A stretch of 64,000 nucleotides of DNA from Eggerthellaceae bacterium. Its GTDB lineage: Bacteria; Actinomycetota; Coriobacteriia; Coriobacteriales; Eggerthellaceae. A program made the position numbers and the translations under genes. The stretch's first letter is position 1. Each line of letters opens with the position of its first letter. Of this stretch, positions 1 to 64,000 are shown piece by piece. The stretch lies in contig WRIR01000003.1 in assembly GCA_009782605.1 (NCBI GenBank), positions 1 through 64,000 on the forward strand, written 5' to 3'. Below the pieces are notes generated by a model. It searched no databases. It worked only from the letters and a program-made list of their open reading frames with translations, and had not been told where the DNA came from.

Positions 1-1457
1 GGACACAAATAAATGAAGTTCTTTTACGTATTGTGCAAGCTTAAATTTTCTGCTTACTTCATTCTTCCCCGGACACAAGATTTTATTGCGTACTTTGCTC
101 TCAGACACTTGCAATTCATGTTTCACCACAGAGGATAAGAAGCCTCAGGTTTCCGCCCTTGTCCTACTTGGGTTGTGACCTGAAAGTTGGAAGCCACGAG
201 TCTAACTTCGCAACGTCTTTTCTTGGCGAGATTTCGGGTTTTATGTTACTGAAACTTTATTCCACTGGAGTTTCACGTTTTCTGTCCCTTCGTTGCGACT
301 GGTTTGCAGACAATCCAATGCAGTAACACGGCTGGGGGATTTCCGTCGCCGGCAGGACGTTTGAATGCGGGGAATCCCCAGCCTACCCACCACCACTCTC
401 TCTCCCGCCCCTCTTCCTACTCCAGTCAACAACTGTCAAGCTAACACGTGAGTAAAGTAGCAAAGTTAGCAATTCTAGTTGCATGAATAGATTATTATAG
501 CCAAAAAAATGTTGATTTAAGAAACGTGTATCCTATGGCCGACGTACCATATTGCCAGTAAATAACATTTGTAATTTTGAATCACGTTATTATTTTTAAT
601 ATTACTAACTGCATTTGAGTTGTCACTCGGTGGCAGTAGTCCTTAACGCTAGTACAAACAAAACAATTAAGAATAAATGTATATAAACGAAACAACAGAA
701 AAAACACAACACACACAATACAAAACACAGTAAATACAAATCTACATATAACTAAAATACCCACACATACACACACCCACACATCAAGTACAGTGTAGTG
801 TTATGGCATCTAGAACTTCCAATCAGGCGTAGTCGAAACGTTTAGACGCAAGTACATACTGTAAATAGTAACAGCCGAACTTCAAACTGCCAATTTAGCC
901 TATTTTCAAAGAAAAATCCAATTATCCGGATATTCTACATAACTGGATGACTCGCCATCCCAATTAATCCGGATAAGTGTAGTTCTCCTGTATCTACTTC
1001 AACTTTATCAAAATACTGCAATGTGTTTTCGGTAGACTTAAACTGTTTTTTTATATAGACGAATTTCACATTTCAAAGCTTCAAACAAGCAAACAAGCAA
1101 ACAAAGACGTGAGCCAGGACGCGGTATCTCAACCGGCTGTACAGCACTCCATCACGGTGAGCCTGCCTCCATGCTGAAGTCGTCTTTTGATAAGCCCTCT
1201 CACGCCGTTCGCGTTACGACATCATCGTGAGCATGAAAGGAGTTGACAGTGCTCATTCATGTGTCTGCTGTGAATAGAGTCCAGGAAATTAGAAAAGACT
1301 GCGAGAATTTCAGCAAGCGACAGGCAAGTCTCGAATTTCGACTGCTAACAAACACGCTGCCTGCTCTTTATTTCTGGCGTCTGTTTGAAAACTACCAAAG
1401 AAAAAAAAAAAAAACCGCCTTGGGGAGGAAAGGAAAGAAACGCTCTACCACAAAAAA
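1..1457. other. AT-rich non-bacterial-looking segment (probable chimera)
   Basis: No convincing protein gene or bacterial promoter-gene arrangement is visible. The stretch is AT-rich and differs sharply from the ~65% GC sequence after 1500. It holds CA/TA-rich microsatellite-like DNA around 700-785, an AAACAAGC tandem near 1083-1103 and an A-run near 1399-1413. Around 955-995 a sequence containing ATCCGGATAA and, in reverse complement, AGGAGAACTACACTTATCC resembles the ends of pogo/Tigger-type transposons, which would fit animal DNA; that resemblance is by eye only. I infer contaminating eukaryotic host DNA joined by misassembly. Confidence 0.7.
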
Positions 1458-1498
1458 CCCCCCCCCCCCCCCGGGGGGGGGGGGGGGGGGGGGGGGGG
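1458..1498. repeat. C15-G26 homopolymer junction
   Basis: Fifteen C (1458-1472) are followed directly by twenty-six G (1473-1498). It separates AT-rich, gene-free sequence from GC-rich coding sequence. A perfect C-run/G-run abutment exactly at a composition change is typical of a sequencing or assembly artefact rather than of a biological element. Confidence 0.85.
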
Positions 1499-1499
1499 C

Positions 1500-2435
1500 T
1501 CAAGGCTGCGACGAGCGCTCGGCCATCATGGCGTGGGCTTCCTTGAGCGTGAGGTCGATGAAGACGGGGAGCATCTTATGGCTGCTCTGTGCCTTGTGGA
1601 TGAGGTAGATGGGAAACACAAGGGCCTCCGGGGCGACCGGCACCGCCACGATGTTCTCGGGGAAGCGGAAGGTCTCGTACAGGGGCGCCTCGATGAAGAG
1701 GATGTCGTCCTCGATGACGATGTTGGCGAAGTCGTTGATCCCCTCGAAGTAGATGGGCCGGATGCTCGGCGGGGGGACCAGGGCGCCGAGCCGCGGCTCG
1801 ATTATCTGCCTGCCTGTCAGGGCGTATGACCCGAGCGGCACGATGATGGTCTCGGACGAGAAGTCGTCCAGGTAGAGGCATTCGCGGCCTGCCAGGCGGT
1901 GGTTCTTCTGTATGAGCGCCACGACGGAGTTGTGGAACAGGAGGTGGGCCTCCATCGTGGGGCCCAGCGGGTAGTCCTCAAGGTTCAGCATGGAGAAGAA
2001 CAGGTCGACGTGGTCTTCCTCAAGCTGCTCGACGAAGGGCAGGTTCTGGTACTCCTTCCGCTTGAGGACCAGGTCGAGCTGCTGCTCGTGGATCTGGTAG
2101 CGCACACGGGAGATAAGCTCGACAACGTCTGCGTTGCGGTTCAGGCCGCCGAAGGCGACAACTGGCGAGCTGCTCCGCTCCGCCTTGGAAAGCATCGCCT
2201 TCGCCCGTTGGAAGTGCTCCATGATAAGGTAGGACTCCTCCAGCAGGGTCTTCCCCTGTTCGGTCAGCTCGACATGGGGCTTCGTCCGCGCGAAGAGGTC
2301 TGCCTGGAACTCCTTTTCCAAAAGGGAGATATGCTTGCTCAAGACGGGCTGGGATATGTGCAGGCGCCGCGCAGCCTCGCTGAAGCTGTTGCAATGAGCC
2401 AGTTCGATAAAGTTCCTAAAGTAGTCGATACGCAT
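1500..2435 (-). CDS. LysR-family transcriptional regulator
   Basis: A 311-residue regulator of normal LysR length. The N-terminal winged helix-turn-helix is clear: SFSEAARRLHISQPVLSKHI at about residues 18-37. The rest matches an effector-binding domain in size. I chose the ATG at 2435 because the family's HTH begins close to the N-terminus there; an upstream in-frame ATG would add 42 untypical residues. It is divergent from the molybdoenzyme operon at 2820, so it is the obvious candidate regulator of it. The stop codon (TGA, 1500-1502) lies only two bases from the homopolymer junction, so the last residues and stop could be affected by the chimera. Confidence 0.88.
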   Translation of the reverse strand: MRIDYFRNFIELAHCNSFSEAARRLHISQPVLSKHISLLEKEFQADLFARTKPHVELTEQGKTLLEESYLIMEHFQRAKAMLSKAERSSSPVVAFGGLNRNADVVELISRVRYQIHEQQLDLVLKRKEYQNLPFVEQLEEDHVDLFFSMLNLEDYPLGPTMEAHLLFHNSVVALIQKNHRLAGRECLYLDDFSSETIIVPLGSYALTGRQIIEPRLGALVPPPSIRPIYFEGINDFANIVIEDDILFIEAPLYETFRFPENIVAVPVAPEALVFPIYLIHKAQSSHKMLPVFIDLTLKEAHAMMAERSSQP

Positions 2436-2819
2436 AAGCTCGTTTCCCCTGACAAGAGAATGCGGAACAGGCCTTCCCCCTCCGCTTTCGGAGGGACGCG
2501 TCGTTTCCTGGCAGGCGTCCCCGACACCCCGAGTCCATGGTACACAGAAGCATGTAGGCACGTTATGGAGATTTTACCATATTCCGCGCTGTTTTTGTCG
2601 GGGCGCAAGTATGCGATATTTCTATAGGGCCATGCAATTTTTCAATGATATGAAGAACCTCCGGGAGCCCGCAGCAGCCAAAAAAGTATTTTACCTATGC
2701 GGAAGGCAGGGTGTATAAGAATCTGTTATAGAGGAAACAAAGGAAGGCGAAAGGACAAGGAGGAAAGGCCCGCACAGCAACAAGGAGTATCGGATGAGGC
2801 GAAAGAGAAGGAGGACTCT
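2436..2819. promoter_or_regulatory. Divergent intergenic region with probable operon promoter
   Basis: This 384-base gap separates the LysR gene from the molybdoenzyme operon and holds no gene that I can support. On the plus strand TTTACC (2690-2695), an 18-base spacer and TATAAG (2714-2719, preceded by TG) form a plausible promoter. The transcript leader of ~100 bases is strikingly purine-rich and ends in AAGGAGG just before the ATG at 2820. The AT-rich block at about 2565-2660 is the likely LysR binding region. Confidence 0.4.
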
Positions 2820-5800
2820 ATGTCAAGCTTAACGATGACAAGGCGAGGCTTGCTCAAGGCTGCGGCGGTTGGAGGCGCAGCCCTGGCGATACAGCCGGCC
2901 CTTACATCCAAGGTGTTCGCCGAAGAAGGCGACGCCCCCCTTCCAGGAGGGGGGGAGGTCAAGCACATACGGAGCCACTGCCGCGCCTGCGGCAAGATGG
3001 AGTGTCCCAACATCGTGACCGTCCGGGACGGGCGGGTCATCGACATCGTCGGCGACGAGACCGGCGTGACCAACCGGGGCAGCCTCTGCTCGAAGGGCAA
3101 GTCGGCACCCCAGGCGCTCTACCACCCCGACCGGGTCAAGTACCCCGTCAAGCGCACCAACCCCAAGGGCGAGGACCCGGGCTGGGTGCGCATCACCTGG
3201 GACGAGGCCATCACAAGCGCGGCGGAAAACATCGCGAAGGTCCAGGAGAAGTACGGCAAGGCCTCCGTCATGACCCTGCACGGGACCAGCCGCATCACCT
3301 CCTACGGCTCGATGATGCTGGGGCTGGTCATCGGCTCCCCTAACACCGGCACGACCGCCGGCCAGGTCTGCAAGGGGCCGCGCGTCCTTTCTGCGGGCAC
3401 GCTCGCTTTCCCCGGCGCCCACTGGGTCAACATGAACGACGGCGTGAAGTGCTTCTTCCAGTGGGGCTCTAACACGGAAGTGTCCAACTACGACAACGCC
3501 TGCCGCGTCACTGTCGACGCCCAGGTGGCGGCCGAGAGCAGCGTCTGCGTCGGCCCGCGCCTCCAGAACCTCGGCAAGGAGGCCGACGTCTGGGTCAACG
3601 TCCGCCCCGGATGCGACGACATGGTCGCGGCGGGCATCCTGAACATCATCGTCAACGAGATGAAGACCTACGACGAGCTCTTCGTCAAGAAGTGGACGAA
3701 CGCGCCCTTCATCTATGTCGAGGACCTTTTCGACGAGCACCCGCAGCCCTATGCGGGCGCGAAGTTCGACCTGAGGGACCCCAACCCCGCAGACATCGAC
3801 TTCGACTTCATGTGGGAGATGGAGTTCACGCTCGGGGCCTACCCGATCGGGATCAAGACCAAGCTGCTCAAGGAGTCCGACCTCGTCGAGGGCGGCGACC
3901 CCAAGAAGTTCATGGTCTATGACTCCGTTTCCAACAAGCTGGTGTACTGGGACTCGGGCGAGTGCCTCTGGGAGGGCGAGACCGAGCCCGTCTACCCCGA
4001 CAGGGACAAGGCGGTATGGGCAGGGGAGTACGGCCGTGCCCTCCTTGCCGAGGATCCCGGCTTCGGCCACATCAACATCGACCCCTCGCTAGAGGTGCCG
4101 GGCGACTTCGAGATAAAGCTGCTCGACGGCAGGACCGTCAAGGGCGTGACCGTCTGGCAGAAGTTCGCCGAGCATGTCGGCGAGTGGACCGAAGAGAAGG
4201 TCACCGAGCTGTGCTGGCTCAAGCCGGGCACGCTGCGCGCGGCGGCCGAGGCCTACGGCAAGGAGACCCGCCAAGGCGGCATCCAGTACAACCTTGCCAT
4301 CGAGCACTCGGCCAACGCCGTGCAGACGGCCAAGCTGATCCTGCTCATATCGACTATCATGGGCAATCTGGACGGCGTGGGCGGCAACCGCGGCGGCGAG
4401 GCGCTGGACAACGTGAACAACACCTGGATACCCTACATCGTCCCCTTCGCGGTGGCCTCGCAGCAGACCTCGAAGCTGCCGCCTTGGGAGATGGAGAAGA
4501 TAGCCGGCTTCGAGAAGTTCCGGATGCTGCCCTATTTCTGGAACTTCGCGGGCGCGGCGATGTTCTACGACCTCTCGACGGCGATGGACCACATCCTCAC
4601 GGGCGACCCCTATCCCATCCGCGCCTGCGTGTCCTGCACGGGCTCGCACTTCCATGCCTCGAACGCAACGAAGAACTGGGAGGCCTACAAGACGCTCGAC
4701 TACTACTGGGCCGCGGAGCTGTGGTTCTCGCCCACGGTCGAGCTGGCAGACATCGTCGTCCCGACCAAGCACTTCCTCGAGCTCGGGGCGATGCGCCTCA
4801 CGCAGGGCGCCGAGTGCGGCTTCGGAGCCCAGGTCCAGTGCGTCGAGCCTTTGGCCGAGGCACGGTGGGACAGCGAGGCCATCGTCAAGATCACCGAGAA
4901 GATGGGCCTGCCCTGGTGGCCGTCGAAGGCAGAAGAGGCGCCGCCGTTCTGGCCGCCCGAGTGGCTGGATACCCAGTGGCCCGACGAGAAGCAGATGCAG
5001 GAGCTGACCGTGCTGCCCTCGAAGCTCGGCTTCGCCTCGCCCGGCCCGACAGGGGAGATACTCCGTGTCGATGGCTGGGACGACTTCGTGGAGCAGTACC
5101 AGACCCACGGGCAGTGGGACCTGCGCGATGTATCCCCGATGGGCTATTACTACCGGCAGATGTGGGGATGGTTCCGCCCCGACCACAAGCTCGGCTATCC
5201 GACCCCGTCGGGCAAGGTGGAGATATATTCGCTCCTCTTCGAGTCCCGCTACCCGGAGAGGGAGAACTACCTCGTCCCCGGCGGAGACCCCCTGCCCAAC
5301 GAGGCGCTTCCCATCGTCCGGGAGCCCATCGAGAGCCCCTATTCCACGCCTGAGCTGCTTGACGAGTACCCCATAGTCCTGACCTCGGGCCGGCGCATCC
5401 CCGTCTACTTCCACAACGAGCACCGCCAGCTCCCCTTCACGCGCGAGCAGGTGCCCGTGCCCACCTTCCAGGTGAACCCGGCCACGGCGGCCAAGTACGG
5501 CTTCAAGCACGGCGACTGGTGCTGGATCGAGTCCAGGCGCGGCAGGGTCAGGATGGTGGCGGACCTCTTCCACGGCATCCGCCCCGACGTTATCGAGTGC
5601 GACCATGCCTGGTGGTTCCCCGAACTGCCCGCGCCCAACCACGGCTGGGACCTGTCCAACGTCAACGTCTTGGTGGACGAGTACAACCAAGACCCGATCT
5701 GCGGCTCCACCTGCCTGCGGGGCTACCTGGTGAAGGTGTACAAGGCGCCGGAGGGCGGCCCGGAGGGCATCATCGACTCGCCGAAGCACCCGAAGCTCAA

Positions 5801-5840
5801 GGAATGGATGCCCGTGTATGAGGGAGAGGAGCAATCATGA
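2820..5840 (+). CDS. Tat-exported molybdopterin oxidoreductase, catalytic subunit
   Basis: A 1006-residue DMSO-reductase-superfamily enzyme. A twin-arginine signal (TRRGLLK at residues 7-13, then a hydrophobic stretch to ~34) predicts export as a folded protein. The [4Fe-4S] motif is C54-x2-C57-x4-C62-x27-C90. Cys184 (GQVCKGP) sits where molybdenum-ligating Cys/Ser residues lie in the family, so Mo ligation by Cys is my inference. The C-terminal third has the expected molybdopterin-dinucleotide-binding domain. The ATG at 2820 follows AAGGAGG; an upstream in-frame ATG lacks this. It overlaps the ferredoxin subunit (ATGA). The substrate cannot be read from sequence: S-/N-oxides are possible, and the length and architecture also fit gut Eggerthella catechol dehydroxylase-like enzymes. 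Confidence 0.9.
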   Translation: MSSLTMTRRGLLKAAAVGGAALAIQPALTSKVFAEEGDAPLPGGGEVKHIRSHCRACGKMECPNIVTVRDGRVIDIVGDETGVTNRGSLCSKGKSAPQALYHPDRVKYPVKRTNPKGEDPGWVRITWDEAITSAAENIAKVQEKYGKASVMTLHGTSRITSYGSMMLGLVIGSPNTGTTAGQVCKGPRVLSAGTLAFPGAHWVNMNDGVKCFFQWGSNTEVSNYDNACRVTVDAQVAAESSVCVGPRLQNLGKEADVWVNVRPGCDDMVAAGILNIIVNEMKTYDELFVKKWTNAPFIYVEDLFDEHPQPYAGAKFDLRDPNPADIDFDFMWEMEFTLGAYPIGIKTKLLKESDLVEGGDPKKFMVYDSVSNKLVYWDSGECLWEGETEPVYPDRDKAVWAGEYGRALLAEDPGFGHINIDPSLEVPGDFEIKLLDGRTVKGVTVWQKFAEHVGEWTEEKVTELCWLKPGTLRAAAEAYGKETRQGGIQYNLAIEHSANAVQTAKLILLISTIMGNLDGVGGNRGGEALDNVNNTWIPYIVPFAVASQQTSKLPPWEMEKIAGFEKFRMLPYFWNFAGAAMFYDLSTAMDHILTGDPYPIRACVSCTGSHFHASNATKNWEAYKTLDYYWAAELWFSPTVELADIVVPTKHFLELGAMRLTQGAECGFGAQVQCVEPLAEARWDSEAIVKITEKMGLPWWPSKAEEAPPFWPPEWLDTQWPDEKQMQELTVLPSKLGFASPGPTGEILRVDGWDDFVEQYQTHGQWDLRDVSPMGYYYRQMWGWFRPDHKLGYPTPSGKVEIYSLLFESRYPERENYLVPGGDPLPNEALPIVREPIESPYSTPELLDEYPIVLTSGRRIPVYFHNEHRQLPFTREQVPVPTFQVNPATAAKYGFKHGDWCWIESRRGRVRMVADLFHGIRPDVIECDHAWWFPELPAPNHGWDLSNVNVLVDEYNQDPICGSTCLRGYLVKVYKAPEGGPEGIIDSPKHPKLKEWMPVYEGEEQS

Positions 5841-6496
5841 CGCAATTCGCGATAGTCACCGACCTCAACCGCTGTGTCGGCTGCCTGACCTGTAGCGTTG
5901 CCTGCAAGTTCGCCAACGACCTCCCCCCGGGCGACTTCTGGCTCAAGGTCTTCCGTATCGGGCCCAACCCCATCAACGAGGGCGACACCTATCCGGAAGT
6001 GGAGATGTACTACAAGCCGGTGGGCTGCCAGCACTGCAGGAAGCCCGAGTGCGTGGCGGTGTGCCCCACGGGCGCCTCCCACAAGCGGGAGGACGGCACC
6101 GTCCAGATAGACAAGCAGCGCTGCATCGGCTGCCAGTTCTGCACCATGGCCTGCCCCTACAACGTGCGCTACCTCAACGAGGTGGAGCGGGTCGTGGAGA
6201 AATGCACGCTTTGCGAGCAGCGGGTCAGCCAAGGCGACCTGCCGGAATGCGTCCGCCAGTGCAACGGCCGCGCGCGTTTCTTCGGCGACCTGGACAAGGG
6301 CCTTGAGTCCTTCATGGGCCCCGGCACGGGCCCCAAGCCCGACACCACCTCGGCGGCGGATCCCAGGGAGCTTGAGCCCCTGCCCATCACCACCTATTCC
6401 GCCCCCTGGTCAGAGGCCGACATACACCACATGACGGATGCTGGCAACGACCCGGCGTCGTGCTTTATTCTCAGAAACAGAAAGTGGAGGGGGTAA
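5837..6496 (+). CDS. Four-cluster ferredoxin subunit of molybdoenzyme (DmsB-like)
   Basis: A 219-residue electron-transfer subunit with four [4Fe-4S] cysteine sets: C13-x2-C-x2-C-x3-C (RCVGCLTCSVAC), a second set beginning CQHCRKPEC, a third CIGCQFCTMAC and a fourth CTLCEQR followed by PECVRQC. This order is the DmsB/NrfC/PsrB pattern. It has no signal peptide, so it would be exported by hitch-hiking with the Tat-tagged catalytic subunit, as known for DmsAB. The start ATG overlaps the previous stop as ATGA, which indicates translational coupling. It passes electrons from the membrane anchor to the molybdenum subunit. Confidence 0.93.
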   Translation: MTQFAIVTDLNRCVGCLTCSVACKFANDLPPGDFWLKVFRIGPNPINEGDTYPEVEMYYKPVGCQHCRKPECVAVCPTGASHKREDGTVQIDKQRCIGCQFCTMACPYNVRYLNEVERVVEKCTLCEQRVSQGDLPECVRQCNGRARFFGDLDKGLESFMGPGTGPKPDTTSAADPRELEPLPITTYSAPWSEADIHHMTDAGNDPASCFILRNRKWRG

Positions 6497-6499
6497 ACC

Positions 6500-7372
6500 A
6501 TGGAAGTACAATGGCCATTAGTCATCTTTACCCTGTTCGTCTGCCTCGGCGCCGGTGTCTTTGCCATGCAGGGCCTGCTGTGCGTGCTGGGCAAGGGCGA
6601 GAAAAGCCAGGTCCCGGCAGTAATTGCCGCTGCGGGCGCAGTGGCGCTCGGCGGCATCGCCTCGTTCTTGCACCTCCAGCACTGGGACCGCGCCTTCAAC
6701 GGCTTCGGGCAGCTCAGCTCGGGCATCACCCAGGAGCTCATAAGCATCGTGGTGCTCTTCATCGTGATGGCGGTCTTCTTCGCAGTCGGGAGGAAGGGCC
6801 TGGCCCCGAAGTGGGCAGGCATCCTGGCGATTGTCGTCAGCATCGCCGTGGTCGCACTGATGACCACGTCCTACCTGATGCCGGCGCGCCCTGTCTGGTC
6901 GACCCCGCTTCTCTACCTCTTCTACTTCGCGCAGGCCTTTGCCGCCGGGGCCGCAGGTGTTTGGCTCTTAAGCTGCATCGGCAAGGACGCGGACTCGGCT
7001 TCGCTGATGGTGAAATGCACGGCCATCGGCGGGATAGCGGTTGTCGCCTCGCTGCTGGCATATGCCGCGTATGTGGGCACGGTCAGCTTCGACGACTTCG
7101 GCAGCTACTGGGACAGCACTGTCCCGACGGCGGCCCTGGTTGACAACGGCAACCTGGTCGGGCAGCTGCTTGCCGGCGGCCTCGCCCTGCCGTTTTGGCT
7201 CGCCGTCCTTGTCGGGGGCGTCGTGCCGGCGGTGCTGGCCTTCCTCAAGTGGAAGGACGGCCACATAAACCTGTCCTTCGCTGCTGTGAGTCTCGTGTGC
7301 ATCCTTGTCGGCGGCATCGCGTTCAGGGCGGTCCTCTACCTGCTGGGCTTCCCGGTCTTCGCGATATTCTAA
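6500..7372 (+). CDS. DmsC-like membrane anchor subunit
   Basis: A 290-residue polytopic membrane protein with about eight hydrophobic segments. The stretch HLQHWDRAFNGFGQLSSGI (residues ~54-72) resembles the conserved HLG..RAFN..... region of DmsC, where menaquinol is thought to be oxidised. It starts three bases after the ferredoxin subunit's stop, with GGAGGGGG upstream. It would anchor the enzyme and deliver quinol electrons. DmsC is preferred over NrfD because of this motif and the size. Confidence 0.85.
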   Translation: MEVQWPLVIFTLFVCLGAGVFAMQGLLCVLGKGEKSQVPAVIAAAGAVALGGIASFLHLQHWDRAFNGFGQLSSGITQELISIVVLFIVMAVFFAVGRKGLAPKWAGILAIVVSIAVVALMTTSYLMPARPVWSTPLLYLFYFAQAFAAGAAGVWLLSCIGKDADSASLMVKCTAIGGIAVVASLLAYAAYVGTVSFDDFGSYWDSTVPTAALVDNGNLVGQLLAGGLALPFWLAVLVGGVVPAVLAFLKWKDGHINLSFAAVSLVCILVGGIAFRAVLYLLGFPVFAIF

Positions 7373-7384
7373 GGCAGTAGCCTC

Positions 7385-7427
7385 GGGGCTCTCGGTGATT
7401 GCCGGGAGCCCCGGGAGCCTCTATACT
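7385..7427 (+). promoter_or_regulatory. Intra-operon stem-loop followed by a promoter-like sequence
   Basis: GGGGCTC (7385-7391) pairs with GAGCCCC (7406-7412), giving a strong hairpin without a U-tract. It overlaps TTGCCG (7399-7404), 17 bases and TATACT (7422-7427), which looks like a good sigma-70-type promoter. This could uncouple the accessory genes (7526 onward) from the structural dmsABC-like genes, or act as an mRNA processing site. Confidence 0.45.
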
Positions 7428-7525
7428 GGCAAAGGCAGGCGATACCGCCGGACAGGCAGGCCTTTTTGCCTGCGCCCGGTTCGGTAGGACTGCCTGCCGA
7501 CACAGACCAATGATGGGGGGTTTCT

Positions 7526-8218
7526 ATGACTGACAACATCGAGCGCCTTGTGGGCGCCATGCCCGGGACGCGCGGCCTCCTTTTCGGCATCATGGAGTTT
7601 TGCCGCGAGGCGAAAGAGCCGGCACAGGTCGACGCCTACGTCACCGAGCAGCTCCAGTTCTACACCTCCGTCCACTCGCCGGTGGAGTTCAGGAGCTTCC
7701 TTGAGAAGGCAGGCGCCCTGGACTTCCTGCCTGCCGAGGCGCCCGAAGACGGCGCCGATGAGCTCGAGGAGGCAGGTACAGACGGCCAAAGGGACTCAGA
7801 CGACGCAACAGGTGGCACAGACGCGGCCGAAGAGAAGGTGTACGCCACCGACTTCCCCGTCGACGAGGACGGCTTCCTCATCCCCGCGCCCGAGCGGGCC
7901 GGGCTTTGGCAGACAAGCGAGCAGGGGAGGGCCTACCTCGCGGGCATCGACTACCAGAAGCGCTTTGACGAGCTGCTTTCGGCCGACCCGCCGCTTTCGG
8001 GGATATACTACCTGATCCTTGAGCTTTGCAGCGACGAGCCGCAAAGCATCGACGAGCTGGATGCCCAGCTTAAGGCCCCGCTCGCGGCTGTGGGCTCCAA
8101 GAAGCACGCCGGCTTCTTCGTCGAGCTCTTGGAAGGCTATGACGCCTTGAAGTGGGAGAAGAAATGGAAGACGACCACGGTGGGCAGGGAACTCCTTGCG
8201 GCAAGGAAAGAAGAATGA
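7526..8218 (+). CDS. Accessory protein of the molybdoenzyme operon, internally duplicated
   Basis: A 230-residue soluble protein of no family that I recognise. It appears to contain two copies of one ~70-residue helical unit. The first is at ~18-68 (GLLFGIMEFCREA ... SFLEKAGALDF). The second is at ~155-208 (GIYYLILELCSDE ... VELLEGYDALKW). A linker rich in Asp/Glu/Gly/Thr (~72-110) separates them. The units look like small winged-helix or helical-bundle domains. Its place between the anchor gene and the TorD chaperone suggests a role in assembly or maturation of the enzyme; that is inference. Stop and TorD start overlap as ATGA. Confidence 0.75.
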   Translation: MTDNIERLVGAMPGTRGLLFGIMEFCREAKEPAQVDAYVTEQLQFYTSVHSPVEFRSFLEKAGALDFLPAEAPEDGADELEEAGTDGQRDSDDATGGTDAAEEKVYATDFPVDEDGFLIPAPERAGLWQTSEQGRAYLAGIDYQKRFDELLSADPPLSGIYYLILELCSDEPQSIDELDAQLKAPLAAVGSKKHAGFFVELLEGYDALKWEKKWKTTTVGRELLAARKEE

Positions 8219-8922
8219 GCAGCTTTGACGACAGGGTCGACCTCCTGTCCGACGACGAGGCAAAGGCCGCCTTCGAGGATGCCCTGAGGGCGCGGGCGGC
8301 CTCCTATGCGATGCTCCAGAGGCTTTTTGCAAAAGAGCTCGATCAGGACTACCTCGACCAGATGACCTCCATGCGCCTCAAGGCCTCGACCGGCAACGAC
8401 AAGGTCGACCGGGCATACCGGCTTCTCAGCTCGTTTCTGGGCTCGCGCTGGGAGCGCACGCTGACGGAGCTGGCCGTCGACTACAGCAAGGTGTTCATCG
8501 GCAGCGGCAAGTCCGCCTACGAGGCGGCCTACCCCTTCGAGTCGGTCTACCTCGGCGAGGAACGCAGGCTCATGCAGGAGCCCCGCGACGAAGTGCTCGC
8601 GGAGTACCGGGCCGCAGGCCTGGCGAAGCTCGACAGCTTCCTGGACTGCGAGGACCACGTCGCCGCGGAGTTCGAGTTCATGCGCGTCCTCGCGCAGCGG
8701 ACGCTTGAGGGCTACCGGGCCGGCGAGGCGGACCGGGCAGTCGAGCTGCTGGAGGTGCAGCGGCGCTTCATCCGCGAGCACCTGGCGCGCTGGCTGCCGA
8801 AGCTGTCGGCCGACATGCAGAAATTCGCACAGAGCGACTTCTACCGCTTCTTGGCCCTGTACAGCGAGGGTTTCTTGGAGACGGACAGCGAGTTCCTCGA
8901 TGACGTCCTCGAAGAGAACTGA
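8215..8922 (+). CDS. TorD/DmsD-family molybdoenzyme chaperone
   Basis: A 235-residue all-helical protein. The segment LTELAVDYSKVFIGSGK followed by YPFESVYLGEERRLMQEP is the family signature region (E.....Y..LF.....P..P..S.Y). TorD-family proteins bind the Tat signal of their cognate molybdoenzyme and hold it until cofactor insertion. The partner here is surely the 2820-5840 protein. The ATG at 8215 overlaps the previous stop; an earlier in-frame ATG would lie inside the preceding gene. Confidence 0.9.
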   Translation: MSSFDDRVDLLSDDEAKAAFEDALRARAASYAMLQRLFAKELDQDYLDQMTSMRLKASTGNDKVDRAYRLLSSFLGSRWERTLTELAVDYSKVFIGSGKSAYEAAYPFESVYLGEERRLMQEPRDEVLAEYRAAGLAKLDSFLDCEDHVAAEFEFMRVLAQRTLEGYRAGEADRAVELLEVQRRFIREHLARWLPKLSADMQKFAQSDFYRFLALYSEGFLETDSEFLDDVLEEN

Positions 8923-9685
8923 CGCCTGCCCCGAGGACCAGGCTCCGGCTGCCCTGCAGGCGGCCGCGGGCGACAGCCCGCAGGCCTCGGCAGGGCACGG
9001 GGAGGGCGGCCTGCGGCCTGCGGCGCGGGCCGCAGGCATCACGAGGCGCAGCTTTGCGCTCGGGTGCACCGGCGCCGCGGCGCTCCTTGCCCTGGGCGGG
9101 GCAGTACAGGCCTTCGGCAGCGACGCCCTCGTCCGGCCCCCGGGCGGGCAGGACGAGGGCGCCTTCATCGCGGCGTGCATCCGCTGCGACAAGTGCATCC
9201 AGGCCTGCCCGGAAGGCGCCGTCGTGCCCGCCCCCCTGGAAAAGGGGCTGCTCAACGCCCGCACCCCGACCCTCGACTTCAAGCTGGGGTGGTGCGACTA
9301 CTGCGAGGGGTCGCACGCCGGGGTTCCCCAGTGCGCGGCCCTGTGCCCCACCGAGGCGCTGAGGCTGCCCTCCGGTGCCCGGCCGGAGGACGTCGTTATC
9401 GGCAAGGCCTATATCGTGAGGGAGTGGTGCCTGGCATGGCGCCTTAAGAACTGCCGCATCTGCGTCGATGCGTGCCCCTATGACGCCATCGAGCTCAACG
9501 GCGACGGGCTGCCTGTAGTCCTCCTGGACAAATGCAACGGGTGCGGGCTTTGCGAGAACCTCTGCATTTCCATGATAGGCACCCGGATAGTCGACAAGGC
9601 CACCGACAGGGCCGTCACCGTCAGGCCGACGGCCGTTGTCGAGGGCCTGCTTGCACGGGAGGCCGGGGTCGGGGGCCGACCATGA
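8900..9685 (+). CDS. NapG/MauM-like Tat-dependent ferredoxin
   Basis: About 261 residues. A twin-arginine motif (TRRSFALG) and hydrophobic stretch lie unusually deep, after a ~45-residue Ala/Gly/Pro-rich leader. Four [4Fe-4S] sets follow: CIRCDKCIQAC; CDYC with a distant CAALC; CRICVDAC; CNGCGLCENLC. This is the NapG arrangement, known to move electrons from quinol via NapH to a periplasmic acceptor. The start at 8900 overlaps the chaperone gene by 23 bases; it is uncertain and a GTG further in could be used. The product ends by ATGA overlap with the NapH-like gene. Confidence 0.85.
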   Translation: MTSSKRTDACPEDQAPAALQAAAGDSPQASAGHGEGGLRPAARAAGITRRSFALGCTGAAALLALGGAVQAFGSDALVRPPGGQDEGAFIAACIRCDKCIQACPEGAVVPAPLEKGLLNARTPTLDFKLGWCDYCEGSHAGVPQCAALCPTEALRLPSGARPEDVVIGKAYIVREWCLAWRLKNCRICVDACPYDAIELNGDGLPVVLLDKCNGCGLCENLCISMIGTRIVDKATDRAVTVRPTAVVEGLLAREAGVGGRP

Positions 9686-10587
9686 GGCCCCGTCCCCGCA
9701 TCAAGGCAAAAGACCTCCGGGCACTTGCCATCATCACCGTCGTTGCCGTCATCGCCGTTGCAGGCATGTTCAACAGCGCCCTTTCCGGCGCGGGGAACCT
9801 GTCGTCCTTCGGCTACGGCCTCATCTCGGCCGTATGCCCCCTGGGGGCCGTGGAGGCTATGATAGCGGCGAACACGGTAATCCCCCGCGCCCTCCTGTCC
9901 CTGGGCGTGGTGCTGCTGCTCGCGGTGCTCTTCGGGCGGGCCTTCTGCGCCTGGGTATGCCCCGCCCCCCTGCTGCAGCGCTGGTTCCCGGGCCGCCGGG
10001 GCACGAAGAACGGCTCAAGCGGCCAAGACGGCCCAGATGGGGAAGGCGGGCAGCCCGGGCCCGGGGCCCCTGCCTCGGACTCGCGGGCCTACCGTCTCAT
10101 GCGCAGCGTCGGCTTCGACTCCCGCTATATCGTGCTCGGCGGCGCGCTCGTCTCCACGGCAGCCTTCGGCTTCCCGGTCTTTTGCCTTGTCTGCCCCGTC
10201 GGCCTCGTCTTCGCCACCATATTCGCGGTCTTCCGCCTCTTCGCGTTCGGCGAGCTCACCGTGACGCTGCTGGCCTTCCCCATCATCCTCGTCCTGGAGC
10301 TCGTCGTGTTCAGGAAATGGTGCACGAGGATATGCCCCTTAGGCGCGCTGGTCTCCCTCATGGCAGCCGCGAACCGCTTCTTCAGGGTCAGCTGGGACGA
10401 GTCGAAGTGCCTGGAGGCCACGCAGGGCATGCGGTGCTCGCTGTGCCACAAGGCCTGCTCGCGGGAGAAGGTGGACCCGCGCGGCAAGGAGCCTGCGGCG
10501 AGGGGCCCGAACAGCTGCACGAAATGCCGCGAGTGCACAGACGCCTGCCCCGCCAAGGCCATCAGCTTCCCCTTCCTGTCCGAATAG
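9682..10587 (+). CDS. NapH-like membrane polyferredoxin
   Basis: A 301-residue membrane protein with about four to five transmembrane segments. It has the conserved Cys motifs of the NapH/YccM family (AVCPLG near 45, CAWVCP near 90, CLVCPVG, CTRICPLG). Two C-terminal [4Fe-4S] sets follow: one contains CSLCHKAC, the other is CTKCRECTDAC. NapH proteins oxidise menaquinol and pass electrons to NapG. Together with the DmsC-like anchor this gives the operon two potential quinol-facing modules, which is unusual for a simple DmsABC. A short variable loop rich in Gly/Asp lies at ~105-130. Confidence 0.87.
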   Translation: MRPRPRIKAKDLRALAIITVVAVIAVAGMFNSALSGAGNLSSFGYGLISAVCPLGAVEAMIAANTVIPRALLSLGVVLLLAVLFGRAFCAWVCPAPLLQRWFPGRRGTKNGSSGQDGPDGEGGQPGPGAPASDSRAYRLMRSVGFDSRYIVLGGALVSTAAFGFPVFCLVCPVGLVFATIFAVFRLFAFGELTVTLLAFPIILVLELVVFRKWCTRICPLGALVSLMAAANRFFRVSWDESKCLEATQGMRCSLCHKACSREKVDPRGKEPAARGPNSCTKCRECTDACPAKAISFPFLSE

Positions 10588-10742
10588 CACAAAAAGGGAG
10601 TGCAATTCCTGTCGGGCGCACAAGGAGATAGAAGCTCCCGCGGCAAGCCCCCCCCCCCTCTCCATGAGGCCCCGTGAGGCGCCACCGCCAAAAAAACCGC
10701 TGCAGGGGGGAGGTGAGATACACGAAAAGGGAAAAATCACCC

Positions 10743-10769
10743 TGGACATAAGCCGAAGGTCTTTATAGT
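10743..10769 (+). promoter_or_regulatory. Candidate promoter for LysR gene at 10859
   Basis: TGGACA (10743-10748) and TATAGT (10764-10769) are separated by 15 bases, slightly short but plausible. The intergenic region from 10588 also contains C-rich and A-rich runs but no clear terminator for the upstream operon. Confidence 0.35.
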
Positions 10770-10858
10770 GTGGTGCCCCATAGGGCAGCGATCCGGATGG
10801 GAGGATCGGCCACCGAAGGCGCGGACCCCTGTCCGTGCAGGTTTTCAAGGGAGGGTCA

Positions 10859-11758
10859 TTGAACCTGGAGCATTGCAAGGAGCTTATCGTCCTTTCCGAG
10901 CTCTTGAACTTCAGCAAGGCGGCAGAAAAGCTCTACATCACCCAATCGACCCTCAGCAAGCATGTCGCATCCGCCGAGAAAGAGGCCGGCTTCCGCATCT
11001 TCAACAGGACCACGGCGCACGTCGCGCTGACCGACAAGGGGAAGGTCTACATAGAATACATCCGCCAGGCGGTCGAGAAGTACGAGCTTGCCATATCCCC
11101 GGGGAAGAACCGGAAGGACCCGTCGAAGACGCAGATCAGGGTTGCGGGGCCCCTATCCAGCGAAGGGCTGATGACCCCCCTCCTTGCCGCCTCTGCCGAC
11201 ATGCACGCAAAGGGCTTCGAGATACAGACCTTCTTCAGCGACACCGGGGTGCGCGACGTTGCCGACAAGGTCCGCAATCACCTGATAGACATCGCCTTGG
11301 CCCTGCGCTACCGCGACAGGGAAAGCGGGCTTGAGCGCCACCGCGTCTGCGACATCCCCTTCGGGATAGTGTGCCACAAGACCCACTCCCTGGCCGCAGC
11401 CAAGCGCGTGCGGTTCGAGGACCTCGTCGGGGAGCGGCTTATCACCCATCCGCTCGCCGAGCATGACGACTACCACAACTTCGTGGGCCGCGTCTGCGCG
11501 AAGCACGGCATTGCCCCGCTCGCGCTCCACCTGGAAGAGAACTTCCTGTGCTTCCCCGACCAGGCCGACGCCGTCGTGCTCGGCGTGCACGCCCTCGATT
11601 ACTCCCGCTACGGCGACACCCATGCCGCACGGGCGCTCGACGAGCGGGGCGACCTCTTCACCGTCGACGTCATCCGCCGCGCAAACGAGGCAGACCCGGC
11701 GATCTGCGCCTTCTTCGAGGCGGTGAAGGCCGCCCCGGCCCCCCGGCGGCAGTCCTAA
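10859..11758 (+). CDS. LysR-family transcriptional regulator
   Basis: About 299 residues. The HTH is NFSKAAEKLYITQSTLSKHV near residues 16-35, followed by a LysR-like effector domain. A TTG at 10859 fits best because AGGGAGGG ends just upstream and the HTH then begins at the family's usual distance; a GTG at 10835 is the alternative. It follows the respiratory operon on the same strand behind its own promoter-like sequence and faces pta tail to tail. It may sense a substrate of the molybdoenzyme, but nothing in the sequence proves this. Confidence 0.85.
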   Translation: MNLEHCKELIVLSELLNFSKAAEKLYITQSTLSKHVASAEKEAGFRIFNRTTAHVALTDKGKVYIEYIRQAVEKYELAISPGKNRKDPSKTQIRVAGPLSSEGLMTPLLAASADMHAKGFEIQTFFSDTGVRDVADKVRNHLIDIALALRYRDRESGLERHRVCDIPFGIVCHKTHSLAAAKRVRFEDLVGERLITHPLAEHDDYHNFVGRVCAKHGIAPLALHLEENFLCFPDQADAVVLGVHALDYSRYGDTHAARALDERGDLFTVDVIRRANEADPAICAFFEAVKAAPAPRRQS

Positions 11759-11808
11759 ATGGCAGCCCCCGGCCCGCAGACCCCAGGCCCCAAGCCCGCA
11801 GGGGGGCG

Positions 11809-12804
11809 CTATCCCTCCTGCGCGATGGCCTGCACGCAGGTGATGCCGATGACGCCGACGATGTCGTCTGCGGTGCAGCCGCGGGAAAGGTCGTTGACGG
11901 GCGCGGCGATGCCTTGGGTGATGGGCCCGTAGGCGTCGGCCTTCGCCAGCCGCTGGGTCAGCTTGTAGCCGATGTTGCCGGCGTCGAGGTCGGGGAACAC
12001 GAGCACGTTCGCCTTCCCGGCAACGGGGGAGTCGGGCGCCTTTGCGGCCCCGACCGACCCGACGATGGCAGCGTCGAGCTGGAGCTCGCCGTCGAGTGCG
12101 AGGCCGGGGGCGAGCCCCTTTGCGATTGCGGTCGCCTCGATGACCTTGTTGGCGTCGTCGTTCTTGGCCGACCCGTAGCTTGAGTGCGAGAGCATCGCCA
12201 CGACGGGCTCGGTGCCGACGAGGGTCTTCCACGAGCCCGCCGAGCTGAGGGCGATGTGCGCAAGCCGCTCGGCGTCGGGCTGCACCTCAAGCCCGGAGTC
12301 GGCGAAGATGAAGATGCCGTTTTCGCCATAGGCGCAGTCGGGCACAACCATGACGAAGAAGGCGCTTACCAGCTTGATGCCCGGGGCCGTCTTGAGTATC
12401 TGCAGGCAGGGGCGCAGCACGTCGCCCGTCGAATGGCAGGCGCCGGCGACCATGCCGTCGGCGGCGCCGGTCTTCACGAGCATGACCCCGTAATAGAGCA
12501 CGTCGTCCATGAGCGCGAGTGCAGCGTCCCTTTCAAGCCCCTTGTCCTTGCGAAGCCCGTAGAGGGCTTCGGCGAGGTTTTCGCGGTCTTCGGCCGTGCG
12601 CGGGTCGATAATCCGGGCGCCGTCGAGTCGGTAGGGGCTTGCCGCGATTCCTGCGGCGTCCCCGAGGATGACAAGGTCGGCGATGCCCTCGGCAAGTATC
12701 TTCTCGGCAGCCTCAAGCGTGCGGATGTCGTCCCCCTCGGGCAAGACGATGGTCTGCCTGTCAGCCTTCGCGCGTGTTAGGATGGAGTCAAGGAAAGTGC
12801 TCAT
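11809..12804 (-). CDS. pta: Phosphate acetyltransferase
   Basis: A 331-residue enzyme converting acetyl-CoA and phosphate to acetyl phosphate and CoA in the cytoplasm. The single-domain Pta length (~330) matches. Recognisable conserved stretches are VLPEGDDIRTLEAA at the N-terminus, ADGMVAGACHSTGDVLRP near 117-134, and NVLVFPDLDAGNIGYKLTQR near 268-287. The ATG is preceded by AAGGACG. No acetate kinase gene is adjacent, although acetate formation with ATP gain would need one elsewhere. It is convergent with the LysR gene. Confidence 0.95.
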   Translation of the reverse strand: MSTFLDSILTRAKADRQTIVLPEGDDIRTLEAAEKILAEGIADLVILGDAAGIAASPYRLDGARIIDPRTAEDRENLAEALYGLRKDKGLERDAALALMDDVLYYGVMLVKTGAADGMVAGACHSTGDVLRPCLQILKTAPGIKLVSAFFVMVVPDCAYGENGIFIFADSGLEVQPDAERLAHIALSSAGSWKTLVGTEPVVAMLSHSSYGSAKNDDANKVIEATAIAKGLAPGLALDGELQLDAAIVGSVGAAKAPDSPVAGKANVLVFPDLDAGNIGYKLTQRLAKADAYGPITQGIAAPVNDLSRGCTADDIVGVIGITCVQAIAQEG

Positions 12805-12963
12805 GGTCGTCCTTTCGTCGAATTGTCTGCTTTGTATGATAATCCAAACAAGTTTCTCCGATGAACGGTAAAATGCAACACGGCATGATATTGGCGATAA
12901 CCGTCACAGCGGCGGGGGGCGCCTACCTATACACGTGAAACCACAGAGGCAGGGAGTGCAGGA

Positions 12964-14175
12964 GTGCAGGAATGCGACTTTAAGAGCGTCAAGATAGCCG
13001 ACTACGATGCCCTTGTCGTCGGGAGCGGCTTTGCCGGCAGCGTCGTCGCCCGGGAGCTTGCCGAGCGCAGGGGTGCCCGGGTGCTCATCTTAGAGAAGCG
13101 CGGCCATATCGGCGGCAACATGTATGACGAAATCGACGGCTCCGGGGTGCTGGTGCACCGCTACGGCCCCCATATCTTCCACACCAACGATCGGCGCGCC
13201 TTCGACTACGTCAGGCGCTTCACCGAATGGCGCGACTACGAGCACGAGGTCCTGGCCGACTGGCACGGCATCTACATCCCCGTCCCCTTCAACAAGAACT
13301 CGATGGAGGCCGTCTTCGGCACGAAGAAGGCGGCAAGCCTCATCGGCAAGCTCGTCGCGACCTTCGGCGACGAGCGCAAGGTGACGATCAACGAGCTGCG
13401 GGGCATCGAGGACCCCGAGCTGGCCGAGATCGCCGACTTCGTCTACGAGAACGTCTTCCTGCACTACACGCAAAAGCAGTGGGGGGTGACCCCTGAAGAG
13501 GTCGACCCGAGCGTCACGGCCCGCGTGCCCGTGTTCGTCTCCCGCGACAACCGCTACTTCCAGGACGCATACCAGGGCATGCCCCGGGATGGCTACACCG
13601 CGCTCTTCGAGAGGATGCTCGACCACCCCGGCATCGACGTGTGCCTCGGGGTCGACGCGGAGAGCGTCCTCGGCCTCGAGTTCGAGGCTGGCGGCGAGAA
13701 TGCGCCTCTAGAGGGCATCGACGTCAAGGGCGTCCCCTTTGCGGGGCCCATCGTGTACACGGGGCCGCTCGACGAGCTCTTCTTAGCCCGCTTCGGCCGC
13801 CTTCCCTACCGCAGCCTCGACTTTCGCTACGAGACCCACGACTGCGACCGGATGCTGCCCTGCGGGACGGTGAACTTCACGGTGAGCGAGGACTACACGC
13901 GCATCACCGAGTTCAAGCACCTGACCGGGCAGGTAAACGACACGACGACCATTATGAAGGAGTACCCGCACGCCTACGACGACCCGCGCAGGCAGACGCC
14001 CTACTATGCGATCATCAACGAGGAGAACAACGCCCACTACGACCGCTACGTGCAGCTGACCCGCAAGCTCGACAACTTCTACCTCATAGGCCGCCTGGCC
14101 GAGTACCGCTACTACAACATGGACCAGATAATCAGCCGCGCCCTCGACCTCGCCGACGAGCTCTGCCGCCCGTGA
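12964..14175 (+). CDS. glf: UDP-galactopyranose mutase
   Basis: A 403-residue FAD enzyme converting UDP-galactopyranose to UDP-galactofuranose for surface glycans. The dinucleotide-binding motif GSGFAGSVVARELAE is at ~20-34. The family hallmark HIGGNMYDE follows, with the YGPHIFHT region near 68 and the C-terminal IGRLAEYRYYNMDQ. The start is a GTG preceded by a GGAG-rich stretch. A family 2 glycosyltransferase follows within 60 bases, consistent with use of galactofuranose in a cell-surface polymer. Confidence 0.95.
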   Translation: MQECDFKSVKIADYDALVVGSGFAGSVVARELAERRGARVLILEKRGHIGGNMYDEIDGSGVLVHRYGPHIFHTNDRRAFDYVRRFTEWRDYEHEVLADWHGIYIPVPFNKNSMEAVFGTKKAASLIGKLVATFGDERKVTINELRGIEDPELAEIADFVYENVFLHYTQKQWGVTPEEVDPSVTARVPVFVSRDNRYFQDAYQGMPRDGYTALFERMLDHPGIDVCLGVDAESVLGLEFEAGGENAPLEGIDVKGVPFAGPIVYTGPLDELFLARFGRLPYRSLDFRYETHDCDRMLPCGTVNFTVSEDYTRITEFKHLTGQVNDTTTIMKEYPHAYDDPRRQTPYYAIINEENNAHYDRYVQLTRKLDNFYLIGRLAEYRYYNMDQIISRALDLADELCRP

Positions 14176-14230
14176 CCGTCGTGTGCATATCCGCCCGGTG
14201 CATCCAACGAAAGAGGGGGAATACCCTGGC

Positions 14231-15253
14231 ATGAAGACAATATCCTTCGTGGTTCCCTGCTATAACTCCGCGTCCTACATGGACGTCTGCATCGAGTCCC
14301 TCCTTGCCTGTGGCGACGACATCGAGATCATCATCGTCGATGACGGCTCGACGAAGGACAACACCGCTGCGAGGGCCGACGCATGGCAGGTGCGCCACCC
14401 CCAGGTGGTCCGGGCAATCCACAAGGAGAACGGCGGCCACGGCTCGGCGGTGAATACCGGCCTTGCCGCAGCCGAGGGCCGCTATTTCAAGGTGGTCGAC
14501 TCCGACGACTGGCTGGACACGCCCGCCATGGAAAGCGTCATGGCCTACCTGCGCCACCAGGAGGGACGCCCCCGGCCCACCGACCTGGTAATCGCCAACT
14601 ACGTGTACGAGAAAATACACGAGAACGCCCAGACCACCATCCGCTACCGGGGCGTGCTGCCCGTCGGGCGTGAGTTCGGCTGGGGAGAGATAGGCCGCTT
14701 CGGGCAGAGCAAGAACCTCCTGATGCATTCGGTTATCTATCGCACGGCGCTTCTGAAGGAAATGGCCCTCACGCTTCCCGAGCACTGCTTCTACGTCGAC
14801 AACATCTTCGTCTATGTCCCCTTGCCCCAGGTAGAGACCCTCTACTACCTTGATGTCGACATGTACCGCTACTTTATCGGCCGTGAGGGGCAAAGCGTCA
14901 CCGAAGGCGTGATGATGTCGCGCATCGACCAGCAGCTCCACGTCACACGCACCATGATAGACGCAGTCCGCCTCCCCGACGATGTTCCCGACGAGCGCCT
15001 TGCGGTCTATATGGAAGGCTACCTTGCGATGATGATGGGCATCTGTTCGATTTTCCTGCGGATGCACGGCGACGAGGAGTCCGAGCGCAAGCGGTGGGAG
15101 ATATGGGACTACCTGGAAGCGCGGGACCCGGCGCTGTACAAGCGCGTCCGCTCGCGTGCCATCAACCGGCTCGCGAACCTGCCGGGCGGGGCGGGGCGCC
15201 TGCTTGCGCTTGTCTGCTACCGCCTTGCCCGGATGGTGTTCAAGTTCAACTGA
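14231..15253 (+). CDS. Family 2 glycosyltransferase
   Basis: A 340-residue GT-A fold enzyme. The N-terminal SFVVPCYNSASYMDVCIESL and IIIVDDGSTKDNT are the nucleotide-sugar-binding start of GT2. DSDDWLD (about residues 92-98) is the metal-binding DxD region, and a helical C-terminal part follows. There is no obvious transmembrane segment apart from a weakly hydrophobic C-terminus. I chose the ATG at 14231, which opens directly on the GT2 core. The acceptor is unknown; pairing with glf suggests galactofuranose transfer. Confidence 0.87.
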   Translation: MKTISFVVPCYNSASYMDVCIESLLACGDDIEIIIVDDGSTKDNTAARADAWQVRHPQVVRAIHKENGGHGSAVNTGLAAAEGRYFKVVDSDDWLDTPAMESVMAYLRHQEGRPRPTDLVIANYVYEKIHENAQTTIRYRGVLPVGREFGWGEIGRFGQSKNLLMHSVIYRTALLKEMALTLPEHCFYVDNIFVYVPLPQVETLYYLDVDMYRYFIGREGQSVTEGVMMSRIDQQLHVTRTMIDAVRLPDDVPDERLAVYMEGYLAMMMGICSIFLRMHGDEESERKRWEIWDYLEARDPALYKRVRSRAINRLANLPGGAGRLLALVCYRLARMVFKFN

Positions 15254-15345
15254 GGCCCACCAGCTTGGGGCCTGCGAGCTCGGGCCCGGGGGTGCCCGAC
15301 CCGTCCCGAAAGGGCAGGAGAGGGCACCTGCGCACCAGGATGTGC

Positions 15346-16686
15346 CTACTTGTAGTCCGCGGGGTTCTTTGAGCCCGAGCCGGTCGTGCGCATCCGTGTC
15401 GCCATCTCGTGGCCGAATTGCACGGCATCCTCGCCGAAGCGCTCGCGCACCTGGTCGGTCGCGCGAAGGAGCCCGCTGCGCTTATCGGCATCCTCCAAGA
15501 TCGGCCTGTGCGCCCGGGCGCCCCCTGCCTGAACCTTGCCGTTTTCGTCAGGTGGAAGCTCGAAGAGGCGCTCCTGGGCCGCCTCGCCCTCGTCGAACCC
15601 GCTCATGCCAACCCCGAGCAGGCGGACCGGTATCCCCGGCCGCCAGACCTCCCGCACCATAGCGAAGAGCAAAGGGGCGAAGAGCAGATCGTCGTCACTG
15701 GCTTCCTCAAGGCGCCTCTGGACGCTTTTCACACTGCGGTCGTCGAAACGCACCTTCAGGCTGAGGGTATGGCCGCGCAGGCCCTTTACCCGCAGGCGCC
15801 GCCCGACTTTTGAGGCGATGCTCGCAAGGACGGAGTCGACCTCGTCGGACGTGGTGAGGTCGCTTGCAAAGCTTATCTCGTTGGACACGGATTTTACCTT
15901 GTCGTCGGCCTCGACAGGCGCGTCGTCGCAGCCCTTGGCCCGGACGTGCATTGTGGCCCCGTTCTTCCCGAAGAGGCGCTTGAGGAAGGGGAGCCCTGCT
16001 TCGGCCAGCCCGCCCAGGGTCTCGATGCCGTGCCGGTGCAGCTCGCGTTCGGCCGCGGCGCCGATGCCGCTCAAGGCCCGGACGGGCAGGGGGGCCAGGA
16101 AGGCCTTCTCGCAGCCGGGGTAGACGACGGTGAGCCCGCGTGGCTTGTCCATGTCGGAGGCTATCTTCGCTACGGTCTTCGAGGTTCCCAGCCCTATAGA
16201 GCAGGTCAGGCCAAACGCCTCGACCCTGTCTTGGATACGCTGGGCGACAGCCACCGGATGCTCGGTGTTATGGGCGGTGGGGCTGACATCGACAAAGGCC
16301 TCGTCGATGCTCACCTGCTGGACGAAGGGGCTTTCCCGGTCGAGGACCTCCATGACGCGCCGCGACATCTCGCGATAGCGCCCATGGTTGCCTTGCGTCC
16401 AGATGGCGTCGGGGCACAGCGTCCGCGCCGTGGAGGCGGGCATTGCCGAGCGCACGCCGAAGGCACGCGCCTCATAGGAGGCGGCCGCCACGACCCCGCG
16501 CTTGTCCGCGTCCCCGCCGACGACGACCGGCTTTCCCCGCCATGCGGGATGGTCCAGCTGCTCGACGGAGGCAAAGAAGGCATCGAGGTCGACCAGGAGG
16601 ATGGCGGGGCCGGCCCACGGCTCGAAGGACGGCTTTCCAGCCGGCTCGGGGCCCAGGGCTTCCTTGTCCGAAAAAGTTCTATCCAT
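15346..16686 (-). CDS. dinB: DNA polymerase IV (Y-family)
   Basis: About 446 residues. ILLVDLDAFFASVEQ carries the first catalytic aspartates, VSIDEAFVDVS the second acidic pair, and the YEARAFGVRSAMP segment is typical of DinB. A Lys/Arg-rich little-finger domain follows. The ATG at 16686 gives a ~27-residue lead before the catalytic core; an ATG 50 codons upstream is open but would add untypical sequence. No GAACnnnnGTTC LexA box of the kind before lexA (54531) lies upstream, so SOS control is not evident. The C-terminal tail is rich in Arg/Gly/Ser and lacks a clear canonical clamp-binding peptide. Confidence 0.92.
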   Translation of the reverse strand: MDRTFSDKEALGPEPAGKPSFEPWAGPAILLVDLDAFFASVEQLDHPAWRGKPVVVGGDADKRGVVAAASYEARAFGVRSAMPASTARTLCPDAIWTQGNHGRYREMSRRVMEVLDRESPFVQQVSIDEAFVDVSPTAHNTEHPVAVAQRIQDRVEAFGLTCSIGLGTSKTVAKIASDMDKPRGLTVVYPGCEKAFLAPLPVRALSGIGAAAERELHRHGIETLGGLAEAGLPFLKRLFGKNGATMHVRAKGCDDAPVEADDKVKSVSNEISFASDLTTSDEVDSVLASIASKVGRRLRVKGLRGHTLSLKVRFDDRSVKSVQRRLEEASDDDLLFAPLLFAMVREVWRPGIPVRLLGVGMSGFDEGEAAQERLFELPPDENGKVQAGGARAHRPILEDADKRSGLLRATDQVRERFGEDAVQFGHEMATRMRTTGSGSKNPADYK

Positions 16687-16813
16687 TGCAGGAAATAGTC
16701 TAACATGTGGCGCCCCGGCTCCGCGATATATGCTAGGATGTTCTTCCTTTGTTGCCTCGCAGGGCTTGTGCCTTTTACTGGTAGAGAGAACGGCGCGAAG
16801 GGAAAGGTCTTCC

Positions 16814-17947
16814 ATGACGGCTTTGTTTGGCCCCAAATCGCATACCGATGTCCGCGAGGTTTCGGCCGTGACCCTCGACCAGGACCTCTATCTTCCCTAC
16901 GAACTCCGGACAGAGCTGAGCTGGATAGACTTCTCGGGTACCAACAACCCTCTGGGCACCCCGCAGTCCTTTGTGCGCGTGATGCACTCGGCGCTTGTCG
17001 ACGGGGGGCTCGGCTTCGTCCCCGACCGCGAGGCGCGCAAGTTCCGCAGCATCCTCGCGCGCCGCTTTGAGCTGAAGCCGGAGTCGTTCTTATGCGGCAC
17101 CACGACAAGCGAGATGATACGGGTCGCGGCGCAGACCTTCCAGCCCGGTGCGGTCGGCGTGTGCGTCCCTACGCTGTCGGCATCCCTCAACGCGGTCATC
17201 AACGCCGGGCACGAGGTTGTGGAACTGGCCAACCGCCATACCTTCGTTGTGCCTGATGCCTCGACTGCACGGCGCAACGGCGTCGTCTTCGATGCGGCGA
17301 TGCTGGCAAACCCCACCTATCCGACAAGCCGCCTCCTTCCGAGGACGACCCTGGCCAATTACCTTGAGAGCTGCAAGTGGGTCATCGTCGACGAGAGCCT
17401 GATAGAGCTTACCTTGGGCGGGGAGAGCATGGTCCCGCTCACCGAATCCTACCGCAACCTCGTCATCGTGAGGTCCCTCTCGCATTCCTTTGCGATGCCG
17501 GGCGTGCCCATCAGTTACTGTGTCGCGCATCCGGACACGATAGAGCAGATGCAGCATTTCCACGACAGTTCGAGCATTTCCATGTTCGCCGAGGTCCTGG
17601 CAGAGGTGGCCGCCTCGGAAGAGGAGCACATCGAGAACGCGCGCGAGCTGCTTGAGACCGAGATCCCCTGGATGCAGTGCATGCTGAACCTCATCCCCGG
17701 GATACACATCTTTCCCGCCGAGGCGAACTTCGTCATGTGCTCCTACGAGCGGGGCGACGTGCCCGACCTCGCGCTCGGCGACACCGACGAGCTCGTCTCC
17801 CGCCTCCAGCTGGCAGGCTTCCTCGTGAAGAAGCTCGAAGGGATGCCGGGCATCATGGATTCCAAGCATTTCTGCGTCGCAGTACGCACCCGGGAGGAAA
17901 ACACACGCTTCCTCCAGGCCCTGCGGGAGATCATAACCCTTCACTGA
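16814..17947 (+). CDS. Aminotransferase-fold protein lacking the PLP lysine (pseudoenzyme candidate)
   Basis: A 377-residue protein resembling HisC/CobD-type fold I aminotransferases over its whole length. The C-terminal VRTREENTRFLQAL matches the family's substrate-carboxylate region and VIVDES keeps the cofactor Asp. The Schiff-base lysine region reads VRSLSHSFAMPGVPISY (codons tcg cat tcc at ~17488), where active enzymes have S-[K]-x-[FYA]. Lys is replaced by His, the following GLR arginine by Pro, and the NPNNPTG loop by NPTYPTS. This suggests a non-catalytic or atypical role. It starts at ATG 16814 and is divergent from dinB. Confidence 0.8.
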   Translation: MTALFGPKSHTDVREVSAVTLDQDLYLPYELRTELSWIDFSGTNNPLGTPQSFVRVMHSALVDGGLGFVPDREARKFRSILARRFELKPESFLCGTTTSEMIRVAAQTFQPGAVGVCVPTLSASLNAVINAGHEVVELANRHTFVVPDASTARRNGVVFDAAMLANPTYPTSRLLPRTTLANYLESCKWVIVDESLIELTLGGESMVPLTESYRNLVIVRSLSHSFAMPGVPISYCVAHPDTIEQMQHFHDSSSISMFAEVLAEVAASEEEHIENARELLETEIPWMQCMLNLIPGIHIFPAEANFVMCSYERGDVPDLALGDTDELVSRLQLAGFLVKKLEGMPGIMDSKHFCVAVRTREENTRFLQALREIITLH

Positions 17948-18091
17948 CGGGCCCTGTGCGTCGTGTCCCCGATACCTGCCCCGGTACCTGCCGACTTCGC
18001 AACAGCCGCCTCCCTAACTGCCTGGCTTCGCGGCTGTCGGGCTTACGGCCGGGTGCGCTGATGCCGTGCAGGCAAGGGCTGGGATCCTGCG

Positions 18092-18964
18092 TTAGCGCTT
18101 GTCTGCCATGAAGAACAGGCCGACCAGGCCCGGACCCGTATGGGCCCCGATGACGGGGTCGATGTAGTTGATGATGAGGTTCTGGCAGCCGAGCTCTTGC
18201 TTGATCAGGTCGGCCACGTATTCGGCCTCTTCCAGGCAGTCGCCGTGGTTGATGAAGACCACCTGTTCCGACCAGGGCTGGGAGGCCGTCTTGCGCATCT
18301 CGTCGACGAGTGCGTGCAGGCTCTTCTTGCGGCCGCGGATCTTCTCAAGGGGGACGAGGCGCCCTTCGTCGTCCACGTGCAGGATCGGCTTTATGTTGAG
18401 CATGGTGCCCGCCCAGGCGCTCGTCTTCGAGACGCGGCCGCCCCTGAACAGGTACATGAGGTTGTCGACGGTGAACCAGTGCCCGATGTTGGGCTTGATG
18501 TCCTCGGCCCACTGCGCGAGCTCGTCGATGGCGCAGCCCGCCTTCGCCTTCTCGACGGCATGGTAGACCACGAGCCCCTGGCCGCCCGACGCGGCAAGGG
18601 TGTCGACCGAGTGGATGGCACGCTCGGGGTATTCGCCACGCAGGCTGTTGAGCAGCGCCGCCATGGCCTCGTAGGTGCCGGAAAGCCCGCTTGAGAAGCC
18701 GAGGTAGATGAGATCCCTGCCGCTTGAGAGTATCTCGCGGAAGACCTTCTCGGAGTCGCCGATATTAGGAAGCGAGGTGGTTATCACCTTGCCCTCGCGC
18801 ATCATCGTGTAGAACTGCTTGAGGTCGGTGCGGGCGCCCTTCAGATAGCTTTGGTACTGCTCGCCGTCGATCATGAACGTAAGCGGCAGGATATGCAGGC
18901 CGTTTTCCTCGATATAGGCCTCGGTGAGGTTGCTGCTGGAATCGGTGACTATCTCATAGTTCAT
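18092..18964 (-). CDS. DegV-family fatty-acid-binding protein
   Basis: A 290-residue protein with the DegV start YEIVTDSSSNL and the ligand-binding SFS-type segments TTSLPN (about 62-67) and IYLGFSSGLSGTYEAM (about 88-103). DegV/FakB proteins bind a fatty acid and present it to a FakA kinase; no fakA-like gene is in view. The ATG at 18964 has GGGAGGA five bases upstream, better than the earlier ATG four codons before. Confidence 0.9.
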   Translation of the reverse strand: MNYEIVTDSSSNLTEAYIEENGLHILPLTFMIDGEQYQSYLKGARTDLKQFYTMMREGKVITTSLPNIGDSEKVFREILSSGRDLIYLGFSSGLSGTYEAMAALLNSLRGEYPERAIHSVDTLAASGGQGLVVYHAVEKAKAGCAIDELAQWAEDIKPNIGHWFTVDNLMYLFRGGRVSKTSAWAGTMLNIKPILHVDDEGRLVPLEKIRGRKKSLHALVDEMRKTASQPWSEQVVFINHGDCLEEAEYVADLIKQELGCQNLIINYIDPVIGAHTGPGLVGLFFMADKR

Positions 18965-19204
18965 GGGTCCTCCCAATCAGTCGTGTCGTTTTGCTGCGAT
19001 GGGGACAGTATACACATTCGCAGAGTGAAAGCGCCGCCAAACACCGACATTCCAGACGAACACGACACAAGCAGCCTTTCCACACCCCCGGGGATACAGG
19101 TATGCCCCCCTCAGTGAAATGCACGGCATGGGTGCCCGAGGGGCTGTGGTATGTCGCAATTCTGAAAACTGGGGCGGGGGCAAGGGGAGGGGCGCAACTT
19201 CGCC

Positions 19205-19210
19205 TATAAT
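19205..19210 (+). promoter_or_regulatory. -10 element upstream of ileS
   Basis: A consensus TATAAT at 19205-19210 lies 58 bases before the ileS start codon. A matching -35 is not clear. The resulting leader is too short for a T-box. Confidence 0.5.
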
Positions 19211-19267
19211 GATTCAGTTTGAAAGAGAGCTGAGCGACGAGGCTTAAAAGAAAGGCGTTGAGGCCCT

Positions 19268-22114
19268 GTGGGAACAAGCTATAAGGAAACCATGATCCTG
19301 CCCCGGACCGATTTCGCCATGCGGGCGAACCTCCCCGAGAACGAGCCGAAGCGGCTTGCCAAGTGGGACGCGGAGGGGCTTTATTGGAAGGTCTTGGAGA
19401 AGAACAAGAACGGCACCCCCTTCGTGCTGCACGACGGCCCCCCCTATGCGAACGGGCCGATACACATCGGGCACGCCTTCAACAAGATACTCAAGGACTT
19501 CGTGGTGAAAAGCCATGCGCAGCGCGGGTACTACACGCCCTATATCCCCGGGTGGGACTGCCACGGGCAGCCGATCGAGCATATCGTCGAAGTAAGGCTC
19601 GGGCCCGAGAAGATGGCGAAGATAGACCAGCCCACCCTGCGGCGCCTGTGCCGCGAATGGGCGGAGAAGCACGTCGACATCCAGCGCGAGGGCTTCAAGC
19701 GCCTCGGCGTGAACGGCGACTGGGAGCACCCCTACCTCACCTACGCCCCCTCCTACGAGGCGGGCAACGTCGAGGTCTTCAAGAAGCTCTACCTCGACGG
19801 GTCTGTCTACCGCGGCCGCAAGCCGATACACTGGTGCAAGCGCTGCCACACCGCCCTGGCCGAGGCGGAGATCGAGTACGCAGACGAGGCCTCGAACTCC
19901 ATCTATGTGAGGTTCCAACTCGACGAGGTGCCGCCGGCCTTCGCGAGCGCCGGGGTGGCCGGGCCCGCGTACCTGCTTATCTGGACGACCACGCCATGGA
20001 CCCTGCCGGGCAACACCGCAGTGACCCTCGCCCCCGACGCGGACTACCTCATGCTTGAGGCGGACGGGGCAGCCGTCCTGGTGGCGACCGACCTGGCAAA
20101 AAGCGTCATCGAGGCCGCCGGCTGGGAGGGCTGTGCGGCGGTGCGCGACGCGACAGGCGGGGAAGTGCGCGTCAAGGGGCGCGACCTCTTCGGGAGCACC
20201 TACACCTGCCCCGTGCGCCAAGACCTGAAGGGCACCGTCGTCTTCGGCCCCCACGTGGCGCTCGATACCGGCACCGGCGCCGTGCACACGGCCCCGGGCC
20301 ACGGCCAGGAGGACTACCTCATGGCCACGGAGTTCGGCCTGCCGATACTGATGCCGGTCGACGACAACGGCTGCCTGACAGATGAGGCCGGGCCCTTCGC
20401 GGGGCTCGACACCGACGCAGCCAACCCGGCCATCATCGACTGGCTGCGCGAAGAGGGGATGCTGGTGGCGGCAGGGGAGATTACGCACAGCTATCCCCAC
20501 TGCTGGCGATGCCACGAGCCGGTCATCTTCCGTGCGACCGACCAGTGGTTCGTCTCCATGGACAAGACGGCCCTGCGCGACAAGACCCTGCGCGCCATCA
20601 ACGAGGATGTGCGCTGGATACCCGACTGGGCGGCGAGGCGCATCGGCTCGATGGTGGCCGACCGCCCCGACTGGTGCATCTCGCGCCAGAGGTCGTGGGG
20701 CGTGCCAATCCCGGTCTTCAAGTGCGCGAAATGCGGCGCGACCGTTGCGGATGCGGCCACCTTCGACGCGGTTTTCGAGCTCTTCCGCACCGAGGGCGCC
20801 GATGCCTGGTTTACGCGCGAGGCGCACGAGTACCTGCCCGAGGGCACCGCCTGTGCGGCCTGCGGTTGCGGGGAGGTCATCCCCGAGAAGGACATCCTCG
20901 ACGTCTGGTGGGAGAGCGGCGTGAGCCATACGAGCGTGTGCCGCTACCGCGCGGGGGAGGGCCTGGGCTTTCCGGCCGACCTGTACCTGGAAGGCTCCGA
21001 CCAGCATCGCGGGTGGTTCCAGTCCTCCATACTGACAAGCGTGGGTGCCTATGGGGTTGCGCCCTACAAGGCGGTCATGCACTGCGGGTTCACCATGGAT
21101 GCCGAGGGCAAGAAGATGTCGAAGTCGGCGGGCAACGGCGTCGACCCGGCCGACGTGATGAAGCAAAGCGGCGCCGACGTGCTGCGCCTGTGGGTGGCCA
21201 GCGTCGACTACTCGCAAGACGTCAACATCGGGGACGAGATACTCAAGCGCACCAGCGAGGCCTACCGCCGCATCCGCAACACCTTCCGCTTCCTTTTGGG
21301 CAGCCTGGACGACTTCGACTGCCGCGTCCATGCCGTGCGCGACTGGGACGCTCTCCCGGCTATCGACCAGTGGGCCATGACCCGCATAAACCGCCTGCTC
21401 CACGAGGTCGAGGCGGCCTACGACGACTACAAGTTCCACCTGGTGTACAGGGGGGTCTACGACTACATCGTCAACGACCTCTCGGCGGTATACATGGATG
21501 TCTGCAAGGACCGCCTCTATTCCGAGGCCGCCGACTCGCAGCTGCGCCGCAGTGCCCAGACGGTGCTCGTGAACATCCTCGAGGTGCTGGTGCGCGTTCT
21601 GGCGCCCATCCTGTCCTTCACGGCCGACGAGGTGTGGGAGAGCTACCCCGAGGGCCTGCGTGCCGATGAGGGGCACGCCACAAGCGTCCAGCTCGCCGGA
21701 TGGCCCGACGATGGCGACTTCCTGCCGCAGATCCCGCCCGCAGCCGCCTCGGCGCTCGCCTGTGGCTTCGAGGCGGTGCTTGAGGTCCGCGAGGCGGTGA
21801 CGAAGGCGCTTGAGGACGCCCGCAACGACAAGCGGCTCAGCAAGAGCCAGGAGGCCACGGTCTCCGTGTCTGCCCCGGCGGCGCTGCTGGAGGTCTTGTG
21901 CGCCTTTGACCCGGCGATGTATGAGGAGCTCTTCATCGTCGCGCAGGTCAGCTTCTCGGAGGCGGACGAGCTTGCGGTCGAGGTCGGCCTTTCCTCCGAC
22001 GAGAAATGCCCGCGCTGCTGGAATTACCGGGTGCTGGGCGGCAATGCGGGCCATCCTGCCGTGTGCGGCCGCTGCGGCGACGTGCTCGACGCAATCGGAT
22101 TTGTCGAGGAATAG
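19268..22114 (+). CDS. ileS: Isoleucyl-tRNA synthetase
   Basis: A 948-residue class I synthetase charging tRNA-Ile. GPPYANGPIHIGHA holds the HIGH motif (~57-70), WTTTPWTLPGN begins the editing domain, and KKMSKSAGNG is the KMSKS loop. The C-terminal zinc ribbon is formed by CPRCW and CGRCG. This is the bacterial, zinc-finger-bearing, mupirocin-sensitive-type architecture. The start is GTG at 19268. It heads the ileS-lspA-rluD-hemH-coaBC run, all spaced within a few bases. Confidence 0.97.
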   Translation: MGTSYKETMILPRTDFAMRANLPENEPKRLAKWDAEGLYWKVLEKNKNGTPFVLHDGPPYANGPIHIGHAFNKILKDFVVKSHAQRGYYTPYIPGWDCHGQPIEHIVEVRLGPEKMAKIDQPTLRRLCREWAEKHVDIQREGFKRLGVNGDWEHPYLTYAPSYEAGNVEVFKKLYLDGSVYRGRKPIHWCKRCHTALAEAEIEYADEASNSIYVRFQLDEVPPAFASAGVAGPAYLLIWTTTPWTLPGNTAVTLAPDADYLMLEADGAAVLVATDLAKSVIEAAGWEGCAAVRDATGGEVRVKGRDLFGSTYTCPVRQDLKGTVVFGPHVALDTGTGAVHTAPGHGQEDYLMATEFGLPILMPVDDNGCLTDEAGPFAGLDTDAANPAIIDWLREEGMLVAAGEITHSYPHCWRCHEPVIFRATDQWFVSMDKTALRDKTLRAINEDVRWIPDWAARRIGSMVADRPDWCISRQRSWGVPIPVFKCAKCGATVADAATFDAVFELFRTEGADAWFTREAHEYLPEGTACAACGCGEVIPEKDILDVWWESGVSHTSVCRYRAGEGLGFPADLYLEGSDQHRGWFQSSILTSVGAYGVAPYKAVMHCGFTMDAEGKKMSKSAGNGVDPADVMKQSGADVLRLWVASVDYSQDVNIGDEILKRTSEAYRRIRNTFRFLLGSLDDFDCRVHAVRDWDALPAIDQWAMTRINRLLHEVEAAYDDYKFHLVYRGVYDYIVNDLSAVYMDVCKDRLYSEAADSQLRRSAQTVLVNILEVLVRVLAPILSFTADEVWESYPEGLRADEGHATSVQLAGWPDDGDFLPQIPPAAASALACGFEAVLEVREAVTKALEDARNDKRLSKSQEATVSVSAPAALLEVLCAFDPAMYEELFIVAQVSFSEADELAVEVGLSSDEKCPRCWNYRVLGGNAGHPAVCGRCGDVLDAIGFVEE

Positions 22115-22117
22115 CCC

Positions 22118-22747
22118 ATGGGCACACGGCACAGGGCACGGCGGCGCAACATCCTCGTCTTCGTGGCGGTCGCAGGCATCTGGCTGGCGCTCGACCGCCT
22201 GACCAAGGGCTACTTCGACGGGGCCTACGGCCTCGGCCAGGTTATCGCCGAGCCCGTCCGTGGCCTCTTCCGCTTCGTCCTCGTCCGCAACACCGGCGCG
22301 GCATGGGGCATCCTCGATGAGTCGACCCAGCTGCTGGGCGTGGTCTCGCTTTTCGTGGTCACCTTTGTCGTCGGCTATTTCATCGTGGCCTCGAAGCGGG
22401 TCGGCACGCTTGAGACGGTCGCGCTCGCCCTGGTGGCCGCAGGGGGCACGGGCAACGCCATCGACCGCCTGGCCGTCGGCTATGTCGTGGACTTCATCGA
22501 GTTCGCCTTCATCGACTTCCCCGTCTTCAACGTCGCGGACATAGGGGTCACCTGCGGGTTTGCCCTCTTCGCCCTCGGCATGGCCCTACGCTGGAACAGG
22601 GAGGGAAGGAAGGTCGTCCCGGCCGCTATGGAAGCGGGCCCGGCAGCAGTGTCGGAGGCCGGCCCGGCAACCACGGAGGCCGTCCCGGCCTCAACGCCGG
22701 AGGCGGGCCGTCCCGCGCCCGACCCCTCCGAAACCGAGGTTTCGTAG
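22118..22747 (+). CDS. lspA: Lipoprotein signal peptidase (signal peptidase II)
   Basis: A 209-residue membrane aspartyl protease removing signal peptides from prolipoproteins. Four hydrophobic segments are visible. The catalytic regions are GGTGNAIDRLAVGYVVDFIEF and FPVFNVADIG, each with a conserved Asp. RNTGAAWGIL near residue 57 is also typical. A C-terminal Ala/Pro/Glu-rich cytoplasmic tail of ~45 residues extends beyond the usual length. The ileS-lspA-rluD order is common in bacteria. Confidence 0.94.
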   Translation: MGTRHRARRRNILVFVAVAGIWLALDRLTKGYFDGAYGLGQVIAEPVRGLFRFVLVRNTGAAWGILDESTQLLGVVSLFVVTFVVGYFIVASKRVGTLETVALALVAAGGTGNAIDRLAVGYVVDFIEFAFIDFPVFNVADIGVTCGFALFALGMALRWNREGRKVVPAAMEAGPAAVSEAGPATTEAVPASTPEAGRPAPDPSETEVS

Positions 22748-22750
22748 GCG

Positions 22751-23875
22751 ATGGGCCGGGTCTTGAGCTATACGGCGACAAGCGGCGACAAGGGGGAGCG
22801 ACTTGACCTGCTGTGTGCGGCGCGGAGCCTCTATCCGAGCCGCAGCGTCGCTGCGCGGTCCATAGACCAGGGACAGGTCTTCGTCAACGGCACAAAGGCG
22901 GTGAAGCGCCAGAACGTGTCGCCGGGGGACATCATCGTCTACGAAGAGGCTGAGCGCCCTGTTGCCCCGGGGCTTTTCGGGCAGGCTATCGACCTCGACA
23001 TCCGCTTCGAGGACGGCCACCTGCTCGTCTTGTCGAAGCAGGCCGGGCTCGTCTGCCATCCTTCCGTAGACCACGGCGAGGGGACCTTGGTGCACGCGCT
23101 CATCAACCATTGTGGGAAAGAGAACCTGTGCAACGTGCAGGGCGCCGACGACCGCCTCGGCATCGTGCACCGCCTCGACCAGGACACGACCGGCCTTATG
23201 CTTGTGGCAAAGACCGACGAGGCCGGAAGCGCCCTCATGAAGGCGATCCGCGACCGGAAGGTCGACCGCCGCTACCTGGTATTGGTGCAGGGCAATATTG
23301 CCTACGACACCGGCATGGTGGACGCCCCCATAGCGCGCTCCGCGACGGACCGCAGGCGCATGGCCGTCCGCGACACGGAGTCCGCGCGCGACTCGATGAC
23401 GACCTTCACAGTGCTTGAGCGCTTCGAGGCCGGCCCGAAGGACGACGGCTTCACCCTTATCGAAGCCAAGCTGCTCACCGGGCGGACGCACCAGATACGC
23501 GTGCACGCCCACTACATCAAGCATCCCTGCGTCGGCGACCCGGTCTACGGCGGCGGGACGGTGCCCATGCAGCTGGGCCTCACCCGGCAGTTCCTCCACT
23601 CCTACCTCCTTGAGTTCGCCCATCCCGTAACGGGGGAGCGCCTGCGCCTTTTCGACGTGCTCCCTGCCGACCTCCAGGCGGCGCTCGACGGCATTGCGAA
23701 CAGGTCGCAGGGGCGCACCGAGGCGGGAAAGGCCGCCTTCGACGAGCTTGCCGGAGGCGCAGCTGCCAGCCCGGCCGACCCGGCGGGCGCCCGGGCTGGG
23801 GCTGAGGCCTCGGCAGGGGAGGAGGCCGGAGGGGCCACTCCCCCTGAAAACGAAGGAGCGTGGGCTACCCCATGA
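22751..23875 (+). CDS. rluD: RluA/RluD-family 23S rRNA pseudouridine synthase
   Basis: A 374-residue enzyme. An N-terminal S4 RNA-binding domain (RLDLLCAARSLYPSRSVAA...) is followed by the catalytic motif GIVHRLDQDTTGLML (~137-151), in which the Asp of HRLDxxTSG is the nucleophile. TGRTHQIRVHAHYIKHP is a second family signature. The RluD subfamily is chosen for the S4 domain and the lspA linkage. A ~55-residue Ala/Glu/Gly-rich tail ends the protein. The stop overlaps hemH as ATGA. Confidence 0.92.
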   Translation: MGRVLSYTATSGDKGERLDLLCAARSLYPSRSVAARSIDQGQVFVNGTKAVKRQNVSPGDIIVYEEAERPVAPGLFGQAIDLDIRFEDGHLLVLSKQAGLVCHPSVDHGEGTLVHALINHCGKENLCNVQGADDRLGIVHRLDQDTTGLMLVAKTDEAGSALMKAIRDRKVDRRYLVLVQGNIAYDTGMVDAPIARSATDRRRMAVRDTESARDSMTTFTVLERFEAGPKDDGFTLIEAKLLTGRTHQIRVHAHYIKHPCVGDPVYGGGTVPMQLGLTRQFLHSYLLEFAHPVTGERLRLFDVLPADLQAALDGIANRSQGRTEAGKAAFDELAGGAAASPADPAGARAGAEASAGEEAGGATPPENEGAWATP

Positions 23876-24888
23876 AAACCCAGCTAAAGTACGGCGTCAT
23901 CCTTGCGAACACCGGGACGCCCGCAGCGCCTACGCCGCGTGCGGTCAGGGGCTACCTTTCCCAGTTCCTCATGGACAGGCGCATCGCGCCTATGAACAGG
24001 GCCGCCTGGTGGCTTATCCTGCACCTCTTCATCCTGCCGCGCCGCAGCAAGGCGAGTGCGGAGAAGTACGAGGCGGTCTGGACGGACGAAGGCTCCCCCT
24101 TCATGGTGGCGCATGAGCGGCTTTGTGCCGGCCTGCAGCGGGCCTATGCGAAGGACGCGGCCGCACCCGAGGTCGTGGTGGCCCCCGGCATGAGCTTCGG
24201 CACGCCGAGTTTTGCCTCTGCCCTCAAAGGGCTGCGCGAGGCCGGGTGCGGGCGGGTGGTCGTCTTGCCGCTGTACCCTCAGAGCGCCTATTCGACGACG
24301 GGCTCGGTGCGCGACGCGCTCGTGCGAGCCCGAAAGAGGCTGGGCTGGGACGTCGAGGTCGATATCATCGACAACTACCACGACAACCCTCTCTGGGCAC
24401 GCACCGTCGCGGCCTCCATCGTCCAGGCGGGCTTCGACGCCGCCGCCGGCGACAGGGTGCTCTTCTCCTTCCATTCGATCCCCCTGCGTGACATCGAGGC
24501 GGGGGACAGCTATGAGCTCCAGTGCGGGGCTTCGAGCCTCCAGATAGCAAACGAGCTGGGAATCGACAGGAAGCTGTGGACTATCGGCTACCAGTGCCGC
24601 TTCGACAAGGGGAGGGAATGGCTCGACCCCTTCACCAAGGACGTGCTCGACCGCTGGGCAGAAGCCGGGGTCGGCCGGGTCTTTTTAGTGTGCCCCGGGT
24701 TCTCGGTCGATTGCCTTGAGACGATCTACGATGTAAGATTCGAGATGAAGTCGCACTACCTCAAGGCCTGTGCCGCGCTCGGCAACCCGGCAGGCGAAGA
24801 CGGGTTCATCCCGGTGCCCTGCCTGGATCGGACCTGGGCGCACGTGAGGGTAGTGCAAAACGTCCTGCGTCCCTACCTCAAGGAGTGA
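23872..24888 (+). CDS. hemH: Ferrochelatase (protoporphyrin or coproporphyrin)
   Basis: A 338-residue enzyme inserting ferrous iron into a porphyrin. YGVILANTGTP opens the family fold. LFSFHSIPLRD carries the conserved metal-site His, and CPGFSVDCLETIYDV the conserved Glu. In actinobacteria this family normally acts on coproporphyrin III (CpfC), which I cannot confirm from the sequence. The ATG at 23872 overlaps the rluD stop. No other heme genes are in the window. Confidence 0.92.
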   Translation: MKTQLKYGVILANTGTPAAPTPRAVRGYLSQFLMDRRIAPMNRAAWWLILHLFILPRRSKASAEKYEAVWTDEGSPFMVAHERLCAGLQRAYAKDAAAPEVVVAPGMSFGTPSFASALKGLREAGCGRVVVLPLYPQSAYSTTGSVRDALVRARKRLGWDVEVDIIDNYHDNPLWARTVAASIVQAGFDAAAGDRVLFSFHSIPLRDIEAGDSYELQCGASSLQIANELGIDRKLWTIGYQCRFDKGREWLDPFTKDVLDRWAEAGVGRVFLVCPGFSVDCLETIYDVRFEMKSHYLKACAALGNPAGEDGFIPVPCLDRTWAHVRVVQNVLRPYLKE

Positions 24889-24895
24889 TGCTCTT

Positions 24896-26098
24896 ATGGC
24901 TGCTGCGACAACACAGAAAACCGTCCTGCTCGGCGTAAGTGGCTGTATCGCAGCCTACAAGAGCGCCGAGATAGTCCGGGGGCTTCAAAAGGCCGGGGTG
25001 CGGGTGAAGGTCGTCATGACCGCCCATGCCTGCGAGTTCGTGGGGCCGACCACCTTCCGCGCCCTGACGCACGAGCCCGTTGCGACCAGGCTCTTTGACG
25101 GGCCGGGCGACGCCATCCACCATGTCTCGCTCGCACAGGAAGCCGACCTGTTCTTGATAGCCCCCTGCACCGCAAACGTGATGGCGAAGATAGCCTGCGG
25201 CATCGCCGACGACATCCTGACCACAACCGCGCTTGCCACGAAGGCGCCGCTCCTTATCGCGCCCGCCATGAACGTGAACATGTACGAGGCCCCTGCCACC
25301 AGGCAGAATATGACCGTGTTGAAAGACCGCGGGGTGCGCTTCGTCGAGGCCGAGGAAGGCTACCTTGCCTGCGGCGACATCGGTGCGGGGCGCCTCGCCG
25401 AGGTGGATGTGATAGTGGCGGCGGCACTTGAGGCCCTTGGCCTTGAGCGCGACCTCGCCGGGAGGCGGGTCTTGGTGACCGCCGGGCCGACCATCGAGGC
25501 AATCGATCCGGTGCGCTACCTCACGAACCACTCCTCGGGCAAGATGGGCTATGCGATAGCCGCTGCTGCGGTGAGGCGGGGTGCCCGGGTGACGCTCGTC
25601 TCGGGGCCTGTCTCCCTTGTCCCGCCGCAAGACTTGTTGGCAGTTCCCGTGAGAAGTGCTGCCGAGATGCTGGAGGCGGCCGCGGAGCATTTCCCTGCGG
25701 CCGACATCGCGGTGTTCACTGCGGCGGTCTGCGACATGCGCCCGGCAAGCCCGGCATCCCGCAAGCTGAAGAAGGGAGACGGCGACGAGCGACTGGCGAC
25801 AATCGAGCTTGAGGAGAACCCGGATATCCTCGCGACCCTCGCTGCGGTGAAGGGCCCCGGGCAGGTCGTCGTGGGCTTTGCGGCCGAGACCGAGAACGTG
25901 CGAGCCAACGGCATGAAGAAGCTCGCCTCCAAGCAGGCCGACCTCATCGTCGCAAACCAGGTGGGGGAGAACGTCGGCTTCGGGCAGGACGAAAACCAGG
26001 CCTACATCATCGGCCACGACGGCATCCTCGACCTCCCCGAGATGCCCAAGGACGCCCTCGCCGACATCATCCTCGACAAGGCATTAGAGTTACTCTAA
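24896..26098 (+). CDS. coaBC: Bifunctional phosphopantothenoylcysteine decarboxylase/phosphopantothenate-cysteine ligase
   Basis: A 400-residue coenzyme A biosynthesis enzyme. The N-terminal CoaC flavoprotein domain shows LGVSGCIAAYKSAEIVR, IHHVSLA with the catalytic His region, and APAMNVNMYEAPATRQN. The CoaB ligase domain begins near 185 (VLVTAGPTIEAIDPVRY, NHSSGKMGYAIA) and ends with the conserved NQVGENVGFGQDENQAYII region. Full length for the fused form. Confidence 0.96.
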   Translation: MAAATTQKTVLLGVSGCIAAYKSAEIVRGLQKAGVRVKVVMTAHACEFVGPTTFRALTHEPVATRLFDGPGDAIHHVSLAQEADLFLIAPCTANVMAKIACGIADDILTTTALATKAPLLIAPAMNVNMYEAPATRQNMTVLKDRGVRFVEAEEGYLACGDIGAGRLAEVDVIVAAALEALGLERDLAGRRVLVTAGPTIEAIDPVRYLTNHSSGKMGYAIAAAAVRRGARVTLVSGPVSLVPPQDLLAVPVRSAAEMLEAAAEHFPAADIAVFTAAVCDMRPASPASRKLKKGDGDERLATIELEENPDILATLAAVKGPGQVVVGFAAETENVRANGMKKLASKQADLIVANQVGENVGFGQDENQAYIIGHDGILDLPEMPKDALADIILDKALELL

Positions 26099-26114
26099 GT
26101 CGAACATCCCCGAT

Positions 26115-26131
26115 GCGGCCCTCGGGGCCGC
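26115..26131. terminator. Stem-loop between convergent genes
   Basis: GCGGCCC (26115-26121), loop TCG, GGGCCGC (26125-26131). It lies between the coaBC stop and the convergent small gene at 26141. No U-tract follows, so termination is plausible but not certain. Confidence 0.4.
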
Positions 26132-26140
26132 AGGCCCGGG

Positions 26141-26476
26141 TCAGTCGGTCACACCGTTGCGCACGGCGACGGCAAACTGGGTGAAGTAACGCTCAAGCGC
26201 CTCGGCATCGTCAGCGAAGGTGCCGTCATAGAAGAGGCGCAGGAACTCGTCGCGCGCCCGGAGCACCTCCTTGACACGGTAGGAGCGTGCGGCCACCAGC
26301 TGCTCGGTCGTCGCCGCAAAGAGGTCCAAGGCCCGCTCGATGGCGCCGGCAAGCCGCTCTTCCTTCCCCGTTCGGCGGGCCTTGATCGCCCGCCCGACCT
26401 CAGAGCCGATATTCGCCATCTGCTCGATAAGCCCCAGCTGCGCCCAGCGCTCACGGTCGATCCGGTAGTCACCCAT
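26141..26476 (-). CDS. Small helical protein paired with DUF5674
   Basis: A ~111-residue, charged, mostly helical protein (MGDYRIDRERWAQLGLIEQ, NIGSEVGRAI, a long middle helix, then LERYFTQFAVAV). I recall similar small proteins downstream of DUF5674 genes in other bacteria, from memory only. The start ATG at 26476 lies inside the end of the upstream gene (8-base overlap), indicating tight co-translation. Function is unknown; the two-gene layout with a palindromic promoter resembles a toxin-antitoxin-like or self-regulated module. Confidence 0.65.
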   Translation of the reverse strand: MGDYRIDRERWAQLGLIEQMANIGSEVGRAIKARRTGKEERLAGAIERALDLFAATTEQLVAARSYRVKEVLRARDEFLRLFYDGTFADDAEALERYFTQFAVAVRNGVTD

Positions 26477-26810
26477 AGACCACCTCGCCGACAATCTCAC
26501 GGATTATCCCCCGGATGCCTTCGTCCTCGACCGCACGAGAACGGTTGCCCTCGGCCGGCCGGATGTTTGTCATGGAGTCGAACTCGATGAAGTCTTCGGT
26601 GCCATAGTCTGCCGGGTAGAGGTTGATGCCCCACAGGTCCTCTTGGCGCGAGCCTTTTTCCAGCAGGTACTGCTCTTCGTCGGAATGCAGCCCGGCATCC
26701 ACTACTATTTGTCTTCTTTGAATGTCGACGACGGCCTTTACGAGCTCGCCGTACATATCCTCAACCATGTTGTGCAGTTCTTCAAGGCTGATCGATTCTA
26801 CAAGCTTCAT
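26469..26810 (-). CDS. DUF5674 family protein
   Basis: About 113 residues. The sequence (KLVESISLEELHNMVEDMYG, LVKAVVDIQRRQIVVDAGLH, QEDLWGINLYP, FIEFDSMTNIRP, GNRSRAVED) matches my memory of DUF5674. The function is unknown. AAAGGG sits five to six bases before the ATG at 26810. It is divergent from tRNA-Pro and has a perfect palindrome in its promoter region. Confidence 0.75.
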   Translation of the reverse strand: MKLVESISLEELHNMVEDMYGELVKAVVDIQRRQIVVDAGLHSDEEQYLLEKGSRQEDLWGINLYPADYGTEDFIEFDSMTNIRPAEGNRSRAVEDEGIRGIIREIVGEVVYG

Positions 26811-26870
26811 GGGCACCCTTTGCCGTCGTTGCCAGTGCCTCCACATTACCCGCTCAACCCGAGGATTTCA

Positions 26871-26884
26871 ATTGTATTTACAAT
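26871..26884 (-). promoter_or_regulatory. Palindromic operator before the DUF5674 pair
   Basis: ATTGTA-TT-TACAAT is a perfect inverted repeat 61-74 bases before the DUF5674 start codon. Read on the minus strand it includes a -10-like TACAAT. The position fits an autoregulatory site. Confidence 0.5.
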
Positions 26885-26967
26885 ATGCTCTTGAAACCGG
26901 TATGATTTCCCGCTAGTATGATTTTCGCTGAATTCTGGGGCCGCAGGCCCCGGAAGGGAAGCAGTCT

Positions 26968-27044
<77 letters not shown>

Positions 27045-27055
27045 TCAATAATAAT

Positions 27056-27080
27056 GCCGCCTTAAAGGCGGCTTTATTAT
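27056..27080 (+). terminator. Rho-independent terminator of tRNA-Pro
   Basis: GCCGCCTT-A-AAGGCGGC stem-loop (27056-27072) followed by TTTATTATT, directly after the tRNA. Confidence 0.85.
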
Positions 27081-27116
27081 TGCTTGTCAGGTTACAGGAT
27101 TTTACTACCCCGTTCA

Positions 27117-27146
27117 TTGCGGGCTTAGGCTCTTCCAAGCCCGCAA
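27117..27146. repeat. Intergenic inverted repeat with TTGCGGGCTT core
   Basis: TTGCGGGCTT (27117-27126) and AAGCCCGCAA (27137-27146) are perfect inverted arms with a 10-base loop. The same TTGCGGGCTT core recurs in the repeat at 50800-50860, suggesting a dispersed REP-like palindromic family. Confidence 0.6.
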
Positions 27147-27225
27147 CAAGGAGCGTCAACGAAGCAATCATATAAATAGCGAGCAAAGCGAGCGGTTTAT
27201 GCTGATTGCGGAATTGACGCGACTT

Positions 27226-27254
27226 AAATCCTGTCGCCCGTTAGGCGGCTTTAC
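27226..27254 (+). repeat. Degenerate copy of the tRNA-Pro 3' end plus terminator
   Basis: AAATCCTGTC at 27226-27235 repeats the T-arm segment of tRNA-Pro (27025-27034). CCCG and then AGGCGGCTTTA follow, as in the tRNA's terminator. It looks like the worn remnant of an attachment-site duplication. Confidence 0.4.
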
Positions 27255-27313
27255 CTCCCACCCCCTTCCTCCTTCAACCCGAAAGGGCACAAGTCCTGGC
27301 CGCCAACCTGGTT

Positions 27314-27319
27314 TATAAT
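27314..27319 (+). promoter_or_regulatory. -10 element immediately before pflX
   Basis: TATAAT at 27314-27319 ends six bases before the pflX ATG, so transcription from it would begin at or next to the start codon (leaderless mRNA). No Shine-Dalgarno is visible and the -35 is poor. Confidence 0.4.
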
Positions 27320-27325
27320 GGGGTT

Positions 27326-28246
27326 ATGGGAACGCCTTTCGGGCATAGCAGCCAAGACGCGCCGTGCGGGCTTTGCCCGCGTTTGTGCGGGGCGCGGCGG
27401 GGGCTGGGCGAGCGGGGGGCCTGCGGGGCCGACGGCACCCTGCGCGTCGCCCGGGCGGCGCTCCATTTCTGGGAGGAGCCCCCGATAAGCGGCACCCGGG
27501 GCTCCGGCACGGTCTTTTTCAGCAACTGCCCCTTAAGGTGCGCCTACTGCCAGAACGCCGCAATATCGACCGGCAAGGTCGGCAAGGCCGTGACCGTGAA
27601 ACGCCTCTCCGAGATCTTCCTTGAGCTGCAGGGCCAGGGCGCCCACAACATCAACCTGGTGACGCCGACGCACTACGCCAAGGAGATAGCCGCGGCGCTT
27701 TCCCGAGCGAGGCAGGCAAAGGCCCCGCTTGCTGTCCCTGTCGTCTATAACACGAGCGGCTACGAGCTGCCAGCAACTCTGGAGAGCCTCGACGGTTGCG
27801 TGGACATATACCTCACCGACTTCAAGTACGCCTCGGCCGCCCTGGCAGCCGAATACTCAGGGGCGCCCGACTACCCCAAGGCGGCATTGGCCGCCCTGGG
27901 GGAGATGCTCAGGCAGAGGGGCGGCTACCGCCTCGGCGCAGACGGCATGCTCAAGGAGGGCGTCATCGTCCGCCACCTCGCCCTGCCCGGGCACCTCGAC
28001 GACTCGAAGCAGGTTTTGCGGCAGGTGTTCGCCGAGGCGGGCAACCGGGTGTGCTACTCGCTCATGAACCAGTACACCCCGATGCCCGCCGCGCCGCCCC
28101 AGCTCCAACAAAGGCTCAGCGAGCAGGAATACGCCGCACTGGTGGACTTCGCCTTGGGCCTCGGCATCACAAACAGCTTCATGCAGGAGGGCGGCACCGC
28201 CGAAGAGAGCTTCATCCCGCCCTTCGACCTGACCGGCGTCTCGTAG
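27326..28246 (+). CDS. pflX: PflX-type radical SAM protein
   Basis: A 306-residue radical SAM protein of the 'PFL-activating-enzyme-like' group (COG1313). The SAM-cluster motif CPLRCAYC is at ~71-78. An N-terminal Cys cluster (PCGLCPRLCGARRG...GACGA) is also typical of this group. The true substrate of the group is not established. The 3' end is altered: the last 64 identical bases recur after hipA at 29758-29821. The downstream copy would continue in frame for a few codons to a TAA at 29839, so the present C-terminus was probably created by insertion of the hipBA segment. Confidence 0.85.
   Translation: MGTPFGHSSQDAPCGLCPRLCGARRGLGERGACGADGTLRVARAALHFWEEPPISGTRGSGTVFFSNCPLRCAYCQNAAISTGKVGKAVTVKRLSEIFLELQGQGAHNINLVTPTHYAKEIAAALSRARQAKAPLAVPVVYNTSGYELPATLESLDGCVDIYLTDFKYASAALAAEYSGAPDYPKAALAALGEMLRQRGGYRLGADGMLKEGVIVRHLALPGHLDDSKQVLRQVFAEAGNRVCYSLMNQYTPMPAAPPQLQQRLSEQEYAALVDFALGLGITNSFMQEGGTAEESFIPPFDLTGVS
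28174..28237 (+). repeat. 64-bp direct repeat, left copy (3' end of pflX)
   Basis: Identical over 64 bases to 29758-29821; after one mismatch (G versus A) TCTC also matches. It encodes the C-terminal segment SFMQEGGTAEESFIPPFDLT of PflX. The two copies bracket the hipBA module. Confidence 0.9.
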
Positions 28247-28322
28247 GGGGCTTTTTCGACTTCATCACCGGGCTGCCTTACCGATCCTGGCATATACAGG
28301 CTTTCCCAAATCCAAATAACTC

Positions 28323-28351
28323 TTGCCAAATTACAGGTTAACGCATAAAAT
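28323..28351 (+). promoter_or_regulatory. Promoter of hipBA
   Basis: TTGCCA (28323-28328), a 17-base spacer and TAAAAT (28346-28351), in a notably AT-rich stretch just before hipB. The Cro/CI-like HipB probably represses here. Confidence 0.6.
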
Positions 28352-28387
28352 TATAGATATAAACCCCGAAAAATCTAAGGATATTAT

Positions 28388-28678
28388 ATGTTATCTGACG
28401 ATATTAAAGAATCAAGCGTCCAGTTGGGAGAGAATATCCGCACGTGGCGCAAGCTGCTCGGTCTCCGCGCGGAGCAGGTAGCGGAGCGTGCGGGCATCTC
28501 CCTGGCGACGTATTCCAAGATCGAGAACGGCCACCAGGGCGTCTCGCTGGCAAAGTTCCTGGCAGTACTGCGGGCATTGGGCTTGCTGCAAAAGGTCGAG
28601 GCGGCGACCGACCCCTATGAGTCAGACCTCGGCCGAGCCCGCGCAGACCAGCTCCTTCCCAAGCGGGTGCGGCAATGA
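28388..28678 (+). CDS. hipB: HipB-like antitoxin, XRE-family HTH
   Basis: A 96-residue DNA-binding protein with a classical Cro/CI helix-turn-helix (AEQVAERAGISLATYSKIENG near 28-48). The next gene is HipA and the stop overlaps its start as ATGA, the normal hipBA layout. HipB neutralises HipA and represses its own promoter. The element's upstream region is AT-rich compared with the surrounding genome, consistent with acquisition. Confidence 0.88.
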   Translation: MLSDDIKESSVQLGENIRTWRKLLGLRAEQVAERAGISLATYSKIENGHQGVSLAKFLAVLRALGLLQKVEAATDPYESDLGRARADQLLPKRVRQ

Positions 28679-29739
28679 CCACGGTCTTTGTCTACAGCGG
28701 TGCCGAGTGTGCGCCCCGGCCCGTCGGAGTCGCCTACATAAACCAGCGCAAAGGGCGCCTCGCCTCCACCTTTGCCTATTCCCACGAGTACCTGGCAGGG
28801 CCGCGCTCCTACGCCATCGACCCCGAGTTCCCCTTGCAGGCGGGAAGCTGGCCGGCAAGCAAAGAGCTTCCGGGGAGCCTGATGGACTCGACGCCTGACC
28901 GCTGGGGAAGGAACCTCATCAACAGGCGGTATCCGGGCCGCAAGCTCAACAACCTCGACTACCTGCTCGGGGTCAGCGACATTGCCCGCCAGGGATCCCT
29001 GCGGTTCAAGACAGGGGAGGCCGACACCTTCCAATACCCCGACGCCAAGGTTCCCAAGCTTCTTGCCTTGCCGGAGCTCCTGGATGCCACCAGGGCAATC
29101 GACAGCCCCTCGGCGGGCAACGAGGCCGTAAAGCTTCTTCTTGAGGCCGGGTCCGGCTCCCTTGGCGGCGCGCGTCCGAAGGCCGTTGTAGAGAAGGGGG
29201 GATTCCTCTACCTTGCCAAGTTCCCGCACAGAGGCGACCAGGAGGACGTGATCTCTGCCGAGTACAAGGCCTTGCAAGGCGCAAGGAGGCAGGGCATGGA
29301 TGTCCCGGAATGTGAGCTGTTGCGGGTCGGCGGCGACCCCGTGCTCCTTGTCAGGCGCTTCGACCGGGTTCTTGCCGAGGGGAGTTGCGAGCGTGTGCCC
29401 TATATAAGCGCCATGACCGCTCTGGGCGCAGGAGACGGCGAGCAGCGCGACTACCTGGAGATCATAGACTTCATTTCGCGTTTCGGGTCCCAGCCCAAGC
29501 GCGATACCGCAGAGCTGTTGAGGCGCATTCGCTATACCATCGAGATACACAACACCGACGACCACTTGCGCAATCACGGGTTCCTGTACGAAAAGGGCGG
29601 CTGGCGGCTGTCCCCCCTGTTCGACGTCAACCCCAGTCCCCACAGAAACGAGCTGCGGCAGACCTCGTTGGGCGGCCATACCGATGCCGCCGGAAGCATG
29701 CGGGTCCTCGATGAGTTGGAAAAGCGGGGTTGGGCTTGA
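28675..29739 (+). CDS. hipA: HipA-family serine/threonine kinase toxin
   Basis: A 354-residue HipA-like kinase. The N-terminal HipA_N part has DSTPDRWGRNLI. The kinase core has GGARPKAVV, a nucleotide-binding-type segment, and the catalytic HNTDDHLRNHGF near 286-297, followed by LSPLFDVNPSP. Escherichia HipA (~440 residues) phosphorylates glutamyl-tRNA synthetase; the target here is unknown and the protein is shorter. The module lies between 64-bp direct repeats derived from pflX. Confidence 0.88.
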   Translation: MTTVFVYSGAECAPRPVGVAYINQRKGRLASTFAYSHEYLAGPRSYAIDPEFPLQAGSWPASKELPGSLMDSTPDRWGRNLINRRYPGRKLNNLDYLLGVSDIARQGSLRFKTGEADTFQYPDAKVPKLLALPELLDATRAIDSPSAGNEAVKLLLEAGSGSLGGARPKAVVEKGGFLYLAKFPHRGDQEDVISAEYKALQGARRQGMDVPECELLRVGGDPVLLVRRFDRVLAEGSCERVPYISAMTALGAGDGEQRDYLEIIDFISRFGSQPKRDTAELLRRIRYTIEIHNTDDHLRNHGFLYEKGGWRLSPLFDVNPSPHRNELRQTSLGGHTDAAGSMRVLDELEKRGWA

Positions 29740-29757
29740 GGCACGGCGCCCTGGGAG

Positions 29758-29821
29758 CAGCTTCATGCAGGAGGGCGGCACCGCCGAAGAGAGCTTCATC
29801 CCGCCCTTCGACCTGACCGGC
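29758..29821 (+). repeat. 64-bp direct repeat, right copy
   Basis: A second copy of the pflX 3' end (see 28174-28237), beginning 19 bases after the hipA stop. It is followed by ATCTCAACCGG... and a TAA that would be in frame with pflX, so this copy probably marks the original gene end. Confidence 0.9.
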
Positions 29822-29949
29822 ATCTCAACCGGTCCCCCATAAAGCACAATTAAAGCACATTTTCCACAAAACGTGGGGTGACGTGCGCCCTTGCTTGCTT
29901 TATACTGTAAGATGATGAAGCGTGGTGGTGTTTTCTTTCCCTGGAAAGG

Positions 29950-30810
29950 ATGGAAATGGACAGGGTTCATCTCTCCTTGAGGCAATGGGGGCTTTTGGCA
30001 GCAGTGCTCCTCCTTGCGGTGCTCTTGTTGCTTGGCACCTGTACCCTCCGTGCGAATGCCCAGAAACAGGACGAGCCGGGACAGGGTGGGGTGTCGACGA
30101 CCTTACAGGAGCCTGCCTTTCGGGCGACCTCGGACTGGCCAAGGCTCAGCTACAAGGACGGGCGCTTCTTCTACCAGAGGGAAGAGGCCCTGGCCTCCCG
30201 CACAGGCATCGATGTCTCCAGCTACCAAGGTGCCATCGACTGGGAGAGCGTTGCTGCCGACGGCATCGACTTTGCGATGATCCGGGTGGGCAACCGCGGG
30301 TTTTCCCAAGGCGACCTCTACCTGGACGAGTTCTTCGAAGAAAACATCAAGGGCGCCCGTGAAGAGGGGATCCTCGTCGGAGCCTACTTCTTCTCCCAGG
30401 CGATAAACGAGCAAGAGGCCATTGCGGAGGCGGACTTCGTCATCGAAAGCCTCGCAGGCGCCGCGCTCGACTATCCGGTCGCCTTCGACCACGAGCCCAT
30501 AAACGACCCGCAGGCCCGCGCCAACAACCTCTCGAAGAAGCAGCTGGGAAAGAACGCCAAGGCCTTCTGTGACCGCATAGAGGCCGCCGGGTACATCCCG
30601 ATGATCTATGGCAACAAGCGCGACCTTTCCCGCTTTGAGGACGATTTCCTCGAGGCCTACGACATCTGGCTCGCGGAATACGACATATCGGCACCGGACG
30701 CCCCCTTCTCCTTCGCCGTGTGGCAGTACTCGAACAGCGGCTTTGTCGACGGCATCTACGGCGACGTCGACCTGAACGTGCACCTGCTCCCGACGCAGAA
30801 GACCTCCTGA
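29950..30810 (+). CDS. Membrane-anchored GH25 lysozyme-like muramidase
   Basis: A 286-residue protein. An N-terminal hydrophobic helix (~13-30) may be a signal anchor. The GH25 domain runs from ~84: GIDVSSYQGAIDW is the family start, YPVAFDHEP carries the acidic catalytic pair (D/E), and FAVWQYSNSGFVDGI and DVDLNV close the barrel. It would cleave peptidoglycan outside the cell. The ATG at 29950 abuts GGAAAGG; the ATG two codons later (29956) is better spaced. An upstream promoter is visible: GTGACG, 17 bases, TATACT near 29880-29910. Confidence 0.87.
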   Translation: MEMDRVHLSLRQWGLLAAVLLLAVLLLLGTCTLRANAQKQDEPGQGGVSTTLQEPAFRATSDWPRLSYKDGRFFYQREEALASRTGIDVSSYQGAIDWESVAADGIDFAMIRVGNRGFSQGDLYLDEFFEENIKGAREEGILVGAYFFSQAINEQEAIAEADFVIESLAGAALDYPVAFDHEPINDPQARANNLSKKQLGKNAKAFCDRIEAAGYIPMIYGNKRDLSRFEDDFLEAYDIWLAEYDISAPDAPFSFAVWQYSNSGFVDGIYGDVDLNVHLLPTQKTS

Positions 30811-31032
30811 CATGCACAAGGCGGCACTGCGCCCCCGCCCTGCCTCCACGATTGCCACTCTTCATGCAGCTGCTTTCCCCCGGTGCCCCCATTTACCGAA
30901 TAAAGGCCCCGCGCATATTGTAACTTCAACAATAGCAATTAATCCTTTGCTAAAGTAGTGGGGAAGCGGCAGGGGTCGCTTTTTGTTGTGAGGTTGTGAG
31001 ACAGAGGTTTGTCAGACAAGGAGGGAAGCCAC

Positions 31033-32946
31033 GTGGGTATGATAGGGTTCTTGATCCTTTTCCCGCTCGTTGTTGCCTTGGTGCTCTTGTGCGTCAAGAA
31101 CAACCAGGCGAGGAATGTGATCGCCAGCATAGCGGCTGCCACTATCGCTTTTGCATCCATCGCTCTAACGGTCGTTTACTTCGGGAAAGACAGCTTCATA
31201 AGCCTGTCGTCCCCGGTCATCGACTACATCTGCAGCGCCATCGGCATCATCATAGCGATATGCATCCTCGTGTACGCGGTGCGCTACAGGAATATCTTAG
31301 CCGGGGTGCTCGCGCTCGTGCAGGTCGCTGCGGCGCTCGTGTTCGAGTTCGGGTTCTCGCACGGCATCGCGGTCGCCTCGGGCCTCTACCTCGATTCGCT
31401 GTCCCTGCTCATGGCGCTTGTCATCGGCGTGATAGGCTCGGGCATCTGCCTGTATGCCCTCGGCTACATGGAAGACTTCCAGGCTGAGCACGCAGACGCG
31501 CCCGACCGGCGCCCGGTCTTCTTCGCGCTGATGTTCCTGTTCCTTTCAGCGATGTTCGGCGTGGTATTCTCGAACAACATGCTGTGGCTCTTCACCGCAT
31601 GGGAGATAACCACCATCTGCTCGTTCTTGCTTATCGGCTACACCAGGACAGACGAGGCCATTAAAAACGCTTTCCGACAGATAGTCATGAACCTCCTGGG
31701 GGGCATCGGCTTCACGGCTGCGCTCTTCTTTATCGCGGTGAACTTCCACACGCTGTCCTTCGCCGAGTTCATTGCCGCAGGTGCGGCCAACCCCGGCCTC
31801 GCCACGCTCCCGGTAATCTGTCTGGCCTTTGCGGGCATCACGAAGGCCGCGCAGATGCCCTTCCAGAGCTGGCTGCTCGGCGCGATGGTCGCGCCGACGC
31901 CGACGAGCGCCCTGCTCCATTCCTCCACCATGGTGAAGGCCGGCGTCTTTCTGCTGGTCAAGCTGGCGCCTATCTTCGCAGTGTCCTTCGTCCCGAGCGT
32001 CATGGTCATCCTCGTGGGAGGGGTCACCTTCACCTTCTGCTCCTTCATGGCCATCTCGCAGTCCAACGCCAAGCGGGTCTTGGCCTACTCCACCGTCGCC
32101 AACCTCGGGCTTATAGTCGCCTGTGCAGGCGTGGGCACCCCTGAGGCGATATGGGCCGCCGCCTTCCTCATCATCTTCCACGCCATTGCAAAGTCGCTGC
32201 TCTTCCTGTGCGTGGGCACGGCGGAGCACCACATCGGCTCGCGCGACATCGAGGACATGGACCTGCTCTTCGAGCGTATGCCGCAGCTGGCCCGCTACAT
32301 GATGCTCGGCATCATGTGCATGTTCATCGCACCCTTCGGCATGCTGATAGCCAAGTGGGCCACGCTCGTGTCCTTCGTCGACACGAAGCAGGTCACCCTC
32401 ATCATCCTTCTGGTCTTCGGCTCGGCGGCAACCTTCATGTTCTGGGGGAAGTGGCTCGGCAAGCTGGCCGGCATCGCCGGCAGCCCCGAGAACGACGAGC
32501 AGACCGTGCACCGCAGCGAATGGGTCTCCATCCTCCTCATGGTGGTGCTGGTCGTCGCCTGCTGCGTCGGTCTGCCCTTCATCTCGCTGTATGTGATCGA
32601 GCCCTATATCGCAACGGTCTTCGGCACCTTCTCGCGCGGCATCGCAGACGGCAACCTCGTCATCGCAAGCGTCGCGACCGCCTTTGTCGTAGTCGTCCTC
32701 TTCGCGGGGCTCGGCAAGGGCAAGGCGAAGAAGGCCGAGGTCTACCTGTCCGGCATCAGCGTCGACAACGAGGGCCGCACCTTCTCGAACTCGCTCTCGA
32801 AAGAGACGGCGGCCACCGCGCGGAACTGGTACATGGAGCACATCTTCGGCGAGCAGGCCATCTCGGGCATCGGGACGGTCTGTACTGCCTTGATAATCGT
32901 CGTAGCGTTTCTAGCCTCGGTAGCCTCGCTGCTGGGGATGTTCTAG
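31033..32946 (+). CDS. echA: Ech hydrogenase subunit A (NuoL-like ion-translocating subunit)
   Basis: About 637 residues with some 14-16 hydrophobic segments; homologous to NuoL/HycC antiporter-like subunits. Family landmarks are YMEDFQAEHADAPDRRPVFF, LWLFTAWEITTICSFLLIGY (a conserved Trp/Glu transmembrane segment), and GITKAAQMPFQSWLLGAM with the proton-path Lys, followed by PTPTSALLHSSTMVKAGVFL. It pumps H+ or Na+ using redox energy from the hydrogenase arm. The GTG at 31033 is chosen because AAGGAGGG ends eight bases before it. First gene of a six-gene operon in the order of methanosarcinal echABCDEF. Confidence 0.9.
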   Translation: MGMIGFLILFPLVVALVLLCVKNNQARNVIASIAAATIAFASIALTVVYFGKDSFISLSSPVIDYICSAIGIIIAICILVYAVRYRNILAGVLALVQVAAALVFEFGFSHGIAVASGLYLDSLSLLMALVIGVIGSGICLYALGYMEDFQAEHADAPDRRPVFFALMFLFLSAMFGVVFSNNMLWLFTAWEITTICSFLLIGYTRTDEAIKNAFRQIVMNLLGGIGFTAALFFIAVNFHTLSFAEFIAAGAANPGLATLPVICLAFAGITKAAQMPFQSWLLGAMVAPTPTSALLHSSTMVKAGVFLLVKLAPIFAVSFVPSVMVILVGGVTFTFCSFMAISQSNAKRVLAYSTVANLGLIVACAGVGTPEAIWAAAFLIIFHAIAKSLLFLCVGTAEHHIGSRDIEDMDLLFERMPQLARYMMLGIMCMFIAPFGMLIAKWATLVSFVDTKQVTLIILLVFGSAATFMFWGKWLGKLAGIAGSPENDEQTVHRSEWVSILLMVVLVVACCVGLPFISLYVIEPYIATVFGTFSRGIADGNLVIASVATAFVVVVLFAGLGKGKAKKAEVYLSGISVDNEGRTFSNSLSKETAATARNWYMEHIFGEQAISGIGTVCTALIIVVAFLASVASLLGMF

Positions 32947-32961
32947 GAAGGGGGGATTGCT

Positions 32962-33840
32962 GTGGATGGTATGAGTATCGTGGCGGTAGTCATCGGAACC
33001 ATCGCCTTCACCGTGGCCGCACCGCTTCTCGGCTGCCTGCTTGCCGGCATCGACCGCAAGATAAGCGCACGCATGCAAGGCAGGGTAGGGCCTCCCTTGC
33101 TCCAACCCTATTACGACGTCCGAAAGCTCCTTGAGAAGGACCGGGTGAGCGTGAACGCCTCGGAAGGCCTCTACATCTCCTGTGCGCTCTTCTTCACCCT
33201 GCTTGCCGGCGGCATCTTCTTCAGCGGCGGGTCGGTGCTCATGTCGGTCTTCGTCATCACCCTGGCGGCGCTGTTCTTCATCGTGGCGGCCTACTCGACG
33301 CGCTCCCCCTATGCGGAGGTCGGCGCCAACCGCGAGATCCTCCAGGTACTGGCCTACGAGCCCATGGTGCTGCTCGTTGCCGTGGGCTTCTATATGGCAA
33401 TCGGCTCCTTCGACGTCGCTGCCGCGCTTGGGGCACCTGTCCCGGCCATCGCGACGACAGGGCTCCTATTCATAGGCTTCCTGTTCGTGCTGACCATCAA
33501 GCTGCGCAAGTCGCCCTTCGACCTGTCCTACTCGCACCACGCGCACCAAGAGATAGTCAAGGGCATCACGACCGAGATGAGCGGGCCGACCCTGGCAAAG
33601 GTCGAGGTCATGCACTGGTGCGAGAACGTCTTGTTCCTCGGATGGGTAGGCATGTTCTTCCTCTGGGCGAACCCCCTCTCGATTTTGGCCGCGGTCGCGG
33701 TCGCGCTGTTCGTGTACTTCCTCGAAATAGTCATCGACAACAATTTCGCACGGGTGAAATGGCAGGCCATGCTCAAGTGGTCGTGGCTGGTCACCATCAT
33801 AGCCGGCGGTATCAATATCGTGCTTCTCACGTATCTGTAA
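32962..33840 (+). CDS. echB: Ech hydrogenase subunit B (NuoH-like)
   Basis: A 292-residue membrane subunit related to NuoH/HycD, which links the hydrogenase arm to the ion pump. GIDRKISARMQGRVGPPLLQPYYDVRK is split here by me only for description: the RxGP segment (residues ~39-44) and the following Q-P-Y-Y-D-V-R-K are the NuoH/HycD signature. Acidic and basic residues sit within membrane helices, and KLRKSPFDLSYSHHAHQEIV is also conserved. The GTG start follows GGGGGG. Spacing to echA is 15 bases. Confidence 0.9.
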   Translation: MDGMSIVAVVIGTIAFTVAAPLLGCLLAGIDRKISARMQGRVGPPLLQPYYDVRKLLEKDRVSVNASEGLYISCALFFTLLAGGIFFSGGSVLMSVFVITLAALFFIVAAYSTRSPYAEVGANREILQVLAYEPMVLLVAVGFYMAIGSFDVAAALGAPVPAIATTGLLFIGFLFVLTIKLRKSPFDLSYSHHAHQEIVKGITTEMSGPTLAKVEVMHWCENVLFLGWVGMFFLWANPLSILAAVAVALFVYFLEIVIDNNFARVKWQAMLKWSWLVTIIAGGINIVLLTYL

Positions 33841-33853
33841 AGGAGGGATGCTC

Positions 33854-34309
33854 ATGTCTTACATAACGAAGTCGCCGTGGGTCATCCACTATGACGCCTC
33901 AAGCTGCAACGGCTGCGACATAGAGGTCTTGGCCGCACTCTGCCCGGGATATGACGTGGAACGCTTCGGCATCATCAACACAGGAAACCCCAAGCATGCC
34001 GACATCTTCTTAGTCACCGGAAGCGTCAACGAGCAGAACATCGGCGTTATCAAGGAGATATACGAGCAGATGGTGGAGCCGAAGGTCGTTGTTGCCTGCG
34101 GCGTATGCGCCTGCTCGGCCGGTATCTTCCATGACTGCTACAACGTCATCGGCGGCGTGGACCAGGCAATCCCGGTAGACGTCTACGCACCCGGGTGCGC
34201 CGTGCGCCCCGAGGCCATCATCGACGCCGTCGTAGCCGGCTTGGGCGTCTTGGACGAAAAGGCCCAGGCACTCAAAGCGCAGAACAAAGCGCAGAAGAAA
34301 GGGGCGTGA
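33854..34309 (+). CDS. echC: Ech hydrogenase small subunit (NuoB-like, EchC)
   Basis: About 151 residues carrying the proximal [4Fe-4S] cluster. SSCNGCDIE gives the first two cysteines, ACGVC the third region and APGCAVRPEAI the fourth. It transfers electrons between EchF and the [NiFe] subunit. The ATG at 33854 is six bases after AGGAGGG; the earlier ATG at 33848 abuts it. A short Lys/Ala/Gln-rich tail (ALKAQNKAQKKGA) ends the protein, a theme seen also in EchD and EchF here. Confidence 0.92.
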   Translation: MSYITKSPWVIHYDASSCNGCDIEVLAALCPGYDVERFGIINTGNPKHADIFLVTGSVNEQNIGVIKEIYEQMVEPKVVVACGVCACSAGIFHDCYNVIGGVDQAIPVDVYAPGCAVRPEAIIDAVVAGLGVLDEKAQALKAQNKAQKKGA

Positions 34310-34314
34310 GGACC

Positions 34315-34872
34315 ATGAGCCTGAACGTTTCCTTCCTCCCCCTTGCCGTCAAAGACCTGCCCTCCTGTGCGCGCTCCCGCAAAGACGAAGGCTGGCGCCT
34401 CGTGCAGATGCTGTGCGTGCGGACGGAGAAGGGGACCGACCTCATCTATTCCTTCATGAAGGACGACGCCTTGGAGAACTACACGATAAAAGACGTCAAA
34501 GGGGGAATGGAGATCCCCTCCATCAGCGAGAGCTTCTTGAACGCCTTCGTCTTCGAGAACGAGGCGCACGACCTCTTCGGCGTCCAGGTGACGGACATCG
34601 CCATCGACTTCGCCGGGAAGTTCTACGCGGTCTCGCAAAGCGAGCCTATGACGGTCATATCCCCAGCCCAGAAGGAGGCACGCGAGAAGGCGGCGAAGAT
34701 AGCTGCCGCGAAGGCCGCCAAAGAGGCCAAGGGAGCCACGGGGGGAAGCACCCCTGAGGCCGCGAAGTCCGCCAGACCCGCCAGGGCAAAGAATGCGGCG
34801 CCCGCCGCCAACGTCCCCAGGCCCGCCAAGGGCGGCGCCAGCGCCGGGAAGACCCAGAAGGAAGGTGAGTGA
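34315..34872 (+). CDS. echD: Ech hydrogenase subunit D (NuoC-like) with Ala/Lys tail
   Basis: About 185 residues. The first ~110 are a NuoC/HycE-N-like domain (GWRLVQMLCVRTEKGTDLIY, FENEAHDLFGVQV). From about residue 118 the protein becomes low complexity: Ala, Lys, Glu, Pro and Gly-rich, predicted disordered or coiled. EchD of described Ech enzymes is about the size of the domain alone, so this tail is an extension. The ATG at 34315 lies just after the echC stop. Confidence 0.85.
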   Translation: MSLNVSFLPLAVKDLPSCARSRKDEGWRLVQMLCVRTEKGTDLIYSFMKDDALENYTIKDVKGGMEIPSISESFLNAFVFENEAHDLFGVQVTDIAIDFAGKFYAVSQSEPMTVISPAQKEAREKAAKIAAAKAAKEAKGATGGSTPEAAKSARPARAKNAAPAANVPRPAKGGASAGKTQKEGE

Positions 34873-34873
34873 C

Positions 34874-35962
34874 ATGGGAAAGGCATCCGTAATCCCCTTC
34901 GGGCCCCAGCACCCGGTACTGCCCGAGCCGCTTCACCTCGACCTGGTGGTCGAGGACGAGACGGTCATCGAGGCCATCCCCCAGATAGGGTTCGTCCACC
35001 GCGGGCTTGAGAAACTTGTCGAGACCCGCGACTTCAACCAGTTCATCTACGTCGCCGAGCGCATCTGCGGGATATGCGCCTTCGGGCACTCCCTCGGTTA
35101 TGCCGAGACGGTGGAGCAGCTTATGCAGGTCGAGGTGCCCAAGCGCGCTGAGTACCTGCGCGTCATCTGGCACGAGATGTCGCGGATACACTCGCACCTT
35201 TTGTGGATGGGCCTTGCGGCCGACGCCTTCGGCTTCGAGAGCCTCTTCATGCACTGCTGGCGTCTGCGCGAGCGCGTCTTGGACCTCTTCGAGGCGACGA
35301 CCGGCGGGCGCGTCATCCTCTCGGTCGTGAAGGTGGGCGGCGTCGCACGCGACATCACCGACGACATGTTCAGGAAGATACAGGACACGCTCAACGGCAT
35401 CAAGGGCGAGTACGGCCAGATATGCAAGACCTTCCTCAACGACTACTCGGTCAAGAACCGGACGGTGGGCGTCGGCGTCATCGACGAGGAGGCCGCGCGC
35501 TCCCAGTGCATGGTCGGCCCCTTCGCCCGCGCCTCGAACGTCAACAACGACATCCGCATATTCGGCAACGGCGCCTATGGTGAACTGGACGGCTTCGAGC
35601 CTATACTCGACACACAGGGGGACTGTTACGCGCGGGTGAAGGTGCGTGCGCTTGAGGTCTTGCAGTCGATAGAGATCGTCAATGAGCTGATAGGCAAGAT
35701 CCCCGCAGGAGAGGTAGCCGTCGAGATGAAGGGGGCGCCTGCCGACGGCGCCGAGGCTGCAAGCGTGCTCGAACAGCCCCGCGGCGAGTGCTACTACTAT
35801 GCCCGCGGAAACGGCACGAAATACCTTGAGCGCATGCGCATGAGGACTCCCACCTCCCAAAACATAGCTGGCATGACAACGGCCCTGGCCGGCTGCGACC
35901 TCGCTGACGTGAACATGATCGTGCTGACGATCGACCCCTGCATCAGCTGTACGGAAAGGTAG
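34874..35962 (+). CDS. echE: Ech hydrogenase [NiFe] large subunit (NuoD-like, EchE)
   Basis: A 362-residue catalytic subunit. RICGIC (C65, C68) and C-terminal DPCISC (C356, C359) provide the four Ni-binding cysteines, so this is a hydrogenase, not a complex I NuoD. The chain ends three residues after the last Cys (TER), so it lacks the cleavable C-terminal extension of HycE; known Ech large subunits also end this way. It reduces protons to H2 with ferredoxin electrons or runs in reverse. It starts one base after the echD stop codon. Hypothetical maturation genes (hypA-F) are not in the window. Confidence 0.93.
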   Translation: MGKASVIPFGPQHPVLPEPLHLDLVVEDETVIEAIPQIGFVHRGLEKLVETRDFNQFIYVAERICGICAFGHSLGYAETVEQLMQVEVPKRAEYLRVIWHEMSRIHSHLLWMGLAADAFGFESLFMHCWRLRERVLDLFEATTGGRVILSVVKVGGVARDITDDMFRKIQDTLNGIKGEYGQICKTFLNDYSVKNRTVGVGVIDEEAARSQCMVGPFARASNVNNDIRIFGNGAYGELDGFEPILDTQGDCYARVKVRALEVLQSIEIVNELIGKIPAGEVAVEMKGAPADGAEAASVLEQPRGECYYYARGNGTKYLERMRMRTPTSQNIAGMTTALAGCDLADVNMIVLTIDPCISCTER

Positions 35963-35963
35963 G

Positions 35964-36461
35964 ATGGCGATGGGAAGCTTCAATCTAGGGAAGATGACGC
36001 TCGGGTCGATGTTCAAGAAGCCCGAGACCATCCAATATCCGGCCCAAACACGCTTCGTGCCTGTCGGCCTCAAGGGCCATGTCGCGATAGACATGCAGGT
36101 CTGCATCTTGTGCGGCATCTGCATGAAGCGCTGCACGACCTCGGCAATCACGGTTGACAAGCCCGCCAGGATCTGGGAAATCGACCGCTTCCGCTGCGTG
36201 CAGTGCGGCTACTGCATAGCAGAGTGCCCCAAGGACTGCCTCTTTATGGAGCCAAGCTATGCGCCTGCGGCCACGGCAAAGTCCATCGAGGTCTTCGAGA
36301 AGCCCGCAGAAGAGCTTGACGAGGCCGCCGAAGAAGCCCAGGCAGCAAAAGAGGCCGAGAAGGCCGCCCGGGTGAAGGCCGCGCTTGAGGCCAAAGCCGC
36401 ACGTGAGGCGCAGAAAGCGAAGGACGACCCTGCCGAAGCTCCAAAAACCGCACGCGCCTAA
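35964..36461 (+). CDS. echF: Ech hydrogenase polyferredoxin (NuoI-like, EchF) with charged tail
   Basis: A 165-residue subunit with two [4Fe-4S] sets: CILCGICMKRC (~47-57) and CVQCGYCIAEC (~79-89). It is the entry point for electrons from soluble ferredoxin. From about residue 108 a Glu/Ala/Lys-rich segment predicted as coiled coil extends to the end (AEEAQAAKEAEKAARVKAAL...). Such tails are not part of the NuoI/EchF core. A terminator follows the stop. Confidence 0.9.
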   Translation: MAMGSFNLGKMTLGSMFKKPETIQYPAQTRFVPVGLKGHVAIDMQVCILCGICMKRCTTSAITVDKPARIWEIDRFRCVQCGYCIAECPKDCLFMEPSYAPAATAKSIEVFEKPAEELDEAAEEAQAAKEAEKAARVKAALEAKAAREAQKAKDDPAEAPKTARA

Positions 36462-36485
36462 GGCATATATTCGCAAAACCTCTGT

Positions 36486-36520
36486 AAACCGGGTGCCTTT
36501 GGCGTGCCCGGTTTTGTTTT
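36486..36520 (+). terminator. Rho-independent terminator of the ech operon
   Basis: AAACCGGGTGCC-TTT-GGCGTGCCCGGTTT forms a long GC stem, followed by TGTTTT. Confidence 0.85.
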
Positions 36521-36523
36521 ATA

Positions 36524-36533
36524 TGGTATAAAT
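36524..36533 (+). promoter_or_regulatory. Extended -10 promoter of pgsA
   Basis: TGGTATAAAT matches an extended -10 (TG-N-TATAAA) 53 bases before the pgsA start, directly after the ech terminator. Confidence 0.45.
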
Positions 36534-36585
36534 GAACCTTGCATAAACGAGTGCAGGCTCACGGGAGAAAGGAAAGCAGGCACCA

Positions 36586-37278
36586 GTGCAGACCTCAAGG
36601 GAGGGGGATAAGACGCGTCTCAAGAAAGCTGCCGGTCAAGGGGCCGGTAGTGACGTGCCTGCCACCAACAAGATACTTACCATACCGAACCTCATCTCCC
36701 TTGTCCGCCTTGCCCTGATACCTGTCTTTTTAGTGCTGCTCCTTAAGGGCTATGACATCTTCGCGGCACTGGCCTTCGCCCTGTCCGCCGGTACCGACTG
36801 GCTCGACGGCTATGTCGCGCGCCTTACCCAGTCGGTCTCAAGGCTCGGGCAGCTCCTCGACCCCGTCGTCGACCGCATCCTCATGATCTCGGGGGTCTTA
36901 GGCCTCGTGATGATAGACCGCCTTCCTCTTTGGATGGTCGTCGTCGTCATCATCCGCGACGGCTCCCTCCTGGCATTAGGCTGGTACGTCCTTTCGCGCT
37001 ACCAGTTGCGGATACCGGTCGTCTATGTAGGCAAGGTGACCACCGCCTGCCTCATGATAGGCTTTGCCGGGCTGCTCTTGAACTGGCCCCTCCTTCCGGG
37101 CCTGGGTCTTTGCGACATTTCCTGGTTGCCGGGCTTCAACCATGCCTTGGTCTCGTGGGGCATCTGGTTCATCTACATAGGCCTCATCCTCGGCGTGGCC
37201 GTTGCTGCCTACTACATATACACCGGGTACCACAGGGTATTGGCAGAGACTGCAAAGGCAGGTGGGGCGGACACGTGA
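36586..37278 (+). CDS. pgsA: CDP-diacylglycerol-glycerol-3-phosphate 3-phosphatidyltransferase
   Basis: A 230-residue membrane enzyme making phosphatidylglycerol phosphate. The CDP-alcohol phosphotransferase motif D-G-x2-A-R-x8-G-x3-D-x3-D is exact in DGYVARLTQSVSRLG followed by QLLDPVVDR. About five transmembrane segments. The first ~28 residues are charged and non-conserved. The start is GTG at 36586. The product overlaps the VanW gene as GTGA, suggesting a cell-envelope operon. Confidence 0.9.
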   Translation: MQTSREGDKTRLKKAAGQGAGSDVPATNKILTIPNLISLVRLALIPVFLVLLLKGYDIFAALAFALSAGTDWLDGYVARLTQSVSRLGQLLDPVVDRILMISGVLGLVMIDRLPLWMVVVVIIRDGSLLALGWYVLSRYQLRIPVVYVGKVTTACLMIGFAGLLLNWPLLPGLGLCDISWLPGFNHALVSWGIWFIYIGLILGVAVAAYYIYTGYHRVLAETAKAGGADT

Positions 37279-39287
37279 GCAAGCCGGCACGGGGGACGGC
37301 CTCCTATTCCAGGCGGGGCGCCCGCAGCGACCCTGAGCCCTTCGCCGTATCCCTCTGGACGAAGGACGTCCCCAAAAAACACAGGGGCCTTGGTCTTTCC
37401 CCTGCCTTGCGCAGGGACGACCTTCCGAAAAGGGGGATAGCGAAGCCCCTAGTCGTGGCAGGTGTTGCCCTTGTGCTCGTGCTTGTCGGCGGCACGGTCG
37501 ACTGGGCAATGAACCGGGGGAAGGTGTATCCCGGCATCAGCGTCGGCGAGGTCGACCTGGGAGGCAAGACGGCCGAAGAGGCCCGGGACCTGATGGAGGC
37601 CGCCTTTGTCCCACGCCTCGTGGACACGCGGGTCTTGGTCTTCGCAAGCGAGGAGGCCAGCCTTGACCCCGAAGAGTCGCTACGCATCACAGAAGAGTAT
37701 TTCTCCGATGAGAATATCCCTCCAGAAGAGGCCCGACCACACCGGCTCGTGTGGCAGGCCGATGCCATCAGCCTTGTCGCCACATTCGACACCGAGGGCC
37801 TCGTAGCAGATGCCCTGGCCTGCGGCAGGAAAGACGGGGGGATAATCCGGCGCCTGCAAGCCCTTGCTTTCGGCAGCCGCATAGAACCGCGCGCGCGCTA
37901 CAACCAGGACGCCTTCGACGCCCTGGCCCATGACATCGACCTGACCATCGGCGAGCCCCGGGTGAACTTCGGCATCGTGGTGGAGGAGGGCACAGCCTAC
38001 GTGAGCGACGGGCATGACGGGCACATCGTCGATAGGGACGACTTCCGGCGTGCCCTCGACTCTGCCTTCTTCCTTTCCGAGGAAGAGGACCCGGGCTTCG
38101 TCGCCGAGGCGCACTATGCACCGCTCCAAGTCACCCATGAGATGGCACAGGAGGTCTGCGACAAGGTGAACGACGCAATCGGCCTCGGCGCCTACTTCAC
38201 TGCCGAAAACGGCGTGCTTGATGCCGACAAGGCCACCTTGGGGACATGGGTGGCAACGGACATCGAGCCTTCGGGGAGGGACTGGAGGCTTGTGCCCTAC
38301 CTTGACTACAAGTTGGCCCGGGAAACGCTGCTGGACAAGATATCGGCCGACTACGGCGACCAGGAGACTCGGGTCCGTTTTGTCATGGAGCGCAACATGC
38401 CGATAGTCAAGCTCGACACCCCCGGCACCATGCCTTTGACCGAAGAGGCCCTCAAGTCCCTGAGTGCCTACATCTTTGCCGCAGACACCCATGTCGTCAG
38501 CCAGCCGAGGGTCACGGTAGCCTCCGTCCCCCTGCCGAGCAAGATGGGCTTTGAAGAGGCCCTCGACTACGGGGTCATTGCACGCATCGCGGAGTTCACG
38601 ACCGAGTACACGACCTATGCGACCGAGCGCAACCACAATATCCACCTCGCGGCCACCATGCTCAACCACTCCATCGTCGAGCGGGACGGCGGGATATGGT
38701 CCTTCAACGACACCGCCGGCGACTGCAACGAAGGCGCGGGCTTTCGGGGGGCCGGAGCCATCGTCGACGGGGAGATAGTCGACGAGATAGGCGGCGGCAT
38801 CTGCCAGGTGGCAACGACGGTTTTCAACGCCGTGTACGACTCGGGCTTCCCGATTGTACGCCGGCACAACCACACCCTGTACATGCCGGCCTACCCGGAG
38901 GGCCGCGATGCAGCAGTCAGCTGGCCGGACCTCGACCTGCGCTGGAAGAACGATTCTCCCTCTGACGTGCTGCTCGTCATGAGCTATACCGACTCGACCG
39001 TCACGGCAGGGCTCTACGGTGTTGACCCGGGGTACCAGGTGACCACGCTGGAGGGCGGCTGGTCTGAGGGGGAGAAGTTCAAGACGAAGAGGGTCGTCGA
39101 CGAGACCATGGCCGAGGGAAGCTACTACATAAAGACACCGGGCGAGGACGGCTCAAGCGTCAGCATAGTCCGGACGGTCACCGACAGGGAGGGCAACCTC
39201 TTGTTGCAAGACTCCTTCGTGTCAGTCTACCCGCCTATAGACGAGGTCATCCTCGTGGGCCCGAACACCCCGGCCCCCGGTGCCTGA
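37275..39287 (+). CDS. VanW-domain cell-wall protein
   Basis: About 670 residues. A cytoplasmic N-terminus is followed by one transmembrane helix (~56-75, LVVAGVALVLVLVGG). Next come PGISVGEVDLGGKTAEEARDLM and two putative peptidoglycan-binding_4 type repeats. The VanW domain is clear at ~450-560: DGGIWSFNDTAGDC, GGGICQVATTVFNAVYDSG, ERNHNIHLAA. A short extracellular C-terminal region resembling a G5-like tail closes it. VanW proteins occur widely in Gram-positive envelopes; their exact reaction is not settled. The GTG at 37275 overlaps the pgsA stop. Confidence 0.85.
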   Translation: MSKPARGTASYSRRGARSDPEPFAVSLWTKDVPKKHRGLGLSPALRRDDLPKRGIAKPLVVAGVALVLVLVGGTVDWAMNRGKVYPGISVGEVDLGGKTAEEARDLMEAAFVPRLVDTRVLVFASEEASLDPEESLRITEEYFSDENIPPEEARPHRLVWQADAISLVATFDTEGLVADALACGRKDGGIIRRLQALAFGSRIEPRARYNQDAFDALAHDIDLTIGEPRVNFGIVVEEGTAYVSDGHDGHIVDRDDFRRALDSAFFLSEEEDPGFVAEAHYAPLQVTHEMAQEVCDKVNDAIGLGAYFTAENGVLDADKATLGTWVATDIEPSGRDWRLVPYLDYKLARETLLDKISADYGDQETRVRFVMERNMPIVKLDTPGTMPLTEEALKSLSAYIFAADTHVVSQPRVTVASVPLPSKMGFEEALDYGVIARIAEFTTEYTTYATERNHNIHLAATMLNHSIVERDGGIWSFNDTAGDCNEGAGFRGAGAIVDGEIVDEIGGGICQVATTVFNAVYDSGFPIVRRHNHTLYMPAYPEGRDAAVSWPDLDLRWKNDSPSDVLLVMSYTDSTVTAGLYGVDPGYQVTTLEGGWSEGEKFKTKRVVDETMAEGSYYIKTPGEDGSSVSIVRTVTDREGNLLLQDSFVSVYPPIDEVILVGPNTPAPGA

Positions 39288-39307
39288 GAACCAGCACGCT
39301 TTCATGG

Positions 39308-39313
39308 TATGAT
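39308..39313 (+). promoter_or_regulatory. Extended -10 upstream of the paaK-ACT cluster
   Basis: TGGTATGAT (39305-39313) looks like an extended -10 promoter ~50 bases before the first phenylacetate-CoA-ligase-like gene. Confidence 0.4.
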
Positions 39314-39361
39314 AAAATGCAGCAAAAACCGACCGCCTGAAGACTGGTGAAAGGAATACCC

Positions 39362-40672
39362 GTGTATTACCAGCCCGAGATAGAGACTATGGCACGAAAG
39401 GACCTGTGCTCCCTTCAGGGCGAGCGCCTGAAAAGGCTTGCCTCCTATGTCTATGAGCGCATCCCCTTTTATCGAAAAGCCTTCGACGGCGCCGGCGTCT
39501 CTCCCGACGACATCAAGGGCCTCGAAGACATCACCCGGCTCCCTTTTACAGTCAAGCAAGATTTAAGGGACGCCTACCCCTTCGAGATGTTCGCCGTTCC
39601 CAATGCCGAAGTGGTGCGCATCCACGCTTCCTCTGGAACGACGGGGAACGCAACCGTTGTCGGCTACACCTCACAAGACCTGGAAAACTGGGCAGACTGC
39701 TTCGCACGCTTCCTCGTGGCGGCAGGAGGAAGCGCAGACAGCATCGTGCAGGTCGCCTATGGTTACGGGCTCTTCACCGGCGGGCTTGGCGCGCACCAGG
39801 GGGGAGAAGCCCTCGGCTGCACCGTTATCCCCCTGTCCTCCGGCAACACACGTCGGCAGATACAGCTTATGCACGACTTCGCCTCCGACATCCTGTGCTG
39901 CACGCCGTCCTATGCCCTGCACATCGCCGAGAGCGCACGCGAAGAGGGCTTCGACCCGGCGAAGGACTTCAAGGTCTCGGCTGCGATACTCGGCGCAGAG
40001 CCCTGCTCGGAGGGGATGCGCCGCGAGATAGAGGAAAAGCTCGGGGCGCGGGTGCACGATATCTACGGGCTTTCCGAGGTCATGGGCCCGGGAGTGGCCT
40101 GCGAGTGCGGCTGCCAGCAAGGCCTCCACGTCTGCGAGGACCACTTCATCGTCGAGGTCGTCGATCCCGAAACCCTCAATCCTGTCGCAGACGGCCAGTG
40201 GGGGGAGGCGGTGTTCACCACCCTGACGAAGCAGGCCTCGCCGCTCATCCGCTACCGCACCCGCGACATCACCCGCATCATCGAGGGTGCCTGTGCGTGC
40301 GGACGCACCTTCCGCCGTATCGACCGAATCGCCGGAAGGACCGACGACATGCTCATTATCCGGGGCGTGAACGTGTTCCCCTCCCAGATAGAGGAAGTCA
40401 TCACGCAGTTTACCGACATTACGGCCCAATACCAGATAATACTTACCAGCAAAGGACCGCTCGACCGTGTCGAGCTTCAGGTTGAGACCGTCGCCGACTT
40501 CCCCTTCGACGAAGTCAGGCGGCTTGAGGCCTTGAAGAAGGAGATATCCCGCGAGCTCAAGAGCAACCTTCAGGTCGCCATCGACGTGAAGATAGTCGAG
40601 CCGAAGACGATAGCGCGCAGCGAAGGCAAGGCGAAGCGCATCGTCGACCTGCGTGAAGGGAGACAGGGATGA
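39362..40672 (+). CDS. Phenylacetate-CoA ligase-like enzyme (copy 1)
   Basis: A ~436-residue PaaK-family adenylate-forming enzyme. HASSGTTGNATVVGY is the phosphate loop; the Lys usual after TTG is Asn here (codon aac). YGLSEVMGPGVACEC is the acyl-binding A5 motif, and RTDDMLIIRGVNVFPSQIEE the A8 region. The C-terminal SEGKAKRIVD has the catalytic Lys. PaaK enzymes form aryl-acetyl-CoA from the acid, CoA and ATP; near iorAB, aryl-acetates or indoleacetate are likely substrates. The GTG at 39362 has GAAAGGA seven bases upstream. It overlaps the ACT gene as ATGA. Confidence 0.88.
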   Translation: MYYQPEIETMARKDLCSLQGERLKRLASYVYERIPFYRKAFDGAGVSPDDIKGLEDITRLPFTVKQDLRDAYPFEMFAVPNAEVVRIHASSGTTGNATVVGYTSQDLENWADCFARFLVAAGGSADSIVQVAYGYGLFTGGLGAHQGGEALGCTVIPLSSGNTRRQIQLMHDFASDILCCTPSYALHIAESAREEGFDPAKDFKVSAAILGAEPCSEGMRREIEEKLGARVHDIYGLSEVMGPGVACECGCQQGLHVCEDHFIVEVVDPETLNPVADGQWGEAVFTTLTKQASPLIRYRTRDITRIIEGACACGRTFRRIDRIAGRTDDMLIIRGVNVFPSQIEEVITQFTDITAQYQIILTSKGPLDRVELQVETVADFPFDEVRRLEALKKEISRELKSNLQVAIDVKIVEPKTIARSEGKAKRIVDLREGRQG

Positions 40673-41094
40673 TTTCTCAGCTGACCGTGTTCCTTGAGAA
40701 CCACAAGGGCCGCCTCGCCGGGGTATGCCGGTCTATTGCCGACGCGGGCATCAACATGTCCGCCCTCCTCCTCGCCGATACCGAGGACTTCGGCGTCCTG
40801 CGAGTCTTCTGCGACCGCCCCGAGGCGGCTGCCAGCACCCTGCGCGACGAAGGCTTCCGCGCAAGCGTGACCTCGGTGCTGGGGGTACAGGTGCCGAACC
40901 GCTCGGGAGGCCTTGCCGACCTGCTCGAATTCCTCGACAAGGAAGGGGTCAACGTAGAATACGCCTACTGTTTTTCCATCAGCGCCGACTTCGCGCTCAA
41001 CGCGCTCAAGGTGAGCGATGGGGCTGTCGAGCGCAGGCTTGCCGAGGCAGGCTGGCGGCTTGTCACAGACGAGGAAATCCATGGGCTCGGCTGA
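40669..41094 (+). CDS. Tandem ACT-domain protein
   Basis: A 141-residue protein of two ACT domains (MISQLTVFLENHKGRLAGVC and SVLGVQVPNRSGGLADLLEF). ACT domains bind amino acids; stand-alone pairs like this occur next to phenylacetate-CoA ligase and indolepyruvate oxidoreductase genes. It may sense an aromatic amino acid and control the ligase; that is inference. A second copy lies at 45585 in mirror position. Confidence 0.87.
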   Translation: MISQLTVFLENHKGRLAGVCRSIADAGINMSALLLADTEDFGVLRVFCDRPEAAASTLRDEGFRASVTSVLGVQVPNRSGGLADLLEFLDKEGVNVEYAYCFSISADFALNALKVSDGAVERRLAEAGWRLVTDEEIHGLG

Positions 41095-42517
41095 GTGCGG
41101 GCCCCGGGCGCCCCGAAAGTGCCGGGGGAGGGCGGGCCTGTGGCCCCGGCGCCTCGCCGCGGGCCTCCTTGCCTTCGTTTTTGCGGCCTGCCTCAGCGTG
41201 CCGGGCGCCTCGCCTGCCTGTGCCGACGTGCGCAAGGCCGACGTCATCTTGGGGCTTACGGTCGACTCCCGCGGCCTCTCGGTCGCGGACTGCCCGAGCA
41301 TCGACGCGGAATACGCCGTCGTCATGGCAAAGGACGGCACGGTCTTCTTCGAGAGGGAGGCCACCCAGTCCGCGCAGATCGCCTCGATCACGAAGGTGAT
41401 GACGGCCCTCGTCGCCTTGGAGCATGCGCCCAAGGACACAATCGTCACGGTAAGCGAGCGGGCGGCATTTACAGGCGAGTCGTCGGCATCCCTTCTGGAG
41501 GGCGACCTGCTGACCCTTGAGGCCGCGCTGTGGGCCCTGCTGCTCTCTTCGGGGAACGACGCCGCCACGGCCATCGCCGAGTGCGTGGGGGGCATCATCT
41601 CCAAGGGTAGCACGACGGGGGCCGATGCTGAGCAGGCCTTCGTCGACCGGATGAATGCCAAGGCGACCGAGATGGGCCTGCACGACACCTATTTCGAGAA
41701 CCCCCACGGACTTGACGACAACGGCTTCGAGGGCGACCAGCGCAGCTGCGCCATCGATGTCGCGCACATGGTGAAGCTCGCCATGCAGGACGAGTCCTTC
41801 CGGGCCATCGTGGCAACCGCCCAGGTAGAGATAACGGTAACGCGCGAGGACGGCAGCGACGAGACCCTCAAACTTGAGAGCACCGACCAGATGCTCGGGG
41901 CCTTCGAGGGGGCCTGCGGCGTGAAGACCGGCTTCACCGACCTCGCGGGTCCCTCCTTTGCCGGCGCGGCGAACCGGGACGGGCAGGAATACTATGCCAT
42001 CGTGCTCTTTTCCTCAGATGCCGACCAGCGCTTCGTCGATGCCCAGATACTCCTGCAGTGGGTCTACGACCACAACATAGAATACCCGCTCGCGCACAGC
42101 GACCAACATGTGGAGATATACCGGGACGGGGAACTGGTCTCGGTGCCCGTCGTCGCCGAGGTCGCACATGCCGACTGGATCGACCAAACCGTCAAGGCAA
42201 CCCTCAGCGACCCCAACCAGAGGGTGCCGGTCTTCGACCTGAACGGCAACATCAACCAGACGGTCGAGTACGACACGGTGCGGGGGAACGTGCGCATCGG
42301 CGACAAGGTCGGCACCATCACCTTCAAGCAGAGAAACGACGTGCTGGTGACCGTCGACATGGTCGCCTGCGAGGAGGTCAAGGCACCCGGCTTCATCGAG
42401 GGCATCCGGATATGGTGGGACCGCCTCCTGCGCGGCTTCTCGGGACAGAGGACGGTCGCCTATTCGGTGCTTGTCAACCAGACGCCCCTGCTCAATCCCC
42501 GGGGAGGCGCCTCGTGA
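41081..42517 (+). CDS. D-alanyl-D-alanine carboxypeptidase (DacA/PBP5-like)
   Basis: About 478 residues. A signal sequence (RRLAAGLLAFVFAACLSVPG) with a predicted cleavage near ASPACA precedes the S11 peptidase domain. The active-site motifs are SITK (SxxK), SSGND (SxN) and CGVKTGFTD (KTG). A beta-rich C-terminal domain and a terminal amphipathic stretch (FIEGIRIWWDRLLRGFSGQ) suggest membrane association as in PBP5. It trims pentapeptides in peptidoglycan. The ATG at 41081 overlaps the ACT gene by 14 bases, so an envelope gene is embedded in an amino-acid-catabolism cluster. Confidence 0.9.
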   Translation: MGSAECGPRAPRKCRGRAGLWPRRLAAGLLAFVFAACLSVPGASPACADVRKADVILGLTVDSRGLSVADCPSIDAEYAVVMAKDGTVFFEREATQSAQIASITKVMTALVALEHAPKDTIVTVSERAAFTGESSASLLEGDLLTLEAALWALLLSSGNDAATAIAECVGGIISKGSTTGADAEQAFVDRMNAKATEMGLHDTYFENPHGLDDNGFEGDQRSCAIDVAHMVKLAMQDESFRAIVATAQVEITVTREDGSDETLKLESTDQMLGAFEGACGVKTGFTDLAGPSFAGAANRDGQEYYAIVLFSSDADQRFVDAQILLQWVYDHNIEYPLAHSDQHVEIYRDGELVSVPVVAEVAHADWIDQTVKATLSDPNQRVPVFDLNGNINQTVEYDTVRGNVRIGDKVGTITFKQRNDVLVTVDMVACEEVKAPGFIEGIRIWWDRLLRGFSGQRTVAYSVLVNQTPLLNPRGGAS

Positions 42518-42626
42518 GCTTGCCTGCGTTTTCTTCGGGCTTTGTTGCGTCGGCGCAGGTGCGCCGTGATACCATCAAGGGGCCCTTGTTTTCTGTAAGC
42601 AGGGGTTTCCAGACAGGAGGATTGCC

Positions 42627-43079
42627 ATGAGCGAGCACTGCCCGATATGCGACAGCCCCCTTGAGGCCGACGAGAGTGTGTGTACGACCTGCGGCTTCAA
42701 GTTCCTTGAGTCCACGCAAAGCTTCAAGCCCTTCGACCTGGCCGAGGGCGAGATAGTCCCCACAGCCGACCGGCGGCCGACGAGCGCAACCCTGCGTATC
42801 GTCCGCGGCCCCCAGATAGAGATGACCTTCCACCTGGAAAAGGGGTCGTACTCGGTGGGGCGAAGCCCCCAGTGCAACATATTCCTCAACGACATGACGG
42901 TCTCGCGTGACCACGCCTTGATCTCGCAGGTACCGGACGGCTTCAGCATCAGCGACTGCAATTCCTTCAACGGCGTGTGGATAAACAATAAAAACGTCAA
43001 CAAGGCACGCCTGTGCGAGGGCGACATCGTCCAGATAGGGGCATTCTGCCTCTTGTACCAGGAGAGCAACGCGAAGTGA
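42627..43079 (+). CDS. Zinc-ribbon plus FHA-domain protein
   Basis: A 150-residue soluble protein. An N-terminal zinc ribbon (CPICDSPLEADESVCTTCGF) is followed by an FHA domain from ~50 (LEKGSYSVGRSPQCNIFLND, SRDHALIS, DCNSFNGVWINN), which binds phosphothreonine. The partner kinase is not in view. It lies ten bases before iorA but after a 109-base gap from dacA, so it may begin the iorAB transcription unit. Confidence 0.88.
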   Translation: MSEHCPICDSPLEADESVCTTCGFKFLESTQSFKPFDLAEGEIVPTADRRPTSATLRIVRGPQIEMTFHLEKGSYSVGRSPQCNIFLNDMTVSRDHALISQVPDGFSISDCNSFNGVWINNKNVNKARLCEGDIVQIGAFCLLYQESNAK

Positions 43080-43089
43080 GGGCAAGGGC

Positions 43090-44847
43090 ATGACTGAGTT
43101 ATTATCGGGAAACGAGGCGATAGCACAGGGGGCCTGGGAGGCAGGCGCAACGATAGGGGTGGCCTATCCGGGCACACCCTCGACCGAGGCCATGGAGAGC
43201 TTCGCCTCCAAGGAAGGGGTCTACGCCGAGTGGTGCCCCAACGAAAAGGTCGCCCTCGAGGTCGGCATCGGGGCCTGCGCGGGCGGCCTGCGCGTCCTTG
43301 CGACCATGAAGCACGTGGGGGTCAACGTCGCGGCCGACCCCCTTTTCACGGCCTCTTACACAGGTGTCAACGGGGGGCTGGTCATCCTTGCGGCCGACGA
43401 CCCCGGCATGCACTCGTCCCAAAACGAGCAGGACTCCCGCTTCTATGCCCTTGCCGCACGCATCCCGATGATGGAGCCTGCCGACTCACAGGAGGCCCTC
43501 GCCTTCACCCGGGACGCCTTCGGGCTCTCGGAGCGTTTCGACGTCCCCTTCATGGTCCGTTCGACAGTGCGCATCTCGCATGCAAAGACCCTGGTCGAAA
43601 CCGGCGGGCGGGTCGAGCCTGCGCCCAAGGACTACGCCACCGACCCTGCGAAATGGGTCATGATGCCGGTCTTTGCGAAGCTGCGCCGGGAAGTCCAGGA
43701 CATGCGGGTGGCCTCCTTGCAAGAATGGGTCGAGTCCTGCCCCTACAACGAGGCCTTCCTGAGAGACCCTGCCCGGGGCATCGTGTGCGCGGGCGCGTCC
43801 TACCAGCATGTCGTCGAGGCCTTCCCCGACGCAAGCGTGTTCAAGCTCGGGGTTGCCTGGCCCCTGCCGGCAGCGGCCCTGAAGCGTTTTGCCGACGCAG
43901 TCGAGGCGCTCTATGTGATCGAGGAGGCCTCCGACTACCTCTCAAGCCAGGTCAAGGCCTTAGGTATCGCGGTAAGCGAGCCGCCGAACCAGCTTCCGCC
44001 TGCCGGGGAGCTGACCCCCCAGATTATCTGCCAGGCCTTCGGGGCCGCCCCCGCCCAAGCGCTCGAGGCACCTGCGGGGCTTCCCACAAGGCCGCCGGCG
44101 CTGTGCCCGGGATGCCCGCACCGCCTGGTGTTCAAGGAGCTTGCACGGATAAAGGCGATCGTCGCCGGCGACATCGGCTGCTACACCCTCGGGGCCTTCC
44201 CGCCGCTGTCTGCCATGGACACCTGCGTCGACATGGGGGCGTCCATCTCCATGGCGCACGGCTTCGAGCTGGCCTTCGCCGGGACGCCGGGCCGGCGTCC
44301 CGTCGTCGGGGTGATAGGGGACTCCACCTTTGCGCACTCCGGGCTCTCCTCGCTCATGAACACCGCCTACAACCAGGGCACAGGCACGGTGGCCATCCTC
44401 GACAACCGCACGACGGCCATGACCGGCCGCCAGGGAAACCCCTTCAACGGCGAGACGCTCCAGGGCCGCCCTACCCGCGAGCTCGACCTTGAGGCGGTCG
44501 TGGGTGCCTTGGGCATCGCAGATGTCCACACGGTCGACCCCTTCGACATGAGGGCGGTGCGCACCTCCCTCAAGGAAGCTGTCGCACATGACGCGCTCAG
44601 CGTGCTGATATTCAAGGCACCCTGTGTGCTCGTCGAAAAGGCGCAGGGGACGCCGGTGCACGTCGACGGCTCCTGCACCGACTGCGGGGTCTGCACCTCG
44701 CTGGGCTGCCCGGCCATCTCGCGCGACGAGCAGGCCGGCCAGGCACGCATTGACAGGGGGCTTTGTGTCGGCTGCGGGCAGTGCGAGCAATACTGCGCCT
44801 TCTCGGCGATACAGAAAGATGTCGAAGAGGAAGGGGAGGGCGCATGA
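43090..44847 (+). CDS. iorA: Indolepyruvate:ferredoxin oxidoreductase, alpha subunit
   Basis: A 585-residue thiamine-pyrophosphate enzyme that decarboxylates aryl-pyruvates (from Trp, Phe, Tyr) to aryl-acetyl-CoA and reduces ferredoxin. The N-terminal domain has GVAYPGTPSTEAMESF. The TPP motif is VIGDSTFAHSGL...AILDNRTTAMTG (~400-435). The C-terminal ferredoxin domain carries CTDCGVCTSLGC and CVGCGQCEQYC. It is followed by the beta subunit with ATGA overlap. The reduced ferredoxin would suit the Ech hydrogenase at 31-36 kb. Confidence 0.95.
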   Translation: MTELLSGNEAIAQGAWEAGATIGVAYPGTPSTEAMESFASKEGVYAEWCPNEKVALEVGIGACAGGLRVLATMKHVGVNVAADPLFTASYTGVNGGLVILAADDPGMHSSQNEQDSRFYALAARIPMMEPADSQEALAFTRDAFGLSERFDVPFMVRSTVRISHAKTLVETGGRVEPAPKDYATDPAKWVMMPVFAKLRREVQDMRVASLQEWVESCPYNEAFLRDPARGIVCAGASYQHVVEAFPDASVFKLGVAWPLPAAALKRFADAVEALYVIEEASDYLSSQVKALGIAVSEPPNQLPPAGELTPQIICQAFGAAPAQALEAPAGLPTRPPALCPGCPHRLVFKELARIKAIVAGDIGCYTLGAFPPLSAMDTCVDMGASISMAHGFELAFAGTPGRRPVVGVIGDSTFAHSGLSSLMNTAYNQGTGTVAILDNRTTAMTGRQGNPFNGETLQGRPTRELDLEAVVGALGIADVHTVDPFDMRAVRTSLKEAVAHDALSVLIFKAPCVLVEKAQGTPVHVDGSCTDCGVCTSLGCPAISRDEQAGQARIDRGLCVGCGQCEQYCAFSAIQKDVEEEGEGA

Positions 44848-45515
44848 CTCTTTCTCAGACCTATACTGCAAGGGCCGGGACGCGCGGCCTCGCCCAAGAC
44901 CTTGGCGGGGCAGGCGCGACGCCGGTAACGGTGCTGCTCTGCGGCGTCGGCGGGCAGGGGACGATACTCGCGGCAGACCTGCTTGCACGCACGGCCCAGG
45001 AGGCCGGCTACCAGGTAAAGCTCTCCGAGGTCCACGGCATGGCACAGCGCGGCGGCGCGGTGACGACAGTCGTGCGTTTCGGCAGCTCAGTTGCGTCGAT
45101 GGTAACCGATCCGGGTTGTGCCGACCACATCATCGCCTTCGAGACGACCGAGGCCCTGCGCAACCTCCCTTTCCTCAAGGCAGGGGGGGACCTCCTGGTG
45201 AACGATGAGACCATCAGGCCCCTTACCGCCCTGACGGGCAAGGTCGCCATGCCCTCGGAGGCGGCCTCCACGCTCAAAGGCCTCGGCGCGCGCCTGGTGT
45301 CGGCCACAAGGGTCGCAGAAGGGCTCGGCAATGCGAAGTGCAGCAACATCGTCTTGCTGGGGGCTTTGGCGAAGGATTTGGGCATGGACGAGACCCTGTG
45401 GGAGAGGCAGATAGAAAAACGGGTTCCCGCCCGCTTTACCGCGATGAACATCGCGGCCTTCCGTGCGGGCCTCGCCTACGACAGCGATGAGGGCGGCAAG
45501 GCGACACTATCATAG
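44844..45515 (+). CDS. iorB: Indolepyruvate:ferredoxin oxidoreductase, beta subunit
   Basis: A 223-residue gamma-type domain of 2-oxoacid oxidoreductases. The glycine-rich CGVGGQGTILAADLLA (~34-49) and VHGMAQRGGAVTTVVR (~63-78) are family marks. It forms the IorAB enzyme with the preceding gene, coupled through an ATGA overlap. The first ~25 residues are a short non-conserved lead. Confidence 0.94.
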   Translation: MTLSQTYTARAGTRGLAQDLGGAGATPVTVLLCGVGGQGTILAADLLARTAQEAGYQVKLSEVHGMAQRGGAVTTVVRFGSSVASMVTDPGCADHIIAFETTEALRNLPFLKAGGDLLVNDETIRPLTALTGKVAMPSEAASTLKGLGARLVSATRVAEGLGNAKCSNIVLLGALAKDLGMDETLWERQIEKRVPARFTAMNIAAFRAGLAYDSDEGGKATLS

Positions 45516-45584
45516 GCTTTGTTTCAGAGGGCCCCGAGCAGGACCCGCGCGCTGCGGCGTACCGCCAGCCCGTTGAAGGAAGGG

Positions 45585-46022
45585 ATGAAGGACGTGAGCA
45601 TTTCCCAGGTAAGTGTCTTTTTGGAGAGCCGCCCCGGGCACCTGAGGCGCATCCTCGACAGCTTCGAGGCACAGGGCATCGACGTGCGGGGCGTCAGCGC
45701 CTCCGACACGGGCGACTACGGCATTGTGCGTTTCGTCTTAGACGACCCCCAGCGCGGCCTCGCGGCCTTGCGGGCAGAGGGGAGCGCCGTTGCGCTCTCG
45801 GAGGTCTTGTGCGTGCGCCTCGATGACGTCCCTGGCGAGCTCGCCCGCGTGGTCGGCATCATATCGGACAAGACCAACATCGTCTACAGCTACTCCCTCG
45901 CATCGACCTTTATCGTGTTCGGTGTCGAAGACCCCGCCGCACTCGAGGCGCTGCTTGTTGACCAGCCGGTCGAAGTGGTCGGGCAGGCGGCCCTCGCAAA
46001 GACCTTCGCAGAAAAGAGCTAA
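45585..46022 (+). CDS. Tandem ACT-domain protein (copy 2)
   Basis: A ~145-residue paralogue of the 40669 protein (SQVSVFLESRPGHLRRILDS; DVPGELARVVGIISDKTNIVY). The ATG at 45585 is preceded by GAAGG; a GTG at 45594 is an alternative. It lies between iorB and a second ligase gene. Its likely role is amino-acid sensing or regulation of the ligase; unproven. Confidence 0.87.
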   Translation: MKDVSISQVSVFLESRPGHLRRILDSFEAQGIDVRGVSASDTGDYGIVRFVLDDPQRGLAALRAEGSAVALSEVLCVRLDDVPGELARVVGIISDKTNIVYSYSLASTFIVFGVEDPAALEALLVDQPVEVVGQAALAKTFAEKS

Positions 46023-46023
46023 G

Positions 46024-47346
46024 ATGGCAAGCCATGTTCCAACCTCCCTGTTCGAGCCTGCAATCGAGACGGCCTCGCGCGAAGAGATCAGGTCCCTGCA
46101 ACTCGAGAAGTTACAAAGGCAGGTCCAGTGGGCCTACGAGAAGGTTGGCTGGTACCGAGCGCGCTTCGACGAGCAGGGGGTGGCCCCGACAGATATCCGC
46201 AGCCTTGAGGACGTGGGAAAGCTGCCCTTCACCGACAAGCAGGTGCTGCGTGACACCTACCCCTTCGGCCTGTTCGCAGTCCCCCTCGACCAGGTCCTGC
46301 GGCTCCATTCCTCTTCCGGGACGACCGGGAAGCCTATCGTCGTCGGCTACAACGCCCATGACCTCGACGTATGGAGCGACTGCATCGCACGTCTGGCCCA
46401 GATGGCCGGGGTGATGCCGGGCGACCGTGCGCAGATGGCCTTCGGCTACGGCATGTTCACCGGCGGCTTCGGCCTCCACTACGGGCTTGAGAAGCTTGGC
46501 TGCATGGTCATTCCGGCGGCCTCTGGCAATACTGAGCGCCATCTGATGATGATAGAGGACTACAAGAGCACGGTGCTGATAGCGACGCCCTCCTATGCGA
46601 TGCACATATGCGAAGTGGGGGAGGCCTTGGGCTTTGACTGGGGCGCCGCAAGCCTGCGTGTCGGGCTTTTCGGCGGGGAGCCCTGCCCGCCGGCCCTCAA
46701 GCAAGAGATCGAAGACAGGATGCACATCACCTGCACCGACAACTACGGCCTGACCGAGGTCATGGGGCCCGGTGTCTCGGGGGAGTGCCTTTCCTCGCGT
46801 GACCACCAGCATATCGCCGAGGACCATTTCCTGTGGGAGGTCGTCGACCCGGAAAGCGGCGAGCCGGTCGGTGAGGGCGAGGCGGGCGAACTGGTGCTCA
46901 CCCCGCTCGACAAGCAGGCCTTCCCGGTCATCCGCTACCGCACCCACGACCTGACGCGCGTGACCTGCGAATCCTGTGAATGCGGGCGCACCCACGCACG
47001 GATGGAGAAGGTGCGTTCGCGGACTGACGACATGCTCATCATCCGGGGGACGAACGTGTTCCCGAGTCAGGTCGCCGACGTCCTTGCGGGCATCGGGGGC
47101 TTAAGCCCCCACTACCGGATAACGCTCGACAGCGAGCGCGGGCTCGACACCATGACGGTCCTGGCCGAGTTCGAGCCCGAGGCCTTCAGCGACTCCTTTG
47201 CCGCAATGGACGCCTTCAGGAAGCATATTGCCGACAAGCTGCGGCAAAGCCTGCTCGTATCGTGCAAAGTGAGGCTTGTTGAGCCAGGCGGCATCGAGCG
47301 CTCCCTCGGAAAGACGAAGTATGTCGAGGACAACCGGGGAAAGTAA
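46024..47346 (+). CDS. Phenylacetate-CoA ligase-like enzyme (copy 2)
   Basis: A 440-residue PaaK-family protein, paralogous to 39362-40672. Here the phosphate loop has the canonical Lys (HSSSGTTGKPIVVGY). Other motifs: YGLTEVMGPGVSGEC, RYRTHDLTRV, RTDDMLIIRGTNVFPSQVAD, and C-terminal SLGKTKYVED with the catalytic Lys. It starts one base after the ACT stop. It could make aryl-acetyl-CoA or work in the reverse, ATP-yielding direction on the IorAB product. It overlaps gluQ by 26 bases. Confidence 0.9.
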   Translation: MASHVPTSLFEPAIETASREEIRSLQLEKLQRQVQWAYEKVGWYRARFDEQGVAPTDIRSLEDVGKLPFTDKQVLRDTYPFGLFAVPLDQVLRLHSSSGTTGKPIVVGYNAHDLDVWSDCIARLAQMAGVMPGDRAQMAFGYGMFTGGFGLHYGLEKLGCMVIPAASGNTERHLMMIEDYKSTVLIATPSYAMHICEVGEALGFDWGAASLRVGLFGGEPCPPALKQEIEDRMHITCTDNYGLTEVMGPGVSGECLSSRDHQHIAEDHFLWEVVDPESGEPVGEGEAGELVLTPLDKQAFPVIRYRTHDLTRVTCESCECGRTHARMEKVRSRTDDMLIIRGTNVFPSQVADVLAGIGGLSPHYRITLDSERGLDTMTVLAEFEPEAFSDSFAAMDAFRKHIADKLRQSLLVSCKVRLVEPGGIERSLGKTKYVEDNRGK

Positions 47347-48256
47347 CCGCGCGCACATCGGGCGCTTCGCCCCCAGCCCGACGGGACGCATGCATGCGGG
47401 AAACGTCCTTGCCGCGCTCGTCGCCTGGCTTGAGGCGAGATGCAGCGGGGGAGAGGTTGTCTTGCGCATCGAGGACCTTGACACCGAGCGCTCAAGGCGC
47501 GAGCACGCTGACGCCCTCCAAAGGGACTTCGAGTACCTAGGGCTTCACTGGGACATCGGCCCCATCTATCAAAGCGAGCGGGTCGAGGCATACCAAGAGG
47601 CCCTGTCGCGCCTTGAGCGGCAGGGTCTTACCTACCCCTGCTTCTGCACCCGCGCCGACATCCATGCGGCCTCCGCGCCGCACGCAGGGGAAAAGCCAGT
47701 CTATGCGGGAACCTGCCGCCGCCTGAGTGCGGACGAGCGTGCGCACAAACTGCCGCAGGGCAGCGCTGCCCTGCGGCTCGCGGTGCCTGGCAGGGTCATC
47801 GCCTTCACCGACTGCCTGCAAGGCGCCTTTACGCAAGACCTGCCCTCTGAGTGCGGCGACTTCATTGTGCAGCGCAGCGACGGGAACTATGCCTACCAGC
47901 TTGCAGTCGTCGTGGACGATGCCGAACAGGGCATCGGCTCTGTCGTGCGGGCCTGCGACCTGCTCGGCTCCACGCCCCAACAGATATACCTCCAAGAGCT
48001 CCTTGGCTACGGGCGGCCCGAGTACTGCCACGTCCCGCTTCTGGTCGATACAACAGGCAGGCGGCTCTCGAAGCGCAACCGCGACGCCGACATGGAAGCG
48101 CTGTCGGCACGCTTCAAGACGCCTGAGGCGCTTATCGGCCACATTGCGGCCCTCGCCGGCCTCATCGCCCCCGGCGAGCACGCAAACCCCCAGGAGCTCA
48201 CGAGCCTCTATTCCCGCACGCCCCTGAAAGGAGTCTCCCAGATCCTTTGGGCCTAG
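47321..48256 (+). CDS. gluQ: Glutamyl-Q tRNA(Asp) synthetase
   Basis: A ~311-residue truncated GluRS paralogue that attaches glutamate to queuosine in tRNA-Asp. RFAPSPTGRMHAGN is the HIGH-type motif (~14-27), RRLSKRNRD the KMSKS-type loop, and CFCTR with YAGTC the zinc-site cysteines. It lacks the anticodon-binding domain of a full GltX, as expected at this length. The ATG at 47321 lies inside the end of the ligase gene. Confidence 0.92.
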   Translation: MSRTTGESNRAHIGRFAPSPTGRMHAGNVLAALVAWLEARCSGGEVVLRIEDLDTERSRREHADALQRDFEYLGLHWDIGPIYQSERVEAYQEALSRLERQGLTYPCFCTRADIHAASAPHAGEKPVYAGTCRRLSADERAHKLPQGSAALRLAVPGRVIAFTDCLQGAFTQDLPSECGDFIVQRSDGNYAYQLAVVVDDAEQGIGSVVRACDLLGSTPQQIYLQELLGYGRPEYCHVPLLVDTTGRRLSKRNRDADMEALSARFKTPEALIGHIAALAGLIAPGEHANPQELTSLYSRTPLKGVSQILWA

Positions 48257-48316
48257 AGCTTTCCGGACGCCCTGACAGGGAAGCCTTCGTGTGCGGCCAG
48301 GCGGGGCCTGCCGCGC

Positions 48317-48763
48317 TCAGGCTAGCATCACTGAAGGGCTTCCTTCTTCCCAGGGGTTGAGCGCCTCGATGCCGGTCTTGAGGAAGTCCTGGATGTTTCG
48401 TGTAGCCAATGCCATGTTGTGATCTCGGGCGGTTGCGGCAATAAAGGCATCGGGCACGGGCCGGGGGTCCTCGGCCTGGAGCGCTGCTGCCCTGCGTGCT
48501 ATGCTTGCGCTTATCGGGAGTATCCGGCCCTTGAATTCATTGCCCGTGACGGCATCGAGCCAATCGGCCAAACCGGCTGACTGCCGGGGGTCTTTCTTCT
48601 GAAGGAGCAGGATGCCCCGCTCAAGCTCGTAAAGGGTGATAACGCTCAGATAGCTGTTCTCGATGTCGAGGCCTTGCGCCCAGCTGAGGACTTGGGGGTT
48701 GATGCGGTTCTTGCTTTTCCTGAGCTCGCTGACCACATTGGTGTCCAGGAGTACCGGTCTCAT
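48317..48763 (-). CDS. vapC: VapC-like PIN-domain toxin
   Basis: A 148-residue PIN nuclease. The acidic active-site residues are visible in LLDTNVVSELRKS (Asp7), YELERGI (Glu), PVPDAFIAATARDHN (Asp) and a fourth weaker Asp. VapC toxins cleave RNA, often tRNA or 23S rRNA. It overlaps its antitoxin gene by four bases (ATGA). Confidence 0.9.
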   Translation of the reverse strand: MRPVLLDTNVVSELRKSKNRINPQVLSWAQGLDIENSYLSVITLYELERGILLLQKKDPRQSAGLADWLDAVTGNEFKGRILPISASIARRAAALQAEDPRPVPDAFIAATARDHNMALATRNIQDFLKTGIEALNPWEEGSPSVMLA

Positions 48764-49023
48764 GAGAGCCCGACCTCGCGTTCAATCCATTCGTCTCTTC
48801 CGGGTATGAACCTGTCGAAGTCAAGGGCGTAGTGCCTTCCTTCGTCTGCGGGCACAAGGTCTGCCAGCGTTTTTCCCGAGTCCTTGATCTCATTGTACTC
48901 GTCGATGCTGAGAAGGACGTATTCGGTTCTGCCCCGCTCGGTTATGAAAAGCGGCTCCTGGCGTGCCAGGAGCTTGGCGCGCCCCGTATGCTGATTGAAC
49001 TCGCGTGCCGTCATCGCAGCCAT
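48760..49023 (-). CDS. vapB: Phd/YefM-like antitoxin
   Basis: An 87-residue antitoxin of the Phd/YefM fold (TAREFNQHTGRAKLLA, PLFITERGRTEYVLLSIDEY). It binds operator DNA through its N-terminus and the toxin through its C-terminus. AAGGAAGG precedes the ATG at 49023. Upstream lies a perfect palindrome. Confidence 0.88.
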   Translation of the reverse strand: MAAMTAREFNQHTGRAKLLARQEPLFITERGRTEYVLLSIDEYNEIKDSGKTLADLVPADEGRHYALDFDRFIPGRDEWIEREVGLS

Positions 49024-49063
49024 GGCAACCGCCTTCCTTTCGCCATATCCTTAAACGGCCTAT

Positions 49064-49085
49064 ATTGTAGCAACATTGCTACAAT
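49064..49085 (-). promoter_or_regulatory. Palindromic operator of the vapBC module
   Basis: ATTGTAGCAA-CA-TTGCTACAAT, a perfect 10-bp inverted repeat with a two-base spacer, 41 bases before vapB. It is the probable site for autoregulation by the VapBC complex. Confidence 0.7.
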
Positions 49086-49180
49086 TATGCAATATGCCTC
49101 ACGGAAAGCGCTCGGCAATTCTTCCGGGCACCCGTGACACGGAAAGGGGCACAAGGGGTGCCCCCGGGCACTTTCACCTG

Positions 49181-50158
49181 TCAGAACAGGGCCAGGCGGG
49201 CGGATGTGGAGAAGAGGATGATGGCGACGTAGAAGGCGCCCAGGCCGATGTTGGCGGTGAGGCACAGCGACATGGCGGGTGTGCGGGCCTCAAGGGTGAG
49301 GGGGTTGTCCCACAGCGCGCGCAGGGCGGGGTAGAGGATGAGCAGCATGAAGGGGACGAGCAAAAGCCCCGTGGTGAAGAAGCAGGCGGCTAGGATTGTC
49401 AAAGCGACTACCCAGGCGATAAGGACAGCATGATAGGCGCTGCGCGACCTCTCGCGCCCCAGGATGACCGGGAGCGTCCGGCGGCCTGCCTCGATGTCTT
49501 TTTCGATGTCGCAGGTGTTGTTCGTGAACATAATGAGGGCGATGCCGATGACGAGGGGCAGCGAGCAGGGCACCACGTAGTAGACGAAATGGGAGGTCAG
49601 CGCATAGTAGCAGGCGAGGGGGATGAGGGTACCCATGGCGATGCCGCTTACCGCCTCGCCGAGCGGGAGGTAGGAGAGCGGGGTCTTCCCGGCAGAGTAC
49701 AAAACGATGACGCCCGCGCCGATAATGCCGATTGCCAAAGGGACCCATCCTGTGCGCGCGACCACATAGGCCCCGAGCAGCGCGGCCGCTATAAGAAAGC
49801 CGATGGCCAGGCGCAGTGCCGAGGCGGGGTCGACCCTGTTGTAGACGAGCACGGCGTCGGTCGGGTCTTCCTGGTTCTCAAGGCTGTCGGCGCCCTTCTT
49901 GAAGTCGTAGTAGTCGTTCAAGGTGTTGGCGGTCGCCTGCATGAGGATGCAGATGGCAAGGAGCGCGGCGGCAAGTGCCACCGGGATGCTCCTGCCCGCA
50001 TTGGCGGCGAGCGCCACCGCGAAAAGCACGGGGATGATAGCGGCCGGCCAGGTATGGGGCGCCGCAAGCTGGAGCGCAAGCCGCGCCGATAGGGGGGTAT
50101 GGCCGGCAGGGCCGGAGTTGCGCCGGTCGCTCTGCGTGCCTAGGGGGCCTTGTTTCAC
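49181..50158 (-). CDS. menA: 1,4-dihydroxy-2-naphthoate prenyltransferase
   Basis: A 325-residue UbiA-family membrane protein. The prenyl-diphosphate-Mg motifs are ANTLNDYYDFKKG (~76-88, NxxxD) and TNNTCDIEKDIEAGRRT (~214-230). About eight hydrophobic segments. It makes demethylmenaquinone, feeding the DmsC/NapH-type modules at 6.5-10.6 kb. The GTG at 50158 is the longest form; a later start is possible since the first ~28 residues are not conserved. MenA is preferred over other UbiA members for these motifs. Confidence 0.88.
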   Translation of the reverse strand: MKQGPLGTQSDRRNSGPAGHTPLSARLALQLAAPHTWPAAIIPVLFAVALAANAGRSIPVALAAALLAICILMQATANTLNDYYDFKKGADSLENQEDPTDAVLVYNRVDPASALRLAIGFLIAAALLGAYVVARTGWVPLAIGIIGAGVIVLYSAGKTPLSYLPLGEAVSGIAMGTLIPLACYYALTSHFVYYVVPCSLPLVIGIALIMFTNNTCDIEKDIEAGRRTLPVILGRERSRSAYHAVLIAWVVALTILAACFFTTGLLLVPFMLLILYPALRALWDNPLTLEARTPAMSLCLTANIGLGAFYVAIILFSTSARLALF

Positions 50159-50296
50159 GTCTGCCTCATCTCACAGGTGGCAATCTTTCGGGTTTCACGC
50201 TACTATTGTATACGATTGCTCTACGATTGGCCGGCAGGAGGCGCGCATTATGCGGGCCTTCCTTTCAAGGTCGGCCCGATACGGAGGTGGATTCCT

Positions 50297-50728
50297 GTGG
50301 TCATTGAGAGCACCGTGAAGGTGCGCTATGCCGAAACCGACAAGATGGGTGTCGTCTACCACGCAAACTACCTGGTGTGGTTCGAGATAGGGCGGACCGA
50401 CTTCCTGGAGGCCCTGGGCCTTCCTTACCACCTCTTCGAGGAAAAGGGGCTCATGTCACCCGTCGTGCATGCGGAGTGCGACTACGCCACGCCGCTGCGC
50501 TATGGCGAAACCGCGGTGGTGCGCACCCGGCTCGTCGAGGCGACCGGGGCCAAGAGCGTCTTTGGCTACGAGGTCTACCGCGCCGGGCAGGACGCGGAAA
50601 CTGAGCACCCGTGCTGCTCGGGCAGGACCGTGCACTGCTTCGTGCGCGAGGGCGAGTTCAAGCCCCTCAGCATGAAGAAAGCAGCACCGGAGCTCTACGA
50701 GGCATACTGCAAGGTGCTTGAGCCTTAG
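50297..50728 (+). CDS. YbgC-like acyl-CoA thioesterase (hot-dog fold)
   Basis: About 143 residues. VKVRYAETDKMGVVYHANYLVWFEIGR is the 4HBT signature region (described here as RYAETD, the catalytic Asp in the TDKMG turn, and YHANY). GGAGGTGG lies eight bases before the GTG start at 50297. It hydrolyses acyl- or aryl-CoA thioesters; the substrate is unknown. Confidence 0.85.
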   Translation: MVIESTVKVRYAETDKMGVVYHANYLVWFEIGRTDFLEALGLPYHLFEEKGLMSPVVHAECDYATPLRYGETAVVRTRLVEATGAKSVFGYEVYRAGQDAETEHPCCSGRTVHCFVREGEFKPLSMKKAAPELYEAYCKVLEP

Positions 50729-50799
50729 GCTCCGCCCACCGCCTCGTCGCGCCATGGCGTCGTAGTCACGCCTCCTGCACTGTCACCCCGCATCACATC

Positions 50800-50860
50800 A
50801 TTGCGGGCTTGACCCGCAATCTTGCCAAAACCCGCTGGAAGAGTGCTGGTCAAGCCCGCA
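50800..50860. repeat. Nested palindromic repeat with TTGCGGGCTT core
   Basis: ATTGCGGG-CTTGA-CCCGCAAT (50800-50820) is a perfect palindrome. TGCGGGCTTGACC (50802-50814) also pairs with GGTCAAGCCCGCA at 50848-50860. It lies between convergent genes and shares its core with 27117-27146, consistent with a REP-like dispersed family or a bidirectional terminator. Confidence 0.55.
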
Positions 50861-50887
50861 GACTCGGCGGCAATACCGATCAGGCCG

Positions 50888-52174
50888 CTAGAAGTCGCCG
50901 CGGTCGATACCCCGGGAGCCCACGTTGCCGCCCTCGGAGACCTGCAGGTCGAGGGTATAGGTGTAGTCCACCTCAAGGGTCATCGTGTCACCCCCGTTCT
51001 CGTCGAACTCCATCGTGAAGTAGCTGCCGGTGTCGCCGAAAAGATCCTCGTCACCGAACCAGTTTTCCCCATAGGCCGCCCTGATCTGGTATGACTTTGC
51101 CGGAAGGGAGATCTTCAAGCTCGATCCGGGAAGAAGGAAGAGCGAGGATACCAAGGTATCGCCCTCGTATATCTTCATGAAAGTCAGGAACGTGAGCGCG
51201 CCCGACGATATGGTGAGGTCGCAGTCGGTGGCAGAGAAGGCCTCGTTGCGGTAGGCCTCTTCGCTGTTTGTTACGGGCACTATGCAGGCCTGTGCGCGGG
51301 CCGCGGCATCGTCGAAGTCGCCCAAGGCCGTGAAGGCCCGGTAGGCCTCGTAGCGCCTGCCTTCGGTGAAGAGGTTCTCTGCCAGAGCGTACTCGCTTTG
51401 GGAGACCATCTCCTTGGCATCGAGGAAGTCCTCGCGCGCCAAAGGCTCGAAGTAGGTAAGGGCGTCTGCGTACTTGCCCGCATTGAACAGGGTGGTGCCT
51501 TGCTGGTAGTCGAGGTTGTTCTGGCACAGCGTGGCAAGGGCCTTCGAGTCCTCGAAGCCCGAGAGCCCCGAAAACATCGACAGGGCCTTTTGGTAGTCGC
51601 CCGCGTCCATGAGGCGCTTCGCCTCTTCATACTCGATGAAGTCCTCGCATTGCGCCGCGAGGCTTTCGGCTGACTCGTAGTCTCCCAGGCTGCGGAACTT
51701 CTCAAGGGCGTCGTGGTATTGCCCCGCGTCCATAAGCTCTATGGCCTGGTTGAAGTTCTTTGAGCGGTTGTTCTCTAATATGACGCTGACAGCGACAAAG
51801 GCGAGGGCGAGGGCGAGGATGCCGCCGAGGATGCCCAAGAGGACCTTGCGGCCCGTTCCCATCTTCTTCTTGAGAGCCTTCGCAGCGACAGCAGGCACAA
51901 CTGCCGCCGCCTCGAAGGAGGGAGCTGCGTAGGGAGTCGGCACCGGCTCTTCGGGCAAAGGTGCCTGGGGATCTTGCTGAGCATCGAGGGGGGAGGGGCT
52001 GTAGAGGAAGGACTGGCCTTCCGCCTGGAAGCCGACCGGGGGCTCGGGGGGAGAGCCCGCAGGAGAGGTGGCGGGGGCCGCCGGGGATGGCGACAAGAGG
52101 GACAGGCCGCATACCGGGCAGAACGCTTGCGTTTCGGGAGAGGCTATCTCGTTTCCACATCGGGGGCAAAGCAT
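50888..52174 (-). CDS. Zinc-ribbon membrane protein with TPR-like repeats
   Basis: A 428-residue protein. The N-terminal zinc ribbon (CPRCGNEIASPETQAFCPVCG) and a Pro/Ser-rich linker are followed by one transmembrane helix (~112-135, GILGGILALALAFVAVSVIL). The extracytoplasmic part has repeated units of the type QAIELMDAGQYHDALEKFRSL, EAKRLMDAGDYQKALSMF, TLFNAGKYADALTYFEPL and a C-terminal beta-rich domain. AAGGAGGT sits before the ATG. The role is unknown; the layout resembles stress or cell-envelope sensors of Gram-positives. Confidence 0.8.
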   Translation of the reverse strand: MLCPRCGNEIASPETQAFCPVCGLSLLSPSPAAPATSPAGSPPEPPVGFQAEGQSFLYSPSPLDAQQDPQAPLPEEPVPTPYAAPSFEAAAVVPAVAAKALKKKMGTGRKVLLGILGGILALALAFVAVSVILENNRSKNFNQAIELMDAGQYHDALEKFRSLGDYESAESLAAQCEDFIEYEEAKRLMDAGDYQKALSMFSGLSGFEDSKALATLCQNNLDYQQGTTLFNAGKYADALTYFEPLAREDFLDAKEMVSQSEYALAENLFTEGRRYEAYRAFTALGDFDDAAARAQACIVPVTNSEEAYRNEAFSATDCDLTISSGALTFLTFMKIYEGDTLVSSLFLLPGSSLKISLPAKSYQIRAAYGENWFGDEDLFGDTGSYFTMEFDENGGDTMTLEVDYTYTLDLQVSEGGNVGSRGIDRGDF

Positions 52175-52430
52175 AATAGGGACCTCCTTGCGCTGTGCAG
52201 CCTTCCAGTTGAGGGGTGCTGTCCCTATTATATAGGTATATCAGAAGTTTCACTCGATTATTTCATGACTTTACATAAGATATATTATCATGCTTTTATA
52301 TGCCGCCGATAAGGCCTGTGGCCTGGCGGGCATGGCTGAAATGCTGGTCAGGAGGTGTTTTTTTCCTGTTTTCCTTCGAGGCTCTGAGAGCCGTTTTAAG
52401 ACCCTGTTTTGGTTTTTCATGAGTATTAGG

Positions 52431-52889
52431 TCATGAAAATGACGGTTTTTGAAGGCCCGCCTCCAAGGCTTCGCCCGGTTCTTGTTCCGGCACCGGCGTC
52501 CGGCGGCGCTTCTCGGCCCCCAGGACCTTGAGGCTTTCCTGTACCTCGGCAAGCTGGTACTCCAACACGGTCTCCTGGCCCTCCAGGATGGCGTACTGCT
52601 CCGGGAGGCTTTTTTCCCCCTGGAGGCTGAGCCGGACGAAATACTGTATCCCCTCGATAGACAGCCCGCTTTTCCTCAGCGCCTCTACCAGGTGCAGCCA
52701 CGACAGGTCATGGTCCGAGAAGCTGCGGGCCTTGTTCTTCCCGCGGAACAGGTTCGGGAAGAACCCACACTTGTCGTAGTACCTCAGGGTGTATGCCGAA
52801 ATCCCCGTCATGTCAGACACCTCGCCAATGGTGTAGCACGGCGTCCTCGAAGGCGGCTGGGCACCCTGGTCCAGCAAGGTTTCTTCCAT
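52431..52889 (-). CDS. MerR-family transcriptional regulator
   Basis: A 152-residue regulator. The winged HTH is CYTIGEVSDMTGISAYTLRYYD (CYTIGEVS then ISAYTLRYYD, ~18-39), with FSDHDLSWLHLVEALRKSG following and a C-terminal dimerisation helix (~95-125). The C-terminus lacks Cys-rich metal-binding motifs, so an aldehyde- or drug-type signal is more likely than metal. GGGGAGGGG lies just before the ATG. Its own promoter (52911-52977) carries the operator sites. Confidence 0.9.
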   Translation of the reverse strand: MEETLLDQGAQPPSRTPCYTIGEVSDMTGISAYTLRYYDKCGFFPNLFRGKNKARSFSDHDLSWLHLVEALRKSGLSIEGIQYFVRLSLQGEKSLPEQYAILEGQETVLEYQLAEVQESLKVLGAEKRRRTPVPEQEPGEALEAGLQKPSFS

Positions 52890-52910
52890 CCTCTCCCCTC
52901 CCCGGTCATA

Positions 52911-52967
52911 ATTAGAGTAACTCTAATGCTGCAGAGAATACCTTAGAGTTACTCTAATGTCAAGGAT
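52911..52967 (-). promoter_or_regulatory. Autoregulatory merR promoter with two palindromes
   Basis: On the minus strand TTGACA is followed by TTAGAGTAACTCTAA and then TATTCT, so one palindrome (52943-52957) occupies the -35/-10 spacer, the typical MerR arrangement. A second, ATTAGAGTAACTCTAAT on the plus strand (52911-52927), lies just downstream between promoter and gene. Confidence 0.75.
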
Positions 52968-53110
52968 TTCACGCAGGAGGCTCCAAGAGCCCTTGACCTT
53001 CTCGGGAGGCTGGGCGCAGAAGCCGCACTTCGGGTGAGGCTCGGCCGGGTCTTGGGGCGCCCTCCCCGGTGTCGGTGCCGAAGGGAGGCACGCGCCGCCA
53101 AGCCGGGGGC

Positions 53111-53554
53111 TTACTGCAGCCCGCTGCTGCCGAAGCCTTGTGCGCCCCGTGTTGTTTCCTCCAGCTGGTCGAAGGCCACGAAATCGGCCTGCTCCACCCT
53201 CACGAGAACCAGCTGGGCGATCCGGTCGCCTTCGTGTATGGTGAGGTCGCAGGCAGGGTCGAGGTTGATGGCAAGCACCTGTACCTCGCCCCGGTAGTCG
53301 CTGTCGATGAGGCCGGGGCTGTTGGCCAGGGAAAGGCCGTGCTTGAGCGCTGACCCGCTCCGAGGGAGGACGAGGCCCGCATAGCCCTCTGGCAGTGCCA
53401 AGGCGATGCCGGTCGGGACAAGGGCCCGCTCGAAGGGTTTGAGCACGAGGCCACATGCGGCACGCAGGTCGGCGCCGGCGTCGCCTGTATGGGCGTATGT
53501 GGGAAGCGATGAGCGGGCGGTGTCGAGCCGCACGGGAACGGAGGCCCCGGCCAC
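53111..53554 (-). CDS. dut: dUTP diphosphatase
   Basis: A 147-residue trimeric dUTPase hydrolysing dUTP to dUMP. The five motifs are visible: AGADLRA, PRSGSALKHGL, GLIDSDYRGEV (catalytic Asp), GDRIAQLVL and the C-terminal GAQGFGSSG. It starts two bases after the nrdR stop, so dut and nrdR form a deoxynucleotide-related unit. Confidence 0.95.
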   Translation of the reverse strand: MAGASVPVRLDTARSSLPTYAHTGDAGADLRAACGLVLKPFERALVPTGIALALPEGYAGLVLPRSGSALKHGLSLANSPGLIDSDYRGEVQVLAINLDPACDLTIHEGDRIAQLVLVRVEQADFVAFDQLEETTRGAQGFGSSGLQ

Positions 53555-53556
53555 CC

Positions 53557-54003
53557 TTAATGCTTGCCTTCCAGCGCGGTTGCGAACTCGCCGATGTTCT
53601 GGAAGTCCTCATAGACGCTCGCGAAGCGGACATAGGCGACGTCGTCGAGGTTGCGGAGCCTCTTCAAGACCATGTCCCCGAGGTCCTTTGACTTGACGGT
53701 GTTCTTCATGGTGTTGCGCAGCTCTGCCTCGATGCCGTCGATAACCTCTTCTATCTGGTCGGAGCGGATAGGCCGCTTCGCGCAGGCGATCAGCACTCCC
53801 CGGAAGAGCTTCTCGTGGTCGTATTCCTGGGAAGAACCGTCTGTCTTCACCACCACCAAAGGGGTGCTCTCAAGCCGTTCGTAGGTGGTGAAGCGGTGGC
53901 CGCAGTCCAGGCACTCGCGGCGGCGGCGGATTGAGGCATTGTCCTCGAAGGGACGCGAGTCGACGACTTTTGATTCTCCGTAACCACAAGATGGACAGCG
54001 CAT
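53557..54003 (-). CDS. nrdR: Transcriptional repressor NrdR
   Basis: A 148-residue repressor of ribonucleotide reductase genes. The zinc ribbon is formed by CPSCGYGESKV and CLDCGHRFTTYE; an ATP-cone domain follows (VVKTDGSSQEYDHEKLFRG). An NrdR-box-like sequence lies over its own -10 region at 54038-54053. Confidence 0.95.
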   Translation of the reverse strand: MRCPSCGYGESKVVDSRPFEDNASIRRRRECLDCGHRFTTYERLESTPLVVVKTDGSSQEYDHEKLFRGVLIACAKRPIRSDQIEEVIDGIEAELRNTMKNTVKSKDLGDMVLKRLRNLDDVAYVRFASVYEDFQNIGEFATALEGKH

Positions 54004-54037
54004 ACCACTCCTTCTCTCGTACTGAGGCTAGCCTAGC

Positions 54038-54053
54038 ACACTATATGTTGTGG
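54038..54053 (-). promoter_or_regulatory. NrdR-box-like site over the nrdR promoter
   Basis: ACACTATATGTTGTGG matches the NrdR-box pattern (acaCwAtATaTwGtgt) in most positions and overlaps a minus-strand -10 TATAGT. A single box is seen, whereas paired boxes are usual. Confidence 0.45.
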
Positions 54054-54072
54054 TACAACGCATACAGGAAAA

Positions 54073-54106
54073 AACCGAAAAAATGAGAGCCCCCGAAAGG
54101 GCCCTC
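54073..54106 (-). terminator. Terminator of the small SOS-region gene
   Basis: On the minus strand GAGGGCCC pairs (one G-U) with GGGCTCTC, then ATTTTTT. A second perfect hairpin, GCCTTCCGCAG/CTGCGGAAGGC, lies upstream at 54111-54142. Confidence 0.7.
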
Positions 54107-54184
54107 AAAGGCCTTCCGCAGAACGCAGCATCTGCGGAAGGCCGCCGGATGGGCAATGGCAAAGGGGGGTCGCCCCCCGTGCAG

Positions 54185-54505
54185 TCATGGGAATGTCGGG
54201 TTGCCGAAAAGCACGAAGGCGCAGGCTATGAGGAAGAGCGAGGCGCCCATGGCCACACTCTGCCACCGCTTCGCCCTGCCGAAGGCCTTCCCTTTGAAGG
54301 AGCCGTACATGAGGTCCTGGGCGCTTTGCGTCTTGAGCAGCCCCGAGAAGGCCCTGCGGGCGGCACGCGCCAGGGGGCCTTCCTCCCGCGCACTCCCCTC
54401 TTCCCGCTCAAAGGGCGCGGGGAACTCGATGATGTTTCCGACGCACTCCGATTCAAGGGCAGAGGAACCGAGGGTTGAGTAGTGTGCTCTTTTGAAATTC
54501 TTCAT
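54185..54505 (-). CDS. Small membrane protein under LexA-type control (candidate SOS cell-division inhibitor)
   Basis: A 106-residue protein with one C-terminal transmembrane helix (~86-101, SVAMGASLFLIACAFVLF) and a charged cytoplasmic N-terminal part (IIEFPAPFEREEGSAREEG, ALARAARRAF). It is divergent from lexA. Its strong promoter (TTGACA-17-TATAGT on the minus strand, 54577-54549) has a GAACTTTTGTTC-type box in the spacer and another just downstream of the start of transcription. Divergent small membrane proteins next to lexA include Bacillus YneA, an SOS division inhibitor; this one is not obviously homologous (no LysM), so the role is inferred by position. Confidence 0.7.
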   Translation of the reverse strand: MKNFKRAHYSTLGSSALESECVGNIIEFPAPFEREEGSAREEGPLARAARRAFSGLLKTQSAQDLMYGSFKGKAFGRAKRWQSVAMGASLFLIACAFVLFGNPTFP

Positions 54506-54523
54506 AATTTGCTTCCTTTCCTC

Positions 54524-54577
54524 TTGCCTAGAACTTTTGTTCGTGTATACTATAAGCCGAACAAAAGTTCATGTCAA
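54524..54577. promoter_or_regulatory. Divergent lexA / membrane-protein promoters with paired LexA boxes
   Basis: Box 1: GAACTTTTGTTC (54531-54542). Box 2: GAACAAAAGTTC (54559-54570). Both fit the Gram-positive LexA consensus GAACnnnnGTTC. Box 1 lies in the spacer of the plus-strand promoter TTGCCT-16-TATACT (54524-54551) leading to lexA; box 2 lies in the spacer of the minus-strand promoter TTGACA-17-TATAGT leading to the small gene. Weaker half-sites (AAACATTTGTTC and AAACACTTGTTC, ~54588-54614) follow. Confidence 0.88.
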
Positions 54578-54634
54578 GAGGAATTTCAAACATTTGTTCT
54601 CCAAACACTTGTTCCTTGCGTGAAAGGATGGGCC

Positions 54635-55279
54635 ATGGGTCAAAAGATAACCAAGCGGCAACAGGCGGTGCTGGACAGCATAGAGGACTGCATCCGTGAG
54701 AAAGGCTACGGGCCCACCGTGCGCGAGGTCTGCCAGAACCTGGGCCTTTCCTCCCCTTCCACCGTCCATGTGCATTTGAAGGCCCTTGAGGAAAAGGGCA
54801 TGATACGGCGTGACCCCCTCAAGTCGCGCTCCATCGCCTTGACCTACCCCCTCGGCGAGGCTGCCTTGCCTGTCGACCACAACGTCGTCCGCCCGAGCTT
54901 CAGCAAGCTGGTCGACCTGCCCTTGGTGGGCGAGGTCGCGGCCGGCGTACCCATCCTTGCCGAGGAAAACATCGTCGACACCATCACGCTTCCCACCGAC
55001 ATCGTGGGCGATGCGGCGGCCTTCCTGCTTTCCGTGCGGGGCGACTCCATGATAGAGGCGGGCATCAACCATGGCGACTACGTCGTGGTAAAAGAACAGC
55101 CCACGGCCGACAACGGCGACATCGTCGTTGCCTTGATCGACGACGGCGCTACCGTGAAGCGCTTTTACAAGGAGCCGAGCCATGTCCGCCTACAGCCTGA
55201 GAACTCCTTGATGGAGCCCATCATCACGACCGACTGCTCGATAGCCGGGAAGGTGGTCGCGGTCTTCAGGCGCCTCTAG
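54635..55279 (+). CDS. lexA: LexA repressor
   Basis: A 214-residue SOS repressor. The N-terminal winged HTH is GYGPTVREVCQNLGLSSPST (~25-44). The self-cleavage site is in VAAGVPI (Ala-Gly bond). The catalytic Ser is in GDSMIEAGI and the Lys in ALIDDGATVKRFYK. The ATG at 54635 is preceded by GAAAGG. The stop overlaps the convergent hflX stop through a shared CTAG. Confidence 0.96.
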   Translation: MGQKITKRQQAVLDSIEDCIREKGYGPTVREVCQNLGLSSPSTVHVHLKALEEKGMIRRDPLKSRSIALTYPLGEAALPVDHNVVRPSFSKLVDLPLVGEVAAGVPILAEENIVDTITLPTDIVGDAAAFLLSVRGDSMIEAGINHGDYVVVKEQPTADNGDIVVALIDDGATVKRFYKEPSHVRLQPENSLMEPIITTDCSIAGKVVAVFRRL

Positions 55280-56586
55280 CCAAGCTCTTTTATGCCGGCC
55301 TTTCGATAAGAGGCGAAGGCCTTGGCGTGCTGCGCGTTGACGAGCATGCTGATGCAGGTGCCCGCCTCACTGTGCTCTTCGCAGATTATCGAGCAGCGCT
55401 CATGCGCCAAGGAAACCAGGTCGCCCCGGTCATAGGGGATACAAACCTCGAAATGCTCGTCGCTCGCCGCCGCAACCCGGGCGATATGGGCCACCAAGCC
55501 CTCGATCCCCTCGCCCTGTAAGGCCGATATAAAGAGCGCCCTGCGGTGCCGGGCCTTGATCGCCTCAAGGCTTGCAGGGTCAAGGAGGTCTATCTTGTTA
55601 AAGACCTCGACGCGGCCGATGTGCTGGGCGCCTATCTGCTGGAGGACGGCCTCGACCGAGCCTATCTGGGCCTCGTACTCCTGCGACGAGGCATCGATGA
55701 CATGGAGCAGGAGGTCTGCCCCGACTATCTCGTCGAGGGTCGATTTGAAAGCCTCGACAAGGGTGGTGGGGAGCTTCTGGATGAATCCGACCGTGTCAGT
55801 GAGGGTGACCTCGCGCCCTTCGGGCAGAACGAATTTCCTCGTTGTCGAGTCGAGGGTCGCGAAGAGCTTGTCGTAGCTCAATACCTCTGCCTGCGTCATG
55901 GTGTTGAGCAGGCTCGACTTTCCGGCATTGGTGTAGCCCGCAAAGGCCACCTTGAAAACACCGCTTTTGTAGCGGGTATCCCGCTGGAGGTCGCGCACTT
56001 CGCTCAAGTGTGCGAGCTCGCGCTTGATGGTCGTGATGCGCTTGCGCACCATGCGGCGGTCGACTTCCAACTGGCTCTCGCCCTCACCGAAGCGCGATCC
56101 CACTCCCCCGCCCATCCGGTTGGAGGCAAGGTGTGCCCACATGCCCCGCAGGCGGGGCAGCAGGTATTCGCTTTGTGCCAGGCGCACCTGGAGCCGCCCC
56201 TCCTTGCTCGTTGCATGAAGGGCGAAGATGTCGAGGATGAGCGCTGTGCGGTCTATAACCTTCACGCTCTTGGGGACGATCTTCTCTAGGTTCGTCTGCT
56301 GGGAAGGGCTCAGCTCGTCGTCGAAGATAAGGACGTCGGCGTCAAAGGACGCACAGATCTCGGCGACCTCTGCGGCCTTCCCTGCGCCAATAAAGGTCTT
56401 CGGATGCGGGGAGTCGAGCCTTTGTGCGGTGGTAGCCACCACTTCCGCCCCGGCGGTGTTTGCGAGGCGCTCCAATTCTGCAAGGCTCTCCTCAAGGCTC
56501 CACGCCCCGCCGCCGCGGTCGACCCCGACAAGTACCGCCCGCTCGACAAGGGGGTCCTCGATCTCGAAATATTTCTTTTGGGCCAT
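55276..56586 (-). CDS. hflX: Ribosome-associated GTPase HflX
   Basis: A ~436-residue GTPase. The N-terminal HflX domain contains the FIGAGKAAE and LSPSQQTNLE stretches and the Gly-rich LASNRMGGGVGSRFGEGESQ. The GTPase core has GYTNAGKSSLL (G1), DTVGFIQKLP (G3) and NKIDL (G4). HflX splits or rescues stalled ribosomes. The ATG at 56586 is used; the open frame extends 112 codons upstream into non-conserved sequence overlapping dapL. Confidence 0.93.
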   Translation of the reverse strand: MAQKKYFEIEDPLVERAVLVGVDRGGGAWSLEESLAELERLANTAGAEVVATTAQRLDSPHPKTFIGAGKAAEVAEICASFDADVLIFDDELSPSQQTNLEKIVPKSVKVIDRTALILDIFALHATSKEGRLQVRLAQSEYLLPRLRGMWAHLASNRMGGGVGSRFGEGESQLEVDRRMVRKRITTIKRELAHLSEVRDLQRDTRYKSGVFKVAFAGYTNAGKSSLLNTMTQAEVLSYDKLFATLDSTTRKFVLPEGREVTLTDTVGFIQKLPTTLVEAFKSTLDEIVGADLLLHVIDASSQEYEAQIGSVEAVLQQIGAQHIGRVEVFNKIDLLDPASLEAIKARHRRALFISALQGEGIEGLVAHIARVAAASDEHFEVCIPYDRGDLVSLAHERCSIICEEHSEAGTCISMLVNAQHAKAFASYRKAGIKELG

Positions 56587-56627
56587 GTCCTGCGCCGTCC
56601 TGTCCCTTAATCCCCCAAGCTTGGGGC

Positions 56628-57785
56628 TTACATGTTTTCCTTGATGCGGTGAAGCGCCTCGACAAGGCGCTCGTCGGGAGTGGTGAGGGAGATGCGGATG
56701 AATCCCTCGCCGTCCGCGCCATAGCCGCTCCCCGGGGTCACGATGACATGAGCCTGCTCCAACAACTTCGTCGCGAAACCCTCCGAGGTCTGGCCTTCGG
56801 GTACCTTCGTCCACACATAGATAGTCGCCTGGGGCGCCTCGCATTCCAACCCTATCGCCCGCAGGGTCGCAACGACCAGGTCGCGGCGACGCTGGTAGAT
56901 GGCGCACATGTCCGCCACGCACTGCTGCGAGCCGGTCAGGGCGGCGATGGCCGCGTCCTGGACTGCGGTGAACTGCCCCGAGTCGAGGTTGTTCTTCACC
57001 GTGCCGAGCGCACCGACAGCTTCAGCGTTGCCGCAGGCGAAGGCTATGCGCCATCCGGTCATATTGTAGGTCTTTGAAAGGCTGAAGAACTCGATGCAGC
57101 ACTCCATAGCACGGGGGCGCTCAAGTATGGAAGGCGCAACATAACCGTCGAAGCATATCTCCGAATACGCATTGTCATGCGCCAGCAGGATCCCATGCTC
57201 AAGGCAGAAGGCTATCGCACGGTCGAAGTAGTCCGCGGTGGCAACCGCACCTGTCGGGTTGTTGGGATAACCGAGGAACATTATCTTGGCGCGGGAGAGG
57301 ACTTCGGCGGGGATGTTGTCGAAGTCGGCCAAGAAGCCCTGATCGGCCCGCATCGGCATGAAGTAGGTCTGGGCGCTTTGCAGGGTCGCGCCGCCCGAGT
57401 ACACCGGATAGCCGATAGAGGGGGCGAGCACATAGTCGCCCGGGTTGGCGAAGGCGGTATGCAGGTGCGCGATGCCCTCCTTGCTGCCGATGAGGGCAAG
57501 CACCTCGGCCCGGGGGTCGAGCCTGACTCCGAAGCGCCCCTCCATCCACTGGGCGCATGCCCTGCGGTATGCGAGCGATCCCGCATAGTCGGGGTACTGG
57601 TGGTTCTCCGGTTTGGCGATGGCATCATGCATCGCCTCGACGATATGGTCAGGCGTGGGCATGTCGGGATCCCCGATACCCAGCGATATCACATCGATGC
57701 CCCGCTGTTTGAGCGCGTCGCGCTTCTTGTCTATCTGCGCAAACAGATAGGGGGCCATATTGTTCAGGCAATCAGCAGTTCTCAT
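56628..57785 (-). CDS. dapL: LL-diaminopimelate aminotransferase
   Basis: A 385-residue fold I aminotransferase converting tetrahydrodipicolinate to LL-diaminopimelate. GIGDPDMPTPDHIVEAM opens it, YPNNPTGAVA binds PLP and FFSLSKTYNMTGWRIAF holds the PLP lysine (~233). DapL is preferred over other class I/II aminotransferases for its sequence style and for dapF next door. It provides meso-DAP for peptidoglycan and lysine via the DapL shortcut. Confidence 0.9.
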   Translation of the reverse strand: MRTADCLNNMAPYLFAQIDKKRDALKQRGIDVISLGIGDPDMPTPDHIVEAMHDAIAKPENHQYPDYAGSLAYRRACAQWMEGRFGVRLDPRAEVLALIGSKEGIAHLHTAFANPGDYVLAPSIGYPVYSGGATLQSAQTYFMPMRADQGFLADFDNIPAEVLSRAKIMFLGYPNNPTGAVATADYFDRAIAFCLEHGILLAHDNAYSEICFDGYVAPSILERPRAMECCIEFFSLSKTYNMTGWRIAFACGNAEAVGALGTVKNNLDSGQFTAVQDAAIAALTGSQQCVADMCAIYQRRRDLVVATLRAIGLECEAPQATIYVWTKVPEGQTSEGFATKLLEQAHVIVTPGSGYGADGEGFIRISLTTPDERLVEALHRIKENM

Positions 57786-57845
57786 GCACGGTCCTTCCTG
57801 GTGGTTTTTACTTCTGAGGCGTTCAAGGCGCCGAAACGCCCGTGA

Positions 57846-58769
57846 TCACCTGATTTCAACGGTGCCCGAGAAAACCTCTTTTGCCGGGCCTGTCATGATA
57901 ACGTGGTCGTGCCCGTCCCAAAAAATCTCGAGCACCCCGCCCCGCAAGACGACCTCGTTTTCGCGGCCCGCCCTCCCGGTAAGGGAGGCAGCAACACCTG
58001 TGGCACAAGCGCCCGTGCCGCAGGCAAGCGTCTCTGCGCAGCCCCGTTCATAGGTGCGGACATGGATGCCGTCGGCCCGCACATCGGCAAACTCGATGTT
58101 CGCCTTCTCAGGGAACACCGAGTGCCCCTCGAAGAAGGCACCGACACGCGCCACGTCGAAGCTGTCAAGGCCCCTCTCTGCGCCCTCGGCGAACAGCTCG
58201 CCTGGGAGGGCCGTCCAATCGTCGATGAAACAGACCGCATGGGGGTTGCCCATGGAAACGCAAGTGAAGGCAAACTCCCCCCACGGCGAGGCGATTGCGG
58301 CCTCACGCACGTATTCCCCGCCCGCCGCCGTCTGCGCGTTTGCGGGGATCGTGGTCGGTACCTTCTCGGGGGCAAGCTCGGGGCAGCCCATGTCGACCTG
58401 CGCCCGGACAAGCCTCTCGTCGCCGTCGATCTCGAAGCTTATTTGTTTTTGCCCCGCTCGGGTGTCTGCGGTGAAGCCCCCGCTTCGTGCTGGAACGAAG
58501 CCCCGGTCGACGAGGTACTTTGCAAAGCAGCGGATGCCATTGCCGCACATCTCGGCAAGGCTCCCGTCAGAGTTGATGTAGTGCATGAAGGCGGTGGAAC
58601 CCTGGGCCTTGGCGGGCCGGATGAGGATGATGCCGTCGGCGCCGACCCCCAGTCTGCGGTCGCAGAGGGCGGCCACGTCCCTAGGTGCCAGCTCTACCTC
58701 CTCGGAAAAGTCATCGATTAGGATGAAGTCGTTTCCACAGCCGTGTATTTTTGCGAAGTCAAGGATCAT
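57846..58769 (-). CDS. dapF: Diaminopimelate epimerase
   Basis: A 307-residue enzyme converting LL- to meso-diaminopimelate. HGCGNDFILID opens it. The two active-site cysteines lie in MCGNGIRCFAKYL (~76) and LACGTGACATGVA (~252). It follows dapL with a 60-base gap. Confidence 0.96.
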   Translation of the reverse strand: MILDFAKIHGCGNDFILIDDFSEEVELAPRDVAALCDRRLGVGADGIILIRPAKAQGSTAFMHYINSDGSLAEMCGNGIRCFAKYLVDRGFVPARSGGFTADTRAGQKQISFEIDGDERLVRAQVDMGCPELAPEKVPTTIPANAQTAAGGEYVREAAIASPWGEFAFTCVSMGNPHAVCFIDDWTALPGELFAEGAERGLDSFDVARVGAFFEGHSVFPEKANIEFADVRADGIHVRTYERGCAETLACGTGACATGVAASLTGRAGRENEVVLRGGVLEIFWDGHDHVIMTGPAKEVFSGTVEIR

Positions 58770-58784
58770 AACAGCCTTTGCCTC

Positions 58785-59765
58785 TCAAGCCTCTTCTAAA
58801 ACCACGTCCATTTTAGCAAGCACGGAAGAAGCTTGAGGGAACAACTTTTCGATATCCCCCGAATCTGCATCGAGCCAGTGGATACGCACGTCACGCCTGA
58901 ACCAGGAGCGCTGGCGCTTGGCATAGCGGTGGGTGGCCGTCTTTATCTTCTCGACGGCTTCCCCGAGCGGTGCCCCCCCTTCGAGGACCCCCACAATCTC
59001 CTTGTAGCCTATTGCCTGGGGCGCGGTGATGTGCGTGCGAAAGCCCCGCGCAAGGAGCTGGGCCACCTCATCGACGAGGCCTTCTTCGACCATGGCGTCG
59101 ACCCGCCTGTCAATGCGGGCATTGAGCACGGAGGGCTCGACGGCCAGCCCGAGGAAGACGGCAGGCACGACCTGGGGGATGGTTTGGAGTTGGGTGTTGT
59201 GCTGCGCATAGCTTTTACCCTCCTCAAGCATCTCGAAGGCACGTACGACGCGACGGATGTTGTTCGGGTGGATGAGCGCGGCGCTTTCCGGATCCCGCGC
59301 ATCGAGCATCCCCCAGAGGGCGTCCGCGCCTTCTTCCTCGGCAATCCGCATATACTTCTCCCGGGCGGGGTTGTCGGCATGAGCCCCCCGGGGAAACTCG
59401 TAGCCGTCGAGCGCGGCGCGGACGTACAGGCCGGTGCCGCCGCACAAGACCGGGCGCTTGCACCGCGAGTCGATGTCGCGGAAACACTCCCGCGCATAGC
59501 TTTGGTAGAGTGCCGCCGAATAGGCGGTGTCCGGCTCGCAGAGGTCTATCCCGTGGTGGGGAACCTTCCTTTCGTCCGGGCGGAGCTTGCCGGTGCCGAT
59601 ATCCATGCCCCGGTAGACCTGCATGGAGTCCGCACCGACGACCTCCCCCGCAAGCCTGAGCGCGAGCTCCTGTGCGAGCGCCGACTTGCCTGAGGCGGTC
59701 GGCCCGACAACGGCGACGACCGGCGAGGCAAGACCCAGGATGTTAGCGCCTTCCCGTAGGTGCAT
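58785..59765 (-). CDS. miaA: tRNA dimethylallyltransferase
   Basis: A 326-residue enzyme adding dimethylallyl to A37 of tRNAs reading U-first codons. The P-loop is VVGPTASGKSALAQ (~19-32), followed by GADSMQVYRGMDIGTGK. MiaB, which acts next in the same modification, lies just upstream. The first ~12 residues may be extra. Confidence 0.95.
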   Translation of the reverse strand: MHLREGANILGLASPVVAVVGPTASGKSALAQELALRLAGEVVGADSMQVYRGMDIGTGKLRPDERKVPHHGIDLCEPDTAYSAALYQSYARECFRDIDSRCKRPVLCGGTGLYVRAALDGYEFPRGAHADNPAREKYMRIAEEEGADALWGMLDARDPESAALIHPNNIRRVVRAFEMLEEGKSYAQHNTQLQTIPQVVPAVFLGLAVEPSVLNARIDRRVDAMVEEGLVDEVAQLLARGFRTHITAPQAIGYKEIVGVLEGGAPLGEAVEKIKTATHRYAKRQRSWFRRDVRIHWLDADSGDIEKLFPQASSVLAKMDVVLEEA

Positions 59766-59798
59766 GCTGTGGGGGCCCGTGGTCTTGATGGTGCCCCC

Positions 59799-61160
59799 TC
59801 AGACAGGCCCTACCACATCGCCGGCAAGGTACCAGGTCTTCGCCTCGTCGACCCTCACCTTGACAAGGCTCCCCGCAATATCTTCTCCCGACATCCCGGA
59901 AGGCAAGGGCGCATGGACGGTCTGGTTTTTCGGGCTCTTGCCGCTCAGCAGGCGCGGGTCGCGCTTCGAGCTCCCCTCCGCTAACACCTCGACAACGGCG
60001 CCGAGCTCCTTCTGGTTTTGCCTCCAGGCCTGTTCCTGGACGATGCCGACAAGCCGGTCGAAGCGTTCCTGCACCACTTCGGCAGGCGTATCGTCAGGCA
60101 GGGCGGCGGCAGGGGTCCCCTCGCGCCGCGAGTAGATGAAGGTGAAGGCCTGGGAGAAGCCGACTTCCTCGACTACCTTGCAAGTCTCGTCGAAGTCGCT
60201 CGCCCCCTCCCCCGGGAAGCCAACGATGATGTCGGTCGACAAGGCGATGCCGGGGCAGGCATCCCGCAGCCTCTCGATGAGGCCGAGGTAGTGCGCCTGC
60301 GTATAGTTCCTGTTCATGGCTGCAAGGATGCGATCCGACCCGGACTGTATCGGGAGGTGGAGGGCAGGCATGAGCGAGCCCAGCCGCGCAAAGGAGCCGA
60401 TGACCTCACCGGTCAGGTCCTTCGGGTGGCTCGTCGCGAAGCGCAGCCGCGTTATGCCGGTCGCGTCGACGCGCTCCAAGACCTCGGCAAAGCGGGGGCT
60501 CCCGTACAGGTCGCGCCCGTAGGAGTTCACGTTTTGGCCCAGCAGGGTGACCTCCCTCACCCCGGCGTCCTTATAGCCTTGCGCCTCCCGGACGACCTCC
60601 TCTATCGGCCGCGACCTCTCGCGCCCGCGCACGGTGGGAACGATGCAGTAGGAGCAGCGGTTGTCACAGCCCACCGTGATGGGGAGCCATGCGGCCCAGC
60701 CGCTCGCACGCGCAAGGGGGAGGTCTGTCGAGAAGCCCTCGGCATGGTCGAGGACCTCGGTATGGTGCCCCCCCTCGTCAAGGGCCGCCGCGAGCAGGCG
60801 CGGCAGCGACGAGAGGTTGTGGGTCCCGAAGACGATGTCGATGTGGGGAAGGTCCGCGATCAGCTTCTCGCCGTCGCGCTGGCCGATACAGCCGCCGATT
60901 GCGACTATCCTCTTGGAGAGCGGCGTGCCCGCCCGAAGGGGCAGGTTCTTCATGGAGGCGGCCTGGCCCAAAAGGCGCACATCGGCGGCCTCGCGCACGC
61001 AGCAGGTCATGAATACCACGATGTCGGCTTCCTCGTAGGTTCCCACGCACAAGGACCCTTGGGCCTCAAGCATGCCGCATACGCGCTCGGAGTCGTGCTT
61101 GTTCATCTGGCATCCGAAGGTGCGGACGCAAAAAGTCGTTTGAAGGAGTCCTGCTGGCAT
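59799..61160 (-). CDS. miaB: tRNA-2-methylthio-N6-dimethylallyladenosine synthase
   Basis: A ~453-residue radical SAM methylthiotransferase. The N-terminal domain has the cluster cysteines in RTFGCQMNKHDSE, FMTCCVREAA and AIGGCIGQRDG. The radical SAM motif is GCDNRCSYCIVP (CxxxCxxC, ~154-165) and a TRAM domain closes it. It methylthiolates i6A37 made by MiaA. The start at 61160 (ATG) is preceded by AAGG; an ATG 27 bases upstream is the alternative. Confidence 0.94.
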   Translation of the reverse strand: MPAGLLQTTFCVRTFGCQMNKHDSERVCGMLEAQGSLCVGTYEEADIVVFMTCCVREAADVRLLGQAASMKNLPLRAGTPLSKRIVAIGGCIGQRDGEKLIADLPHIDIVFGTHNLSSLPRLLAAALDEGGHHTEVLDHAEGFSTDLPLARASGWAAWLPITVGCDNRCSYCIVPTVRGRERSRPIEEVVREAQGYKDAGVREVTLLGQNVNSYGRDLYGSPRFAEVLERVDATGITRLRFATSHPKDLTGEVIGSFARLGSLMPALHLPIQSGSDRILAAMNRNYTQAHYLGLIERLRDACPGIALSTDIIVGFPGEGASDFDETCKVVEEVGFSQAFTFIYSRREGTPAAALPDDTPAEVVQERFDRLVGIVQEQAWRQNQKELGAVVEVLAEGSSKRDPRLLSGKSPKNQTVHAPLPSGMSGEDIAGSLVKVRVDEAKTWYLAGDVVGPV

Positions 61161-61183
61161 GAGGGGGCCTTGCCTATCCGCCG

Positions 61184-61537
61184 TCAATGGGCGGGTTCGG
61201 CGCCCATTTCCGCATGGCTTTCAGAGGCGGCATAGACACCGCGCAGGTAGCGCGGCTCGACGGTGAAGCGGATGGCGGTGCGGTATTCCCCGTCGATGAT
61301 GATGTCGGCGAAGGAGGGGATGCAGGCAATCTCGATGCCGATTGGGGAAAGGAAGCCACGGGATATGGCGATCGCCTTGACCGCCTGGTTCACAGCACCC
61401 GCGCCGACCGACTGTATCTCCACGCAGGCCCCGTCCTTGACCATGCCGGCTATCGCGCCGGCGACCGAAGCGGGGGATGATTTTGAAGAGACCTTGAGAC
61501 AACCGATTTCCGGCTTGGGTTCAGAGTTATTGGTCAC
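61184..61537 (-). CDS. spoVS: Stage V sporulation protein S homologue
   Basis: A 117-residue SpoVS-family protein (CLKVSSKSSPASVAGAIAGM, VGAGAVNQAVKAIAISRGFL, IACIPSFADIIIDGEYRTAI). In Bacillus it affects sporulation, but the family is common in non-sporulating bacteria and its molecular job is unknown. It stands between rny and miaB as in many Gram-positive genomes. A ~20-residue acidic/polar C-terminal tail is extra. Confidence 0.95.
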   Translation of the reverse strand: MTNNSEPKPEIGCLKVSSKSSPASVAGAIAGMVKDGACVEIQSVGAGAVNQAVKAIAISRGFLSPIGIEIACIPSFADIIIDGEYRTAIRFTVEPRYLRGVYAASESHAEMGAEPAH

Positions 61538-61670
61538 GTGTCTGTCCTTTGTTTCTGGTCCGTCTATCCTGTGTTTCGAGCTGTTTTTGAACTGCTTCGT
61601 TTGTCTGTCAGTGACTCATATCCCTATATTCTAGCTATTTGCGCGGGTAAACGCAACACGTGTGCGCCTG

Positions 61671-62771
61671 CTAGCGAATCTTGTTGAGGGGAATCCGTAT
61701 ATGGATGCCCTCCCGGGACAGCCCGACCTCGGGCGTGACCGCAGGATCGAGGTAGTAACGCTCGGCGAGGCCCCGGTAAGCCTTGGCAATGCCTTCTGTG
61801 AACTCCCCTAAGTCGCAGGCGTCTATCTTCAATCCCCGCGCATCGCGCAGCAGGGCTTTTTTAAGATCCTTGGCCTGCCTGCCCCGCCCCGGCTTCCCTC
61901 CGACGTCGGGAAGGTTCTGCACTATGCCTTCCAAGAAGGGCCCCTGGGGCTGGATGTCACCGTCAAGGATACGCCGCGCCGACCTTTCGGAAAGGTCGAG
62001 CCCCATACCAGCTGCCAGCGCGACAAGTTGGGATGGGGCTGCCGCAAGGCAGAGCCTCTTAACGAGCGGCAGATCCTGGGGGTCCCCGCAAAAGGCCCTC
62101 GTGCCCCTGGGCACCGTAGCGCAGCCGAACGCGAAGAGGGTTGCCGCTATCTCGGTGGGCGAGCCTTGGTAAACCTCGCAGCGCCCGCGGTGCGCCCAGG
62201 CGAACTCGGCTATGACCCGGTTGATGTTACGGGTGCCCCGTATCCGGGTTTCGCCCTCGCTGTCGGTGGAGAACACCGGCATCATCGACTGGTCGGTTTT
62301 TTCCGGGAGGCTTTCCAGGTCGGTCTCTATGGCGAAAGAAGCCCCCTTGCCCCTGGCTGAGTCGGCGATGCGTGCGCTTTTCGCATTAGCCGCAATCGAA
62401 TAGAGCGCCATGCCGCGCCCATGCACGCCCCAGGCATCAACGTGCATGGTGTCGAGCTTCGAGGTCACCCGGGGCTCGAATACCGCGGCCTGCATGGGTT
62501 GGGGGATGCCTTCCCCGTCGTCTATCATGCCGATACGCCGCAGGCTCCCCTCGCGGGAAAGGGCGACGAAGATGTTCTTCGCCTGCGCGTCACGCGCGTT
62601 GCGCAAAAGCTCGATGACGACGTCCTCCGTGCAGCGGATGTCGTGCTTTGCCTGGCGGCGTTGCGCCTCGCTGCTCCGGAGGCGGACATAGCCATCTCCG
62701 AGGTCGTCCTCGACGCGGAGAGGGCTCTCGCCGCATACCTCGTCAATGAAGGATGTCAGAGACCCATCCAT
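61671..62771 (-). CDS. GHKL (HSP90-like) ATPase-domain protein
   Basis: A 366-residue protein with a full Bergerat ATP fold: N-box TEDVVIELLRNARDAQA (~49-65), G1 DDGEGIPQP (~84-92), G2 GVHGRGMALYSIA (~117-129), then a MutL/HSP90-like beta region. The C-terminal ~170 residues match no domain I recognise and have Arg/Lys-rich segments. There is no transmembrane or kinase dimerisation region, so it is not a typical sensor kinase. The start lies only three bases after the rny stop, suggesting cotranscription. Confidence 0.85.
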   Translation of the reverse strand: MDGSLTSFIDEVCGESPLRVEDDLGDGYVRLRSSEAQRRQAKHDIRCTEDVVIELLRNARDAQAKNIFVALSREGSLRRIGMIDDGEGIPQPMQAAVFEPRVTSKLDTMHVDAWGVHGRGMALYSIAANAKSARIADSARGKGASFAIETDLESLPEKTDQSMMPVFSTDSEGETRIRGTRNINRVIAEFAWAHRGRCEVYQGSPTEIAATLFAFGCATVPRGTRAFCGDPQDLPLVKRLCLAAAPSQLVALAAGMGLDLSERSARRILDGDIQPQGPFLEGIVQNLPDVGGKPGRGRQAKDLKKALLRDARGLKIDACDLGEFTEGIAKAYRGLAERYYLDPAVTPEVGLSREGIHIRIPLNKIR

Positions 62772-62774
62772 CGC

Positions 62775-64000
62775 CTATTTTGCGTAGTCGACTGCGCGGC
62801 TCTCCCGGATGACGACGACCTTCACCTGTCCGGGGTACTGCATCTCGCTTTCAATCTGGTGGGCTATGTCGTGGGCGAGGACCACCGTCGAGGCCTCGTC
62901 TATCTCTTCTGGCGTCACCATCACACGGACTTCCCGGCCGGCCTGTATCGCATAGGTCCGCTCGACCCCTTTGTGGTTGTTTGCTATCTCCTCAAGCTTC
63001 TCAAGCCTCTTGATGTAGGAGTCGAGGGTCTCCTTGCGCGCGCCCGGGCGTGCCGCGGAGACCGCATCGGCGGCCTGTACCAGCACGTCGAGGACGCTGC
63101 GGGGCTCGATGTCGTTGTGGTGGGCCTCGATGGCCTGTACGATGTCGCCCTTCTCGCCGAAGCGTCGGGCGAGGTCGGCGCCGATGACCGCATGGCTTCC
63201 CTCGACCTCGTGGTCGACCGCCTTGCCGAGGTCGTGGAGCAGCCCGGCCCGCTTCGCGGGGATGGGGTCGAGCCCGAGCTCAGAAGCCATCACGCCGCAG
63301 AGGTAGGCGACCTCAAGCGCGTGGTTCAACACGTTTTGCCCGTAGGAGGTGCGGTAGCGCAGGCGCCCGAGGGTCTTTATCAGCTCGGGGTGGATGTCGT
63401 GGATGCCGGTGTCGAAGCTCGCCTGCTCGCCGGCCTCTAGTATGCGCTGGTTCACATAGTCCTCGGCCTTCGAGAACATCTCCTCTATCCGTGCGGGGTG
63501 TATCCTCCCGTCCGATATGAGGTTCTCCATGGTGACCCGGCCTATCTCGCGCCTCACGGGGTCGAAGCACGAGATGGTGACGCACTCGGGGGTATCGTCG
63601 ATAATCAGGTTCGTGCCCGTCAACTGCTCGAAGGAGCGTATGTTGCGCCCCTCGCGGCCGATGATGCGGCCCTTGAGGTCGTCGGTCGGGATGTGGATGG
63701 CAGAGACCGTGCTCTCCGCCGAGTGGTCGGCCGCGACGCGCTGTATCGCGAGGCTGAGTATCTCGCGGGACTTCTTCTCGGCCTCCGCCTTCGTGCGGGC
63801 CTCGGCGTCGCGAATGATAGTGGCGCTCTCATGGGCCACATCGTCTTTGAGCGAGTCAAGGAGCTCGGCCTTCGCCTCTTCGGGCGTCATGCCGGCAACC
63901 CGCTCAAGGCGGACGTTCACCTCTTGTGACAGGTCGTCCAAATCACGGCTGCGGCGGTCGAGCTGTCCTTGCTGCGAGGATATCTGGTGCTCGCGGGCGT
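62775..64000 (-). CDS. rny: Ribonuclease Y (partial; N-terminus beyond window)
   Basis: At least 408 residues of RNase Y are visible, read leftward from the window end, where the frame is still open. An N-terminal coiled-coil region (Glu/Lys/Arg/Gln-rich) precedes a KH domain ([20 protein letters not shown]) and an HD domain (HALEVAYL ... [12 protein letters not shown]). RNase Y is a membrane-tethered endonuclease that starts mRNA decay. The membrane-anchor N-terminus is outside the window. Confidence 0.95.

Follow-up and report, generated by a model that had tools for sequence, protein, structure and literature searches.

Fold I proteins without the PLP lysine are already known. SPTLC1/LCB1 of serine palmitoyltransferase is a fold-I subunit that lacks the lysine, is kept by selection, and forms a heterodimer with an active paralogue. 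The NDP-sugar 3-dehydratases E1, ColD and SpnQ, also of fold I, have the lysine replaced by histidine and use PMP (PMC8987622). Here we describe a lysine-less gene from an Eggerthellaceae bacterium, found in a stretch of 64,000 nucleotides that is called the window. The search of the open-access literature revealed no paper that treats Eggerthella together with dinB and aminotransferase, or Eggerthella lenta together with pseudoenzyme or DNA polymerase IV.

Gene and predicted fold

The window encodes a fold I aminotransferase-like protein, and the coordinates and residues given in the original prediction (SLSHSFAMPGVPISY, NPTYPTS and VIVDES) were recovered.

16814..17947, + strand: lysine-less CobD-fold gene, 377 amino acids plus stop, open reading frame intact
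17660..17701, + strand: family motif EIPWMQCMLNLIPG, residues 283-296, within the long interdomain helix and just beyond it

The 377-aa protein matches PF00155 over most of its length with 57.8 bits, above the Pfam cut-off of 19.7. The matches to TIGR01140 (CobD, near whole-length alignment) and TIGR01141 (HisC, nearly whole length) score 167.2 and 121.5 bits, below the curated cut-offs of 290.55 and 276.55, respectively. PF00155 is the sole Pfam domain in the 377 aa; neither the N-terminal winged-helix domain that is a hallmark of MocR/GabR nor a DegT/DnrJ/EryC1 match was detected in the Pfam scan. The AlphaFold2 model, obtained with an alignment of 42 sequences, has a pLDDT of 84.6 and a pTM of 0.84, with residues 1-35 unsure. 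Its top PDB matches in Foldseek are the four CobD structures 1LC5, 1LC7, 1LC8 and 1LKC, with TM scores of 0.79-0.84 (best 1LKC and 1LC7), and the CobD fold is thus predicted to be preserved in the lysine-less protein. Ten residues of the family motif (E283, I284, P285, W286, Q288, C289, M290, L291, L293, and G296) are invariant in one alignment of the family (A1), and the helix spans residues 270-292 in the predicted model.

Cofactor and substrate positions

Residue equivalences are those of an alignment with CobD from S. enterica (1LC5), and residues were counted per column in 75 distinct family sequences and in 22 outgroup relatives from lysine-bearing groups.

17309..17332, + strand: NPTYPTSR, residues 166-173; CobD N157 is Y169 and G160 is S172
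17390..17392, + strand: D193, the retained pyridine-N aspartate (CobD D185); D in 75/75
17483..17485, + strand: H224 at the PLP-lysine position (CobD K216), codon cat
17507..17509, + strand: P232 at the PLP-phosphate arginine (CobD R224); P62/H11/N2 in the family, R in 22/22 of the outgroup
17873..17875, + strand: C354 at the substrate-carboxylate arginine (CobD R337); C66/S5/L4 in the family, R in 21/22 of the outgroup

As originally predicted, the PLP lysine is replaced by histidine and the following arginine by proline (H224 on K216, P232 on R224), and the cofactor aspartate of VIVDES is retained as D193 on CobD D185. The adjacent E194 (E186 in CobD numbering) is likewise invariant (75/75). 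The K216 column contains E35, V10, T9, D5, I4, A4, H3, S2, N2, and others including M in the family, and K21 and A1 in the outgroup. Histidine occurs in three of the 75 sequences, namely the window protein and those of two sister species. Orthologues were expected to share the substitutions; this holds for the loss of the lysine and of Arg224, never kept (0/75), but not for histidine itself. Since the site drifts across ten residues and is never lysine, the change is best read from the alignment as a lysine loss and not as a lysine-to-histidine exchange. A special role of H224 was rejected because of the same drift.

The other cofactor contacts have changed as well. The N157 column, Asn in 22/22 outgroup sequences, holds Y57/F10/W6/C1/I1 in the family, that is, an aromatic residue in 73/75 and Asn in 0/75, and the nearby R173 is present in 75/75. 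The F108 column is mostly Pro and the Y56 column drifts among the 75 family sequences, while the R323 column is still mostly Arg and the S213 column contains Ser, Asn or Thr. Every cofactor or substrate anchor checked is therefore replaced, except the aspartate and, partly, S213 and R323. Weak cofactor binding is conceivable, given the retained D185 and the Ser/Thr/Asn at S213. The two functions first proposed were a ligand-binding or regulatory pseudoenzyme and an enzyme using PLP or PMP without the lysine. A conserved pseudoenzyme is supported, but PLP/PMP use is disfavoured because N157, R224, Y56, and F108 were lost with K216, and a bulky aromatic residue stands at N157 in nearly all members.

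An enzyme similar to E1 and ColD would bind PMP non-covalently and use the histidine as the base in place of the lysine. Such lysine-to-histidine enzymes exist, and the window protein and its two sister species do have the histidine. However, the residues found there in the majority of members are E, V, T, D, I and A, N157, R224, Y56, and F108 are gone, and the DegT/DnrJ/EryC1 match is missing, so that we consider this explanation very improbable.

The C-terminal substrate-carboxylate region was originally described as retained, which the alignment contradicts: VRTREENTRFLQAL is present without that arginine. CobD R337, known from CobD and from aspartate aminotransferases as the residue that binds the substrate carboxylate, corresponds to C354 (Cys in 66 of the 75 sequences). 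The VRT arginine of VRTREENTRFLQAL, R358, aligns to CobD R341 and not to R337.

Conservation is higher in the pocket columns than in the remaining ones, with a mean entropy of 1.09 vs 1.55 (permutation p=0.008, family thinned to 31 representatives), for a column list that follows CobD residue roles. Eight columns are fixed in different states in the family and the outgroup, four of them at active-site positions (172, 229, 232, and 354). The pattern is that of a pocket re-specified and then held, with the lysine and Y56 sites released. Three cysteines are near-invariant, C309 (74/75), C289 (72/75), and C354.

These cysteines, together with the new near-invariant polar residues R173 and D193/E194, are what a retooled enzyme would be expected to have, in which the remade pocket catalyses a PLP-independent reaction via R173, D193-E194, C354, C309, and E303. 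Nevertheless, the fixed residues are possibly structural, and no metabolic-gene operon was found around the family gene, whose neighbours are dinB and variable housekeeping genes. To our knowledge PLP-free catalysis has no precedent in fold I, which also counts against a retooled enzyme, and we regard it as unlikely.

Distribution, history and selection

The protein search covered 138 Eggerthellaceae genomes and the profile search 397 Coriobacteriales genomes. Sixty-three out of the 138 Eggerthellaceae genomes, including the source genome, carry the gene, and no other carrier was found in Coriobacteriales. Among the 397 genomes, carriers reach at least 429 bits with the profile, and the next match scores 151 bits. 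In a wider sample of 296 genomes of the phylum, no member was detected beyond Eggerthellaceae, and the top other matches reached ~164 bits. The lysine motif was recovered in six of seven such outsiders, and all six have the canonical lysine (SLTK). An independent contig scan found carriers in Raoultibacter, Gordonibacter, Enteroscipio, Hugonella, Curtanaerobium, Denitrobacterium, Senegalimassilia, and many gut and rumen MAGs.

In a tree with the 22 relatives from lysine-bearing groups, the family is monophyletic with a branch support of 100/100, and its stem measures 1.24 changes per site. With this support, a single lysine loss on the family stem would be the simplest history. Mapping the presence of the gene on the DinB tree requires about six changes, which suggests an old gain followed by several losses, for example in G088. 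This genome does not have the gene, its congeners G089 and G090 do, and its vacant site lies between CopA and DinB.

Values of dN/dS range from 0.013 to 0.099 in the 15 pairs with measurable dS; the gene is under strongly purifying selection and is not decaying. No internal stops were found in any listed family copy, and about 50 columns are invariant. A sequencing error or a dead gene, which orthologues with the lysine or neutral decay would have indicated, is thus not the explanation, as lysine occurs in none of the 75 orthologues. The original prediction also pointed to a dapL in the window that keeps its lysine. A pattern search of the window for canonical PLP-lysine motifs gave a single hit, SLSKTYNMTGWR (57083, minus strand), which fits this dapL. 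A functionless leftover kept through linkage to dinB would agree with the patchy presence among G088, G089 and G090, yet it is contradicted by the selection data, the intact reading frames and the invariant columns, and is hardly credible.

The copy of Gordonibacter pamelaeae 7-10-1-b (L057 5001-5843; also G067) has a match that starts at residue 95, 501 bp from dinB. The N-terminal part is absent or out of frame in the assembly, and the other Gordonibacter copies are full length.

Genomic neighbourhood and intergenic region

The gene is divergently oriented to dinB, and the region between them contains promoter-like boxes.

15346..16686, - strand: dinB (DNA polymerase IV), divergent neighbour, with Pfam IMS and IMS_C
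16697..16739, no strand assigned: back-to-back promoter-like boxes, hexamers 31 bp apart
16697-16705: -10-like box of dinB, reverse complement TGTTAGACT
16731-16739: -10-like box of the gene, TGCTAGGAT

In 58 of the 62 carriers searched dinB lies divergently upstream, with 128-531 bp between the matches (the 63rd carrier, G118, was outside the dinB search). The four remaining searched carriers comprise two with contig breaks (G126 and G014) and two of one genus without dinB (G091 and G093). That genus, g39, carries the pseudoenzyme gene with no dinB found in G091 (L043) and G093 (L044), and its third genome, G092, is reversed, with dinB only. dinB is also present in most Eggerthellaceae genomes without the pseudoenzyme gene. 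The outer flanks have been repeatedly rearranged (DegV, IleRS, CopA, GT2, and Pta, on either side), and the dinB junction stays. A CopA-type ATPase with a CsoR-like regulator, identified by sequence reading alone, adjoins the pair in several genera (L036, L037, L062, L064, and L065).

An extended -10-like box toward the gene was found in 48/48 loci and one toward dinB in 42/48, both being present in the latter; the 48 loci include near-copies of one genome from two collections, so the counts overstate independence. The hexamer spacing is 31-32 bp in most loci across genera, with leaders of 51-164 bp. This conserved geometry suggests a putative overlapping bidirectional promoter. For a LexA-type box, the intergenic region gave scattered imperfect matches, none of them conserved, and the Rfam search of the window for RNA elements returned tRNA only. 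Distances of the family and DinB correlate with r=0.81. This value falls within the range of the other neighbour pairs, and a special co-evolution with DinB was thus rejected on this measure.

With a shared divergent promoter, the protein might be a PLP-free regulator or accessory factor of pol IV, possibly with a ligand-gated pocket; we offer this more specific role tentatively and consider it rather doubtful.

Cobalamin context

The gene cbiB (PF03186) was found in 28/137 Eggerthellaceae genomes and in 19/62 carriers searched, and it is not adjacent to the family gene. A role in cobalamin synthesis is disfavoured, as cbiB is missing from most carriers. These results bear on an inactive subunit paired with a lysine-bearing homologue, as in SPTLC1/SPTLC2, for example with CobD in cobalamin synthesis. 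CobD is the nearest enzyme in fold and profile and CobD-type proteins are dimers, both in favour of such pairing. Against it stand the low cbiB counts and, in several of the carriers with cbiB, a lysine-bearing CobD that lies beside cbiB and away from the family gene. HisC is a conceivable partner too, but we judge such pairing improbable.

In a MAG of genus g45, a 3 kb locus (L083, G120:C40:1630-2601) contains a CobD-type ORF beside cbiB that reads VKSFTASYAMAGLR, with Lys replaced by Ala, the Arg retained, and near relatives that keep the lysine. This is a separate, perhaps recent, lysine loss in a true CobD position. In the source genome, a 766-codon frame on contig C7 (L003) ends C-terminally in a lysine-bearing aminotransferase domain (KSISKSYGIPGLRLG) and is possibly a fusion.

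Proposed function

Taken together, we consider the protein to be a PLP-free CobD-like pseudoenzyme with a remade pocket, which acts by binding and is expressed alongside dinB, with a probability of roughly 0.6. Catalytic residues are lost across orthologues that are under purifying selection, as is characteristic of pseudoenzymes. A single loss of PLP chemistry, on the stem branch of this family specific to Eggerthellaceae, would have been followed by retention of the protein as a PLP-free binding protein. The aromatic side chain that replaces N157 would occupy the room of the pyridine ring and block PLP. The protein may bind a ligand or a partner protein through its remade pocket and the EIPWMQCML helix specific to the family, and act as a sensor, regulator or scaffold that would be co-expressed with pol IV from the overlapping bidirectional promoter.

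Automatic names such as aminotransferase and threonine-phosphate decarboxylase cover genes of this kind. Metabolic reconstructions of Eggerthella, Gordonibacter and relatives may therefore assign a reaction that the protein cannot perform as CobD does. For a widespread enzyme fold, the family shows in clean form how a cofactor is lost, with one stem, drift of the lysine site, and re-fixation around it. Through its near-fixed pairing with dinB, the family can be linked in a testable way to induced mutagenesis in gut Actinomycetota.

Comparison with known systems

Similar to CobD (L-threonine-O-3-phosphate decarboxylase), the family has the same fold, a near whole-length profile match, and the retained D185 with its surrounding prolines; it differs in that CobD K216, N157, R224, Y56, F108, and R337 are all replaced. 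HisC (histidinol-phosphate aminotransferase) has the fold and domain layout in common with the family, which lost the PLP residues, and the source genome possesses a separate lysine-bearing HisC-like protein (L002). In E1, ColD and SpnQ a conserved histidine is catalytic and PMP is bound, whereas in the family the site drifts and the cofactor contacts are lost. Like SPTLC1/LCB1, the family is lysine-less and under selection, but no dedicated active partner was seen for it.
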